A stretch of 64,000 bases of DNA, taken from Blepharisma japonicum. Lineage: Eukaryota; Ciliophora; Heterotrichea; Heterotrichida; Blepharismidae. This document shows positions 1 to 64,000 of this stretch, one piece after another; position 1 is the first letter of the stretch; the number at the start of each line of letters is the position of its first letter. The stretch is from positions 1 to 64,000 of the forward strand of contig CATKHK010000061.1 in the NCBI GenBank assembly GCA_949751835.1, written 5' to 3'. The notes beneath the pieces are model-generated. The model was given only the letters and a program-made list of their open reading frames with translations. It had not been told where the DNA came from and ran no database searches. A program made the translations under genes and the position numbers.

Positions 1-931
1 GTGAGGAAAACCCAATTGCCCCTGATTTTAGTATCCCAAAAGTGCTTGAATCTAAATCAGCATATGAATTCATTGACACTTCTCCAAGATCAATCATAGC
101 ATCGTCACAAAAAATTCATGCAAATCCTGAGCCTCCCATAACACTTATGTCAGCCGCATGCAGTAGTTGAGCTGCATGCATTGAATCTGTACATACTAAA
201 ATAACCCTTGCGCCAGAGCTTTGTGTTGTTCCTTGTAATCTTGAAGTTATAGTAGCTCCAGAGTTTGTGTCATCTAAGTCTATAATAATTTCGTCGAGAA
301 CGTTCATAGTATAACCAGTTACAAGTTTCTTGAATGAGTTTGCCCAATTAATATGTGAGGGCTTTTCATCGTAAGCTAAGCCTAGATTTTCTCACCCATA
401 ATTTAAAATTAAATCAAAAAATGCTTTGGCTTCAGCTTGGTAGTTAGTTTCAAAAAATATAGTATTTTCGCACTCAGATTCTTCGTTACTATTATCAAAT
501 GATCTTTGGACAACAATATGGATAAAGTCCATTTGAATAGCTTGATAAGATAAAAATTGAGTATAAGCAAGAGAATTTGTAGCATCGATTATCAGCCGAG
601 CTTGATTATTTAGAAAAGCAGGTGGGATTGTCCAGACTGATAAATCTGAAGTATCTGTTAAGTTAACGCTGGCAATCAAAGTACTTAAGGAAAAAGGTAA
701 TTTCAGTTCCAACTTTACCCTATGCTCCAATCCCATTCCATTTGCATAAAGCCTCGCAATAAACCGTGGGTCTGTATTTGTTGAATAAATTATGCCAAAT
801 GGAACTTGAATTGTTGCTGCAAGGCCTATAAATGTAAGCCAAAAAAACATATTTATAAGGTCAAAGCTCATAAGTTTCCTTATCTTACGTTTATAGAAAT
901 ATTGAAAATAATGGAAATTTATGTTTAGCAC
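1..931 (-). CDS. Receptor-family ligand-binding-domain protein (partial; 3' end beyond the window)
   Basis: The frame runs off the left edge and is open across two TGA codons (392-394 and 116-118), both read as Trp. The N-terminus is basic, then strongly hydrophobic (FFWLTFIGLAATIQ), which fits a signal peptide; the second Met (codon at 869-871) is an alternative start that puts this segment at the very N-terminus. After it comes a fold resembling the ANF_receptor/Peripla_BP_6 family: a YGWENLGLAYD strand near residue 178, then ARVILVCT and a Gly-rich GGSGFAWIF segment. In that family this module binds small ligands outside the cell and sits in front of a receptor or cyclase domain; the downstream part is not visible here. 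The family call is by motif and order only. The actual ligand and output domain are unknown. Confidence 0.7.
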
Positions 932-1080
932 TAAGTTTTATATTTTAAACGTTTTAAATAAAGTAGATAGTTTTTTTGGCCAGAAACTTATTTAAATTTA
1001 AAAGAATATATATGCTATGTGAAAATAAATCAAAATTATCACAAAATAATTGAAGGGATTAGATATTAATAAGATTTTGA

Positions 1081-1515
1081 TTAGTGGATTATAGGAGCAT
1101 CTTTGAAGTTTTCTCTGAATTTGTATTTGAAAAATGAAATAAGGACAATCAAAACTACAATGATATAGCAAATGTAGCTAACTATATGGATCATTAAAAT
1201 TGCCCACTCTTTAACTTCGTCGATTTCTTTATCCCCATACATTAATTTTCAGCCTTCTTTATCGTTATCATATAAATCTTGTAAGAAATCTTGTGACTGC
1301 TGTGTGGACAATAAAGCAAAAGTTCCGGGCACTGAAAATAATATAAAATCTGCTACTAAAAAGTAAAAAGAAATCATCATGATATCATGCCCATATTCCC
1401 TTCTCATATTGGCTGCATAAATTTGATGATACTCTTGAATGCTTTTAACACTCCCAATAATGCCTAGTATGCACCCTACTATTGCAACAAGGCTTGTTCC
1501 CATTATTCCTATCAT
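1081..1515 (-). CDS. Small three-pass membrane protein, unknown family
   Basis: The frame starts at ATG 1513-1515 and reads through one TGA (1249-1251) to a TAA at 1081-1083, giving about 144 residues. Three hydrophobic stretches are visible: SLVAIVGCILGIIG near the N-terminus, MMISFYFLVADFILF in the middle and a long one (HIVSYICYIIVVLIVLISFF) near the C-terminus, followed by a basic tail. The frame also stays open upstream to an ATG at 1576-1578, so the protein could be 21 residues longer. It lies in the same reading phase as the Cys-rich gene immediately upstream (1837-2733), so the two may once have been one gene. I do not recognise a family. Confidence 0.6.
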
Positions 1516-1539
1516 TACCTTTGAATCAGTTAAAGTTAA

Positions 1540-1805
1540 GTAATTACGCTTCGGTCATCATCTTATCCTGAAAACCATTCTTCTAAGTCCCGTCTTGCAT
1601 TAATTTCAACTTCAGGTGAAGAGCTCTCAACAGCATTAGGTTGGAATGGCCTAATCGTCAAACTGTTTCTTAACCGTGCCACTTAGGATTTTACTGATTC
1701 TCCTCAGACACATTAAGGATCCATTTCTCTTAACCCAAACCTTTAGATAGCTCGAAACTCACTCAACTGTGTCAAGTGAGTGACACTACCTCGTAAACGA
1801 CATTT
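1540..1805. other. GC-richer, stem-rich non-coding island (candidate structured RNA or gene remnant)
   Basis: This stretch is about 40-47% G+C by 60-base block, against roughly 20-25% in neighbouring intergenic DNA, yet all frames carry TAA or TAG at about chance frequency. It contains inverted repeats able to form hairpins: 1635-1640 with 1650-1655 (ATTAGG/CCTAAT, 9-nt loop) and 1757-1763 with 1775-1781 (ACTCACT/AGTGAGT, 11-nt loop), the latter overlapping a second pairing GTGTCA/TGACAC. No match to U1, U2, U4-U6, SRP or RNase P consensus elements was recognised. It may be an unrecognised non-coding RNA, or the decayed middle of a gene formed by its two neighbours. Confidence 0.35.
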
Positions 1806-1836
1806 TTAATTGCAAAAAATTGATATTTGCTATTCA

Positions 1837-2733
1837 TTAATTGAGGAGTAAATAATTCTGGTAATAGCTGTCACCTGGGAAAGGCATGCAATAACCTGAA
1901 CGATTTTTTCTATACCCGCATCCACAAGGGCTTTTAAACTTCTTACCTAAATCGCTACTCATTGTAGATGTGCAAGTTGTATCAATTTCACCTTCATTTC
2001 TGCATTTTACTGGGAGATTATTTTCAGACTTCTCTGCATTAATGCATTTTTTAACTCCGTCTACAATTCCGCACACAGTTGACTCACAACCAAAGTTGTA
2101 ACCAAAATTTTTTTCAGTTGTAGAGTCGCAGAATATAGACGACTCTCCAACCTTGATTGAAAACAATTCAATGCATGTGCCATATCCTTCATATTCATTA
2201 TAAGCAAGGCTACGATTACCGCAGAAACTATTGGGAACACAATATCCGCCTCGGCATTTTCCACCTATGGGAATTAAATCTACACAAACACTATCATCAT
2301 CATAGCCCTCCTCATCGGATTGGCAGTATTGCCCAGCTGGACATCATTTTGTTGAATTGCATTGATCTCCGGCTTTATATGCTGAAATGCAAAGGTTGTC
2401 TTTACAACTTACTGAATATGGGCTTAAGCAATCAGCGTCAGTTGCGCAATATTCTCCTATCAAAGCTTTTTGCGGCGGCGGCCGTTCAGTAGTATTTATA
2501 TTTATATAAGTCCCGTTAAATGCACCAAGTCAAACGCACATTTTAGTACTGTCAGCGGATGGATTAGCATAAAAAGTGGTTTCTGTAGTATTGTAATATA
2601 GGCAAGTATCTGGAGAGAAGATTTGACTTGAAGTCTTGCAGGTTCATGAATAATCGCACAGACTTTCTGCAAGACTCCCTAAGCTTGAGCTGGCGAATAT
2701 TACAAGCACCATACGAATGAAGATGAAGTCCAT
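1837..2733 (-). CDS. Secreted cysteine-rich protein
   Basis: A 298-residue frame starts at ATG 2731-2733 and ends at TAA 1837-1839, reading three TGA codons as Trp. The N-terminus is a signal peptide (MVLVIFASSSLGSLAES). The rest is full of regularly spaced cysteines (GEYCATDADC, CPAGQYC, CRGGYCVPNSFC, SPCGCGYRKN), with several N-glycosylation sequons such as NTT and NGT. Such repeated Cys-rich ectodomains are common among ciliate surface and secreted proteins, and related proteins often end in a membrane anchor. None is seen here before the stop, so the product is probably secreted, unless it was once continuous with the membrane protein just downstream. The molecular role is unknown. Confidence 0.8.
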
Positions 2734-3527
2734 TTTTACAAAAAATATAGAAAAATTGCAAATTACATGTAAGAAAATAGAATCAGCTCAGATCATTGCT
2801 GGCTAGTAATTTTTTATTTGCAAAATTTTTATTATAAGATAATTATTAGCATTAAAATCATATACAATCAAAGAAAATAAAGATTTGATCACATAAATGT
2901 TTATAATTTCAAATTAATTCAGTCTCTAGATTATGATTTCATAATAAGTCATAAAAATGATATTAAAATATAGCACCTTTATGAGTTGTGTCAATAACTT
3001 TACTTTTAGGTCATCATTTACATATTTTTATACTTTTCTAGCTTTCATTAAATTAAAGATTTATAAGTTGGCCTCCGTATTGCTAATGCAGTGTTAAAAA
3101 AAATAGCCACACATATTACACACAGAAAACACACCAATTCCACAAATAAAAAAACACACCAGCCACTTATATTTCACGCTTAGGGCACACTGAAAGAAAA
3201 AAACCCTTTTTTTGGAGTTCACCTTCTTTTGATGGTAAAAAAAATAGGTAAAAAAGTTCTCGACAACTTAATAGCTACCTGAAATCTCTAGTTTTTATTT
3301 GGGGTATAAAATAAGGTAGAAGAATAAGAGTTCTCATAAAATTATTCTGACGAAGCAATTTTATTACTATATTCATTTTAATCAGTCCATATGTTCATGA
3401 TAATTAAAAGCTTTAAATTACTTCAATCGATATAAATAATTTTATTTATAATCTATTAATAGGAAATATGCATGGGCAAAGCCTATAACCATGGTTTTAT
3501 TACTTATAACAAAAATACATACAAAAT
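2734..3527. other. Gene-free AT-rich intergenic region
   Basis: No open frame of useful length was found on either strand with TGA read as Trp. A CA-rich patch at about 3100-3170 holds several ACACACC-like words, but they are irregular and do not form a telomeric repeat. The two flanking genes both point leftwards, so this holds the upstream region of the Cys-rich gene and the 3' side of the cyclic-nucleotide-binding gene. Confidence 0.6.
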
Positions 3528-4658
3528 TTATGGATTTAATTCTTGTGACCTGCATCTCGCAAATGCTCTTCTAATTCTAAATGCCTTTGATTCATTTTGA
3601 CTCTCAATATCTCCTTTCAAATTGCATTTAAGAAGCTCTTGGGCGAGTGTAGTGCTTCGGAAATGTGGTGACTTTTGTACAAGAGAGTTCATTTTTTGTT
3701 TTGCCCTTGGAGTCGCTAATGGAAAACTTCTTGGTGAAGAAGGCACGGAAGCCTTAGGGGTTAAACAAGGATGGGAAAAATTAGCAAGTTTATTTCTCGC
3801 CATTTCACGCGCATGGTAGGAAGACCTCAACATCTGCACAGTGGCTTGAGGGTATACCTGCTTAATGTCAGAATTTTTTATTCTAGCTGCTTTTAATGTG
3901 TCTGATGTAACCACAACTGAAAATGCTGAAGGTTTGTCAAATAAAGCGGTTTCTTCTCCAATTCACGAGCCCTTTTCCAGCGTTGATAAAAACCGTTTGT
4001 ATTGACCTTGCTGAAAAAATATTTTACATTCACCTTCCAAGACTATTAATATTTTTTCATTAAAAACCCCTTGTTTTGTAATTACAATTCCTCGGTTATA
4101 ATACTCTATATCTAATAAATAAGCCAGCCTTTCCTTTTGTTGAGCTGGCATTTGTAAAAGACCAGGGATATACTGATCCACTATCTTTCTTTTGGTTTCC
4201 ATGTTGGCGTTCATTTCTTTGCCTAATAGAGATTTAAAAATTTGGGCTTCAAGCCTAAGCACGTGCATGCGTTCTACTGCGATCGCTGTCAAACTTCTGG
4301 TCAGATTTTTCAAAATTCCTCTTTCTCCAAGGATTGTCCCTTTTCCTAAAATATTTCCAGGTATCATGTCAGCTTTGTCTTTTTGAGAATGGTTATAAAG
4401 CTGCAGAGAACCAGATAAAATGACATAGATGCAATCACTTGGGTCTCCTTTCGAAAATAATAATTCATTTTCTTTTAGGTCTACAACAGTAAAACTGCTT
4501 AATAAAAGAATTCGGTTAGTCATGGTTAATGTATCCATAACGCTTTGTAGAGGTTTTAGGTCACTGAGTAAAGCATTGAGTTCTTGGATGTCTTCGTAGG
4601 TTTTGGACTTTTTCTTAATTATGCGGATCGATCTTTTAATATTGGCTGCTGAATCCAT
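3528..4658 (-). CDS. Protein with two cyclic-nucleotide-binding domains
   Basis: A 376-residue frame, with one TGA (3963-3965) as Trp. Two CAP_ED-type folds are visible. The first, about residues 50-145, has FSKGDPSDCIYVILSGSLQL and then LGERGILKNLTRS, which matches the phosphate-binding cassette with its Glu and Arg. The second, about residues 175-285, has LVLEGECKIFF-like strands and IGEETALFDKPSAF; in place of the Arg that follows Ala-Leu in typical cassettes it has Phe, so it may not bind nucleotide. There is no kinase, channel or transmembrane segment, which leaves a PKA-regulatory-like or stand-alone sensor. The C-terminal 90 residues are basic and Ser/Pro-rich. Confidence 0.85.
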
Positions 4659-4953
4659 TTTGATTTGTATGAAGGTTATGTGTTGAAAATTAAATAAATA
4701 AAGAGAAGAATATATTTAAAAGTGCTTGCTACTAATATACCCTTAATTCTATGGGCTTAAAATATATCGAATCTATTGAATGTGAAGCTATTTGCAATAA
4801 AAATATATTTTCATATATCTATATCCAACTATTTGATCTTATTTAATATTAGAGTCACAAAAAATATCCAAACAAAATATTCAAATTTTTAAGCATTAAA
4901 AATATTTAATTCAGAATAGTTATAAAAAAGCGTTATCTCTAATCATTTACATC

Positions 4954-6738
4954 TTAATCAACAAGATCTGGGACATTTTCAGAGTTAATGGGGACTTTCC
5001 AATAGTTATTATTCAAGTAGTCTGTGTTTCCAAATTCTTCTAAAGTCGCCGTCTTTATACAAATAGTCGATGTAAATAAATCCTTATGTGTTGGATTTTC
5101 ATCTCCGAAGTCAAACATGCTTGAAAGCTCTTCTAGATCTTTTCCAGTCATTGGCTTATCTGCGCATAAACTAAATAATTCTTACTCAGGAATATCGTCA
5201 CATTCTCCTTCATCAAATTCCTCTAAATCTTCTTCCTCTTCTTCATCTTTAAGGGCATTTCTTTGATTAATAAGTTTCTATATATAATTTACATCTAAAT
5301 CTAGTTCAAGTCTTGGGCCTTCTTCTTCAGAGCTATTTAAATCAAATAAATTAAACCTTGTGCTGCCTCCAAGAGTCTTTTTTTCTAATTCTAAGTAAGG
5401 GTCTAATAAGTTTAATTCAAAATCGTTTCAACCTTCTGCACTAAGCAAAATTTCTTGGAGATCTTGTATGTATTTTTGTTTTGTTAATAAATTAGCGATT
5501 TTATACACATGAGCTATAATTCCTCTTCTTATTAAAACTGAGCCTTTTTGGATTTCTGGGTTGTTAGCTATATTTACAAGGAATTTTGGAAGGACTTGGA
5601 ATAGCTGGATTTTTATATCAAGCGAGTCTAGCTGCAAAATTATTTGAATAAGGTTCAAATATACTGTTTGGTAGGTAGAATTTCATTCATATTCAACAAA
5701 AAGTGTGGTTAAATGTTGAAGGATTTGATGGTTTATTATTTCCTGACGCAAACGTGCATTATTTGCTGACACCAAAAGTATAATTACCTCAGCCAATATT
5801 ATTTTAGCTTCACCAAGAGTCTTGATTTCTTCTCCAAAAGTTGAATTTATACTAAACTGGGAATCTGATAGCAGAATTCCTGCGAAAAATTCCATAAATT
5901 TGCAAAAAGCATCCACTAATCCTATGCTCTCAATATTCATCCCTTTAATCATAAGGAGATTTTTCAGAAGTTTTGCTGAAGATCTTGCTATGTATTTGTT
6001 CTGGTCGTTTAAATTTAGGAAAATTTTTTCAATGTTTTCAGAAGAGGTGATTCTAGCTACCAAATCAGCAGAATTTAAAGATCCTTTTTCTGAAATTAAT
6101 CTCGAAAGTGTCGCTTCTGCGTTTATTGATACTATAGGATCGTTGTCAGCTAATTTTGAAATTAGCCCATCAACTATACTAAGCCGCTCATTTAAATAGT
6201 TCTCAATTTGGCTACTACCAGTCAAGCACTTAAACAAAATATCTCCAATTGATTGACTATAAATATGTGAAAGGAGGACTGTATGATAGTTGTTTGTGTA
6301 AACGAATTTCAAAATCGTTCCTTGATTTCTTGACAATAGACCTTCAAAAGCTTTCCGAAAATACCCAGCAAGCAGGTAGTTTAGCTTTTCTGATTTGTTG
6401 AGAAAACTGAACAGTGTCTGAATAAGTGATTCGTCTTCGAATAGCAAGTCGAGGACGCGGTTGAGATCGCCTGCAAAAAATTGACTTGCTACCAGAGGAA
6501 ATTTGTAAGCTCTTTTCTGGTCAGCATCTTCAGGAGGTTCTTCTGTAATCATTGTAATTAAAACTTTTAGATGGTCTTTGGTAATGCTGTGTAAAATTTA
6601 CTATTTCGCGAGCTGAATATTCCCACTCATAATTTCATCCTCAGTAAAATCGTTAGCCAAAATTTCCTCTATTGAAGGATTGGAATTGAGGAATTCTTTG
6701 AATGATGCAACTCGATTGCGGCTGTTTATTCCGGACAT
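4954..6738 (-). CDS. SAPS-domain regulatory subunit of PP6-type phosphatase
   Basis: The spliced product is 579 residues, from ATG 6736-6738 to TAA 4954-4956, with three 15-nt introns at 6587-6601, 5278-5292 and 5171-5185. Two TGA codons are read as Trp. The helical repeat region, with elements such as KFPLVASQFFAGD, FLNKSEKLNYLLAGYF and GDILFKCL, matches the SIT4-associated (SAPS/PP6R) domain. Proteins of this family scaffold the PP6/Sit4 catalytic subunit in cell-cycle and TOR-linked signalling. The C-terminus is very acidic (DEEEEEDLEEFDEGE) and is assembled from small exons. The N-terminal exon was found only because removing the first intron restores the frame. Identification is by family pattern and is fairly secure. 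Confidence 0.85.
5171..5185 (-). other. 15-nt intron 3 of the SAPS gene
   Basis: Read on the minus strand it is GTAAGAATTATTTAG. Its removal joins ...IP to DLCADKP... and removes an in-frame TAA. Confidence 0.85.
5278..5292 (-). other. 15-nt intron 2 of the SAPS gene
   Basis: Minus-strand sequence GTAAATTATATATAG lies between LDLD and KLINQ codons. It ends in an in-frame TAG that disappears on splicing. Confidence 0.85.
6587..6601 (-). other. 15-nt intron 1 of the SAPS gene
   Basis: Minus-strand sequence GTAAATTTTACACAG. Splicing turns an apparent TAG into a TAC codon and joins the 45-codon first exon to the SAPS domain. Confidence 0.85.
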
Positions 6739-7692
6739 GTTAATTTATTAGATATAGAGAATGAAAATTCCTTTTCATGTTATAATGTCTTAATTCAAAT
6801 GCCTCAAAATTACCATAAAGTAGAATTTTAAGATTTTTATTTTAAAACGAATAAGAAAAATTTGAATAATTAAATTAAAAATATTATTAGATTTTAAGCT
6901 AGATATGCCTAGGAAAAAAATTGTTACTATTTTTATTCTTTTTTGTTCCTTATTGCAACTTAATCTTTCGTTTATATAACTCTGTCATATTTTGAATTTA
7001 AAAAGATATAAAATTAATTTTTAAAAGCTAGCCCTTAAGTAGCATAAATTGAATATCCCTAATATATTTAAATTATATTGATAACTTATAAGAATTGTTT
7101 TAATCTTAACTATATTAAATGAGCTACTCATTCATGAGTAAAAGCTATTTAAAAATTCCAACATTTATAAATTAATTTTCATAAAATTTTATCCATAATC
7201 CAGGATTTTATAATTTAAATTTAAACCCTTCTCCAATTATTTAATTTCGTAAATTTATTGTTTACAAATTCAAAATTCGTTATTTTAAAATTTATATTTG
7301 CCCCATTTTTAATAAAATTTAGAACCATATTTGTTTTAGCTATTTAAATTATTTATGTTAATTGCTTAACAAATACTGACTTTCTTTCAGGATTATAACT
7401 CATAAAAATTATTTCTTATTTTTACTGATCTTTCATAAAAGATTATATTTTTATCATTTCTTTAATTAACTCCCATTAGAATTCGAAAAATCAGCTATTC
7501 AAATCCCATAGAACTTTTATATCCTAATTTCATAGCCCCATTTATGTCTAAATAATTTAGAAAATCTCCAACTGAGCCCACCTTTAACTTTGATATCCAC
7601 TTCCAGAAAATCCATTTTCTCCTAACCATTAAAAAAAAGAATCACTATCTTATCAGCTCGAATATGGTGTGATTATCTAATAAATAATACTT
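6739..7692. promoter_or_regulatory. Long AT-rich divergent intergenic region
   Basis: These 954 bases separate two divergently transcribed genes (SAPS protein leftwards, TPR/RRM-like protein rightwards) and must contain both promoters. No frame longer than about 25 codons starts here in a convincing way, and no RNA gene was recognised. The composition is uniformly AT-rich with no clear repeat. It is the longest gene-free stretch in the window apart from the pseudogene region. Confidence 0.5.
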
Positions 7693-8655
7693 ATGTCAGA
7701 AATGCGATCGTCAGAAGAACCAAAACATACAGTCTTTTACCACAACGAAGGGAAATTTAAAAAAGGCTTCACCACAAAAGGCCTCAAAAAGCCAAGCTCA
7801 CCACCAGAATTCAAAAAAGACTCGGCCTCCTCTACGTCTGATGGTGACTCAGCCAAAGCACTCCCAATCCCCCATGGAGATAATCCATATGCCAAAGCCA
7901 AACAAGCTGAATACAAAGACAAAGATTACAAAAAGGCCGAGTTTTACTACAAGCAAGCCATAACTCAAGGCGACAGAGTCGAAAGTGCAGTTAAGGACTT
8001 GGCCAGTTTATTGCACCAGCGAGGCAAAACTGCTGAAGCCTGCAAACTTTTGGAAACCCACCGTGGTTTATTTGTAAATGATTTTGAAAAGTACCAAAAC
8101 TTGTACAATACCATTTACAAGCAGTTAGACGAAACTGCTAGCTCTCTTAGTAGGATTTTAAAAGTTTCAGGGCTACATAAAGATGAAGCTTCTGATAAAG
8201 TGCGGGAGCTGTTTAATAATTCTTCAAGAATTTTAGAAGTGGTGATGGGAACTGAAGAGGAGGATGGAGACACAAATTATTACGCTTTCCTCAGATTCAA
8301 TTCTCACTCTTCAGCTAGAAAAGCTTTAGAAGGCTTCAGAAACTGGACCCGGCACAGAGTGGAATGGGTCAAAAAATCTGGAGAAATCATAGGAGACGCC
8401 CATTATGCCCGTCATAAAATGGAGGAATACAGAAAAGCCAACCCAACCTTCGATTATATCATTTTCGAAAGAGACCCTAAAGGTTACGTCCTTAGCTTAC
8501 CAATTGATGGGCATAGTGCAAAAAGAGAAGACTTCTCTGAAGGCGAACTTTCGGTGAAAGGGCTACTTGGAAGCGAACTTTATGAGTCCATTTTTAATTA
8601 TATGGACGCCTCGCCAATCAACTCTTTACGAGTGTCTGAAGTGCGTGTAAACTAA
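7693..8655 (+). CDS. TPR protein with an RRM-like segment
   Basis: A 320-residue protein that needs no TGA decoding. After a Lys/Ser/Pro-rich N-terminus, about residues 65-130 form tetratricopeptide-like helices (DYKKAEFYYKQAITQGD, then ASLLHQRGKTAEACKLLE). About residues 150-225 have an RNA-recognition-motif-like pattern, ending in YYAFLRFNSHSSARKALEGF, which resembles the RNP1 strand plus the second helix of an RRM. The C-terminal 90 residues have no recognised domain. The combination suggests an RNA-linked scaffold, but the RRM match is weak and I infer no specific function. Confidence 0.6.
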   Translation: MSEMRSSEEPKHTVFYHNEGKFKKGFTTKGLKKPSSPPEFKKDSASSTSDGDSAKALPIPHGDNPYAKAKQAEYKDKDYKKAEFYYKQAITQGDRVESAVKDLASLLHQRGKTAEACKLLETHRGLFVNDFEKYQNLYNTIYKQLDETASSLSRILKVSGLHKDEASDKVRELFNNSSRILEVVMGTEEEDGDTNYYAFLRFNSHSSARKALEGFRNWTRHRVEWVKKSGEIIGDAHYARHKMEEYRKANPTFDYIIFERDPKGYVLSLPIDGHSAKREDFSEGELSVKGLLGSELYESIFNYMDASPINSLRVSEVRVN

Positions 8656-8729
8656 TATAAATAATAAAAAATTTAAAGGAAAATATCTCTTGCATATGGA
8701 ATTAATTATTCCATATATTGTGGAATTAA

Positions 8730-11039
8730 ATGGAAGAGGACCAGACCAAGTGTTTAGAAGACGCGATTTCTGTTGTTAAAGACGAGTCATACCATATGCA
8801 GAGGGCTCTTGATTCTAATAACTTGAATGAGGCTTTAAAGCATGCTTCTAATATGATAGGTGAACTTCGCACCTCATTATTGTCACCGAGATCTTATTAT
8901 GAGCTCTATATGCAGGTATTTGACCAACTGAGCAGAATTGAAGCCTTTTTCAGAGAAGAATCTCGCAGAGGTACAAGAATTGTTGAGCTTTATGAGAAAG
9001 TCCAGCATACCATCAGCATTCTTCCTAGACTTTATCTCTTAATCACTGTGGGTTCCGTCTATATACAAACCAAAGAGCTCCCAGCCAAAGATATATTGAA
9101 AGACCTTATTGAAATGGTAAAAGGTGTCCAACATCCACTAAGAGGGCTGTTCTTAAGATATTATCTTAATAAAGTATGCAAAGATAAGCTTCCTGATAAA
9201 GGCTCAGATTTTGGAGATGGAGATGTTACTGATTCCATTGATTTTTTGGTACAGAATTTATCTGAAATGAATAGACTTTGGATTAGGATGCAACATACAG
9301 GGTCCGTAAAGGATAAAACCAAGAGAGAAAAAGAGAGAAATGATTTGAGAGTGACGGTAGGAGAAAATATCAATAGGTTGTCAAGCTTGCAAGGAGTTAA
9401 CATTGATGTGTATCAAGAATTAGTGCTCCCAAAGATATTAGAAATTGTGGTTTCGAATAAAGATGCTATTTCTCAGCAATATCTGATGGATTGCATTATC
9501 CAGGCGTTTTCTGATGATTTCCATCTGCATACGCTTCAGCCACTCCTAGAAGCTTGCAGCAATTTGCAGCCTACCGTAGATATCCAATCCATTGTAATTA
9601 CCCTTCTTAACAGACTTTCAGATTATGCAGGAGAAGCAGAGCTTGAAGTTGTGCAAAGAATTGACATTTTTGGCTTAATTAAAGCTTACATAGATAAAGT
9701 AGTTGCCGATCAAGAAAGTTCACTTGATACCAAGAAGCTTCTTTTATTGCAAGTCGCTTTTATGAAGCTCTCACTGAAGTGTTACCCATTAAATACAAAC
9801 AACGTCAACACTATCCTAGAATCTTGCGTCTCACTTATCGACAAAAGTACCCCAGAAAACAGAGTCCATCCAGAATCCCTTAAATCGATAGTCAAGCTTC
9901 TTTCTTTCCCATTAGAAACTTTATCATTCGCTATTTTAACCCTAAACAACTATCCAAAACTTATGACTTATTTGCCATTTTCTTCAAGAAAACAAGTAGC
10001 CTTCAAGATTGTCCAGTCAGTTGTTGTCAGCAAGAAAAGCCTTGATACATTTGAAACAACCACTCAGCTGCTTGAGTTTGTGTCACCTTTGCTATTTGAT
10101 ACAAGTGACTCGGAAGAAGGAGCTGATGCTTATGAGTTTGAAGACGAACAAAACACTATGGCAAAACTTTCTCATCTTGTAAAGTCAGCTGATCTTGATA
10201 CTCACTATAAAATACTGAGTCTTCTTAAACAAAGATTTGCACAAGGAGGGGATAAAAGGATAAAATACACTTTCCCATCACTTATATTCGCTTATATTAA
10301 TTTCGCTAAACTTTTGAATGCTTCTGAAGATAGCTGGAATACTCATCTAGAGCAAGTGCTAGAGGTCTTAGCAGAATTAGTAAGCAAAACCTCAGAAAAT
10401 AACCCTGACCTTGCACTTAAGTTGAATCTGCAGTGCTTACAGCTGATAAATCAATTCAAAAATAACAAATACCAGCACACAGCTCTTGAATTTGTGGAGC
10501 ATGCATTCTATGTGTATAAAGAAGAACTAGCTGACTCATATGCAAAGCATGCAGCCATTGATTTAATATGTGCCACTTTGGTGACATTAAATTGTTTTGA
10601 TGACGACACTTCAGACTCTCTCGTTAAGTTGTGCACTCAGCAAGCACTTAGACAGCTTAAGAAGCATGATCAATGCACAGGACTAAGCTCATGCACCCAT
10701 TTATTTTATAACGAATTCAATCAAAATGAAAGAATCATTAGCGACTGTTTAGGAAAAGCTGTGAAAATTGCAGAAATTTGCATTACTCATAAGAACGCAG
10801 TCAATTTATATTTAACCTTGATCAATAAATACCTTTATTATCTCTTACAAGGAGTAAGCACTCTTGAAGAAGACTCTGTGAATCAGCTAATTCAGGCGAC
10901 TAAAGACAGTATTGCTACAGCTGAAAAAGAAGGAGATAATAGAGTTAACGTTAAGGATATCAAGTCGTATCTAAGAGCTACTTTAAATTACATCAAAGCA
11001 AGACAGCAAGAAGGAAAACTTAGCGGAATTTCAGTTTAA
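8730..11039 (+). CDS. VPS35: Retromer subunit VPS35
   Basis: A 769-residue protein, close to the usual length for the family. The N-terminal half carries the most conserved VPS35 blocks: PRLYLLITVGSVYI, the DLIEMVKGVQHPLRGLFLRY stretch that contacts VPS26, and LVLPKILEIVVSNKDAISQQ. The remainder is an alpha-solenoid with short hydrophobic helices. VPS35 is the core of the cargo-recognition trimer that recycles receptors from endosomes to the Golgi or cell surface. It starts 74 bases after the TPR/RRM-like gene on the same strand. No intron is needed to keep the frame. The call is secure. Confidence 0.95.
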   Translation: MEEDQTKCLEDAISVVKDESYHMQRALDSNNLNEALKHASNMIGELRTSLLSPRSYYELYMQVFDQLSRIEAFFREESRRGTRIVELYEKVQHTISILPRLYLLITVGSVYIQTKELPAKDILKDLIEMVKGVQHPLRGLFLRYYLNKVCKDKLPDKGSDFGDGDVTDSIDFLVQNLSEMNRLWIRMQHTGSVKDKTKREKERNDLRVTVGENINRLSSLQGVNIDVYQELVLPKILEIVVSNKDAISQQYLMDCIIQAFSDDFHLHTLQPLLEACSNLQPTVDIQSIVITLLNRLSDYAGEAELEVVQRIDIFGLIKAYIDKVVADQESSLDTKKLLLLQVAFMKLSLKCYPLNTNNVNTILESCVSLIDKSTPENRVHPESLKSIVKLLSFPLETLSFAILTLNNYPKLMTYLPFSSRKQVAFKIVQSVVVSKKSLDTFETTTQLLEFVSPLLFDTSDSEEGADAYEFEDEQNTMAKLSHLVKSADLDTHYKILSLLKQRFAQGGDKRIKYTFPSLIFAYINFAKLLNASEDSWNTHLEQVLEVLAELVSKTSENNPDLALKLNLQCLQLINQFKNNKYQHTALEFVEHAFYVYKEELADSYAKHAAIDLICATLVTLNCFDDDTSDSLVKLCTQQALRQLKKHDQCTGLSSCTHLFYNEFNQNERIISDCLGKAVKIAEICITHKNAVNLYLTLINKYLYYLLQGVSTLEEDSVNQLIQATKDSIATAEKEGDNRVNVKDIKSYLRATLNYIKARQQEGKLSGISV

Positions 11040-11103
11040 TAACTAAAATCCTTAATTTAACCCAAATTTTAAAATAATTTTTGTTTTAAAAATATTATTT
11101 ATA

Positions 11104-14013
11104 TTATTTTAGCTTTGATACAAGCTTTGCTTCTAACATGTTGAGCCTCATACTAATGTTATCCAAAGATACGTCTTCTTTCTTCTTAGGGGTTATATTT
11201 CTGATTCTTTCTTCAATTTCTTCTCTAATTATGGAGCGTTCATATTTTAATTTGTGTAGATGCTCTCTCATTCTGGCTTCTTCTTTTACCGAATTAATCT
11301 TCGGAGGTGTATACGGGGATGAGCATTTTGCTTCAATTGGAGTTATTGACCTTAATGGCATTATTATAGGTGATCTTTTTTGCTTCTCATATCGGTCTTC
11401 TCTTAGGTCTTTCTTATTAGCAGCTCGGTCCTTGGGCTTATTTTGCCTATTCGAGTCAATTAAAAATTTTTTGGATTCATTTCTATAGCTTTCTTCTTTT
11501 TCGTCTGTTTCTAATAAATCATCTCGATGGCTAGTTTTATTCATTCTCAGGCTTACTTCTAAGTCTTGCAGCTCGATTTGTTTTGAGTTTAAACATGATT
11601 TCAGTTTTTTAACTTCACTTAGCCAATCAGATGGGTCGTAATCTTGATATTTTGAAATATCTTTTCTTGCTTTTTGGACTGAAAGCTCCATTTTATTGAG
11701 TTGGTTGGTTATGTTTTGCTCTCTTTGGGTTAAAGACGTCTGGGATAGAGTTTTTGAATTTTTGGAAGGCATGCTTAGCCATTTGTAAAAAAATATTGCT
11801 TTTTGGTATTTTTTAAGCATAAAGCCTGTTATCATCTCTTTGGTGTTTTTATTCTTTATTATTGTCTTTCATGTACTAAATAGCTTTGATTTTAGTTTTC
11901 AACCCTTACTTTTTATATGAACCTTAATTAGTTTGTTCTTAAATGCTTTTACTTTTTCCCCATCAATTTTTGATTTAATCGGTGTGCCTTTACTTTGTGT
12001 AAAGTTTTTCATTGGAAATTTATCACTCGCTGCAAGGTCCGATAAAGCTAGCGTTTTATTTTTTTTACAGCAGTTTTTTCAACTCTGAAGGCATTTTATA
12101 CTGATTCTTGCAATATGTTTGTCAGCAAAATCTAAGGCATTTTTTGTTTGCTCATGCCTTATTCTCACATTATTTTTAAGCAATTTCAGTCCTCGCATAC
12201 TTGTATTTTGATCATAAATTGCATCAGCTATACATATTTTTTCTTTTTTTGGAATAGCAATAGCAAAATGCCATGCACATCAAGCATGCATAGCTCTTTT
12301 TTTCAATATTCTCTTAAAATGATTGCTTGTCATAGACACTGTATCAAATGATTCTTTTTGATGATTATTTTTTGCATATAAATTTCATTCTTTCAGTATT
12401 TTCGAGCCTATAAAATGAGAGTGATTTACAATCGCTCGTTGCTTTTTTAAAATTGTTTTTCTGTTCATTAATGGATACATAATCATTCTCTGGAATATCT
12501 TATGCTTCAGCCTATAATTTCTTTGATCCTGCATATCTCTAATAAGCAACTCTTTTCCTGTAAAAATTCTTCATGATTTAAAGCAAGCTTCAAAGTATAA
12601 AAATGTTTTCTTTTCTCTAGCATCTCTTACCAGAAACTCTGTTTTACTAAATCATTTAAGCGAATAAAAAATCTTTTTCTTTAAATCATGAAATTTTTTA
12701 TTTTTCTTTTTGCTAGTTCAGAGTCTTATTTTTTTCTGTCTTTGAGTTCTTATAGCAAATTTTGTGAAAACATTTCTTAATAATTGATTTCTTTTAAACC
12801 TATCTGTAACTATATTTAATCCTTCTCTAATTGTGACTTGCATAGCATTTTGGTCGGAGCTTTTGCATTTTATATATTCAAGGTGATCATCAAGCTCACC
12901 ATTTTGTGCGATTGGCAGCATCAAAGCTTCGTTTTTTTCTCTACTATTTTTTCTTTGGAGCACAATTTTGTGAGTTTCTTCATCAATAATATTATATTCA
13001 TGTCCTGAAGTATTCAATTGGAAAAAATCAGATGTATTAGGCGTGCTTCTTTGATTTCCACTAAATGTGCTAATAAAATCTAATGGTCTAGTAAACGATG
13101 ATGACTTGTCTTCAGTTGACAAAACGAAAGAGCCTTGCAAATAATCCTGCTGCTTTTGTGGTTTTCTTCCTTGAAATAAGTTTAAGCACTCCTTTGCAAG
13201 CTCTTCACAAAAATCTGTAAGCTTCACTATTTTATCTTTTTGGAGCACTAAACACTCACTTCAAGCCCAATCTCAATCCTTACTTTCTGCAGGCATTCCA
13301 TCTAGGATTTCATTAACTTTTGCAATTACCCATATTTTTACATCAGATCTAAATTCTTCTGGTAATTGCAGCTGCAAAGTTGACACAAAAAGCCCTACAT
13401 CTAGCCCTTTATATTCTGTTAAAAATTGATTTATAATCATTTGCCTATGCATCCTTAATTTTTTCTTCAAATTGTCAAGCTTAATAATAATTTCTTCATT
13501 ATTCATAATAATATTCGTCAAACCTTCTTGTTTCTTTATAATCTTATCAGCCAGCTGCCGGTCTTCTGGCTGGATTTCTTCTAAATCTAAATTTTCTAAG
13601 CAAGGCAAATAATATATCAAGTGGTGCTTGTATATAGGAATTGAGCATATTGGATTCACTGAAAGGTCAAGCTCTTCTATTTGAGGAAGTTTTTCGAAAA
13701 TTTCAAGCGATTCTATGCGATCAATATTGTTGTTTGACAAATTCAAAATTTTCAAAGAGTAAAATTGCGTTAAATATGAGATGTCAGATATATAGTTATC
13801 TGCAAGATTTAAGTAGGTAATGCTATGATACATAGGATTAAGAAGATCAATTTGTTTTATGTTTTTGTTGGGGAGTTGGATTCTTTTACTATCTGCGAGA
13901 TGTGAGGATTTTATAATGGCTTGGGAGAGAGACATAATGGTGGTTTTTCGTGATGATGTGGGATGGCTTGGAGAATCATATGAATTTTGGTAGGATAATT
14001 CAAAAGATTTCAT
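11104..14013 (-). CDS. LRR protein with Sfi1-like (centrin-binding type) Trp motifs
   Basis: One 969-residue frame runs from ATG 14011-14013 to TAA 11104-11106; read with the standard code it would look like three unrelated fragments. About residues 45-165 are SDS22-type leucine-rich repeats (ITYLNLADNYISDI, LKILNLSNNNIDRI, IEELDLSVNPI) with an LRR cap. The middle has disordered acidic and basic stretches. From about residue 425 to 750 there is a series of basic helices with a Trp after a hydrophobic pair: FKSWRIF (W481), LKEWNLY (W543), LQSWKNC (W645), LFSTWKT (W715), YKWLSM (W745). That pattern resembles Sfi1 centrin-binding repeats. The C-terminus is coiled coil. The likely site is basal body or cytoskeleton; this is inferred. 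Confidence 0.7.
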
Positions 14014-14174
14014 AAAATATGCTTTTTATTATAGCGTAGCTATTTTAAAATGATTCAACTGAAAATGGATTTATATAATTCAAATGGTAGAGATTGCAAA
14101 TATTTTAATATCAAATTTGCTATTCTTTAATATAGCTGTTTGGCAAAACGAGCATAAATAGTAAATTATTTAAA

Positions 14175-14771
14175 TTAATTTAATCTAATGTAGCCTTCAT
14201 AATTTTCTTTTGTCTTAAGCCTCTTATACAAGACAGCCAAAAACGGTAATGTCAAAGCTGGTAAAGCAGCAACCTTCCAATAAAATAATACTGAGCTCTC
14301 CTTCGCTTTATAAATTGCATTTAAAGTATTACCTGAATCTTCTGGCTCAGTGCTTACGCACTGGTCCTTTAAACACTGGCTTAAGCATTTATCTATGTTT
14401 ATTGTAGTTTGCTTCTTGCAATAATTAGTGCAAGACTCAATACACTCAGTTTCATCCATATTAGCTTTCATCCAGTTGGTGTTAATCACATTTGAAGTTT
14501 CATCAGAGCATCCAGCAGATATTAAGCATTTGTTTTTATCTTCAATTTGTGGTTCGTTGCTGCAAAATTTTATGATTTCTATGGTGCAATTGGAAATTCC
14601 TTGAAAAGCTGATATCTTGGTCTGTGTGATATCTATTAAATCACTGTTTTTAGTTGAGGTGGAAGAAGTTCTGCATCCACAATCGTTCAAGCAAGTTTCA
14701 GATTTGCAGCTTAAAAGGCAAGGCAGTTTGCAGGCTGAAATAAACCCTATTAAGAGAACAAAAAGTCTCAT
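14175..14771 (-). CDS. Cys-rich type I membrane protein, unknown
   Basis: A 198-residue protein. It begins with a signal peptide (LFVLLIGFISACKLPCLLSC), has about 20 cysteines in the lumenal part, often as CxxxC pairs (CIESCTNYC, CLSQCLKDQC), and two probable N-glycosylation sites. A single transmembrane helix lies near residue 165-182 (WKVAALPALTLPFLAVLY), followed by a short basic cytosolic tail. The spacing suggests disulfide-bonded hairpins, as in small ciliate surface proteins. No family was recognised. Confidence 0.75.
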   Translation of the reverse strand: MRLFVLLIGFISACKLPCLLSCKSETCLNDCGCRTSSTSTKNSDLIDITQTKISAFQGISNCTIEIIKFCSNEPQIEDKNKCLISAGCSDETSNVINTNWMKANMDETECIESCTNYCKKQTTINIDKCLSQCLKDQCVSTEPEDSGNTLNAIYKAKESSVLFYWKVAALPALTLPFLAVLYKRLKTKENYEGYIRLN

Positions 14772-15229
14772 TTATTAAATTAAGTAATAATATTTCATAT
14801 TTTGTCTTCTGGATATTTTGAAATAAGAAATGAATTGATTATGTAAATCGATAAGCTAAGATATAATTAATATATTTCAATTGAAAATAAATATGTGTAA
14901 ATGAGGCTAGATAATAAATTTTACAAAATGTTTTAATAATTATTAAGTTTTTTATATAAATTCAGTTATATTTTATATAATTTATTAGTTTAAATAAATA
15001 AAGGACATATTTTTATATATTAATTTATTTTTTTGTGCTATTAAAGTGACATTAATAGCTTCACAAGTATAAATTATTTTTTCTAGACATGCACGCAAAT
15101 AATTATGCCAATTTTCATTTTAAATTTATATTCCATTATCCAAATAGCTCTAACAAATCAATTTTTTAGAACTTGATTTTTACAAAGGCGCCAAGTTTAA
15201 TAATAAACTAATATATTTTCTATTTCATC
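14772..15229. other. Gene-free AT-rich region
   Basis: Very AT-rich DNA upstream of the Cys-rich membrane protein gene, with no open frame of note on either strand. It gives way to the GC-richer hairpin region at 15230. Confidence 0.55.
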
Positions 15230-15480
15230 AGGCTTTGAAGCTTCATGAAGGTACATGAAGCGATTCTTGCATCAAAGCCTAGGTGGCACAATGACTAAGT
15301 GGAAGAAGCTGCTCGAGCATGCGAAACAAGCTGCAGCTGATAGATTATCTAGGGGAAAGAGATGATGAGTAAATTTTACAACCTGGCAATCAAGAAGTTG
15401 AGTTGATCAAAAATAAAGCTCAGAGGCGAACTTGCAGCCAAACTAGCTAAAATTTAATACTTAGTCCCTTAAATCTTTGT
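15230..15480 (+). ncRNA. Candidate structured non-coding RNA beginning with a strong hairpin
   Basis: Bases 15230-15280 form a nested hairpin. The outer arms are AGGCTTTGA (15230-15238) and TCAAAGCCT (15272-15280); the inner arms are GCTTCATG (15240-15247) and CATGAAGC (15254-15261), closing a 6-nt loop. Both pairings are perfect. The following 200 bases are clearly richer in G+C than the flanks, but every frame is broken by TAA or TAG within a few dozen codons. The strand is a guess from the orientation of the following gene. It could instead be the remnant of a gene. No known RNA family was recognised. Confidence 0.35.
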
Positions 15481-15651
15481 GCCAATATTCTCGGATTTCT
15501 GTCGCTCATATTGATAAAAATTTGATAATTGGAAGCATTAAAAAAGTTTTCTCTAAATTGGCTATTGCCAGTGATTCTAAAATCTATTTAATAATGCTAT
15601 CAAATTATTAATATAAGAAGCTTTTAATATTATCTATTATCTAGCCAAAAC

Positions 15652-16938
15652 ATGTCTTATCATAAAAAGAAAATTGATGATTCTCAGCAGCATCGAAAAT
15701 TTCCTACAAAGCCCTTGGTTAAAAGAAAGTATCTTAATGAACTCGAATCATCTGAATCTGACAGCACGGCAGACATTCACCCGTCCGAAAGACCTCTTAA
15801 AGCGAGACTTGAGTCTTTTAAAGCAAGAACAATATGGACTTTTTTTATGTTTGGAGGATTCTTACTAGTTGTAGCTGCAGGTCATCTGTATTGTTGTTTA
15901 TTAGTACTTTTGGCAAATACTTTTATATATAAAGAAATTTTATCAATCAAAAGAAATGAGCAGAGGGATTCAAAGCTTCCTTTCTTTTATGTAATAAACT
16001 GATACTTTTTTATTCTTACAGAATTGTGCACAACCTCAATCTTACTTAAAGAACGGATTTTGCTATTAGGAGGCATAATAATTGAGCTTTTATACCAGTA
16101 TCATTATGTAACTTTTTTCTCTCTTTATGTTCTAGGAATTGTATTATTTGTGATTTCACTGAGGAAAGGGTCATATAAATATCAGTTTATGATATTTGCA
16201 TGAACCCATATAACTTGCTTGTTAGTAGTGACACAAAGCACAACAATTCTTATGAATATTTACACTGGATTAATTTGGTTTTTACTCCCTGCCCTGCTAG
16301 TAGTGGTAAATGATTGTTTTTCTTACATTTTCGGAGTATTTTTCGGAAGAACCCAACTTATAAAAGTAGTTCCTGACAAAACTCTAGAAGGTTTTATAGG
16401 AGGCTTAATTTCTACAATAATTTCAGCTTATATCGTATTTATTATTTAGCTTTCCCATGCCTTGGCTCAATATGATTATTTCTTATGTCCTCAGCCTGAA
16501 ATAATTTTGACGCCTTTTACTAGTCTAGCATGCAATTCTGAAGATATTTTGATGAAAAAAGAAAGAATTTTGCCTTGGGTGTTTCAATACATTGGCTTAA
16601 GCACTTTTAATGCTTCATCTCTAGAACTCCATGCAATGGTCCTAGGTTTTTTCGCTGGATTTATTGCACCTTTCGGAGGATTTTTCGCATCTGGAGTTAA
16701 GAGAGCGTTTAATTTAAAAGCATTTGGAGATTCTATACCAGGACATGGAGGAATTACTGACAGAATGGACTGCCAAATTATGATGGGAATGTTTACTTTC
16801 GTGTGGATACATTCTATTGTTTTGAAAAAACCGCCGTCAATTACAAGTGTGATGGTGCAAGTTATGAGTATGGAGCATAATGATCAAGTGCATTTGCTAG
16901 AACAATTGAAAGAAGCCTTGGAAAATAGAAATAACTAG
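15652..16938 (+). CDS. CDP-diacylglycerol synthase (phosphatidate cytidylyltransferase)
   Basis: The spliced product is 423 residues, with one 15-nt intron (16435-16449) and TGA codons at 16000-16002 and 16201-16203 read as Trp. Multiple membrane helices follow a polar N-terminal tail of about 60 residues. The middle holds NDCFSYIFGVFFGRTQL and PDKTLEGFIGG, and the C-terminal part holds the family signature SGVKRAF...GDSIPGHGGITDRMD. The enzyme makes CDP-diacylglycerol from CTP and phosphatidic acid in the ER, the precursor of phosphatidylinositol and cardiolipin. Within the signature the usual Lys-Asp pair reads Lys-Ala (A352), while the downstream DR.D motif (D365, D368) is intact. The family call is secure; full activity is not certain. 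Confidence 0.93.
16435..16449 (+). other. 15-nt intron in the CDP-diacylglycerol synthase gene
   Basis: Sequence GTATTTATTATTTAG. It sits at a codon boundary inside the membrane domain and ends with an in-frame TAG that splicing removes. Confidence 0.9.
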
Positions 16939-17095
16939 GAAGTGTATCGAGATAGAAAGATGATGTATATTCTATTGTTAAGCTTTTATTTCTCTTACTT
17001 ACTTTAAGATTCAATTCTTAGATAATCTATTTTTATCTGACGATTATTATTTTCTGCACTTTATGGCATTAATCCATTAATAGATCCCCTTTATA

Positions 17096-17692
17096 ATGAA
17101 CCCAGAAGAGCATTTAATTTTACGAGTTCCAGAAGACTGGCTAAGAGAGCTCGACCCAAATTCAAAGCTTGAAATAATCCCTGACAACAACTCAGATGAA
17201 GAGCCTGGCCGATTCTTTCAAATCAAGCTTAACACATTGGAATCAGTTGGATTTTTACTAGACCTGCCTTGCATAGTTGAAACACATAAAACTCTGGACT
17301 ATATAAACTGTTTCAAAACATCAGATATCTCTCAGCTACTTTATATCGTCCCTGAGCATGAAAAAACCAACCCTAGAGCCAAAAGTATTTACTAAATAGA
17401 GACTTCTTTAAGCCGAATGCTAATTAAAGGAGAAAAATACAAAGTAAAGTCCGGAATTACACCTGGGACTCACAATATCACTTCAAGGTTCTTTAAGAGG
17501 GAAGTAGAAGAGAATCCAGAAGAAGTCTCTAAGGTTGAAGCATTGATCAAAAATGTAATGGAGTGTGGAACTGCAAGAGTGGTTCAAGAAGAAATCATTG
17601 AGCTGCAAGAAGGGGAAAATGTACCTGAAAATTATGAGACCACTTATGATCCTAAAACACTGGAAGATGAAGATATGGATATTGATTCGTAA
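17096..17692 (+). CDS. TAF7: TFIID subunit TAF7
   Basis: The spliced protein has 193 residues, with a 15-nt intron at 17385-17399. The N-terminus EEHLILRVPEDWLREL is the hallmark of the TAFII55 N-terminal domain, followed by strands with FQIKLNTLESVGFLLDLPCI and the conserved ETHKTLD and KTSDISQLL segments. TAF7 binds TAF1 within TFIID and regulates its activity at promoters of protein-coding genes. The C-terminus is acidic (EDEDMDIDS). The protein is short compared with animal TAF7, and only the conserved core is present. The match is strong. Confidence 0.9.
17385..17399 (+). other. 15-nt intron in the TAF7 gene
   Basis: Sequence GTATTTACTAAATAG. Splicing joins AK to RTSLSRM and removes an in-frame TAA. 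Confidence 0.9.
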
Positions 17693-17761
17693 TCGAAGTG
17701 CTGAAGTAATACACATAATGTTGGTTTTAAAGAGAATTTAATAAATTGATTTTTGATTACT

Positions 17762-18286
17762 TTAACTATTGGAGTTTGGTAGATACTGAAAAGCTTCTCG
17801 AATCATTTGGAAAGATTCAGGTAGATTCCTAAGTGGCTCACATGAAGCACCTTTATTAGCTAAGCCAATAAAATATGCAGGATCTTTTCCTTGCCTACTT
17901 GCTTCTACGATTGCATATTTTCCTTGGCTTGTGCACTGGTTCAAATTTGTTTCTTGCATTTGTACCGTTTCATAAAATCCAGCAGATAAGTTATTGATAA
18001 TACAAAAGGTGAGAACAGTGTCTCCTTTATAGTCTCTATTAATATCTGCATGCATTTCTCTAACAAGATAAGGTATTAGCTTTGCTTTATCAAAGGCAGC
18101 TACATACATAAGTGGTGTCATCTCGATGTCATTGACTGTAAAAACCAATTCATTGATATCAATGTTATTTTCGGTAATAATTTCACGGATTCTTGAAGAA
18201 TTTGATGCCCTTAAAGCGTCAGAAAGCTGAGAAATAACCCCACTACTTACTTCAGAATGGGAGCCTTTGGAGTGGGATAAGCCCAT
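17762..18286 (-). CDS. Small ankyrin-like protein with a myristoylation-type N-terminus
   Basis: A 174-residue protein. It starts MGLSHSKGSHS, which fits N-myristoylation at Gly2. Residues about 25-150 look like degenerate ankyrin repeats: a helix with an IREIITENNIDINEL pattern, then MTPLMYVAAFDKAKLIPYLV and GDTVLTFCIINN. The rest is helical without a recognised domain. It converges with TAF7, with 69 bases between the two stop codons. It is probably a membrane-attached adaptor; this is inferred from the N-terminus only. Confidence 0.6.
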   Translation of the reverse strand: MGLSHSKGSHSEVSSGVISQLSDALRASNSSRIREIITENNIDINELVFTVNDIEMTPLMYVAAFDKAKLIPYLVREMHADINRDYKGDTVLTFCIINNLSAGFYETVQMQETNLNQCTSQGKYAIVEASRQGKDPAYFIGLANKGASCEPLRNLPESFQMIREAFQYLPNSNS

Positions 18287-18427
18287 TTATAATAGGATTT
18301 ATTGCTTTTATATAATTTTAGATAGTTAAAGTATATTTATATGCAGCTAGGTTTTGATTTTCTGAATAATCTTTAAACGAATTAATAATAAAAGATTAGC
18401 AAGATTTATTTTTAATTAAAATCAATA

Positions 18428-19534
18428 TTACAGCATAGACAGAAACTTAGCTTTCTCTTTTTCTAACTCTTGAAGCTCAATTAATATACTTTTCTCTCTT
18501 GAAGTTAATTGCTGCAAAATGGAATCTTCTTGGTAAATCTTTTCAATATTTACAGTTTTCACAATTGGACTGAACCTTGATGGAATCCTAGTAGGGATTG
18601 TTTGAACTTCTCTGCTTGCATCAGCTAAAAATTGGTCAAAGGATAAAATCGGTGATTTTTCTACTGGCTTTTCTGCCTTTTTGCTTACTCTATGCAGTGA
18701 AATCCCAAGATTTTTGGTGATAATGTCACTTATAGCTTTGCTTATCATATGTTCAGCATTTGCTCTTCTAAATGACATGCTCATTGAGTTCTCTATAAAA
18801 GATCTATTATGCTCATCTCTATCGGAAATTGGCTGGATATGGCTATCTGATGTATCTAAGCTCTTTTTCCTTGGTGGCTTATGAGCTGATCCTGACAAAT
18901 CCAGCTTTGGTATTAAATTTGATGATGGCGACTGGAATTCTCCAGGCTCTGAAACTAAATCTTCAATAGATAAAGCGCCATCGAATGGGCTTTCGTTTAT
19001 TTCTTTACTATAATCGACAAATTTTTCGACCTTCTGCTTTATTGGTGGTATTTCTAATCCTTCAAGCTCAAGCAGAGTTTTGTTAGGAGAACTTGTAGGT
19101 TTAATTTCTTTTTCGTGCTTAGTTGGCGTTAAGTCAATCAAAGGTGCTTTTACAGGAGTAAAGTCGATAAGGTGACTATTTTCAATATCTTTTTTAGGTG
19201 ATGTAATGGGAGTGGTCTCTTTGGAGGTTAATGAAGATGTGGTTTCTGTAGGTCTGTATTTATTCCTAATTTCTTGGATTCAGATCTTGATTTTTTCATC
19301 TGTCACAACTCTGGACTCATTCAACTTTTTTTCTTCTTCATCTGCTTGCTTTTTCGATAATGAGATTCCAAATTTGCTTTCTATTCGACTTAAAGTGTCT
19401 TGAGGATTTGAAGACTTATCTTTGACCGGCTGATTGAGTAAATGCCGATATTTACTCATATTGTTCCTGTGCTTCTCCACTAGTCTTTCTATATCAGTTC
19501 CGCTGTTTATTTGTGTCATTATATGATTTTTCAT
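18428..19534 (-). CDS. Ser/Pro-rich coiled-coil-tailed protein, unknown
   Basis: A continuous 368-residue frame, with one TGA (19280-19282) as Trp. The first 85 residues are helical and charged. The middle is low-complexity Ser/Thr/Pro with two copies of a D-[FL]-T-P motif close together (LIDFTP, LIDLTP), a possible phosphorylation or docking repeat. The C-terminal 50 residues (REKSILIELQELEKEKAKFL) form a coiled coil. I recognise no family. It lies between the ankyrin-like gene and a divergent Rab gene. Confidence 0.6.
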
Positions 19535-19725
19535 AATTTTAATTTATATTCTATTTGAAAAGAGTTAATGCTAGTATAATGGCGAGCCAAAAAAAATAAT
19601 TTGATCTGAAATATGCCCAATAAGCTAATTTTCTGCTCAATATAAAATTTTACGAAATTTACCCTCCTACCTAACTTTTATTTATTGAGCATATATATCT
19701 AAATAGATGATTCAAAAAATACAAT

Positions 19726-20424
19726 ATGGCCTTTGAGGAAGCAGAAGGTTTTAGTGAGATATTGAAAAGTAAAGTATATTTAGTTGTCCTCATAGGAGCA
19801 GCCAATGTAGGAAAAACTGCTTTAGTCTACCGCTACGTTTTGAATGAGCTTCCAGTTGCGCTTACTTCAACTATAGGAGTTGAGTTCACAAAAAGAGTTG
19901 TTACAAGCATTTCTACAGGACAAAAAGTCCAACTCCATATATGAGATACAGCAGGCCAAGAACGCTTCAAAAGCGTTACAAAGCATTATTATAGAGGCGC
20001 TGATGCCTGCATAATAGTATACGATATATCAAACAAAGAATCATTTGAAGAGGTACCAAACTGGCTCGCGGAATTAAAAGATAATACCCCTGAAGAATGC
20101 AATGTCTGTTTATTAGGCAACAAAATGGACTTAGAAGCAACTAACCATAGAAGAGTATCACGTGAAGAGGCTATGAGGTATGCAAATGTGCATGGACTTG
20201 TATATCATGAAACTTCAGCATTTTGGGATAGAGAAGTCCAGATGAGTCCAGATAAAATTGTAGGTGGAATAGAAAAAATTTTTGATAAAACTATTGGAAC
20301 TGCATTAGGCAGACATAGCCTCAAAGATGAGCCAAAAGAAATGCTTAAGCCGAGTGGAAAAGGAGTGAAATTGGATTTGCAACAATTATATACGTATCAT
20401 AGCGATAATAGATGTGGCTGCTAG
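19726..20424 (+). CDS. Rab-family small GTPase with a CGC tail
   Basis: A 232-residue GTPase. P-loop GAANVGKT is at residues 24-31, switch I has STIGVEF, and the Trp of WDTAGQERF is encoded by TGA. The base-binding loops are GNKMDL and ETSA. The C-terminus ends NRCGC, giving two prenylatable cysteines of the CXC type expected for Rabs. The P-loop has Ala-Asn where most Rabs have Asp-Ser-Gly, and an insertion of about 15 residues follows ETSA (FWDREVQMSPDK). It does not fit one standard Rab class clearly, so I assign no subfamily. Its role is vesicle targeting by family knowledge. Confidence 0.9.
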
Positions 20425-20549
20425 TATGATTAGTACGAAAAATATTTAAATTAAAAAACTTCTTTCAATTTTTTGTTTTTATTATTTAATAGAAACAATT
20501 TATAATAGTTACACGAAGATAAATATTTAATTTCACATTTAATTTATGA

Positions 20550-21500
20550 TTATTTTGGAAGCATTGCTGGCGCATCAGCTTTTTGGATCGCCAAAGTTTT
20601 GATTTCTTTATTTTCAGACAAATCAAGCACCTGAAACCTCAATCTTGAACTCAAATTTTTCGCAAGTTCTTGCAATTTGACCACATACAGATGAAAAGTT
20701 TCTTTGTATCTTGGATTGATAAATAAAGAATTGCACACGCTCAATAGATAACACAAAGCCTCAATTGAATCTTCAGATCCAAGACCAAGCATATAACTAC
20801 AGCAGCTGCAAATAATTTTTGGTGGAATTAATTTGGCTTTAAAGAGTTCCCCAATAAACCTCACACATCCCAGCACTTTTTTCCTATCAGAAAACTCCCC
20901 ATTCTCATGAGAATTTTCAAACATCACTTGACAGGCAGTAAGTAGATTATTCCTGAAATAAGAGATTTGCCTTGAAATTTCTACACACATCTTTGCATAA
21001 GTTTCTGCATATTTTCCTTCAGCTGAAGCTTTTTCTAGAATCAGAAGGCTGAGACTTTCTGATGATTCAGGAGAAAGTAATGCGAAAATCTTATTTTGAA
21101 TTGATTCTGCATTTGTTGGGGCTAGTTTATTTAAAAGGGATTTAAAGTTCTTCGTCAATTCATCGTTGCTAGATTTTAATTTATGTGGGGTACTTCGCCA
21201 TGCAGAGCCGACAGTTTTAACCTTGCGATCTAAAATTTTTAAAATTGCTTCGCTTTTAATCAGGGCTGACTCCTGGGATTTGACAAAGAGGATTTCGTCA
21301 TAGCTGTATGTGTGCTTGGAAACTTTTTTCCAAACTCGCTTGGGCTTTTCTTTTGCTGTTGATACTCGATGACTTGGCTTTCTGTAAGTGTTTTTTTGGC
21401 TACTTTGAGATAAGTAGTTGGAATTGGTTCTACCTCTGAGGCGCTTGGGAGTATAAAGTCCTTGGTCAAGAGTATGAGAGGGGTCAGAGTTGCTTTCCAT
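20550..21500 (-). CDS. MIF4G-domain protein, eIF4G-like
   Basis: A 316-residue protein. A basic, disordered N-terminus of about 65 residues is followed by YSYDEILFVK, which loosely resembles the Y-x4-L-hydrophobic eIF4E-binding motif but has Ile in the Leu position. The remainder matches a MIF4G HEAT-like domain: FKSLLNKLAPTNAESIQ, then RKKVLGCVRFIGELFKAKLI, the most conserved helix pair of eIF4G. MIF4G domains bind eIF4A and RNA during translation initiation. No MA3 or W2 domain follows, so this is a minimal eIF4G-like protein. It could also be a related translation or decay factor with a MIF4G domain. Confidence 0.75.
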   Translation of the reverse strand: MESNSDPSHTLDQGLYTPKRLRGRTNSNYLSQSSQKNTYRKPSHRVSTAKEKPKRVWKKVSKHTYSYDEILFVKSQESALIKSEAILKILDRKVKTVGSAWRSTPHKLKSSNDELTKNFKSLLNKLAPTNAESIQNKIFALLSPESSESLSLLILEKASAEGKYAETYAKMCVEISRQISYFRNNLLTACQVMFENSHENGEFSDRKKVLGCVRFIGELFKAKLIPPKIICSCCSYMLGLGSEDSIEALCYLLSVCNSLFINPRYKETFHLYVVKLQELAKNLSSRLRFQVLDLSENKEIKTLAIQKADAPAMLPK

Positions 21501-21664
21501 AAATTATTTATTATACATTAGACTAACTTAATAGCAGCTGTTTCTTATGTAAGGGGGTCTATTTATAATTATAATAAGATGCTAATTCTTTTAATTAAAC
21601 ATTATGACTATTAGTTAATAAATTAAGTTATATTTAATAAGTGTAAGTTATATTTAAGATACAT

Positions 21665-23398
21665 CTATCCTTTATTTGATTCTTCTTCATTTAATTTTTG
21701 TCAATCAACCACTGATTTTTTCTTGAAGCAGAAGCATTTTGTTGTAGTTTCCTGCACAGATACTTCACTGTCGCTTATTGGTGAAAGCCTTCCTGTTAAA
21801 TGTGTAATTTCATTATCTTCATTTGCTAAGAGCATTGAGCTTGTGTCAGAATCCGCAGACGATCGACTTCCTCTGCCTTTTACATCTTTTATTTTCTGCT
21901 TAAATAATACGTTATAAGCAAATCTTTGGTGAGTTGTTGTGTTCTTTATCACATTTACTAATTGGACATAAAATAAAGGCAAAACTAAAAGAAACAGCAC
22001 TCCACTTATTATGCCAACAATAAATGATACAGTTTCGCCACAAGAACGCCACGGTTCATCTTCAAAGATCTCATGATACAAGCTATCTCCTTGTACAATC
22101 TCTAATTCATCTAAAATTCCTATAATAAACGTAAATAAAAAATCTGTTTCTATCACCAAAAGAAACAAAAAAAATGAAAAATGGTTGCTAAATAGAAAAT
22201 ACTTTTTGCCTACACAATTATGAATCCATGGACAATGATGATCAAATTTCTTCACACATCTATTGCAATGTTGGCAATGCTTTATTTGGTACGATCTTCT
22301 AACCTCACAATACGCACAAACAAAATCACCATTATATGTCTCATACAAGCTAAAAATATTCATTTTGGGATCTCTTTCTGCATATCCAGGATTAGTATTC
22401 GATGCAATTTGAAACAATAAAAAATTCATCGCAAATGACACACAAAATACAATCCCAAATCAAATCTCCAAGTGCGGTATCACAAATAAAAAAATTGAAC
22501 CTCATCTCCCTACAAATACAAAAAGAAATACAAAAAATGCTGCATATGAATTCGCAACTGGCTTTAAAGGTGTTCCAATTGGATTAAAATTGGCAAATCA
22601 TGACTGAGAGCTTAAAGCTTCTCGGATTTGAATTGATGCGCCATGCTGCTCTGCAAGGTTTAATGCAGTGAAGCCTTCATTATTTCTAATTTCTCTGCTT
22701 GCTCCACGCATAAGTAGATGTCTTATAATTCTGTAGCTTTTAGCTAATGTTGATAAATGTAAAGGTGTATTTCCTTCATTATCTTGCTCATTCATGTCTT
22801 GGCTTCAAGCAATTAGTGCAGTCGAGCTTTGTTCTTGGCCTTCAAAAGATGCGGTATGAAGTGCAGTCCTTCCATCATTATCTCTGATGTCTAGCGGTAT
22901 TTTGAGCTCTTTATGAAATCTCGCAATCAAAGCAAGCTGACCTGCAGATGCAGCAAGATGAATTACTCCTTTCCCTTTGGAATCAACAATTGTGTAGTCT
23001 GCTCCTAGTTTAATATAGCAATATGTAAGGTTCTGAATATGTTTTACCCTTCGACCTGCCATAATAGCAATGTGAAGTGGAGTCCTACCTTCATCATTAT
23101 CTTTATGATTAAGGAGGCGTTTAAATACTTCTGCGTAATTGTCTGGGTACTTATTTTGTATCTGAATGACATTTACAAATGAAACTGCTTGATCTAAAAA
23201 TTCTAATAGCTTTTTCTCTCGAATTACAGATAGTGCAATTTCATGGAAGACTAGATAAAACATACTATTGTTGGATTCTGAGGAGACCATTTCTCATATA
23301 TCGCCTGGAAATGTATTTAATGCATTATAATATCGAATTGGATCCAGAGTTACTGTGGCTTGAGATAATTCTTCTAAAGGGTCTGCGATTTCAGACAT
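21665..23398 (-). CDS. Ankyrin-repeat DHHC palmitoyltransferase
   Basis: A 577-residue frame from ATG 23396-23398 to TAG 21665-21667, with several TGA codons read as Trp; these would break it into three pieces under the standard code. About residues 80-265 contain ankyrin repeats ([41 protein letters not shown]). Two membrane helices follow, then the Cys-rich zinc-binding domain with the catalytic DHHC at about residues 386-389 ([15 protein letters not shown]), then two more helices. The architecture is that of Akr1/HIP14 enzymes, which S-palmitoylate target proteins at Golgi and endosomal membranes. The C-terminal tail is Ser-rich with a CFCF motif that could itself be acylated. Confidence 0.93.
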
Positions 23399-23876
23399 TT
23401 CTTATCATAACTAAATATAGTAAAAAATTTAGCATCTATCAGAGATTTACAAAATAATTAATTTAAAAATCAGGTAAATGCAAAATATCTTTAGATTCGA
23501 GTCGTCTGTGTTTATTTGAGCTTTTAATTTAAAATATTCAAACCTTTAAATTCAGATTTGATAATGAGAATTAAAAGAAAATAAACAATAGAAAAACTGG
23601 TTTGTAGAAAAGAATTGAGTATCTAATAAATAATATTTAGATAAATGTATTTAAACAGTGCAATATAAGTTCCCTTATAATTTTTAAAATTCGATAAAAA
23701 AGATGTTGGTAAATCTTTGGAAGCGAGTAAAATAATCTTATTCGCTCTCAAAATGAGGCAAACTAGTGGAATCAAATTTTAGCATAATTACTAAATATTC
23801 GGATTTATATTCATATAGTAAGAATATGATCATTTTAAATTCAAAATTAAAATTTAAATACCCTACAAAAATTAAA
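23399..23876. other. AT-rich intergenic region, nothing recognised
   Basis: No frame of useful length and no RNA gene were seen between the ANK-DHHC gene and the cyclin gene, both of which point leftwards. It should contain the promoter of the ANK-DHHC gene and the cyclin 3' end. Confidence 0.55.
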
Positions 23877-24803
23877 TTAAATTAAATTTTTGATATCTGC
23901 AATTTTTGAAAGCCAAGGCATGGAAAATTTCTTTGCAATAAATCTTAGAGCAGAAGATCTAGGAGATTGTACAAGTTTACACAAGCTTATGGAGCATTCA
24001 TGTAGAGCTTCTTCCGTATAGGCACTTCCTTTTAAATGTGACAATAACACCGAAACTGATTTTCCCAATAATTTACTAGTCACATAAACAGCAGAAGCAG
24101 CTATTTCTGATGGTCTATACTTCAACATATTATAATCTCCAAGTGAAAGCTCAATAAGATACCTTGAAAAGTTAAAGGAAAAGTTATCCATATTTCCTAA
24201 TTGCGCATATCTTTCAAGGAACCTAAAAGGAGTCGCCACAGTTAGCTTGAATTCTAATTTTATTAGAATTTTGACTTCCATATTCAAAATTTCCTCAGCC
24301 GTAAAAGTATCTCCTGAAACATGTGTTAGATCCGAAGTGGCTGGAATTCAAGTTTCTTCATATTTGCATGCTATAAAAAGTGAAGAAACTCCAATTAGTT
24401 GCAATAAATTTAGTTTAACCTGTACTTTTTCAAGGTATCTGTCTAATATGTTAACTGTTAAAAAGAGAGTTTCAGGAGAAGCATCTATTTTTGAGCCCAC
24501 TTCAACAAGTCAATCGACAAGAATGGCCCTGAGGTGCTCATTGATTTCCATTTGTGTGTCCATATATCCTCATTTGGCTGTGTTAGTTGTGTCTACTAAT
24601 TGTAGATATGTGTATATTTCTTCAGCATATTCTTCTATTACTGAGGATGGTTTTGAGCCGGAGTCATTCAGATGGGATGGTTGGAGTACTAAATTGGTGA
24701 TATCGTTGCCAAAAGATCTGACACTTGAGTTTGAGCTTGAAGTTTTCTGCTTCTGACAAAAATTTTCTTTGTCTTCTAAAGAATTTGGTATGTTTGACTT
24801 CAT
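23877..24803 (-). CDS. B-type (mitotic) cyclin
   Basis: A 308-residue frame, with three or more TGA codons read as Trp, including those in RAILVDWLVEV (residues 92-102), the hallmark of the cyclin box. The first cyclin fold continues with LDRYLEKVQV and LQLIGVSSLFIACKYEE, the second with FRFLERYAQLG and YRPSEIAASAVYVTSKL. The N-terminus is short (about 75 residues) and contains a KEN motif at residues 12-14, a known APC/C degron. No canonical RxxL destruction box is visible. The protein should activate a CDK for mitosis. The family is secure; A versus B type is less so. Confidence 0.9.
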
Positions 24804-25049
24804 AAGTTTAATTTAGATTGATTGCCCCTTTTAAAACATTGTGCGTTAGTAATAGTTAAAAAGTATATAGCTCTTTATCATATACAAAACTGATTGCTCT
24901 TTAGGAAAGCAATATTGTAGAGTTACAAAATATTCTGGACTAGAGTAGATAGGCATAAGTAAAATTAAAAGCTAGCTTTATAAATATTCAGTAATTAGAG
25001 ATTTAAAATTTAATCAATAGCTATCTCATTTTAAAAATTACATTTAAAA

Positions 25050-26231
25050 TCATATAGATTTTCTTCCATGAGAAGTCATTGTCATCCTACTTGAAGGTGA
25101 ATTTTCTCCTAGAATTATATAAAATGCACTAATTTCTTGACTAATATCTTCAAGACAGCTAATGGTATCCAAGATTTTTTCCCTGAGTTTTTTAGCTTCA
25201 ATTTGATTTTTTTCATAAACCTCATTTGATTTCTCTACATTTTTTTCTATATCTTCTATTTCTGCTTTCAATTTTCCCTTCTTTGCTTTTTCTTTGTGTA
25301 AAGCTTCGAGCTGCTTATTTGCTTTGAAGTTTAATTCATTGATTGTTGAAGTCAAGATATTAACAATATTCCTTTGATCCTTTATATCATCTTCTAAATT
25401 TGATACCATTTCCTTTAGCCCTGATTCGGTCTCTCGGAGTTCATTAATTTGCTCTGAATTGAATACTTCCATCCTTGTTAAATTATGAAGCTCTCTGTCG
25501 AATTCTGGGGTTAATTTGTTTAGCAAATATAGCTCAGTTTCTTTTTCTTCTTTCATCCAAATTGTTTCTTTTATTCTTATATTCGCTAATTCGATCTTCA
25601 AAAATAGAGATTTGCTTTCTTCTTCCTTTTTCTCAAGATATGTTTGCAATTCTTTTAAAGAGTTGATGCTATCTTTGATTAAAATATTTTTGCTATTTGT
25701 TTCTAATTTAAGATTTTGTATGCTCAACGAAAGACTTTCATCAATTTCATAATATTTGGAACACTTTTTATTTACTTTATCTCTATCTGCTTCAATAATT
25801 TTAAGTTCTTTTCTTTTTATCTTTATTTCTCTTTCTAAGCTTTCCTTATTTTTAATTTTTTGTTGCAAAATCTTTTCAAGCTTATCAATATTCGAGTCTA
25901 CATATTCATCATTACGTCTATTACTAACTTTTTCTAATTGATTTTGTTTAGCAAAACTGTCATTATTTCCAAAAAGTTGAATTTGTGTTTGGCTATAATC
26001 ATTTATAATATCTTTTGTTACCAAAATTCCTCGCTTCTTTTCTGGAGATGGGTAATCTGAGTGATTTATAAAAGAATTTCTGAACGAGTGTGTTTCAAGT
26101 TTATGAGACAAAAATCTATATTCGATGTAAAAATTATTTTCATCGATTGAGCTTCTATCTTCTTTTTGCTGAAATAAGGGCATATTTTCGTTATACTGGA
26201 TTGACAAGCGGTCAACTGAAATTTCTTTCAT
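25050..26231 (-). CDS. Long coiled-coil protein, unknown
   Basis: A 393-residue protein. After a polar N-terminus of about 110 residues, about residues 115-370 are almost entirely heptad-rich coiled coil, rich in Lys, Glu, Leu and Ile. A short Ser/Met-rich tail follows (SRMTMTSHGRKSI). No catalytic or targeting domain is visible. Such proteins in ciliates are often cortical or basal-body structural parts, but nothing here shows that. Confidence 0.65.
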   Translation of the reverse strand: MKEISVDRLSIQYNENMPLFQQKEDRSSIDENNFYIEYRFLSHKLETHSFRNSFINHSDYPSPEKKRGILVTKDIINDYSQTQIQLFGNNDSFAKQNQLEKVSNRRNDEYVDSNIDKLEKILQQKIKNKESLEREIKIKRKELKIIEADRDKVNKKCSKYYEIDESLSLSIQNLKLETNSKNILIKDSINSLKELQTYLEKKEEESKSLFLKIELANIRIKETIWMKEEKETELYLLNKLTPEFDRELHNLTRMEVFNSEQINELRETESGLKEMVSNLEDDIKDQRNIVNILTSTINELNFKANKQLEALHKEKAKKGKLKAEIEDIEKNVEKSNEVYEKNQIEAKKLREKILDTISCLEDISQEISAFYIILGENSPSSRMTMTSHGRKSI

Positions 26232-26854
26232 ATTTAATAATTATTATAACAATAATCTCAAAATGACATTAACTGAATTTTCCATAAAATAATTTAAGGA
26301 TGTTTAGATTTAAGAAGGCTTTAATCGACAATAAGCAATTAGCTGAGAAAAGTTTGTATACCTAATGAGGAGAAGAGAATATTCTCTCCTAATACCCTGC
26401 TATCCTTATAGGTGAATATAATCAACTCTGTGATACTTTATATCCTCAATAACGTTGGTAAATTTTAGAAAGAAAAATTCAAACTGTTCTTTTAGTTATC
26501 TATTCTATTTAATTTACAAGCATTTATAGCCTCAGCCTGTATTGCAAAGATGATTTAAAATCCTGCTTATTTCCTTATTTATAGAGTTATAATTGTTTCT
26601 TATAGATATTAATTTTATAAAAAAAAGAGACATATAATGATATGAATTATGGTGGGCAAAATGAGACTGTATTTTAATTTAGCGAAAACTCTTAAACCTC
26701 TAAATTAAAAATAAATACTAATTAATTTTGTATAATGCTAAAGCTAATTCTTGTGATTATTCTAATATCAAATATAAATTATCACAAATGCTTCGAGTTT
26801 TATTTATGTTGATTAAAATGATTTAATATCTCAATTTTCAGTAAATATAAGCGA
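26232..26854. promoter_or_regulatory. Divergent intergenic region with a 14-bp palindrome
   Basis: This region lies between a leftward coiled-coil gene and a rightward basic-protein gene. A perfect palindrome, AGAGAATATTCTCT, lies at 26374-26387; it may be chance. The frame of the right-hand gene stays open back to an ATG at 26735-26737, so the last 120 bases could be coding. Confidence 0.4.
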
Positions 26855-27361
26855 ATGCTCAACGATGCTACGTTGCATAAGCAAATTCTTGCAGCTTTTC
26901 AAAGAGAGCCAACAGTAGATGACAAATACGGTGTCCACTTCAAGTATGAAGATCTATTTTCTCGTCTCATGGCAGTTAAGATCGAAAGAGAAGGCAAAGC
27001 AAAAGCTTTGATTAGAAGGCGGTCTCTTCCAAAGCAAGCCAAATGCAATAAATATTTCGATTTAGACATTAAACAAAATGAGGCATTTACTGAAAGAACA
27101 GTGCACCAAGAACTTAACCACCAAAAAAATAGAAAATCACTAGCGTCATTAAAATATGGAATTGTTCATCAAAAGCATCAAGAAAATGTAAAAAGAAGTC
27201 TTTCTCCATATAGGCAACCAGATATTTTAAACTTGGAAGCCAGAAATAAACCGAAAAATTCCTATGATAAGAGAATCAAGTCTAGAGCAAAATCATCAAT
27301 TGAGCAAAGAGAGAAATTAGAAAAGTTAGAAAATATTCATCGAAAGCTTATTAAAAACTAA
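26855..27361 (+). CDS. Small basic protein, unknown
   Basis: A 168-residue Lys/Arg-rich protein with helical stretches and a C-terminal coiled coil (EQREKLEKLENIHRKL). No domain was recognised. The frame is open for 40 codons upstream to an ATG at 26735, which would add a hydrophobic N-terminus (MLKLILVIILISNINYHKCF). That extension is AT-rich and includes two TGA codons, so it may be 5' leader rather than protein. I chose the internal start because the coding signal is stronger after it. Confidence 0.5.
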   Translation: MLNDATLHKQILAAFQREPTVDDKYGVHFKYEDLFSRLMAVKIEREGKAKALIRRRSLPKQAKCNKYFDLDIKQNEAFTERTVHQELNHQKNRKSLASLKYGIVHQKHQENVKRSLSPYRQPDILNLEARNKPKNSYDKRIKSRAKSSIEQREKLEKLENIHRKLIKN

Positions 27362-27533
27362 TTGAAGAATTATATGTATTTAAACTATCGTATTAATAAA
27401 TTAGAGCATACTTTATTATTCTTCGAAATGTCAAGCTTATAGAATTCTTTTTTACACTTTCAAGATTTTCTAATGCATATCTTAATGAACCTTATCAAAA
27501 TTCTAAAATTGAATTGCTTTTTCGGTATATTTA

Positions 27534-30500
27534 ATGGAAGATCGATTTGCTCTAATACAGCCTAAAGAACCCAGCAGTCTTTTAAGCTTCCCGAAAAAGC
27601 GCACATACACAGAACTTCAAGCTGAGTCCAAACCCATTGGTCCTCCACCTCAGACGAAAGCAACAATTCAAGAAGAGTACAGCAAACTAAAATTATCAAT
27701 AGCTGGTGGCCAAACACTAGAAACATACTTATCGTTAGAAGAACAACATTTGGAAATAGAGGACTATAAAAAGCACTCACAGCCTGAAGATCCATACCAA
27801 CAAGCCACACCTGATTTCATTCTTAGAAAAAGGATAGAAATCAACGATACTTTAAGAAGTCGCTACAGAGTTTCTCCCAATGCAACGATGCTAAGTGGGA
27901 TTTTGCCAGAAATTCATAGAGTTTGGTACAGTCTTGATAATATTTTGATACTCTGGGACTATACAAGGCCCAATAGTATCATTGAGCATGCAGGATCGAA
28001 TGATGTGATCGTTGGAGTTGCAATTTTGCCAAAAAACACTGAGCTCTTTACAAATAGAGTGTCTTATGTGCTACTTGTAGCTACAAGGATAGATATGCAA
28101 TTTATAGGTGTGGCTACAGAGCCGGAGTTTCGCTTAATTTCAAGTGATATGAATGTGACAACAGATGAAGTCGATATGGAATGCTTTACAACATTAAATA
28201 ATGGCCGAATCTTAATAGGTGGAGCAGATGGGAATATAAATGAACTTAAATACACAACTAGTTCTTGGTTTTCCTCGACAAAAAAATATAAAAAAGAATG
28301 CATTTCAAGTAGTTTCCTGTCTTTATTTATCCCAGGATTTTTGAAAAGACATATTAATCCAAATAGCGTAAAACAGCTTAGTGTGGACTCTTCACGAAAT
28401 ATTCTGTATGCACTAATAAAATCGACTGTGAGCATTGCAAGCTACAGAATTGAAGTCTACGATCTTGGTATATATGGAGACACAACGAGAAAAGTGGTAA
28501 ATATTAATTCAAATGAACTGTTTCAAAGGCTGAGAGAACATTCTCCAAGGCTAGCAAATTTAAGTGGGGAAAGACTTGAAGTAGTTCATATTTCAGCTAT
28601 TTCTAGAGCATTGTCACTTGAGTATCATTTGATGGCGCTGACGAGGAATGGGATAAGAATCTATTTTACTTTCCATGAAGCACTTATTGAAATGGAGTTT
28701 TATGATGAGGGTTATCTTAGAAGGCCACTGGATGAATACTCGATTAATATAAAATTTCCACCAGCTTCTACATATAAAAGAGATGATAAAATTAATTCTC
28801 AACCTTTTGCGTTAGGAATTACCTCAGACAAGCCTTCAAGCTATGAAATTGCACAACTTATTGAAAATGGTAACCTCATCATTGCAGAAAAAGGAGAAAT
28901 GGAAGCAAAACTAGTTAATATAGGAAGATCTTTAAGTAGAATTGCTTTATTCCAAGGAGAAAAAGGAAGATACATTCTTGAGCCAGATGAAACTGTCAGC
29001 TGTATAGAAGAATTAAGTGAAGTTGATGTTCAATGCATGGCAGAAATTCCAGCTTCAATTAGAATGTCTCCAAATTGCGCTCAGCTTTGCAATTTCTTGC
29101 CTAGAAATGAATTCAGAGCCACTTTGCCTCTTAAATACATAGGATGCAGATCTGGAGATCTTTCCTTTCAATGTCTGTCTAATCTCTCTAACATCTTATA
29201 CAGGCCTCCCAGCAAGCTTCTAGTGCTAACATCCAGCGAGCTTTTAGAATTCTCTGAAATTCGTCCAATTGACCTTGTTTATCAAGCATTAGTGCAAGAC
29301 CCTCCTAAAGATATCCAACAAATCAGGGACCTTTCAGAAAAATATGGGATTGTCCACGTTTGCGCGATGCTTGTAGCAATTCTTTCTTCCCCACTGATTT
29401 TATCAGCTGAGAATGGAGACATCCAAACACCCCTCTCAAGCAAAGAAACGCAAAAAGCTTTTAACTTCTTCAGACAGATTGGAAATAATAAAATCTGAGA
29501 CACCTATCTTCACTCTTATAGACCTGAAGACCCACTAATGGCTCTTGCTGAATTCAAAGCTCTTTATATCCATTTAGGACGAATTTTGCGGCCAGTTTGG
29601 AGTGAAAATATTACCTATTGGGAAGGCGATTATTCAAATCAAACTGAACAGTTTCATTCTCCCCAACTAAAAGAGCTAAAAGATAGGATGATCCCATTTA
29701 TTAAGTTTATAAGAGATTCATACCCTGAAAGTATTGGGGACGTTGATAAAGGCAACATAAAAAGCACAGAAGCATCAAAAGATCCTATTATCAATATCTA
29801 TCAGCTATCAAAGCGCATATTAGATGGAATTGAGCTTTTGACTTTACTATCAGATGACTACTCGTTCAGAAAAGTTGTCAATGAGCTTACAAATGATGAT
29901 CAAATCGCTCTTCAGTCCATAACCTTCAGAGATCTAATATGCACCAGTCAAGGGCATATTTTAGCAAAGGCACTAATTGAAGCTTATATCACCCAGCTGA
30001 GAAACCCAAGAATTTCAAGAGCCAAAAAAGTACAGCTGCAGGATTGTTTGAGAAATTTAAATCAAAAATGCTCAAGCTTCTTCACAACTGCAGACTCTGA
30101 AATATACGTTGCTGAAGAGTGCTTATCGAATGCCAAAAGTGAAATGACTGAGCATAAAAATGAGTACATTGAAGAAGCCATGAAAAGATTATTACGAAAT
30201 GCAGCATCAGTTGGGCTGCAAAAAATTGTGGGAGAACTAAAGGAGTTGGAATTTTATAAAGGAATTATCCACCTTTGTCTGCAAAAGGCTAAAGATATAG
30301 CAGATATCAAAGGCAAAGAATCTGGATCTGAAGTGTATGATTGCTATCAATATATTTTCCAAATTTTACATGAAATTCAAGAAGCAATAGATCGAACAAA
30401 TGTAGTAAGTAATAGTTTTGCTGCATATCCTGCTGACTATTTAACTAAGCTTAGAAGTGAAATTATAGACGAGTGCTGCAAAGTCAATGATAGGCAGCTA

Positions 30501-31763
30501 CACTGGGCTTTGTTTACGTGGTTTAATGATATAGGCTCACCCATGGACATTTTGTCTTTGGAAAGTCCGTTTGTAAAAGAATTCATTGAAAAAACTTATA
30601 ATTCTAACTCAGCTCCAGATTCTCCTTTGTTGGCTAAATATTGCATGAAAATGAAAGACTTTTTGACTGCTTTTAAAGAATTTGGGCGAATTGCAATTCT
30701 TGACAAAGTTGATATCCCTGTTGAACTGAGAATGGAATATCTGGATTTAAGCTCACTTTGTTTAGAAAAATATATTGAAAATTTTAAGGGAACCCCTCAA
30801 GAAGTCTCGAAGCTTAAGCAAGAAAAAGATAACTTGGAATTAAGGAAAGACTTAGCAAGAATACAGCTAAATATGATCAAAGAAATAAGCAGGAAAATTA
30901 ATGAAGTTCAAACTGAAGTGGACAGAAATGCGCTAGGCGCAGCATACGAGTTATTAAACAGAAATTTCTTGACTGTAAGTGATCTTTGTGAAAATTTTGC
31001 CAAAAAATATGAGCTGCTGGATTCACAATTTGAGTTGCTGCATTATGTAAAAGAAAACTCCAACATGGAAAACCAAGATGTCATAAATTCTATGAAATCC
31101 ATTTATATTCCTCTAATTAAGTCATTGGCTGATGACAATTGGCCCAGTAAAATAATTTCGAAGCTTGAAGAATATGGAACCAAATACCCTTACGCATTTA
31201 ATTTGCCTTATATTATCAGCAAAGTTGAGCCAATAAACGCTTCTAAAAATATTGTAAATAACTGGCTTCCAAATCTTGCTTTACAACTGCCTATTGAAGA
31301 AGGATATGCTGAGCTCTGGGATTATTATTACAGTTTTTATAAAGAATCTAAAGATGAACCACAAATGTGCTGGACACTATTGGCGAGACTTGAGTTTATA
31401 TTAAAAGCATGGTTCAGAGATCTTAATAAAAAAGCAGTTGAAAGAAACTTGTGGAGCTCTTCTAAAGGGAAAGATTTAGCACCGAATTACAAATTTGATG
31501 AGAGAGCTCAATCAATAAATGAATTTTTCATGCAAGTTAATAACGATTTGATGGTTTTACCAGAAAGCAAAAGATTAAAAGCTGAAAGTGAGTTCAAAAA
31601 TTTGTTGGTGAGCTTTGAGTCACTTAAAAAGGATACAAAAGGAAGACCCTCAGAGTCAGCGCCTGGGTCAATATTGAGACCTTCTTTTAGAGGGAGGCTC
31701 AATTTTTCAGAATCAAGACCACAAAGTGAAACTGGGAGTGAAAGAAGAAACGCAATGGGCTAA
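27534..31763 (+). CDS. NUP155: Nucleoporin Nup155/Nup170
   Basis: A 1,409-residue frame interrupted only by a TGA at 29496-29498, read as Trp. The N-terminal half is a beta-propeller with the family's conserved block LSGILPEIHRVWYSLDN followed by LILWDYTRP. Near residue 410 is FPPASTYKRDD, another Nup155-type block. The C-terminal half is an alpha-solenoid (from about residue 670) with short helical repeats. Nup155 is part of the inner ring of the nuclear pore and anchors the pore to the nuclear envelope. The length matches the family (about 1,390-1,500). No intron with a stop was found. The last 40 residues are Arg/Ser/Pro-rich. Confidence 0.93.
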
Positions 31764-32181
31764 ATAAGCAAGGTAAACATGAAATAACTGAATTTTACAT
31801 ATTACATCTAAAAATTGATTAAATATTATATAATTCTATTTTAGAAAATAGACTCATTTAATATTAAAATTTTAAATTTGAGCTGTAAATTTTCACTTTT
31901 TACAAAGCCATTAATAATTTCTCTTCAATTTTTGCTTTGAAGCAGCTAAAAGCGGAAATATTTCCCATTAAAATAAAAATCCTCAACCATTTTTAGTTGA
32001 AATAAAATGTTATCTCTCATTTTCTTATTTTATAAAAGTTATTTTCTTTTATTTTACCAAATTCACTTCTCGAATTGTTTCAATTCTCTTAAATCCTTGA
32101 CTTTTTTCTCTATTAATTTATATATTTTTTTACTAATATTATTTTCCATACGAATTTGAGTTTATTTAAACAATCACAAAC
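31764..32181. other. AT-rich intergenic region, nothing recognised
   Basis: No coding frame or RNA gene was seen between Nup155 and the RING-finger gene, which are on the same strand. It holds the RING gene promoter. Confidence 0.55.
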
Positions 32182-32733
32182 ATGCCGTCTATATATTTTA
32201 AAACCAAGATGGAACTTGATCTCAAGCTCAGTCAAAGCATCGAATGTCCAATTTGTTTGGACATGCTATATGCCCCCGTCTCTACCCAATGTGGGCATAA
32301 CTTTTGTATGTCCTGCCTAGAAGAAGTTGTTCGAAATCGATTTTATCATGCGAAATGCCCAATCTGCCGAGCTATCCTCCCAGCTTCAGGCTACAGAGTA
32401 AACCACCTCCTTGAAAATTTCCTATCAATGCTGTTCCCCAAAGAATACCAATTAAGAAGCCAAAGCAGCAGTAATCAAGCAGCCATAAAATTACGCTACA
32501 GAATGAGAATAAAGCACGGTATCAAACTAGCAATAATTATCTGTATTGGAATTGCAGCAGGATGGTGCGCAAGAAAAGCGCTACCTGAATTAAAGCTTAG
32601 GGCTATTCTCAGACTTCTTTCCAAACTGCTTTCATTTATTTTCACAATCATCTGTGGGCATTATTCAGGATTCGGCCAAATGCTCATTTCGAACTTTGTT
32701 ACAACACTATTCAGATCAAGCATCGTCTGGTAA
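32182..32733 (+). CDS. Membrane RING-finger protein (probable E3 ubiquitin ligase)
   Basis: A 183-residue protein. A C3HC4 RING finger covers about residues 22-63: CPICLDMLYAPVSTQCGHNF, then CMSCLEEVV and KCPICR, with all eight zinc ligands present. Two hydrophobic helices follow (IIICIGIAAGWCA and LLSFIFTIICGHY), so the protein is probably membrane-anchored with the RING facing the cytosol. RING proteins bring E2 enzymes to substrates for ubiquitination; the target is unknown. The PHD-finger gene follows 57 bases later. A second Met at residue 10 could be the real start. Confidence 0.85.
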   Translation: MPSIYFKTKMELDLKLSQSIECPICLDMLYAPVSTQCGHNFCMSCLEEVVRNRFYHAKCPICRAILPASGYRVNHLLENFLSMLFPKEYQLRSQSSSNQAAIKLRYRMRIKHGIKLAIIICIGIAAGWCARKALPELKLRAILRLLSKLLSFIFTIICGHYSGFGQMLISNFVTTLFRSSIVW

Positions 32734-32790
32734 TCAAAATTCTCTATACTTATTTGAGTATCTTTAATGTTAATAAATTGATAAAATAAT

Positions 32791-33378
32791 ATGCCCAAAC
32801 AAGTAATTCAGCCGATATCTCTCCTCAAACGAAATTTAAAGTCGAAGCAGCAAATTTTCCACGTTAAAAGTACCCCGAAAATCCTGTCAAAATATAAGTA
32901 CAAGAGGAAAAACTCAGTAGATCTCCAACAACAGTTCACGAAATCAGAGACCACAGAGATCCAAGCAATTGAATTTGAAGCCCTCCCGAAGACTTTGCAA
33001 GCGTATTTCAAGACTTCGCAGATGAAAAACCACATAAAGCCGGACAGATACGCTTCGCAAGAAATTCCTGAATTTCACCACAAGGAAAAACCAAGCTCGC
33101 CTCAGCCTCAAGTAAAGAGCACAACAGAGAAAGTGGAAGATGGGACTGTTTACTGTATATGTAATAGACCTTACCAGCAAGGAGAAATCATGTTTAAGTG
33201 TGAAGGATTTTGCGGCAATTGGTATCATCCGAATTGTATCAATATGCAGGCAAGCGAAACGGAGAGGCAGCTTAATACCAATGAGAGGTGGTACTGTCCG
33301 GAGTGCTTACAAACCGCGATTGAGGTCATGCAAGATTCGAGCGTTGTCAAAGAAAGTAAAAGAATGAGGGCTAATTAA
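32791..33378 (+). CDS. PHD-finger protein
   Basis: A 195-residue protein. The first 110 residues are basic and disordered. About residues 120-170 form a C4HC3 PHD finger: YCICNRPYQQGEIMFKCEGF, then CGNWYHPNC and WYCPEC, with all ligands present. Trp and Tyr surround the histidine as in PHDs that read methylated histone H3 tails. The setting resembles the CXXC1/ING type of PHD near a C-terminus. Which complex it joins cannot be seen. Confidence 0.85.
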   Translation: MPKQVIQPISLLKRNLKSKQQIFHVKSTPKILSKYKYKRKNSVDLQQQFTKSETTEIQAIEFEALPKTLQAYFKTSQMKNHIKPDRYASQEIPEFHHKEKPSSPQPQVKSTTEKVEDGTVYCICNRPYQQGEIMFKCEGFCGNWYHPNCINMQASETERQLNTNERWYCPECLQTAIEVMQDSSVVKESKRMRAN

Positions 33379-33817
33379 TATAAGATAATAGAATTAATAG
33401 TGATGATAAAAATAGGTGATTTGGGAAGTATACTATAGTGAATATTGAAAATACTAGTAAATTTTGATTTTGACTGAAGCAGCATCATTCATAAAAAGGA
33501 TGAATATGGCGTGGAGAATGTTTTGGCATTTTCTTATTATGTATAAATAAACTTAGTTATTAGAGAGGGGCATGCAATTTTAGCTAAATTATTTGGAATA
33601 CGATTATAAAATATGATTTGAATTATATAATATTTTATAGAACAATTTGTTTAGGATTTGTTTTTTGAGAATTTAATGGCTTGAGAAACCAAATGATGGT
33701 TGTCTATTTTTATTTTCTTGATTTATTTGCATAGTAAATATTAATCGAATTGTCTAGATATAAATTTACTTCCATATTGGTAGTAGTTTCAGGAATTAAC
33801 ATTAATAAGACTAATTA
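33379..33817. other. AT-rich intergenic region, nothing recognised
   Basis: Only one short open frame (about 16 codons near 33500) occurs, too small to support. The flanking genes are on the same strand. Confidence 0.55.
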
Positions 33818-36763
33818 ATGAACTTAAGAACTCCACTTTCCTCGAAATCATCTTCAATTAAACACTCACCAAAGCCATCCCAAGATTTACAACTATTGCA
33901 AGAGTTTATGAGATTTAGCCCGAAGGCTACAACAAAAGAAGCACTTATAAAGCCAAGCAAAAAATTAAATCGTTTGAATTCTGATGGGAACATTCCTGAT
34001 ATCTATACTTCATCTCAGGCAGCAAATAAAATACTTTGTCTTGATAGAGCCAAAACCTCTCGAAACTTAAGCTCATATCAAAGTATATCATATTTGCCTG
34101 AAAAAATCTCGAAGCCAATTCCAAGACAAAAAACAATATTGCTCGACACTCTAGGTTTTTCCCCAGAGAAACCCGAGCATAGATTACCTTTAAATCTAAA
34201 GCAGCTTGGAAAATACTCACAAAAAGGAAGTGTGCCCACAAGTGGATGCTGCTCTCCTGTATCAGAGCTAAAAAGACTTGAATCTGAAAATTATGATTTC
34301 GGACTACCTGCAAGCAGAAAAGATGCTGAAATGCTTGTAGAATGGGTTGAAGTAATGCTATCTAAAGCATTACAAGAGCAGAATGATGACCCTGACAAAC
34401 TATTTGAAAGTACTCATATGATTTATTCAACCTGCCTTAATGAAATAATTCGACAAGTAAGTGTTCAATGCAAAGAAAGAGGGATGCTCATGGGAAAAGT
34501 TTGGAACGCCTATCAAGCTTTATTTGAAAAAGCTCTCAGCATCAGCAAATCCAAACTTGAACTGGTAGAAGAGCGGTATATTAATGATAGGAATCGCATT
34601 CACAAAATGTATGGAGAACAAGTTAACGACCTTGAAGAAAAGGTCAAAACTTTAAGTGAATCAATCCAGCCACTAATGGAAGAGCTTGCAGCCAAAGAAG
34701 AAATCATTAGAACTAAAAACTTAAAAGAAGAAAAAATAGGGCAAAGAGTCGAAATAATTCAAGACCATTATAAAGAAATCAAAAAAGAAGTGTTGATTCT
34801 TAGAGAAGAAAACAGAGTTCTAAAAGCGAGGATTGAGAATACTGAAGTAGTTTATGAAGAGGATACAAATGGAAACTTAAGAAGGAGGAAAAAGACACAA
34901 AAAAAAATAAAGCCAAAAAATGAGCAAGATATTGAAAATGTTTTAAAAAGCGACCCTGTGTTAGAAAATATACAAGAGGTAAATATTAATGAAAATATAG
35001 AAGCATTGTCAAAGAAAATAAAAATTAATGAAAAATGCGAAAGAGATATGTTCCAGCAAGACGATTTTAAAGATGCAGAAACTGAGATGCCAGTAGTTGT
35101 TTATGCAGATAAAGAAGTAATGACTGATGTGCAGGATCTGTGTGGTGATAGCATTGGAATTAAGAAAAGAAGAGCTAAACCATCTCAAACAGTTGTAGTA
35201 AATGGGCTCAGCAAAAGAGATGACGATGTAGAAATGTTTTTCAATCAAATTGCAAAAGAAGAAGACGATGTCCTTATTGTTGTTGGAAAAGATGACGACC
35301 CTGAAGTGCACGAAATGAAGAAAAAGCATAATCACATTAAAAAGCTAGTCTATACCTTACGAGAAGAAATCTTTGAAGAAATGAATTTCGAAGACATGCC
35401 CCACTCAAAACTCTTAAACTTACTCTATAAAAGTTTCAACCAAGCACTAAAAGTCCTTTCAAATCATCCTTTAGAAACTCTACCAGACACCATCAAAGAA
35501 AGCGACGAAATCACTGACGAAGAAGCCAATTTCAAAAGAAAGCAAAGACTCTTAGAAACAATTGCATATGTAGAAGACGAAAAGAAAGTAATCAGAGACA
35601 CTGCAAGAGAAGCTTTATCTACGATAAAACGAGTTATCTCGACTCCAGTCCACAAGCTAAAAAATGTTATGTTCAAAAAAATGCTACTCAAATTAATCAC
35701 GCAATTTTATGAAGACAAATATAAGGACTCTGAAGAAAAAGAAGAAGAGTTTGGAGTCTATGTATTTCAAGCTTTAATTAAAAAGTTTATAATGAAAAAA
35801 GCTGCAGAAAATAGATTTAACCATTTATTGTCAAGCTGCATGAAGTATAAATCAATCAAAAGGGTTAGGGTTTTCGCTAGATTTGTAGGTCTTTATGAGC
35901 CTTATGATGCAGAAGATTTGAAATTCTATTTGGAGTGCCTCAATTTCTTAAATAACTCCCTCTCAGGAAAAATGGTCACTAATAATGAAAGCGCAGAAAG
36001 CATTAAAGTCCCGTTTGTAAGGTGCATTGAGTGTATAAAGCATTTTGAAAAACGCATTCCTAGAGAAGAAATAAATGATCTGAAAGAAAAAATAGAAAAA
36101 TTCAAAGAGCAGGATAAACAGAACAAGAATGGAGTCATAGATGTTGATACCTTCCTTGAATTTTTAGTTGATTTGTATCACGCAAATAAGCAAGATCATA
36201 TGAATTTTATGAGGTGCATATACGAAGCTGCAGATTTAAATGAAGATGGCTATTTAGAACGAAAAGAGTTTGAATTATTACTCAGACATGTATCTTGTGT
36301 TAAATTTTCGCCTAAATTGGCAAAGCAGCTATTTGATGCTTATTGTGAGTCATTTTCATCAGATGAGGATGAAAATGTCAAAGCAATTTCCTTTGAAAAC
36401 TTGTGTGAGTTAAATACAAAGCATCAAGTATTTACATTAGAATCAATGCTAAAGCTAGCTGAAGTGATAACGCAATCAGAAGCTGATGCTAAATTGAAAG
36501 AAGTTCAGCCCAATCTTGAAGACTATATCACTGAGATATATTGGAGATTCAGTGAGTCTACTGTATATGAAGACCATCTTGAAGAAATTCATCATCTTGT
36601 TGAAGCATTAAGATATAAAATGAGAGTATACAGCAAGCCTGAAGGTGTATGACTTGGGTTCAAGATTCTAGAAGAAGAATCTAAAAGAGTTATAATAAGC
36701 CAAAGACTGAGAGAATCACTTCCATTGATTGGCCAATGTATTTTAGAAGAGGAGCTTTATTAA
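33818..36763 (+). CDS. TSNAXIP1-like coiled-coil protein with an EF-hand
   Basis: A 981-residue frame that passes one TGA (36650-36652) and ends at TAA 36761-36763. After a disordered N-terminus, about residues 165-260 (ADMLVEWVEVML-like helix, then LNEIIRQVSVQCKERGMLMG) match the N-terminal domain of translin-associated factor X-interacting protein 1, found in ciliary and sperm-tail proteins. A long coiled coil and an acidic region follow. Near residues 806-818 is an EF-hand loop, DLNEDGYLERKEF, with D, N, D and E in calcium-binding positions. Ciliates have a family of such large calcium-responsive cytoskeletal proteins. The ciliary role is inferred from the domain. Confidence 0.75.
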
Positions 36764-36904
36764 TGGATATAAAATATTCCATAACTTAAAGTAATATTAT
36801 ATAAGAGAACTGTCCAGTTAATGTTAAGGCAAGTAAAATTGAATGATTTTTATTTCATAATTAAATCAAAAATCTTGTGTTGATTTTCGATAAAGTTGAA
36901 TAAA

Positions 36905-37246
36905 TTATCCCCATGGATACATATTTTCTCTACTGTACACTTCTCGGTGTTCTTGACACACTGCTAATGGTCCACAAAAGAGGTGGGTGATACAGTCTCC
37001 ACAGCAAGAACCATCTATTAGGTAGCGATCTCTAATTTTTGTTCGATTTATTGCTGCCCCGATGCAACAACATAAAAATGAACAGCAAAATGAATGATAG
37101 CAAGAATCTCCTGTTGCCTTGTGAACAGTTCAGGCTTGATATATGCAGCTTCCCCCTGGACAAAAGAGACAAACAAATAAGCAGCTGCACATATCATTCA
37201 TGCAGCCACAAAGTGGCTGCTCCCATCGTATCACATTTCTCGACAT
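36905..37246 (-). CDS. PLAC8-family Cys-rich protein
   Basis: A 113-residue frame from ATG 37244-37246 to TAA 36905-36907 with one TGA as Trp; under the standard code it has no long open frame. The pattern is that of PLAC8/Cys-rich domain proteins: an early CGC, a Cys-rich hydrophobic core (CSCLFVCLFCPGGSC, then CCSFLCCCIGAA), the IRDRYLIDGSCCGDC segment and a final FCGPLAVCQEHREV. Members include plant cell-number/cadmium-resistance proteins and animal PLAC8, which act at membranes. The exact role here is unknown. It converges with the EF-hand gene, with about 140 bases between stops. Confidence 0.88.
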
Positions 37247-37448
37247 TGTAAAGATTATTAGAATAAAATGCTATAAATAACTCTTGATTAAACAATAGTT
37301 TTTCAATTAAGTTCACTTTTTATAATACTCTAACCAAATATATAAGAAACGTCATTTATTAATATAATTACTTTAGTTTCTCAATTGCAACCATGCAAAA
37401 TTACATGAGCAGCAACAAAAGGGTCAAGTTCAAATTAATTCAATTAAA

Positions 37449-37757
37449 TTATAGTTGTGGTATGTCTTTTGCTATTCTCACAAAATCTGCTGGGATTTCA
37501 ATTTTCAGAAGCTTGATGAGCAATATTGTGAAATAAATTGATGGCATAAAGATCAAAGCTCCTAAAACCCAAAAAGTTGAGCCAAGCACTGGATTGATGT
37601 TTGTAACTTCTTCAATAAATCCAATAAGTATTAAAAAGCCACCAAAAACTACACCGGTAATATAGATGAGTAAAGTGCATGATGGAAAAGGCGGCATTGG
37701 CTCTACAGATATACGAGATATGTCGAGATGAGACCTTTGCCTATTAATTTCATTCAT
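37449..37757 (-). CDS. TMEM230/TMEM134-like two-pass membrane protein
   Basis: A 102-residue protein. A polar N-terminus of about 25 residues is followed by two membrane helices (LLIYITGVVFGGFLILIGF and STFWVLGALIFMPSIYFTIL) and a C-terminal tail ending AKDIPQL. Size, the PxxPF-like entry to the first helix, the F-x-P in the second helix and the final DIP resemble the TMEM230/TMEM134 family, which is linked to vesicle traffic in animals. The similarity is modest. Confidence 0.6.
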   Translation of the reverse strand: MNEINRQRSHLDISRISVEPMPPFPSCTLLIYITGVVFGGFLILIGFIEEVTNINPVLGSTFWVLGALIFMPSIYFTILLIKLLKIEIPADFVRIAKDIPQL

Positions 37758-37895
37758 ATTTTTATTTTAAACTTTTCAAAATAATATTTAAGTATTTAAA
37801 TCTTTAAGAATGCTAAAATGATTAAAATTTTAAAAATAATTATTTAGCAGAACAGAAGACATGAAATATTAAAAGATATCTAAAGTTAATCATGA

Positions 37896-38801
37896 CTAGA
37901 ATTTAAGATATTTATCTTCAGCTTTCTTAAGTTCGTCCATATTTTGCAGTCTGAAAATCTCTTTAACACTCACACAATCCTTTTCTACAGGGACAAGTGA
38001 TTGATTTTCATAGATGAGTTTGGTTGTATGTTGCATAGTTTTCACTGCACTTCTGATATTGTGGTTAGCCCAAATAATCATATTCACTCCCCATTCTCTG
38101 AAACTATCTGTAGGGGTTGTATAGTATTTCGTTGGGACAATAAGAACTGGATGTCTGCGGTTCCATTCTCTCATAAAAGCTTGAATTTCAGTAGGTTCGC
38201 TTAACTTGCTATGCATAAGGATAGCATCAGCTCCAGCCTGTCTGTAAGCTTCAGCTCTTCTCACAGCTTCTTCAAGACCCCATCCTGCAATGAAAGCTTC
38301 TACTCTGGCAACAACTACAAAATCTTTGTCGCTTGCTTGTTCTTTGCAAGCTTCAATTTTTTTACTGAATTCTGTAATATCAGCAAGTTGTTGCTTGGCT
38401 CCATCTAATAAAGAGTTTGTCTTAGGGAAAAGCTTATCTTCAAGGCAAACACCTGCAATTCCTCTTTGTTCGAGCTTCTGAACAAGTCTTCTGGCATTGT
38501 TGAAATTTCCATATCCAGTATCACCATCAAGCAAAATTGGAATTGATGTTCTGTCTGACATAAACTCCAAGACATCTAGGACTTGTGTCCATGAAGCTTC
38601 GTTGCAGTCACGAACACCCAGCTGGGCAGATATAGAAAGGCCACTTCCCCAAATGCCTTTAAAGCCTGCTTCTTCAACGATCACTGCAGACATACCATTG
38701 TGGGCCTCCATGATAAATTGAAGCTCGTTGCTGTGAAGCATTTCTTTAAGTTGGGTGGTTTTTCTTTTGGTAACGAAACTACGAGCTAATCTGCCTAGCA
38801 T
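37896..38801 (-). CDS. Phosphoenolpyruvate mutase
   Basis: A 301-residue member of the isocitrate lyase/PEP mutase superfamily, close to the usual length. The diagnostic PEP mutase motif [10 protein letters not shown] is at residues 121-130. LDGDTGYGN (91-99) supplies the metal-binding aspartates, and [10 protein letters not shown] (53-62) and VARVEAF are also typical. The enzyme converts phosphoenolpyruvate to phosphonopyruvate, the step that forms the C-P bond in phosphonate and phosphonolipid synthesis. The N-terminus ([16 protein letters not shown]) is basic and amphipathic, suggesting a mitochondrial presequence. No phosphonopyruvate decarboxylase or transaminase gene lies next to it. 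The call is secure at family level. Confidence 0.92.
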
Positions 38802-39436
38802 TTATAATCCACTTATTTTAAAAGGAAATATGTTGAAATAATATGATCAGATGGAATATTATGAAATATATTTATAGAGCTTGGTCTTCTATAAATCTGG
38901 CCAGCATTCGGATTTTTTTATTTAAATGGACACATGTGGCTAAAGGATGATCAATAAATGATAGTGCCTAAATAAGATAATTAAATGCAAATTTAAATAA
39001 TGAAAGCACTTTAAGGCAAAATTAATATTTGAAGCTTGTTTACCGTAAATTGCACTTTGAAAAAATATTAATATATTTCCTCTTTATATTAAATTATCAA
39101 AAAGGCTAAAATTAAAAAATGTTAGTTATTAAATATAATCAATTGCAATTTTAATCAATTTAGATAGATTTCAAATATTCAAAGCTTATTTATATTAATG
39201 TTCAGCTTATAAAGCCACATTAGGCTAATATCTTCTATGCAAGTCGAATTTTTGCAAAACTTGCCATTTTTAAAATGTAGTACAGAATCTCCTTCTTAAG
39301 AGTCCAAAATCGAATAATTTGCCCTATTTTTCATTATAACGATCTCAATTTTTTATCTGATTTAATTTAGTATAAGCAGTATACAAAATTGATATGCACA
39401 TAAGCTAAATAAACGAAAAAACCAAGTAATAAAATC
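38802..39436. promoter_or_regulatory. Divergent AT-rich intergenic region
   Basis: These 635 bases separate the leftward PEP mutase gene and the rightward ISWI gene and must contain both promoters. No coding frame, repeat or RNA gene was recognised. Confidence 0.5.
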
Positions 39437-42319
39437 ATGGCAAGGCTGGATATGGATATTCAAGGACTTTCAAGCGAAGACGAGGCTCTTCCTGGTGAAA
39501 AAGATACTGAGTACGTCCCTGAGTCCAATGCAGGGAGGCCACCAACGACAGCATTTGTAGATTCCCAAACAAAACTTCAATTGCTAATGGACAAAATAGA
39601 TGGCCTAACACACTCATTGAATCAATTTCAACAGCGCCAAAGCACAGCCACAAATATAGGAAAGAGAAGGCATGGACCTGAAGGTGAGGATGAAAAAGAT
39701 CTTGTGAGTACTGATAACACAATCTACACCGTAAAGTTGACTGAACAGCCTAAGAGTATTATAAATGGGGTAATGAGGGAGTACCAATTAGAAGGCCTCA
39801 ACTGGTTGCTGAAAATGAATGCTTGCAAGGTGAGCGCAATTCTAGCTGATGAAATGGGTCTTGGCAAAACCCTCCAAACAATTTCTTTATTATCATATTT
39901 GATCTTGAATGGGGAAACCGCGCCAAGTATTGTTTTAGTCCCTAAAAGTACGCTTTCCAACTGGGTGAAAGAGTTTCAGCACTGGGCACCTTCTATTCAA
40001 GTGTTCGAGTTCTATGGGAACCTTGAGGAGCGTGAGCTGCTAAGACCAAAAGTTCCTAGGACGAACACTTATAATGTCTTACTCACCACTTATGAAATTG
40101 CAATGGCTGAAAAAACTGTACTCAAAGGAGTAAAATGGAATTATGTTATCGTCGATGAAGCTCATCGTATCAAAAACGAAAAATCAGTACTTTCTAGGAT
40201 CGTCAGACTTTTTACAACTAAGCTAAAACTGCTAATTACAGGAACTCCTTTGCAAAATAATTTGCATGAGCTATGGTCTTTATTGAATTTCTTGATGCCT
40301 GAGATTTTTGTGTCTTCTGATGACTTTGATCAGTGGTTTGACCTAAAAAATGCCAATTCTGATAATCAGGATTACCTAGTCAGACAACTTCATAGAGTGC
40401 TAAGGCCATTTATGTTGAGAAGGCTTAAAAGAGAAGTTGAATCCAAGCTTCCTCCTAAAAACGAGCTCTACGTATTTTTAGGTATGACAAAAACACAAAG
40501 AGAACTATACAAGACAATTCTTACAAAAAACATAGAAGTAATCAATGGATTTGGAGAAAGAAGTCAGTATATGAATACCATAATGCAGCTGAGAAAAGTG
40601 TGCAACCACCCTTACTTGTTTGAAGGAATTGAGCCAGGACCGCCATTTGTAGATGGGGATCACATTGTTGATGCATGTATGAAATTTAAATTTTTAGACA
40701 AACTCATCCCAAAACTGATCCAAAATGGCTCTAAAGTTTTGATTTTTACGCAGATGACTCGTCTATTGGACATTCTTGATGACTTTCTCAATATGAGAGG
40801 CTATAGGTTTTGTCGAATTGATGGCAATACCCCTTATCTTGATAGAGAATCCCAAATTGATGAATTCCAAAAGGCAGATTCAAGCGTAAATCTCTTTATT
40901 TTATCTACAAGAGCAGGTGGGTTAGGAATAAATCTCCAATCTGCAAATACTGTAATTATATATGATTCTGATTGGAATCCCCAAGTAGATTTACAAGCTA
41001 TGGACCGAGCTCACAGAATAGGCCAAACAAGAACAGTTACCGTGTACAGATTTGTCACTGAAGGAACTGTTGAAGAAAAAATTGCTGAAAGAGCAGCAAA
41101 GAAGCTAAAAATGGATCATTTAGTCATCCAAAAAGGGGCATTAGCTTCACAAAATAAAGCACCGTCTGCACAAGAAATGAAACAAATTTTGCAATTTGGA
41201 GCTCAGCAGGTTTTAAAAACAACTGGAGAAATTGCAGATGAAGACATTGATACACTTTTGCAATATGCACAAGAAAAAACAGACAAATTAAATGAAGAGC
41301 TTAAAAAATTAGAAGAAACTTTTAATTTAAAAGATCTGAGCTTTGATGGTGCTTTATTATATCAATTTGAAGGTGAAAACTACAAAAATGTGGAAAAAGA
41401 GCATATAAGCTTAGGAAAGCGAAATAGAAAAGCAACTGGTGCTTATGATATGAAGAAAAGTTTACTAGCTCAAAAGAAAGACAAATCAAAAAGAGGATGG
41501 AGAGCTTTAGTAGGTGGAGGGCACCCTCATCAGTTTTTTGATGACGAAGAGCTTGACAAATTAGACCAGAAAGAAGAAAACTGGAACGAATATTTAAACA
41601 CAAAAACAAAAAGGCGAACTCGAGGTGACGCTGCAGCTGATAAGCCGCTAGCTTTTACTGATAAAGATAAAGCTTATAGAAAAGAGCTGCTAAATGAAGG
41701 CTTTGCAAACTGAACAAAACGAGAATTCAATAGTTTTATTAGTGGCTGCGAAATCTTTGGAAAAGACGAGCTTGACAAAATCCAAGAAGAAGTCGGCACC
41801 AAAACTTTAAAAGAAGTAAAAAAATACTCAAAAGCATTTTGGCAGCATTATGAATCTATGCCAAATGGGGCTGAACTTGTGGAAAGAATTGAGCAAGGAC
41901 AAAGAGATAGAGAAAGGCTTTCTAAAATCGAAGCAATCCTTGGGAAGAAAAGGAATAGAATTGAAGCTGGCGAGCCTCTTGACTATCCCTCGGATCCTGA
42001 GCCGACACATTTTAGCAGAGAGGAAGATCAGTTTTTGTTAAAGCAGCTGATAACGAGAGGGTACGGTAATTGGGACGATATGAAAAGCGAAATCCAAATG
42101 GTGCCAGAGTTCAGATTTAACATTTGGTTTCAATCTAAATCATGCGACGAGATTGAAAAAAGATGTGACTATCTATTAGACATCTTAGACGAAGAAAGTG
42201 AAAGCCCAAGAAAGCACAGGGTTATCGAAACAGATAGCACGGAACAAAACAGAACCCGCATCGAAGTGAACCCGGATTTCAAGTGGATCATTATTTTCCC
42301 TAAAATAGTTTTAACCTAA
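39437..42319 (+). CDS. ISWI-type chromatin-remodelling ATPase
   Basis: A 960-residue frame interrupted only by a TGA (41711-41713) that encodes the Trp opening the HAND/SANT region. The ATPase core is complete: ADEMGLGKTLQTISLLSY (motif I), VIVDEAHRIKNE (II), LLITGTPLQNN (III), STRAGGLGINLQ (V) and QAMDRAHRIGQT (VI). SANT-like (EEDQFLLKQLITRGYGNWDD) and SLIDE-type segments are at the C-terminus. ISWI slides nucleosomes and sets their spacing. The N-terminal region before the core is about 100 residues and acidic. It ends only 8 bases from the stop of the convergent MORN gene. Confidence 0.93.
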
Positions 42320-42327
42320 AACATTAA

Positions 42328-43500
42328 TTAGCTTTGGGTATTCTCTTGTTGGCACATCACTCCGTCTTTCCACTCTCCTTCAATCACTTCTCCGGTTGAC
42401 AGCGTCAAAGTACCTCTTCCTTCTCTTTTATCTCTCTTAAAAGTGCCTTCAAAAACATCTCCTGATTTCCAAGTATATCTTCCCTTTCCATGAAAATCTT
42501 CTTCGTCGAATTCGCCTTCATATATGTCTCCATTCTTAAATCTTAATTCTCCTCTTCCTTGCTTTTTTCCATTGGTGAATTCTCCAATATACACATTTCC
42601 GGAGCTGTATATTCTTTTTCCGTTGCCAGATATGGCACCTTTATTGAAATCGCCTTCATATCTGCCCCAGTCTTTCCAATTATAAACTCCTTTGCCATGT
42701 GGTTTATCATCTTCCCAATATCCTTCATAAGTATCTCCATTGAAATGGGTGATTTTTCCATATCCTGATCTTCTTCCGTCATCATCTAGCTCTCCTAGAT
42801 ATACATTTTCCTTTGGGTACGAAGAATAAGTGGAATAAGAAGAATATCCAATTGACGAGTAGCCTCCATAGTTCGACGATGAGATATAGCTCCTATCGTA
42901 TTCGTCTAAAAGTGCTTTAATCTGAGGGTTGTCTTCTAATTGATGCTTGATTGGGTTTATCACTTGATTGAAAAACTGCTCATCTAAAAAGTTGGACAGA
43001 TTTTTGTTGATCTCAAGGGTTAGGTATTTATCTAAGTGCATAAAGAGTGCTGAAAAAGTTTGCTTTAAATCTTTGTAAATATTGTTTATCGTCAGTGCAA
43101 GGGCGCATAATTTGTCTTCTTCGTTTTCGGCTGCCAACATCGTTTTGGCTTTTTTAAAGAATGCAAGTTCGCTTCCTTGCTTTTTACAAGCTAAACAGAC
43201 CTGCCGAAGCTTATCTTTATTGTTTACAAGGTTATAGACAATTTCATTCACAAACATTTTGACTCTGTTCACTTTTGTAATTTTAAAAACAAGCTCTCCT
43301 TCTAATACGGAAACTGCCCAGCGGTCACAAACTTTTCAAGCTCCATTGATGATATCATCTTCTTTGCTGGAGTCTTTCTGAAGCCAATTTAATTCTTCAA
43401 GGTCTTGGTGGATTTCTGCCCAATTCAGCTCGTTCTCTGCAAACTTAAGAATGGAAGTAAAGGTTTCAGGACATTTAGTTTGCACTTCTTGTTCTTCCAT
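42328..43500 (-). CDS. MORN-repeat protein
   Basis: A 390-residue frame from ATG 43498-43500 to TAA 42328-42330, with a TGA near residue 60 read as Trp. The first 220 residues are helical with no recognised domain, followed by a Ser/Tyr-rich linker (SSIGYSSYSTYSSYP). The C-terminal part holds about seven MORN repeats (YEGYWEDDKPHGKGVY, YEGDFNKG, YEGEFDEEDFHGKGRY, FEGTFKRDKREGRGT). MORN repeats bind lipids or other proteins and are common in ciliate and apicomplexan cortical proteins. The specific role is unknown. Confidence 0.9.
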
Positions 43501-43838
43501 TTTATTATAAGTTTGTGTTTTAAAAGTTAATATTTTAATAGTAAGTATCAGATCAGCATTTTAGTGGATAGAGAGGCATAGATTATTTGATATATTATTA
43601 ACTCTTACAAAAAATTAAATAATCTTTAATAAAAATAAGGCAGTGATTATTCTGAATATGATCAGAGTAAGTGGATTAATTAGTAATCTTATATGATAAA
43701 AGATGCTTAATTCTAAGTATATTCCCAATTGAAATCAAAGTCTTATTTTTAGCTAATTCAGTCATTTTATTAGGCTTATAGGTTAAATTTCACATATTTC
43801 TACTTTTAATGTTTACACATCATCATTTGTAATATAAA
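43501..43838. promoter_or_regulatory. Divergent AT-rich intergenic region
   Basis: This lies between the leftward MORN gene and rightward ALG7. No open frame or RNA gene was seen. Confidence 0.5.
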
Positions 43839-44999
43839 ATGGACAACTTTAATGTTGCAATTTCCACATCTATTGCGATGCCATTTGCTGTTGGATACTA
43901 TATAGGCTTCCAAGAATGAAACAGAATTTTCCCAGTGATTATTGCTTCAGCCCTCTCCTTTGTCATCGGATACAAATTAATCCCAGTAATCAAAGAATCC
44001 ACTCTCGCAGCAGGTCTGGGAGGTAGAGATTTAAATAAAGTCAGCAATAAAAAGATGTAAATTTTATTCAGTCCTGAATCTCTAGGAATAGTCCCAGCGA
44101 CCCTCTATTTAATCACCATGATTTTAGCCCAAGTTCTATTTGCAAGAGACCATGATGCCCAATTCCAATATAATTCTGCAACTTTATCTGTATGCTTTAT
44201 GATTTTGCTTGGATTTTGTGATGATGTGCTGAATTTGAGATGAAGATATAAATTATTGCTCCCTACAATTGCTTCATTGCCTTTACTCGTGGCTTACTCA
44301 GGGACGACTGCAATAGTTGTCCCGAGGATGCTGAGAGAGCTGCTTGGGTATTCAATTGAGCTTGGCTGCTTATATAGTTTATATATGATGTTACTTGCAG
44401 TGTTTTGTACTAATGCTATCAATATATATGCAGGAATAAATGGCTTAGAAGCTGGACAAAGCTTAGTTATTGGCTGTGCTGCTTTAACTCATAACTTTAT
44501 TGTATATTTTATATAGGAAATCACATTACATATAAATGATCAAATTTACACACAACATTTATTATCTGCTTCATTGCTGATACCATTTATATTCAATACT
44601 CTAGCACTTCTAAAATACAATAAGTATCCTTCAAAGGTTTTTGTAGGCGACACTTTTTGCTACTTTGCAGGCATGACGCTGGCAATGGCAGGGATACTTG
44701 GTCATTACTCGAAAACTCTGCTTTTATTCTTTATCCCTCAGATTCTCAATTTTATTTTGTCAATCCCTCAGCTTATCGGAATTGTTCCATGTCCTAGGCA
44801 TCGCCTTCCTAAATATGACCCAAGAGCTGATACATTGGAATGCGTTCCTACCCATTTCACACTTATCAATTTTGTTCTGTGGATAACTGGGCCTCAGCAT
44901 GAAAAAAATCTTTCAACAGCCTTAATCTGTTTCCAAATCATGTGCTGCGCATTAGGATTTTATATCAGATATGAGATTTCTCAAATATTTTACTATTAA
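43839..44999 (+). CDS. ALG7: UDP-GlcNAc:dolichyl-phosphate GlcNAc-1-phosphotransferase (ALG7/DPAGT1)
   Basis: A spliced protein of 376 residues, with two 15-nt introns and TGA codons as Trp. It is a multi-pass membrane enzyme. The conserved blocks are all present in order: [56 protein letters not shown] (an NxxNxxDG-type catalytic loop, here with G-I-N-G) and [13 protein letters not shown]. The enzyme starts N-glycan assembly by making GlcNAc-PP-dolichol in the ER membrane; it is the target of tunicamycin. The exons are short and would be called separate fragments without the introns. Confidence 0.95.
44057..44071 (+). other. 15-nt intron 1 of ALG7
   Basis: Sequence GTAAATTTTATTCAG. Splicing restores an Ile codon before PESLGIVP and removes an in-frame TAA. 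Confidence 0.9.
44502..44516 (+). other. 15-nt intron 2 of ALG7
   Basis: Sequence GTATATTTTATATAG, at a codon boundary inside the membrane domain; it ends in an in-frame TAG. Confidence 0.9.
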
Positions 45000-45092
45000 T
45001 AAAAGAATTATTATCGATAAATAGCTTAAATATAGCAGTAAAATGATGAAAACGACAAGATTTAAATAAAGATATGATAATTAGTATTTAAT

Positions 45093-45743
45093 ATGCAAAA
45101 TTTACAGGACGAGGATTATGATTATCTCTATAAAATAGTGCTTGTTGGAGAAGCAGGAGTAGGTAAGACACATTTGCTATCACGATACATAAAAGGAACC
45201 CTTCCGAAGAACCCAACATCTACTATTGGCGTAGAATTCGCGACTCGCACTGTTCCGTTGCTTTCCGGAGGCACTGTTAGAGCTCAAATATGAGACACAG
45301 CTGGCCAAGAAAGATACAAATCAATTACAAGTGCCCATTACAGAAGAGCAGTAGGAGCATTACTTGTGTATGACGTTACCAATGAAAGATCTTTTGTTAA
45401 CTTGAAAAAATGACTTGCCGATCTCAAAGAAAATGCTGAGCCAAATATCGTGATTATGCTTGTTGGGAATAAAATTGACCTAGGATCAGTGGATCCTACA
45501 GCCAAAAAGGTGCCTTCTGATTTGGCTCAGAAATTTGCAAAAGATCATGGGATGCTATTTGAGGAAACAAGCGCAGTCACAACGACCAGAGTAAGGGAAG
45601 CCTTTGAAAATTTGTTACAAGGTAAAATATAAATAGAAATCTATATCGTCAAATCACGGTCTAACAAAGGAGCTAGACAAAATGAAAGCCAAGGAAACGT
45701 GCTAATTCCGAAGTTCGAAAAAAGATCAGGGTGTTGTAATTAA
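45093..45743 (+). CDS. RAB11: Rab11-like small GTPase
   Basis: A spliced protein of 211 residues, with one 15-nt intron. It has GEAGVGKT (residues 19-26), [32 protein letters not shown] (Trp from TGA), GNKIDL and ETSA. The switch and interswitch sequence, including [11 protein letters not shown] and [10 protein letters not shown], is Rab11-type. The tail from the second exon ends SGCCN, giving the two adjacent prenylatable cysteines. Rab11 GTPases control recycling endosomes and, in ciliates, contractile vacuole and phagosome recycling. Without the intron the protein would lack its lipid anchor. It converges with the SIN1-like gene, with 30 bases between. Confidence 0.93.
45622..45636 (+). 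other. 15-nt intron in the Rab11-like gene
   Basis: Sequence GTAAAATATAAATAG. Splicing adds the 35-residue hypervariable tail with its C-terminal cysteines and removes an in-frame TAA. Confidence 0.9.
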
Positions 45744-45773
45744 GTAATTTATATAAATATTATTAACTCTTGA

Positions 45774-47117
45774 TTATTCGGCAAAGGCGTTTCTCATGTA
45801 GTTTATTTCTTTCTCTATAACACATGCGATATAAACAAGTTTCGCTACAAAGACCCTCTGCTTGATTTTTGTTTTTTCTTGAAATTGAATATAAAATTTT
45901 TTGGTTTCTACTGCATCTATCCAAATATTTTCAATTGATGAAATTCGTATAGGATTTTGATCTTCTTCTCATATTGTCATTAAATTTAAGCTAGCTAATT
46001 CTTGTGATTCTAGTGACTCTGTTGAGACGAAATGTTTCGTGATTGTCAAAATTTTTTCAGTTTTCCCATCTTTTGTTATTTCTGTTACTTCATATCTTTT
46101 GGATTTTGATAAAGATCGCGGAGAGCCTGGTGGGCTGTCTTTGAACTTTTTTTTGCATAGCTTTAATTCTGTTGTTTTTAAGGTTTTTACATACATATCG
46201 ATGTCAACTGGGCATTCTTCTGTTGTAAAGTTTTCATCAATTTCGACGTCCATCCTGAATTCATGTGTATAAGGACTAATGGATCAAGAAAATTTTCTTG
46301 ATAAAATTCCCATGAGATCACGTAGCTTTTGTTTAGGATTGACTGAAAGAACAGTCCAATTTGAATGAAATAGCACTTTTATTACTGTGCCTTGTGAAAT
46401 CTCTGATAAACGCCGAAGTGAAGCTGATTTTATCTTTGAGTCTTCAGAAATATAAGTAGAGCTACAGCAAAAAGCTAATGCATCAGCAGTCAAATCAGAT
46501 AATTTTGTGTCTTCATCAATAAAGAAATCGGTATCTGGCACCATTTCGTAGTCATCCATAAGTCAGACCTCATAAGCATTTGGGTTTGTCCCATTTGGCA
46601 AAGGTGTGGTTTTTGCAAGTGGACTTTTTAAATATTTGGAAATTATTGCTCTTTTGAGATTTGCAACTGTTATATTTGGAGAGATCATTATGTCGATAGA
46701 ATTGGTAGTTTCAAAGAAATATACATGAATTAAAATTTGATTTTCTGATGACTCAGATTCAAATTTTGACTTATTTTTAATTGATTCTGTCAGTGAAGAA
46801 ACTTGAGGCTGGTTTTTACTTTGCAAATACTCTTCATCTTTTATAATTTCTATATTCCTATTCCAATCAAGATTTGCTGTATCAGCTGTGTGGCTTTCTT
46901 GGCCAAACCCTTCAGAACAAAAATCAGAGTCTGACCGATACCTTTGCAAATTGGAGGTAAATGAATTTTTCGGAGTCGATCCAAGGAGAGTTGACGGGAA
47001 GCTTTGGTACCTCATTAGTATATCCTCACTCATTTCAGGACTGGCAGCATATTGGTCCATCATGCCCATGTTGATCTTTACAACTTGTTTCAATTCTGCA
47101 GCTTCTGAGAATTCCAT
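45774..47117 (-). CDS. SIN1/AVO1-like TORC2 subunit (CRIM-domain protein)
   Basis: A 447-residue frame with three TGA codons as Trp; under the standard code it appears as three pieces. The central block NPNAYEVWLMDDYEMVPDTD followed by FFIDED matches the CRIM domain of SIN1, which holds AGC-kinase substrates for TORC2. A ubiquitin-like or Ras-binding-like region (IKVLFHSNWTVLSVNPKQKL) follows, then a C-terminal domain of about 110 residues with a PH-like pattern (KTEKILTITKHFV...). The N-terminal half is Ser-rich. The frame is open upstream to 47216, so the start could be 33 codons earlier; I prefer the Met at 47115-47117 (MEFSEAAELK). TORC2 controls actin, lipid and growth signalling. Confidence 0.7.
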
Positions 47118-47362
47118 ATGTTTAGTTAATTGAATAAAATTATCTATACAAAAAGGTGTCGTCAGAAACCGGCTTAAAGAAATTGCTTTGTGACAATAAG
47201 AGAAGCCAAATACCAACTAAAGAGAGAAAGAATATAAGTTTCCTTATTGATATCCTAAATTAGAGTTTATATGCTAATATATTTATTAGATAAAATACTC
47301 AAGTCTAATAATTCTCTATCAATAAGAGAAAACATTAAAGAAAATCAGTTTTAGGATTATTA

Positions 47363-48663
47363 TTATCTATGTAACTGGGGATTGCTCTTAAAGTCTGCAA
47401 TCTGCTCCTCTAGTGTGTTATTTGCCGTTGATATTTTCAAACTGCTTAATATGTGAGTGTATTTTATTCTTCTGCCTCTCTTTGACATTTTTAGTGTCAT
47501 TGACAATTGCTTGAATTTGCAGTGTTTGGTCAAGCTTAAGTTTGTTTTGTAAAAAGATATGCAGCTAACACTGATATCAAGGATACAATAATTGGATTTA
47601 TGCTGAGATACCTTCCATCTTAATAATATTCATATTAAATAAAGATTCTTATGTATTATCAAAGTAAATAGAGAGCTTTTGAATTTAGAATAGTAAACAA
47701 TTTTTTCATGATTTCATCATCTGTAAATAATTCTTGTCAACCAATTGCAAATCCAATATTTGTCAATAAAGTTTTATAAAATAATAGTAGTACTGAAATT
47801 GAGACACTTTTGCGATTCCTCTGAAAGTTCTCATGTCACGTATCTCTTTTTGTAATATTTTCGATAGAGCATTAGCTCTCACCATTAAATTCTATATTAA
47901 TTAGCTCTTGCTTTTGAGCAATATAATATAATCACCTGCATCTATGAAAATCAACATTTCTTTATAGAGATGATCAGAGAATTTAAAGGTTTAAATCTAT
48001 GCCAACTCCAGTTATAAATCCATTTTTATCTCCATAAAACTTCTTAAAAAATTGTAAAAATAGTGAGAGACCATTATAGAGATTTCTTCTTGAAAATCTC
48101 ATATAACCCACCCATATTCCTGATATAATTTATTATAGCTAAATCATTCTATACCCCTGGATACAGTGGTGATCAATGCTTTATCAAAAGTTATTTTAGC
48201 TGGAGCTTTCTTCCAAGTTTGCATATCAAACGATCTGCATCCATCTCAATCAACAATATTTTTATAAAGAACTTCAGTTATATCGAACCTTTGCAGTTTA
48301 AAATATGGCTTTACTTTAAAATTTACGGTGCAATTTTTCATTAAAACTTTATTTTTTATTAGCAAATATAAATCATCACTAAATTCAACGAACTTGATAG
48401 TAATTGAATCTTTTGTATCAGCAAAAGAAAGACAAGCTAAGAGATATCTGAGCGAAAATGCAAGCTGAAATGAAAAGCTGTGCTGATAATATTAAAAATT
48501 CTGGTTTTAAGAATGAGAGTGAAATGATTTGATGTGACGAGTTTTTTGAGATGAGCCTAAGCTCTTGATTTTAGGCTTCAATGAAGCCTTCATTTGATAG
48601 AGAATTAAGAGCTGAAATTATTGCGTTGGAGTTTTGGTGATTTTTGAGTGTCTCTTTAAACAT
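47363..48663 (-). pseudogene. Decayed protein gene, about 1.3 kb, family unknown
   Basis: Reading leftwards from ATG 48661-48663, protein-like stretches of 20-90 codons (with TGA as Trp) follow one another in different frames up to a final segment ending near 47363. Stretches include DGCRSFDMQTWKKAPAKITF, ADTKDSITIKFVEFSDD and NNTLEEQIADFKSNPQ. A hydrophobic helix and a charged coiled tail lie near the 3' end. Several stops and frame changes separate them, and none is explained by a 15-nt GT...AG intron. The original product may have been a membrane protein of about 430 residues. I recognise no family, and see no transposase or viral hallmark. A palindrome (AGGCTTCA/TGAAGCCT, 48573-48589) lies near the start. 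Confidence 0.6.
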
Positions 48664-48848
48664 TATTGCCCCCTTAATATTTTAATAAAATATGCATAAC
48701 TTATAATAATTATTACGATAGATTTATAATCTATCTATTGTTTAATAAAGCTTATTATCATGAGCTGTAAATAATTTGATTTAAATAGATTCATTGATAT
48801 TAATAAAAAAAATTAATTTTACGACAGAAATCATAATATCAACAATTA

Positions 48849-49718
48849 ATGTCTTTTTCAATATCTCAAGAAAGTCCATTCGCAACTAACTACTCATCAT
48901 TTCACAACTTTTCCCCACCAAAAGGATATGGCACGAAGAGTATAAAGGCTAAAATGGGTACTGCAATATCACCTGACTCACCAAAGAATTTCCAATTAAA
49001 GCATGTCCCTGTTGTTACTAATGAGCTTAAAGCAGAAGAGCTATCCAAAGGATATTATACAATGAATTCATCTGATGCCTTGCAGCTATATCCACCTTCA
49101 TCTATTATTACACAAGAAAAAAGAAAATTTAATTACCAAGATTTCAATACTAAAGGGCACCGAAACGATTTTGACTTTTCCACTCTTAAGCCAAGCCACT
49201 TGTGTGACTTGCTTGCAGATAAGAGACCAGATGTAAAAAACAAGTCTCCGTTTTATTCTGTCTATGAAAATCAACTAAAGCATGATGGATTCGGCATAAA
49301 TCGAGGCCCTTTTACTGTGGATTCCAACCAAAGCTATAGAATACAAAGATTCAGTGAGAAATTACAAAACACTCTTGAAGATAGGCTAAGAAGAACTGAA
49401 AAGCATTGGAATATTCCTTTCATGCATGTAAATAAGAGCGAAAAAGAAATGAAATTTGATAGAAATTTACTTAAGAAAACTCTACCTACTTCTTTATGGG
49501 CAAATAAATTGAGTATGGAAAGATTTTTGAAAAAACCCAAAAAAGAAGAAAAAATTAGCCCAAGAAACATTAGACTGGACAGTGGTAAGAATGATATCAA
49601 CCAGTTTGAAAAAGCTCTTAATAAAAGAGGAGATATATCGATTGGATTTACCGAAATGAATACCTTTGAGTATTTAAAAAAGCCAAAAAAAGCAGGATTA
49701 AAAATACCAATGAGCTAA
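48849..49718 (+). CDS. Ser/Lys-rich protein, unknown
   Basis: A 289-residue protein with an N-terminal Ser/Phe/Pro-rich region, a charged middle and a C-terminus with a repeated LKKPKK motif (RFLKKPKKEEK and YLKKPKKAGLK). No domain or membrane segment was recognised. The composition and codon use look like the neighbouring real genes. It could be a ciliate-specific microtubule- or axoneme-associated protein, but that is only a guess from its basic short motifs. Confidence 0.6.
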   Translation: MSFSISQESPFATNYSSFHNFSPPKGYGTKSIKAKMGTAISPDSPKNFQLKHVPVVTNELKAEELSKGYYTMNSSDALQLYPPSSIITQEKRKFNYQDFNTKGHRNDFDFSTLKPSHLCDLLADKRPDVKNKSPFYSVYENQLKHDGFGINRGPFTVDSNQSYRIQRFSEKLQNTLEDRLRRTEKHWNIPFMHVNKSEKEMKFDRNLLKKTLPTSLWANKLSMERFLKKPKKEEKISPRNIRLDSGKNDINQFEKALNKRGDISIGFTEMNTFEYLKKPKKAGLKIPMS

Positions 49719-49808
49719 TTATAAATAATTACATCGTTAATTTAGCTAACCTTCAAAAAATCATTCTCTTATTGAAGAAACCTCCTGAAATTTCGTATAG
49801 CAAACATT

Positions 49809-50069
49809 TTAAATGTTATTTTGTATATGAATAAATGCATTTTGCAAAGTATTGGTAGCAAGTGATTGCGCTTTTGAAGGAGCAGCTGAATCTTCAAGAG
49901 CTGATACTTCTTCTCTCACAACAAATAATGGGATGCCAATATTATTGCTGTACTTTTTATATTTTGGTATATTTACTTGGTAATAAACTCCATTATCTTC
50001 TTCATTTGGCACACTATTTTCAGCAGGAACAATAAACTTCGGTCTTTTGATAGAGCTAGTGCATCCCAT
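49809..50069 (-). CDS. Small dual-acylation-type protein, unknown
   Basis: An 86-residue protein starting MGCTSSIKRPK. Gly2 and Cys3 fit N-myristoylation plus palmitoylation, so it is probably attached to a membrane. The rest has no recognised domain; there is a short beta-like stretch GVYYQVNIP. It converges with the preceding Ser/Lys-rich gene, with 90 bases between. Confidence 0.6.
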   Translation of the reverse strand: MGCTSSIKRPKFIVPAENSVPNEEDNGVYYQVNIPKYKKYSNNIGIPLFVVREEVSALEDSAAPSKAQSLATNTLQNAFIHIQNNI

Positions 50070-50179
50070 ATCTTTTAGTATTTTATATACACATCTTTAA
50101 TATGATTTGTAGCAGATGTTTAATTTTAATGAAGTATTACATCTATTCCTTACTCTATTTATAACTTTAAAACTTTGGC

Positions 50180-51025
50180 TTATGCCTTGAAAAGGCATGC
50201 CACTTTTTCATAAGTGTAAAGGGTGATAAAAGTCGATGGGAGGATTCTCACCAAATTTCCGAAAAATCCTGCATAAAATCCTTTCAGACCTTCTGCCTGA
50301 GCAGTATATTTAATTAAACTCCAGAGCCCTTGGAATCTTTTTTCTTCTTTTTTGTTGTGGAGGTACAGTCTTGACCTCATAACTTCATGTGGATAAGAAA
50401 ATAAGCTTGCCATGATTTTGGGGATTGAGGTACAGTAAAGCATTTCTATTGCTGTTGGAGACAGCTCGTCTTGACAAAATTGTCCTTTAACATACTCGTA
50501 GAGTGGGAATTGGACTGTGACGTGGATTATGCCGAAAATTGAGGCATTGCATCCTTGGAAGAAAGCTAGAAAGCCTTCGTTTTGTAAAATATTCTTGAGA
50601 GAAAGGAGGACAGATTGGTATTGGGCTGGGTTTACTTGCATCCTTGCCCTGACTAGCCAAAGTGGGTTACTGACTATTGTTGCTGCAAGTCCTGAGATTG
50701 AGGCTCCATAAATATTGCTCAAAAGTTTGCTATCAATTTTTGAATTAAAATACGATCTTAGACCATTGTATAAGGGGAAATAAATACTCCATGTAAAAGG
50801 AGCTGCTATTATTGAAGCATTTAGCCCTTGATATAAAGCACGAGTTCCTTCAGTGCGATAAATTGTATAAACCGCTGATAGAAGGCCTCGATACTGAGGA
50901 TTGTAAAGTCCTTGAACTTGCAAGCGAGTTCTTGCAGTATCTAAAGGAGCGCAAACTGAAACGCTGGCAATGCCAGCACATGTCCCAGAGATAAAGTCGC
51001 TTGGAGACAGGAATTTACTATCCAT
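50180..51025 (-). CDS. Mitochondrial carrier (SLC25 family)
   Basis: A 281-residue protein made of three tandem repeats of about 95 residues, each with two membrane helices and a Px[DE]xx[RK]-type signature: PLDTARTRLQ, PLWLVRARMQ and PHEVMRSRLY. The second signature with Trp and the third with SYPHEVMRSRL match the subgroup that carries NAD, folate/FAD or pyrimidine nucleotides (NDT1, SLC25A32/33/36). It sits in the inner mitochondrial membrane. The substrate cannot be fixed from sequence alone. Confidence 0.9.
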   Translation of the reverse strand: MDSKFLSPSDFISGTCAGIASVSVCAPLDTARTRLQVQGLYNPQYRGLLSAVYTIYRTEGTRALYQGLNASIIAAPFTWSIYFPLYNGLRSYFNSKIDSKLLSNIYGASISGLAATIVSNPLWLVRARMQVNPAQYQSVLLSLKNILQNEGFLAFFQGCNASIFGIIHVTVQFPLYEYVKGQFCQDELSPTAIEMLYCTSIPKIMASLFSYPHEVMRSRLYLHNKKEEKRFQGLWSLIKYTAQAEGLKGFYAGFFGNLVRILPSTFITLYTYEKVACLFKA

Positions 51026-51250
51026 AAATCTAATAAATTATTTGTTAATATGAATGACTTTTTACAAGGCAAAATTTATAGAGAAAAATTATTTATAAAA
51101 ATTCAGCCATAATAGAACCGAAAAGGATGATGTCATAAATCAACTAAACAAATTATTAAAGAACATAAAAATATTGGTTTATTTTTTTATTTTAATCAAA
51201 TCTCACCATATTAAACGAAGTTAACATAAAATTACAACTGATCAAATTTT

Positions 51251-52372
51251 CTATTGAGTCAAAATAAAATCAGCAAAAACCGTGCAATGGTCAGAGGGCC
51301 ATTTATCTTCATTCTCAGCATATCCAGCCACTTCGCAAACTGGAGGAGATTCAATGTTTCGGAACATTATTCTATCCAACCTTTCTGAAGGCTCCCAGCT
51401 GGGATAAGTGAACCCGTCTTCTTCTCCATTCGCACTTTTCCATGCATCATCTAATTTTCCTCGTCTTAAAGGTTCTTGGCTTATTCCTTCTAGCAGGCGC
51501 ATTGGCTGTGGATATTTTTCTTCTGAATTCATATCCCCAATTAGTAGCTGTGGTGTAAATTTATCATCTTCAGAATCAATAAATCTCAGAATTTCACTAG
51601 CTTGCTTAACTTGTCCCTTGAGGTCATAGGTTAAGTGAGTGTTGTAAATTAGCAAATTTTTAACAGGATGAGAGATTGTTGCTCTTAAACATGAACGGCT
51701 ATTTCCATCTGAATCCGATTTTGATAGCTGAATATATTTAATGTTGGAAATTGGGAATCTTGATATAATTCCAATGCCTTCAGTAGATCCATCACTGTAA
51801 TGCATTGAGTCATGTAAATATGAATAAGGATATTCTGGGATTAGCTCTAAGATATCATTCATCATATCTCTTCCTTGAGCTGAATAATTCGATCCAGCCA
51901 GGTTTTCTATAAATTTTGTAAGTACTCTTTCAATTCCATATAATCCATATAGAGGGTCTCTTTTTGCTTCTTGAACTCCTATGATGTCCGGATTTACTTC
52001 TTTGATTTGCTGCGCGATCATATGCATTCTTTCATCCCACTTCTTGTGTTTACCAAAAATAGCTAGATTATAACTTTGAACTCTTAGAATGCTTGGAGTT
52101 CCTTCTTATGAAATACCTGGATAAACCACATATACCAATGGAGAAACTGCATTGAAAATAAAAGTAAAATAAGTTGTATCATCAATTATGTCAACCCAAT
52201 CTGATAAATAGGGTGCTTTCAATTCAAAAGAAGAACTAGGGTCTTCTAATAAATCGCAGACCGATCTGAATGAGGATTACCTTTTTAGCGCTTGAAAATT
52301 AAAGGACCGGAAGTTGTAAATATAATAAGTTCTGGACTCCAATAAAACTTTTAGTGATTCTTGGGTCTCCAT
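51251..52372 (-). CDS. EEP-family phosphatase/nuclease with a novel N-terminal region
   Basis: A spliced protein of 363 residues, from ATG 52370-52372 to TAG 51251-51253, with 15-nt introns at 52266-52280 and 52102-52116. The catalytic domain from about residue 95 has the family's motifs in order: VQSYNLAIFG, PDIIGVQEAKR (metal-binding Glu), GIGIISRFPI, IYNTHLTYD, LLIGDMNSE (Asp/Asn) and WPSDHCTVFADF (Asp-His). Substrates in the family range from inositol phosphates and sphingomyelin to RNA and DNA; none can be chosen here. The first 90 residues, split by the introns, are rich in aromatic residues and match no domain I know. Confidence 0.88.
52102..52116 (-). other. 15-nt intron 2 of the EEP gene
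   Basis: Minus-strand sequence GTATTTCATAAGAAG, the only one of the fourteen that ends in AAG. Splicing joins YPG to TPSILRV and removes an in-frame TAA. Confidence 0.8.
52266..52280 (-). other. 15-nt intron 1 of the EEP gene
   Basis: Minus-strand sequence GTAATCCTCATTCAG. Splicing joins ALKR to SVCDLLE and removes an in-frame TAA. Confidence 0.85.
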
Positions 52373-52963
52373 CTTTATCAGAAATTTAGACCTCGCAATA
52401 TCTCTTTACAGTAAGGATATTTTTCTAATTTGAGGCAAGATATATAGTTTTAGTTCTAGAGTATAAAATTTCTCTAAAATTTGAATTAAATTAATAATTA
52501 ATTAAAAAATCAAAATAAGTATTAATTAAAAATTCATAAATTTCAGAATATAAATTAAGCTCTTGGCATAGAATTGTTTTTAAAAATTTGTTATCTTTAT
52601 ATAATAAATAATAAAAAATTAAATTCATAAAAAATGGAGCACTTAATATAGAAGGTTTGGAGAAAAAGCATTATTTTAATAAGCTAGTTTTATACTCCCA
52701 ATCGCTATTAAATATTTCTATATGTGAATTACTAATCGTTAAAAAAGAATTAAATTACGATCAATTAAACAAACTTTCATAATATTATTCTCCCAATTCT
52801 GAAAATTTTTAAATATCCTCAAATAATGCAAGCGAGTTATTCGATATTTATCATTAAATTATTTACTTATTTTGGCCATTAATAAACAAAGCATACATTT
52901 TTCTATTTTCAAATCAAATAAAGACATCTTTCCATTTCTCTTATACAAAAATATCAATCTGGT
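52373..52963. promoter_or_regulatory. Divergent AT-rich intergenic region
   Basis: This lies between the leftward EEP gene and the rightward Sec14-like gene. It is extremely AT-rich with homopolymer runs; no coding frame or RNA gene was seen. Confidence 0.5.
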
Positions 52964-54469
52964 ATGGAAATCTCTGAAACTGTCAAGGTCCCTCGAGAGG
53001 CTTACAGATTTTGGCCCTCAGGAGAGCAAATATATTATGGCAAAGACAAAAAGATGCAAAGATTAATTTTTGATGGGGTTGAGTTTACTCCATTTGAAGA
53101 ACAAAATCTAAGGCAGCTGGAAGCAGAAATCAAAAAAGCTGGAATAATACTTCCAGAAGGATGGAAAAGGAGCAACACTTTAAGATTTTTTTATGGCACG
53201 GACTGAAAGCCGAAATCAGGCTTTAAAGCTCTTACAAATCATTTGGAATGGAGAAAGGAAATCATGCCAAACGGATACATATCGCTTTATCCTCAGCTAA
53301 GAGACCTTCTCGTAACCAATATTTAGAATTCTGGATGTCTCTACATCCACGGGAGAGACCACTTTTTCCGTCCAATTTTAATTATGAACCTCACAAAATT
53401 CAACTTTAAACAGGTAGAATCCAATTAGTACTCCCATCATGACTATGTCGTTTTGGTCTGCTTTCTTCTGGAATACATGGTCCAAAATATGCTACTTCCT
53501 GGTCAGATTGAAGCTTGGGTTTGCTTTTCAGATTTAGGCCACAAAGGCCTTTCTGATCTGCCTACTTCTGCATTGAAAAAGGTAATCAAGGATTTACAAG
53601 ATAATTTTAGATGCAGATTAGGGGTGAATTATGTGATTAATGTCCCTTCAGGAATCTATTTTCTGTGGAAATGCATCAAACCTTTTATGGACAAAGTTAC
53701 TGTAAAAAAAATAAAACTTACAAATGATAGCGCTCCTAAAGAACTTTTTAACCACTGTAACAGGAATCAAGTTGAACAAAAGTATGGAGGGACAGCTCCA
53801 AATTTGACTAATTATTGGCCCCCTGTGGTTCCACCAGGGCCATATCAGTCTCCATCTGCAAATTATTTAGATAATAGGGACAGTTATTTTGATTATCATC
53901 CAAGTGTGCCCCAAAATTCCAACCTTGAAGAAATAGAAGATTCTAAACCTCATGAGGGTGAAGAAGAAAAAGTTATCCCTAAAAAGCATAAATCGAAAAG
54001 AAAAAAAGTCAAAGAAATTGAGATTCCAGAAGAAAATTCCGAACATAAAGCCCAAGAAGATCCAATAGTTGACGTAATTTCACAAGAAGAACAAAAAGTT
54101 GAGGATCTGGAGGTGAATGATTATGAAGAGGAAAAATTTGAAGTAGTTGAGGTAAAAGAAAAGCCGAAAAAGAGCAAAAGAAGGAAGCAAGAAAGCGCGG
54201 AAGATGTAAAAACGATTGATGATATAACAATTGATATAAAAATAAAGGATAAGGGACATATTGATGACGGAGAATTTATATCAGTTCAGAAGAAAAAAGA
54301 TAAACTCAATGCAATTATAATCGAAGACATTCAAAACGAGCCAATAGGGACTGAAAGATTAATCAATAACGACATGATTTTAGTTGAAAGTGAAGGATCG
54401 CATACAGGATGCTCCATGTTTAGGACAGGCGGAAAATGTAGCCAAGATTCCTTTTGCTCATTATTCTAA
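52964..54469 (+). CDS. Sec14-like (CRAL-TRIO) lipid-transfer protein with an acidic/basic tail
   Basis: A spliced protein of 491 residues, with 15-nt introns at 53312-53326 and 53414-53428 and a TGA-encoded Trp in the N-terminal helix (FYGTDWKPK). About residues 35-95 are the CRAL-TRIO N-terminal helices (LPEGWKRSNTLRFFYGTD). The lipid-binding fold continues with CLYIHGRDHFFRPILIMNL and VCFSDLGHKGLSDLP, then NYVINVPSGIYFLWKCIKPF. The C-terminal 230 residues are strongly charged and repetitive, with basic clusters (PKKHKSKRKK, KPKKSKRRKQ). Sec14-type proteins exchange phosphatidylinositol and other lipids between membranes. The charged tail is not a usual Sec14 feature. Confidence 0.88.
53312..53326 (+). 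other. 15-nt intron 1 of the Sec14-like gene
   Basis: Sequence GTAACCAATATTTAG, at a codon boundary, ending in an in-frame TAG. Confidence 0.9.
53414..53428 (+). other. 15-nt intron 2 of the Sec14-like gene
   Basis: Sequence GTAGAATCCAATTAG, at a codon boundary, ending in an in-frame TAG. Confidence 0.9.
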
Positions 54470-54577
54470 TAACCATAAAGCAATTTGTTATGGAACCCTT
54501 TTAAAAATGCCACAAATAATGGGCAAAACTCATAAAATTACGCTTTGAAAACAAATTATAAGCGATCTTTGTAAGAG

Positions 54578-54937
54578 TTATTCTTTTTTAAGACCTCTGC
54601 CAAACCCTCCTCTTCTGACTCTATCCTCGTTTTCTCTTGGCTTCTTTACAGCAGGCGCTTTGTAGATATCTGGTCTAATATTTGAAGGTAGCCCAAGATA
54701 TTCGCACATAGCTAATATTCCTTTCTCATTTAAGTAATAATAGAACCATTGCCAGTTGAACTTTTCTTCAATGAGACCTCTTGATTTTAAGCTTTTGCAA
54801 ATCATCATGATCTTGAGATTAGGGACTGGGATGTCTTGGTGTCTTGGAAGCCCTGTGTCTTTTCTAACGACTAGTGTTCCTTCTTTCAGTAAGTATTGAT
54901 AGATCTGTCTCTTCTCACTCTTGGAAACTAGCACCAT
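54578..54937 (-). CDS. RPS10: Ribosomal protein eS10
   Basis: A 119-residue protein. The conserved core is full length: IYQYLLKEGTLVVRKD, the HQDIPVPNLKIMMICKSLKS stretch with the family's NL-x-VxK pattern, and FNWQWFYYYLNEKGI. It ends with a short Arg/Gly tail (RRGGFGRG). eS10 sits on the head of the small ribosomal subunit near the mRNA entry channel. It converges with the Sec14-like gene. Confidence 0.96.
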   Translation of the reverse strand: MVLVSKSEKRQIYQYLLKEGTLVVRKDTGLPRHQDIPVPNLKIMMICKSLKSRGLIEEKFNWQWFYYYLNEKGILAMCEYLGLPSNIRPDIYKAPAVKKPRENEDRVRRGGFGRGLKKE

Positions 54938-55344
54938 TTATAAGCCACTCTTTACATATAGCTATTCACTTTAATACAACCTGCAAAGTCTAGATAATCA
55001 TTTTAAAGGAATTTTTGACGCTGAGTTTATGAAGAAATGCAATTTATTATAATTTTTAGATGATATGAAGAAAATTAGTTGTTACTGAATAAGTTTTTTA
55101 GATTATGTAAAAGATTAAAGAACGGTGAATAAATTCTTTATATTTTCATAATACCAACTGATTTCAGAATATTTAGATGTCAAATCATTTATTTCTTGAT
55201 TGCAGCTTCCACTTTGCTTCTCAGTTCTAAATCATGTTCTTTTTATTAATTAAATAATAGCACTATAAATCTATTTTTAAGATTTTTATCAGATATATTA
55301 ACTTTGAGCAGAAAATTCATTTGTTGTGTTTGAATTAAATATTT
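54938..55344. other. AT-rich intergenic region, nothing firm
   Basis: Two short minus-strand frames of about 20-40 codons occur between about 55115 and 55300, but they are in different frames and lack a good start or a 15-nt intron to join them. This holds the RPS10 promoter and the ferredoxin 3' side. Confidence 0.5.
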
Positions 55345-55680
55345 TTAAAGAATTGGTGGCGGAATCACCACTGTAAGGCCATTGAGCTGACTTGTACATT
55401 TTAATTGGCATGACATTCGCTTAACATAATCTTTCTCAGGATAATTTATGTTGTTTGGAAGCTCACAAAGCACATCTTCTTCTATTTCTGTGGGCTTAGG
55501 GAGTAAAGGTTGATATCTTTTAGCAATATAAACTCTGCATGTTGTGCAGGCAAGTTGGCCTCCGCAATATCCAAATATCTCACCATCTTGATTAGCGAGG
55601 CTCATTAAGCTTTGTCCAATTTTTCCCATTGCTTCCCATTTCTGTTTGTCTTGTATAAATTTTATAAGGATTTTGGACAT
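55345..55680 (-). CDS. Adrenodoxin-type 2Fe-2S ferredoxin
   Basis: A 111-residue protein. The iron-sulfur loop YCGGQLACTTCRVYI gives the C-x5-C-x2-C ligands, and MSCQLKC supplies the fourth Cys. The order and size match mitochondrial ferredoxins used in Fe-S cluster assembly, heme A or steroid chemistry. The N-terminus has no clear long presequence, so either targeting is internal or the protein is not mitochondrial. The closest look-alikes are alpha-proteobacterial and mitochondrial ferredoxins. Confidence 0.88.
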   Translation of the reverse strand: MSKILIKFIQDKQKWEAMGKIGQSLMSLANQDGEIFGYCGGQLACTTCRVYIAKRYQPLLPKPTEIEEDVLCELPNNINYPEKDYVKRMSCQLKCTSQLNGLTVVIPPPIL

Positions 55681-55737
55681 TTATTATTAACTCAAAAATA
55701 TGATACTTGAATTGATTAAAGCGATAATAAATAATTA

Positions 55738-56316
55738 TTAAAGCTGCCCTGATTCTTTAATTTTTACGACTTTTGAAGGTTTTCCTGATCTGCTTCCAAA
55801 GCCTTCAATTCTTTGCACCACGTCATAACCTTCGAGGACCTCCCCAAATACCACATGTCTTCCATCAAGCCACGATGTTTCTACAGTAGTTATAAAAAAT
55901 TGAGAACCATTAGTATTTGGACCTGCGTTGGCCATAGATAATAAGCCAGGACCAGAATGCTTTAATGCGAAGTTTTCATCTGCAAATCTTTTTCCATAAA
56001 TTGACTCCCCTCCTGTACCATCAAAATTCGTAAAATCTCCTCCTTGAATCATAAATTGTTGGATGATCCTATGGAAAGTGCTACCTTTATAGCTGAGAGC
56101 AACGCCATCTGAATTCTTTCCGTTTTCTCCTGTGCATAATGCTCTGAAATTTTCTACTGTTTTTGGCACAACTTTTCCATATAAGCCCATCACAATTCGG
56201 CCTAAATCTTCATCGTCAATGCTTATATCAAAGTAAACTTTATGAGTTATCTCTGCATCCTCGTGAACTCTGCTGAATGCAATTAGTAACAGGCATGAAA
56301 ATATAAGCAACTTCAT
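55738..56316 (-). CDS. Secreted or ER cyclophilin (peptidyl-prolyl isomerase)
   Basis: A 192-residue protein with a signal peptide ([15 protein letters not shown]) and a complete cyclophilin domain. Active-site blocks are [15 protein letters not shown] (Arg, Phe, Gln), [17 protein letters not shown] and [10 protein letters not shown] with the cyclosporin-contacting Trp and the His. There is no KDEL-type C-terminal signal (it ends ESGQL), so it may be secreted or held in the ER by other means. Cyclophilin B-type enzymes help fold secretory proteins. Confidence 0.95.
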
Positions 56317-56549
56317 CTTATAATTATAGAAGATATTAATTTTTAAAATAATTTAAGCTAGTAACGAAGTGTAATTAATTTATTGAAGAAATATATAAGA
56401 AATAATTATTATTTTTGAATGAATAAGTAAAAGCGATAGATAAAAAAAATGAGTTTTTATTAGTATGAAACCACTATGATAAAAGAATCAAATCGTAATA
56501 AAATTTTGAAATCTAAAGAAAACACTTAGGTATCATTCTTTATAAATAA

Positions 56550-57752
56550 TTATTGGCTTATTTTTATAATAAAATCATTAATTTTTGGACCAAGCATCTT
56601 AAACACCGAGCATAGCTGAATCGATGAACTTGCATTTTCCATATTTTCATATACACTCCATATATCATTTCAAGGCTCAACAAGATTTAATTCTAAATTG
56701 CCATAAAATCCTTTATTTTTCCTCTCATACTCGTTTTTTACAAATTCCAATTCGTTTGTCATTTTTTCAATTATTTCGTTTTTATTCTCAATTTCTTTCA
56801 AAATCATCTCTTTTTCCATTTTCAGACTGCTTCTCTCCCCCAGCATCTTTGAAAATACCTCTTTCATATAATTTTTACCTGCTGCTTTTACTTGCATCAA
56901 AATCATTTCTTGCGAGTCTTTTGAGAGATAATCTTCTTCAGTTTTCTCTATACTTGGGATCTTCATTCCTAATTTTATTAATTTTGTGCATGATTCTCTA
57001 GCAAGGGTTTCCATTATTGAATTGTCTGAAGATAATATTGCGTTTAAAAGTTCTCCAATCTTCATCTCTACATCCAAAATATCGTTCCCATTTAACTTTA
57101 TTTTTGGTTTTCAGTCAAGAGTTCCTTGTATTTCATATTGAGAAACTTCTTCTGACCTTACATTTTCAACAAGCTGTATATAAGCAATTTTACTATAATG
57201 TTCAGCCTCTTTCAGCTTAGCTCTAGCAATCTTCATTATTCCATTAATAGCTGATAATGATGCAACTGCATTTTCCGAGTTTTCAGATAATTGGCTCACA
57301 CTGGCTATTCAATTATCAGTTTCAAAATAAACTCGCTTATGTGCTTCAAGAGCGTTCTGTAAGTGATTTATCTAAATAATTATTACCATTCTTTCTTGCT
57401 TTTTTATTTTTGCTCTATAAAGTAAATATCGTCTTTCATCATGTCTAACTTCAGATATAGAGTTTATAACGTTCATAAATTCATCTTTGTCTTTTAATTC
57501 TTCTTGAGTCTTTGCTAATAATTCTGAAAGTTTTCCATTCTCAATTTTAAGCTTTTGAATTTCCTTTAGTAAAGGCTGGGATTCTTTTTTAGGTATTTCT
57601 TCGTTGGAAGATAAGCTTGGCTGAAGTTTATTTGAGGAGGCATCATTTTTCTTCAGCTTTAAGGATTTATTTGGTACTGCAAGTTTTTGCTCAGGCATTT
57701 TAGGCGCAGGTTTTTGGTCTGATATTTTAGGTACAGGCGCTTTAAGCTTCAT
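56550..57752 (-). CDS. Lys/Pro-rich coiled-coil protein, unknown
   Basis: A spliced protein of 395 residues, with a 15-nt intron at 57372-57386 and TGA codons (57111-57113, 56670-56672) as Trp. The first 60 residues are a Lys/Pro-rich repeat-like stretch (KISDQKPAPKMPEQKLAVPN). The rest is helical with two coiled-coil segments (about residues 60-120 and 320-370). No domain was recognised. Four fragments are united only by splicing and TGA decoding. Confidence 0.7.
57372..57386 (-). other. 15-nt intron in the Lys/Pro-rich coiled-coil gene
   Basis: Minus-strand sequence GTAATAATTATTTAG, at a codon boundary, ending in an in-frame TAG; removal joins QERM to INHLQNA. Confidence 0.85.
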
Positions 57753-57944
57753 AAAATTTAATTAAATGAATCTAAATTTTTAATTAACTATAATGTTTTA
57801 AAATATTTAATTTGAAAAACGATATTTATTATTTTAATGATTATTGAAAAGATTAACTTAATTTCGATTAAGAATGAACAGCAATTGGAAAAAATTCCAA
57901 TTACTACCAAAAAAATGTTATTTACTATTAATTTTATTACTTAA

Positions 57945-60900
57945 ATGCCACGCACAGAGAAGATCGCAAGAAATCTCAAACGTTTGGCTGATGAAGCTAA
58001 AGATAAGCAAGCGCTACTTGAAAAGCATCCTGAGTACTTTAGATTGGACCATCCAGACCAAGCTCAAATCCACCAAGACTGCCAATCTCTCCACAAGAAA
58101 CTATCTCTTTTCCAAGAGCAAGATTTAAAAAACGCTCTTGAGCTCCTCTTAACTTTTTACTGCAAAAGTGGCTCAATTTCTTACATTTCTGGCCTCCACG
58201 AAATCCTTGCACCCTTTTTTGTGCTCCGATTCACGACGTTAAAAACTGTATACGGTGCATTTTCAGCTTTCATTGACAAAATGATGCCAAGACTATTTAC
58301 CAAAGATTCATCTATTAGTTACTCATATAAAATTTTTCAACGATTATTACTTTATCATGACCCTTTGCTTTCTAACACCTTACAATCCACCTTGCCTAAC
58401 AACTCGTCAATTATCGAAAAATGGTTTTATACATGTATGTCAGCATGCTTGGATATTTCACAGCTACTTGAGTTCTGGGAATTGTGCTTGACTGAAAATA
58501 ATCCAGTTTTTCCCTATTATTTTGCTATAGCTCTACTGATGAAAAATAGAGATTTGTTAACGAAAAAACATAAAAAGAAAATTAACCTAGAAATTCATAT
58601 AGCAGATAATGATGAATTAACAGCAATCATAGAAGATGCTCAAGTGCTACAATCTTCAACCCCAAATTTTTTTAATAGGCTTATTAAAAAGCTTACAATC
58701 GAAAAAGAATTGCCAAGCTCTTTAGATGCGTATTCTCTAGAAAATACTCAAATTTTACCAATTTCCGCAAAAGAGGTAAGGAAGCCTAAGCCAGGATTTT
58801 TTGTGATTGATGTTAGAAGACATAAATATTATGAGCAAGGCCATTTCCCACAAAGCTACAACCTCTCAGTAGATCTCCATATATCAACTGGTAAGAATTC
58901 TAATTAGTACAGAGGAACTATGAAGTGTGCTTTCTGGATTTTCCGCTTATTACCACAACAAAAACAGCACTGCTTGCCATTTTGCATTTACATCAGGCCC
59001 ATCTCAAAAAGAGTTTTTATATGCAAGCACCTTAAGTCTAGATGTCGTTCGAAGAGGGATTGAAAGGGTAAGTTTCATAGTGAATGGGATAGATGACGAT
59101 CCATCTCATGATGCAAGTTCTTGTGTCCGCTGCAAGCTAAACAAGAATCTAATCGAAATAGGAAAAGAAGGAGGAAATCGACCAAAAAAAATATTGAGCG
59201 CTATGTGGCAGAATTATTTGATGGATGATCATTTCGACAAAGCTCCTGTTCAAACAACAGATGGTCAGAAGTCTACAAGCAGATTAAACGATATTTCTCC
59301 GAAATCTTCTGAAAGACTTGTAGAAAATTCAGAATTAACGGTCCATGAAGCTGTAAAATTTATGTGGACTTCAAATTTGCCTGTAGCTGAGGATTGGTTT
59401 CAGAGGAATTTAGAGCAAGACCCAAGATGCGCAATTCATTATGCTGAAGCTGGATTTTTGAAAGCAGTCATTTTAGGAGATAATCAGTCAAAAGAAGCAG
59501 TGATTGAAAGACTGGATAATGCTGAAATCATTGCTGAAAAATTTGTAAAAAAATGGGAAACAGAAGGCAACAAGGTTTTGGAAACAAAAGGAACAATGCT
59601 AAGTCCTAATGAAGCAATGAAAATTATTAAAGCAGCTCAAAACCTCAGACTTGCATTAGTCGTCAAAGCTGAAGCGACTTTATTCAAATCAGGCAACCAA
59701 ATACTTAAAAATAAACTGAGTTTGGGTTCTATGAATTTTAGGAGAGCTTGGAAAATTTATCAAAAAGCTAATAAAATTGCAGAAGCGCAAAAATGGGTAG
59801 AAAAGCAGTATTTTTCACCTGAAGAAATCAAAGGGTTGCAGACGCAAATTGAAGGAGATATCAATAATTTTACCCAATTTGGAGAAGGGGTTATTTGTTT
59901 AGGACTTTCAATGGCTCCTAAAACTATGTCTAAGCTTGCCAATGTGATAATAGGATTAGATGGAGACCAAAGTAGAGGGTTAAAAATTTTATATGACTGC
60001 ATCAACTCTAAAAAGGGAGTTAGAGTGCCTTTAGCGTTGATGTTTGTGTTATTTTGGCTTTTAATCTACATCCCAGAATTCATACCAGGTAAGCATGAGC
60101 GCTATCGTGAAGCTCATGACCTAATAAGATTTGCTTTGCATTATCTCCCTCAAAGCCCTTATTTTTATTGGCTGGAGAGCTATATGAATCAGCGCCAAGG
60201 AAATTTAGAAAGAGGTTTAAAATTATTAAATAGGGTGATAGCATATTCAGGAAGAACAGGAATTGATGAAAACCCAGGGAGATTGTCCTTTGAAAGAGGC
60301 TGGGTTCTATTCTTGTGTCAAGATTGAGAATCAGCAAGGCAATGCTTCGAAACATCAATTGAAAAAGCAAGTGACACCCCTTTCACACATTTGCTATTAG
60401 GTATTTCTTATTGCATGCTAAATGAGCTGCAGCTTGCTGAAGACACTTTAGAAAGTATTGCTTCATATAATAAAGAGTCAAACTCAATTGAAGAAAAATG
60501 AATTCATAAAAGGGCATCAAGCTACTTAGGGAGAAGGTGGTTTCAGCTGTTTCCTTTTGAAATTTCTTATGTCACCGACTATTTACAAGGCCTGAAGTAT
60601 GATTGACTGGAGTCTTCTTACGATTATCTCACCTCAATTGACATTGAAGATTCTGAAGAAAAGGATGAAATTGTTATAAGCATGCTTCTTCAAGGCGCAA
60701 TCCTTAGACACCTCGGAAGATTAAGAGAAGCTGTCTTAATTCTTGAAGCAGGCATCAAACTCGAACAAGACGTAAAAAAAGAAATATGAGTAGTTCCCCA
60801 CATCTATTACGAACTAGGCATCGTTTATGTCAAAAGCCGAGACTGGACTACCTCTTCTGCTTATATTCGCAAAGCAAAAAGCTTCAAAAGAAGCTACGAG

Positions 60901-60981
60901 TTTAAAGCTTCTCTGAGTTTCAAATTGAACGCTACTTTAGAGCTTATACTACAAGAAGAAAATAAGGAGTTTAAGAAGTAA
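57945..60981 (+). CDS. TBC1D23-like TBC/rhodanese protein fused to a TTC39/IML2-like TPR region
   Basis: A spliced protein of 1,004 residues, with a 22-nt intron at 58891-58912 and TGA codons as Trp. Residues 1-210 resemble the TBC domain of TBC1D23 (SYISGLHEILAPFFVLRF, then LLEFWELCL-like helices), but without the catalytic Arg and Gln fingers. Residues about 283-360 are a rhodanese-like domain (GFFVIDVRRHKYYEQGHFPQ) that continues after the intron (CHFAFTSGPSQKEF). From about residue 455 the TTC39/IML2-type helical repeats begin (HEAVKFMWTSNLPVAEDWFQ, YWLESYMNQRQGNLERGLKL) and run to the end. TBC1D23 tethers endosome-derived vesicles at the Golgi; IML2-type proteins are linked to lipid-droplet inclusion clearance in yeast. 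The fusion is supported by one continuous second exon. Confidence 0.75.
58891..58912 (+). other. 22-nt intron in the TBC-rhodanese-TTC39 gene
   Basis: Sequence GTAAGAATTCTAATTAGTACAG (as positions 58891-58912; starts GTAAG, ends TACAG). A 17-nt cut ending at the internal TAG would not restore the frame; the 22-nt cut does, and joins the two halves of the rhodanese-like domain. Confidence 0.65.
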
Positions 60982-61005
60982 TTTGAAAAGTAAAACTCAA
61001 TTAAA

Positions 61006-61347
61006 TTATGATGTAAATTTGGTGACTGCTTTAGTTCCTTCACTTACAGCGTGTTTAGCAAGTTCTCCAGGGAGAATAAGTCTGACTGAGGTTTGAACTT
61101 CTCTGCTGCTAAGGGTTCTCTTCTTTTCGTATCTCACGAGCTTGCTTGCTTCAAAGCAGACTCTTTCGAAAATATCGTTGATGAATGAGTTCATGATGCT
61201 CATTGATCTCTTGGAGATTCCAATATCTGGGTGGACTTGTTTTAAGACTCTGTAGATGTAGAGTGCGAAAGTCTCTGATCTCTTCTTTCCTTTCTTCTTG
61301 TCTACGCTTTTGGCGGCTGATTCTCCTTTCTTAATATCTTTAACCAT
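61006..61347 (-). CDS. Histone H2B
   Basis: A 113-residue H2B from the Met at 61345-61347; an ATG five codons upstream (61360-61362) is possible but gives an unusual N-terminus. The histone fold is complete: [36 protein letters not shown] and the [17 protein letters not shown] helix. The N-terminal tail is short and Lys-rich. H2B pairs with H2A in the nucleosome core. No H2A gene is adjacent. It ends 24 bases from the stop of the TBC fusion gene on the other strand. Confidence 0.96.
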
Positions 61348-61362
61348 TTTATGATATTGCAA

Positions 61363-61787
61363 GTTGCATTTTTCAAGAATTTATATACAAAAATAATCCC
61401 AAAAATGGATTTTGATTGGCTGATTTTTCATATCTATTTAGATATGGATAATAAAATTTTATAATGGAAATTATTTGCCAAGTAGGAAAATGCGAAATTT
61501 AGAGCTTATGCATTCATTGTTCTTTAATTGATTAAAAATTTATCAGTTTTAGAATATTTTAACATCAATTTTTTATGAAATTAATTATCATTTGCTAATT
61601 AATAGATTCATCAAACTTCATTGAAACGCTGATAAAATTTTAAAATTTGATTGATTTTATATATATTTAACCTGAATGATAGCGTTATTATGCCTGAAAA
61701 ATAAAAATTAAATTAATTTATAGAACTCTTTCTTTTTCCATTTTCCCACATATTTAATAGCGCTGTTTACTTTTGATTTTTAAAGTG
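61363..61787. other. AT-rich intergenic region, nothing recognised
   Basis: No open frame or RNA gene was seen. It contains the H2B promoter and the 3' flank of the saposin-like gene. Confidence 0.55.
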
Positions 61788-62483
61788 TTATTTTATTGTA
61801 AACTTAACATTAGCACTCGAGAGAGTTGCTTCATTTGGATTGCCCATTCCACAAGTCCCAGAACAGACTTGTAGAGTCCCAGTATAGTTTCCAACAGGAT
61901 AAGAACTGTTAGTTTTGATTTCAAACTTCGCAGAATAGCTTCCAATTTCAAATCCTTCATTTAAATAGGAAGATGAAAATGGTTTTAGCGATGTATCTGG
62001 AGGATTGACTGTCATTTTTACCTGCCCAGTCCCTGTTGTATTGGTAACAGCAAAAGTCATTTCAACCTTAAAAGTGGTCCCAACAGACCCTGAAGTAGGG
62101 ACTACATAAGTATTTGAGATGCTTGCAGCTCCTCCTACTATTGTTGGACATGAGTTTAATAATTCACAAAAGTAAATGGGATCTGGGTTGGCCTTTTGGA
62201 CATCTAAAATAAATGGGTTAAGTCCTGCCCCAGAACATAAATAAAGACAGATTTGGTATGTTAAGGAGTCTGCAAGGTCTTTGCATAAAATAGTGCAATT
62301 TGAAGGGATTGTTGGACCTGTTACATTTTGGTATAACTGGCTTAAATTTTCATTGCCAAATGTCACGCATGTAGAGCACATGTCAACTCCTTTCAAATAT
62401 TTGCTTAGTTTTAATTGAGTTACTGACTTTGAGGTTATTGCTGCCAATAACATAACTAAAGCTGCAAGTTTTATCAAAGACAT
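61788..62483 (-). CDS. Secreted saposin-like protein (countin-like)
   Basis: A 231-residue protein with a signal peptide (SLIKLAALVMLLAAITS). Residues about 35-110 have the six-cysteine spacing of a saposin-B-like domain (MCSTCVTFGN, CTILCKDLAD, ICLYLCSG, CELLNSC), similar to Dictyostelium countin. The C-terminal 110 residues look like an all-beta, Ig-like domain with several N-glycosylation sites (NTT, NSS, NYT). Saposin folds bind lipids or permeabilise membranes; a role in cell-cell signalling or digestion is possible but not shown. Confidence 0.7.
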   Translation of the reverse strand: MSLIKLAALVMLLAAITSKSVTQLKLSKYLKGVDMCSTCVTFGNENLSQLYQNVTGPTIPSNCTILCKDLADSLTYQICLYLCSGAGLNPFILDVQKANPDPIYFCELLNSCPTIVGGAASISNTYVVPTSGSVGTTFKVEMTFAVTNTTGTGQVKMTVNPPDTSLKPFSSSYLNEGFEIGSYSAKFEIKTNSSYPVGNYTGTLQVCSGTCGMGNPNEATLSSANVKFTIK

Positions 62484-62813
62484 TTATTATAATTTAGTGC
62501 TAAAATAAGGGAGAATTATAATTTTAGCTGAAATTATTATTCTTAGAGTCTAGAAATTCATAAAATTACATAAATTTTTATAATTTAAGATAAACCTTTA
62601 AATAATGGCTAATAAAACTTAGATAAAGAAAGATTATATCAATTATCAATTACAAATTAAAGGTTTAAATATTTTAAAGCATAATCAACATAGTCTAAAT
62701 ACTTCACCATTTTTCTATCTCCTTTATTCAATCCCTTATTATCTCTCTTGAGCAATTAGACCTATAATTATAAACATTTTATATTTATTATGTGTAAATT
62801 TTCACTTATGCTT
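62484..62813. other. AT-rich intergenic region, nothing recognised
   Basis: No coding frame or RNA gene was seen between two genes that both point leftwards. Confidence 0.5.
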
Positions 62814-64000
62814 TTATGTAGGAGTCAAAGAACTTTTAAGTGGAGTCATTGATTTAATTTTTCTTGGATTGAGTTCTGTCGCTTCAAGCTCTGTCACATT
62901 TGTAACATTCGCTGCTGTTTCTTCTTCTGACCCATCGCTTGGTTCGTTTTCCAAAGTAATAACTTCGTCTGTAAACTGTATTGATCCATGGACCCTATTG
63001 AGCCAAGGTGCTTCTAATTTTAGCTTGAGCTTTTCAACGCTCAGAAGTTGCTTTGCCTTTTCTTCCACTTCAAATTTCATTACCGGCACTTTAATTCTCG
63101 GCAATGATATTGAAGGTCTTATCTGGATTTTCGGCAAATTTTGAAACGGTAAATCAATTAAAGGAAATAATAGAGCAAATGGATTGCTGGTATTTAAAGG
63201 AAGGACAATAGACGGTTCATTGCTACTGAAATTACTATACAAAGATGGGTCGCATAATAAAGACTCGTTGAAATATTTCTCACTGGACTCTGTATTATTC
63301 AAAGACTTCTCTACAGCGCCTGCTAAAAATAGCATGCTTCCTCGATGCTGATTGTTAAGAATTTCAGATAAATCTTGAAAAATCAGCAAAGCGTGATTGG
63401 GGTTTAACTAAATTTGCTTTACACTAATATTACAAACTGCGATGTTATAGAGGACTTCACAATTCTCTTCTTCAATGGAGATTGCGTCTTCAGGAGGGAG
63501 ATTTTCGATGTTGTCGACTTGGATTGTGTCTAAAATCGTTTGGAACTCATAGATAGCTTGATCATATAGCTCAGAGTACATAAGAAAAACGCCTTTAAAA
63601 AGCCGTAAACTTTTATTATCAAATATTTCTCTCGTACCGTCTTCTAGTAACTCGGACATATAAGTGTTGGCTCTTTGGAAATTTGCTTTATCAAATGGCT
63701 TTTCAAGAAGCTCTTTTAGGTACTTTAATATGGTAATATCTTGTAGCAAGGATTTACTTGGCTTGAGATTTGATACTTTAATTAATTCATTGTAAGCTTC
63801 TTCTAAATTGTTGAGGATTATTTGGCACATTCCGATCTGGTAGCTTGTTTCATAGCTAAAGCTAAGACTATTCGCAAAATTAAAAGCATTTATTGCGTCT
63901 TGGACTGAGCCAATAATCATAAAAATATTTCCTGCTTGTATATGAGTTTGAGGATCATCATTATTTTCGTTAATATACTTTTGAAAATCTTCAAAAGCTT
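62814..64000 (-). CDS. TPR-repeat protein (partial; 5' end beyond the window)
   Basis: A frame open to the right edge of the window, with one 15-nt intron at 63408-63422, ending at a TAG/TAA-type stop near 62814. The visible part has tetratricopeptide-like helix pairs: DAINAFNFANSLSFSYETSY, IILNNLEEAYNELIKV and LYDQAIYEFQTILD. The C-terminal 130 residues after the intron are Pro/Glu-rich with a beta-like stretch of charged strands, ending RKIKSMTPLKSS. Without the N-terminus no family can be named; a Bardet-Biedl/IFT-type or other TPR scaffold is possible. Confidence 0.7.
63408..63422 (-). other. 15-nt intron in the partial TPR gene
   Basis: Minus-strand sequence GTAAAGCAAATTTAG, at a codon boundary, ending in an in-frame TAG; removal joins AVCNIS to LNPNHALL. 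Confidence 0.85.

Follow-up and report, generated by a model that had tools for sequence, protein, structure and literature searches.

A predicted Blepharisma japonicum protein joins a TBC1D23-like TBC-rhodanese head to a TTC39/IML2-like repeat region

TTC39/IML2 proteins are widespread and poorly understood, and little is known of their molecular role. To our knowledge TTC39 and Iml2 otherwise occur as stand-alone proteins, and a locus of Blepharisma japonicum raises the question of whether a single gene there joins such a protein to the TBC and rhodanese domains of TBC1D23, and what the product might do. The gene lies within a stretch of 64,000 nucleotides (the window) on contig C61 of a genome searched over 45.2 Mb in 224 contigs. 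It runs on the + strand from an ATG at 57945 to a TAA at 60979-60981; the preliminary description had given its limits as 57945-60981, and both the start and the stop codon are found exactly there. Two exons in different frames are linked by an intron to give a joined product of 1004 aa. Exon 1 (57945-58890) is open from the ATG and carries the N-terminus, the TBC domain and the first half of the rhodanese-like domain, while exon 2 (58913-60981), likewise an open frame, carries the end of the rhodanese-like domain, a linker, the whole TTC39/IML2 region and the TAA. The adjoining genes, both on the - strand, look by eye like histone H2B (61006-61380) and a cyclophilin-type peptidyl-prolyl isomerase (55740-56320).

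The C-terminal part of the joined protein is assigned by Pfam. Iml2-TPR_39 (PF10300) matches at 1.3e-24 over aa 473-916 (59383-60714, within a TTC39/IML2-like TPR region of 59341-60978), and the alignment covers profile positions 14-467 of 467; at 87.2 bits against a curated cut-off of 22.2 this is a near-full-length match to the profile of TTC39 and yeast Iml2, from which the protein differs in that TBC and rhodanese domains precede the repeat region. The preliminary description had allowed for a C-terminal part that fails to match IML2 profiles, which is not what was found. At the other end, RabGAP-TBC (PF00566) spans aa 16-203 (57990-58553) at 7.3e-22, and at 4.3e-23 for exon 1. Of the three Pfam domains proposed for the protein, these two were recovered, and the third, Rhodanese, stayed below its cut-off in the window protein at 0.038, the better value of two paralogues (the second is described below) being 0.00035. 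The rhodanese-like domain (about aa 282-376, 58788-59094, split by the intron) is assigned mainly because a two-paralogue profile aligns across both halves of the domain in a TBC1D23 structure. That structure (6jl7) is the sole PDB match of the profile at E<=0.01 (3.4e-32, 114 bits), and the alignment extends from the TBC domain almost to the rhodanese end. Searched alone against the PDB at E<=1, the N-terminal half of the window protein finds the same TBC1D23 chain at 2.7e-18 by phmmer, with TBC1D17 (0.015) and TBC1D22B (0.11) far behind. AlphaFold2 models of the two halves of the window protein as single sequences had mean pLDDT values of 43 and 39, too poor for use. The proposal of a TBC1D23-like TBC-rhodanese half fused to a TTC39/IML2 half is thus supported by Pfam and by the paralogue.

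What the fused proteins lack is the third part of TBC1D23. Its C-terminal PH-like domain (TBC1D23_C, PF19430) matches neither fused protein at E<=0.1, and the TTC39 region stands in place of this vesicle-capture domain. A search of the genome with PF19430 returned one 17-bit match, under the cut-off, in a frame that resembles a protein kinase by eye.

The join between the two halves can be read within a single exon. Exon 2 has no stop anywhere in the second rhodanese half, the linker or the TTC39 region, which agrees with the earlier claim that it holds the rhodanese end and the whole TTC39 region without a break, and part of this stretch is open even by the standard code. Under that code the frame is open from 58924 to 60327, a span that takes in the last part of the rhodanese-like domain, the linker and the greater part of the TTC39 region, so that the join depends neither on the genetic code nor on the intron. 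The linker (aa 377-458, 59095-59340) is in frame and of low conservation, the paralogues agreeing at 20 of 73 aligned positions. Comparison of the paralogues also reveals an HD-x3-C-x2-C motif 3' of the rhodanese domain (aa 381-389, 59107-59133). An H..C..C motif after the rhodanese domain is common to all four TBC-rhodanese proteins read in this genome, and its residues are possibly metal-binding.

Five in-frame TGA codons of the fused gene are read as Trp. This reading is supported because the paralogue shows TGG (four codons) or TGA (one) opposite all five; conversely, of the five TGA codons of the paralogue two stand opposite TGG, one opposite TGA, and the remaining two opposite an Arg and a Tyr codon. 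For the related Blepharisma stoltei, part of the published genome description gives UGA as Trp and introns of mainly 15 and 16 bp (PMC9942806). The predicted intron of the window gene is longer, a GT-AG intron of 22 nt (58891-58912, + strand) that links the two frames from the donor at 58891, and its counterpart in the paralogue is 21 nt long (L015 3169-3189), with 18 nt also possible by eye. Other GT-AG pairs at the window site, among those listed, would remove 39 nt from 58869, 24 nt from 58891 or 19 nt from 58907; the last also links the frames but would delete the EELW codons common to the paralogue. Motif-like ends that would give shorter introns (17 and 16 nt) miss the frame by one in both fused genes; introns of 16 and 15 nt would keep it, at the price of unusual ends. 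The choice among these introns alters the protein by only a few residues at that point. Elsewhere in the window AT-rich introns of 15 nt (GTA...AG) can be recognized by eye, for example at 16435, 17385, 44057 and 44502 on the + strand, and three more were seen by eye in the related genes C37 and C51 described below. At 22 and 21 (or 18) nt, the introns predicted for the fused genes depart from the 15-nt pattern. A scan of the window gave 110 intron clusters, among whose length counts 15 nt does not stand out; the intron size is therefore not proved by the scan by itself.

The second fused gene lies on contig C35 (L015 2196-5336). It is 47% identical to the window gene over the full length, has the same domain order, and carries its intron at the same codon, which argues that the fusion predates an old duplication. 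Between the two copies pN is lower than pS in the TBC (0.33 versus 0.76), rhodanese (0.33 versus 0.81) and TTC39 (0.34 versus 0.70) regions, values that gauge constraint only coarsely because changes at synonymous sites have reached or nearly reached saturation. That same saturation argues for an old duplication and for a still older fusion. Third codon positions account for the largest share of the differences, 128 of 262 in the TBC region and 317 of 682 in the TTC39 region. By these comparisons the fused genes are under amino-acid constraint in all three regions, and the comparison of the copies shows that the fusion is a maintained protein and not an accident of assembly.

Two explanations that would make the fusion less than this can be set against the same evidence. 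Two adjoining genes might have been joined in assembly by mistake, or read as one because a stop, a splice site or a frameshift was overlooked; such an error would fit with the 22 nt of the frame-linking intron, introns of 15-16 nt being the usual ones in the Blepharisma stoltei account cited above (PMC9942806), and with the 15-nt length of the introns recognized by eye in this genome. The 47% identical gene on another contig, with the same arrangement and intron position, speaks against it, as does the rhodanese-TTC39 join, whose position in exon 2 is clear of the intron and whose frame stays open under the standard code; a joining error is accordingly most improbable. Two separate transcripts are also unlikely, because the divergent paralogue has the same arrangement. 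Alternatively, the pair could be decaying toward pseudogenes, the loss of catalytic residues from both the TBC and the rhodanese domain (see below) being a sign of that loss. Against decay, both copies keep full open frames under TGA as Trp, third positions differ most, and pN is less than half of pS in the TBC, rhodanese and TTC39 regions; moreover, human TBC1D23 itself functions without GAP activity, according to excerpts of PMC7274447. We regard decay, too, as very improbable.

The loss of catalytic residues is seen by alignment, with the finger, cysteine, contact and pocket residues taken from part of PMC7274447. The arginine-finger position (IxxDxxR; 58086-58088, + strand) is Ser48 in the window protein, Gln in the paralogue and Gln88 in human TBC1D23, and the glutamine-finger position (YxQ; 58188-58190) is Ser82, Ser and Thr124, respectively. 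Both GAP fingers are therefore absent from both fused copies, as they are from human TBC1D23 (6jl7, 6jm5, 8qqf), with which the copies also share the order of TBC domain and then rhodanese; an active RabGAP would be expected to retain them. As a control, six other TBC loci of this genome (six of 15 non-fused TBC rows, some of which are pieces of one gene, with C37 included) have the arginine finger in five of the five that cover it and the glutamine finger in six of six. The alignment took the place of a regular-expression scan for the TBC motifs, which matched the window gene alone. The active-site cysteine of the rhodanese domain (human Cys399; 58984-58986) is Ala340 in the window protein and Ala in the paralogue, a loss that sets the fused copies apart from TBC1D23 and is at odds with an active rhodanese or Cdc25-type enzyme. 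Judged from these positions, the head consists of a TBC domain that has lost its finger residues and a rhodanese domain that has lost its active-site cysteine.

Among ten residues named for the contact between the TBC and rhodanese domains of the human protein, both copies retain four (Tyr177, Pro287, Phe290 and His397), a single copy retains three (Ser289, Leu318 and Ser321), and three are changed in both (L173 to R/K, E324 to L/L and Y426 to R/R). The golgin pocket mapped from human TBC1D23 is mostly different in the fused copies: of ten mapped residues one, Glu425, is identical in both and Glu179 is identical in one (D/E), while the others read I236 A/V, I237 L/C, V239 M/S, L275 I/I, L278 D/E, Y281 V/A, Y282 L/L and Y426 R/R, some of them swaps to other hydrophobic residues, and E396 falls in an insert. 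Golgin binding by the head would be possible, but the mapped pocket residues do not support it.

The fused pair is not the sole TBC1D23-like pair in this genome, since two unfused TBC-rhodanese genes are present, C37 (L029 2914-4746, 600 aa) and C51 (L030 1039-2883, 609 aa). They share the TBC domain, the rhodanese domain and the H..C..C motif with the fused pair, to which they align by hhalign over 353 columns at 1.4e-21. They differ from it in their length of about 600 aa, in having no Iml2 match, and in GAP fingers that are intact, by alignment in C37 and by eye in C51. Their joint profile finds TBC1D23 in the PDB at 84 bits, along with seven other PDB sequences, all of them TBC proteins. 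In a tree of TBC domains (10 rows, the human chain partial, the branches long) TBC1D23 and the fused pair stand apart from seven other rows with support of 98/96, and C37 and C51 fall among those seven. With their intact fingers, the unfused proteins may represent an active variant of TBC1D23. A cluster of the form C-x-C-x4-C-x2-C is conserved ahead of the rhodanese core in both unfused proteins.

The tails of the unfused pair bear on what the fused pair may have exchanged. A profile of the second exons of C37 and C51 matches TBC1D23 C-terminal structures weakly and at the right place (8qqf at 0.0086, 6jm5 at 0.014); of the two searched singly against the PDB, one matched 8qqf at 0.98 and the other did not match it at E<=1. 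With the full-length profile of the pair, the TBC1D23 C-terminal structures went unmatched at E<=0.01, and Pfam gave no PF19430 match for the unfused proteins at E<=10. The tail of C37 and C51 thus weakly resembles the C-terminal domain of TBC1D23, and a swap of tails is plausible for that reason. The idea that the genome is wholly without this C-terminal domain was dropped after these weak matches.

The TTC39 region also occurs behind a different head. A third IML2 gene, C23 (L016 2457-4853, - strand), encodes 798 aa with a PH domain (7.9e-7) followed by Iml2-TPR_39 (1.5e-21); at E<=0.1 the protein matches neither TBC nor rhodanese, and it aligns with the fused pair over 474 columns at E 1.9e-19. 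As in the fused proteins, a domain that may target membranes comes before the TTC39 region; here that head is a PH domain. In viral and prokaryote contig collections, none of 122 and 382 pattern stretches proved a relative by tblastn at E<=1e-3.

Three of the four partner families searched for are encoded in the genome, namely GRIP, with three of five matches above the cut-off, strumpellin (WASH) and FAM91 (2.2e-46). The GRIP proteins are encoded on contigs C1, C4, C46 and C103. No match came for the remaining family, FAM21-type CAP-ZIP_m, in a search that is uninformative because no control matched either. A coiled-coil-like frame of 1346 aa on contig C1 (L027, 916 onwards, + strand) has a GRIP-like end just below the cut-off. 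It begins MFNRWLSTIAP, which we take to resemble the Met-Phe start of golgin-97/245.

What, then, could the fused protein do? According to parts of PMC7274447 and PMC11093223, golgin-97/245 is the docking site in animals for the N-terminal half of TBC1D23, and vesicles are captured by the C-terminal domain of TBC1D23 by way of FAM21 and the tails of cargo; FAM91A1 and WDR11 work with it, as stated in an excerpt of PMC5807400. The reading that we prefer, at slightly under an even chance, is of one protein that is a catalytically dead tethering adaptor of the TBC1D23 type, its capture domain swapped for TTC39. In its favor count the architecture common to both copies, TBC1D23 as the sole PDB match of their profile, fingers lost here and kept in the other TBC loci read, the retained interdomain contacts, the three partner families, the constraint on both halves and the plausible swap of tails; against it stand the divergent golgin pocket and the three contact residues altered in both copies. 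The dead TBC-rhodanese head would serve as a docking platform, modelled on TBC1D23, most likely on golgins of the TGN or on another coiled-coil tether, while the TTC39 solenoid would bind cargo or a protein of an organelle surface. The molecule would then bridge a tether on the TGN side to a class of carrier other than that served by the unfused TBC-rhodanese proteins, and we infer a tether whose cargo has changed, which might link vesicle tethering at the Golgi with an IML2 function. The main rival, only slightly less probable, is that the fusion is real and the head, with its function altered, serves just for structure or targeting, in a protein that works mainly as TTC39/IML2 and does so outside Golgi tethering, for example in lipid-droplet-linked clearance of protein inclusions or in sterol handling. 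Most golgin-pocket residues differ and three of the ten interdomain residues are changed in both copies, which favors such a role, as does the PH-TTC39 gene, by which TTC39 seems to accept different heads. In yeast, according to part of PMC10301655, Iml2 connects lipid droplets with inclusions: it binds proteins of the droplets, and inclusions are not cleared properly unless it is present. A role centered on the tail sits less well with the head being as constrained as the tail (pN 0.33 versus 0.34), which argues that the head is a working module of some kind.

Among the open-literature matches listed, no description of the fusion was found, although it may carry an uncommented annotation elsewhere, and two papers that name both TBC1D23 and TTC39 look, from excerpts, like gene-list studies. 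As judged from the two copies, the domains are known, their arrangement is unfamiliar, and it is old and maintained in this genome. If the fused protein is indeed a dead tethering adaptor, the tether could be modular, an ordinary TBC-rhodanese protein having been kept while a swap of the capture domain made a second tether for another carrier or organelle; we consider this history rather unlikely. Were it so, the vesicle-capture half of a golgin adaptor would be shown to be exchangeable in evolution. The fusion would also be a Rosetta-stone clue that TTC39/IML2 works with TBC1D23 in the endosome-to-Golgi traffic of other eukaryotes, humans included, and its long retention behind a catalytically dead tethering head would give a concrete hypothesis on the site of action of TTC39/IML2 proteins.
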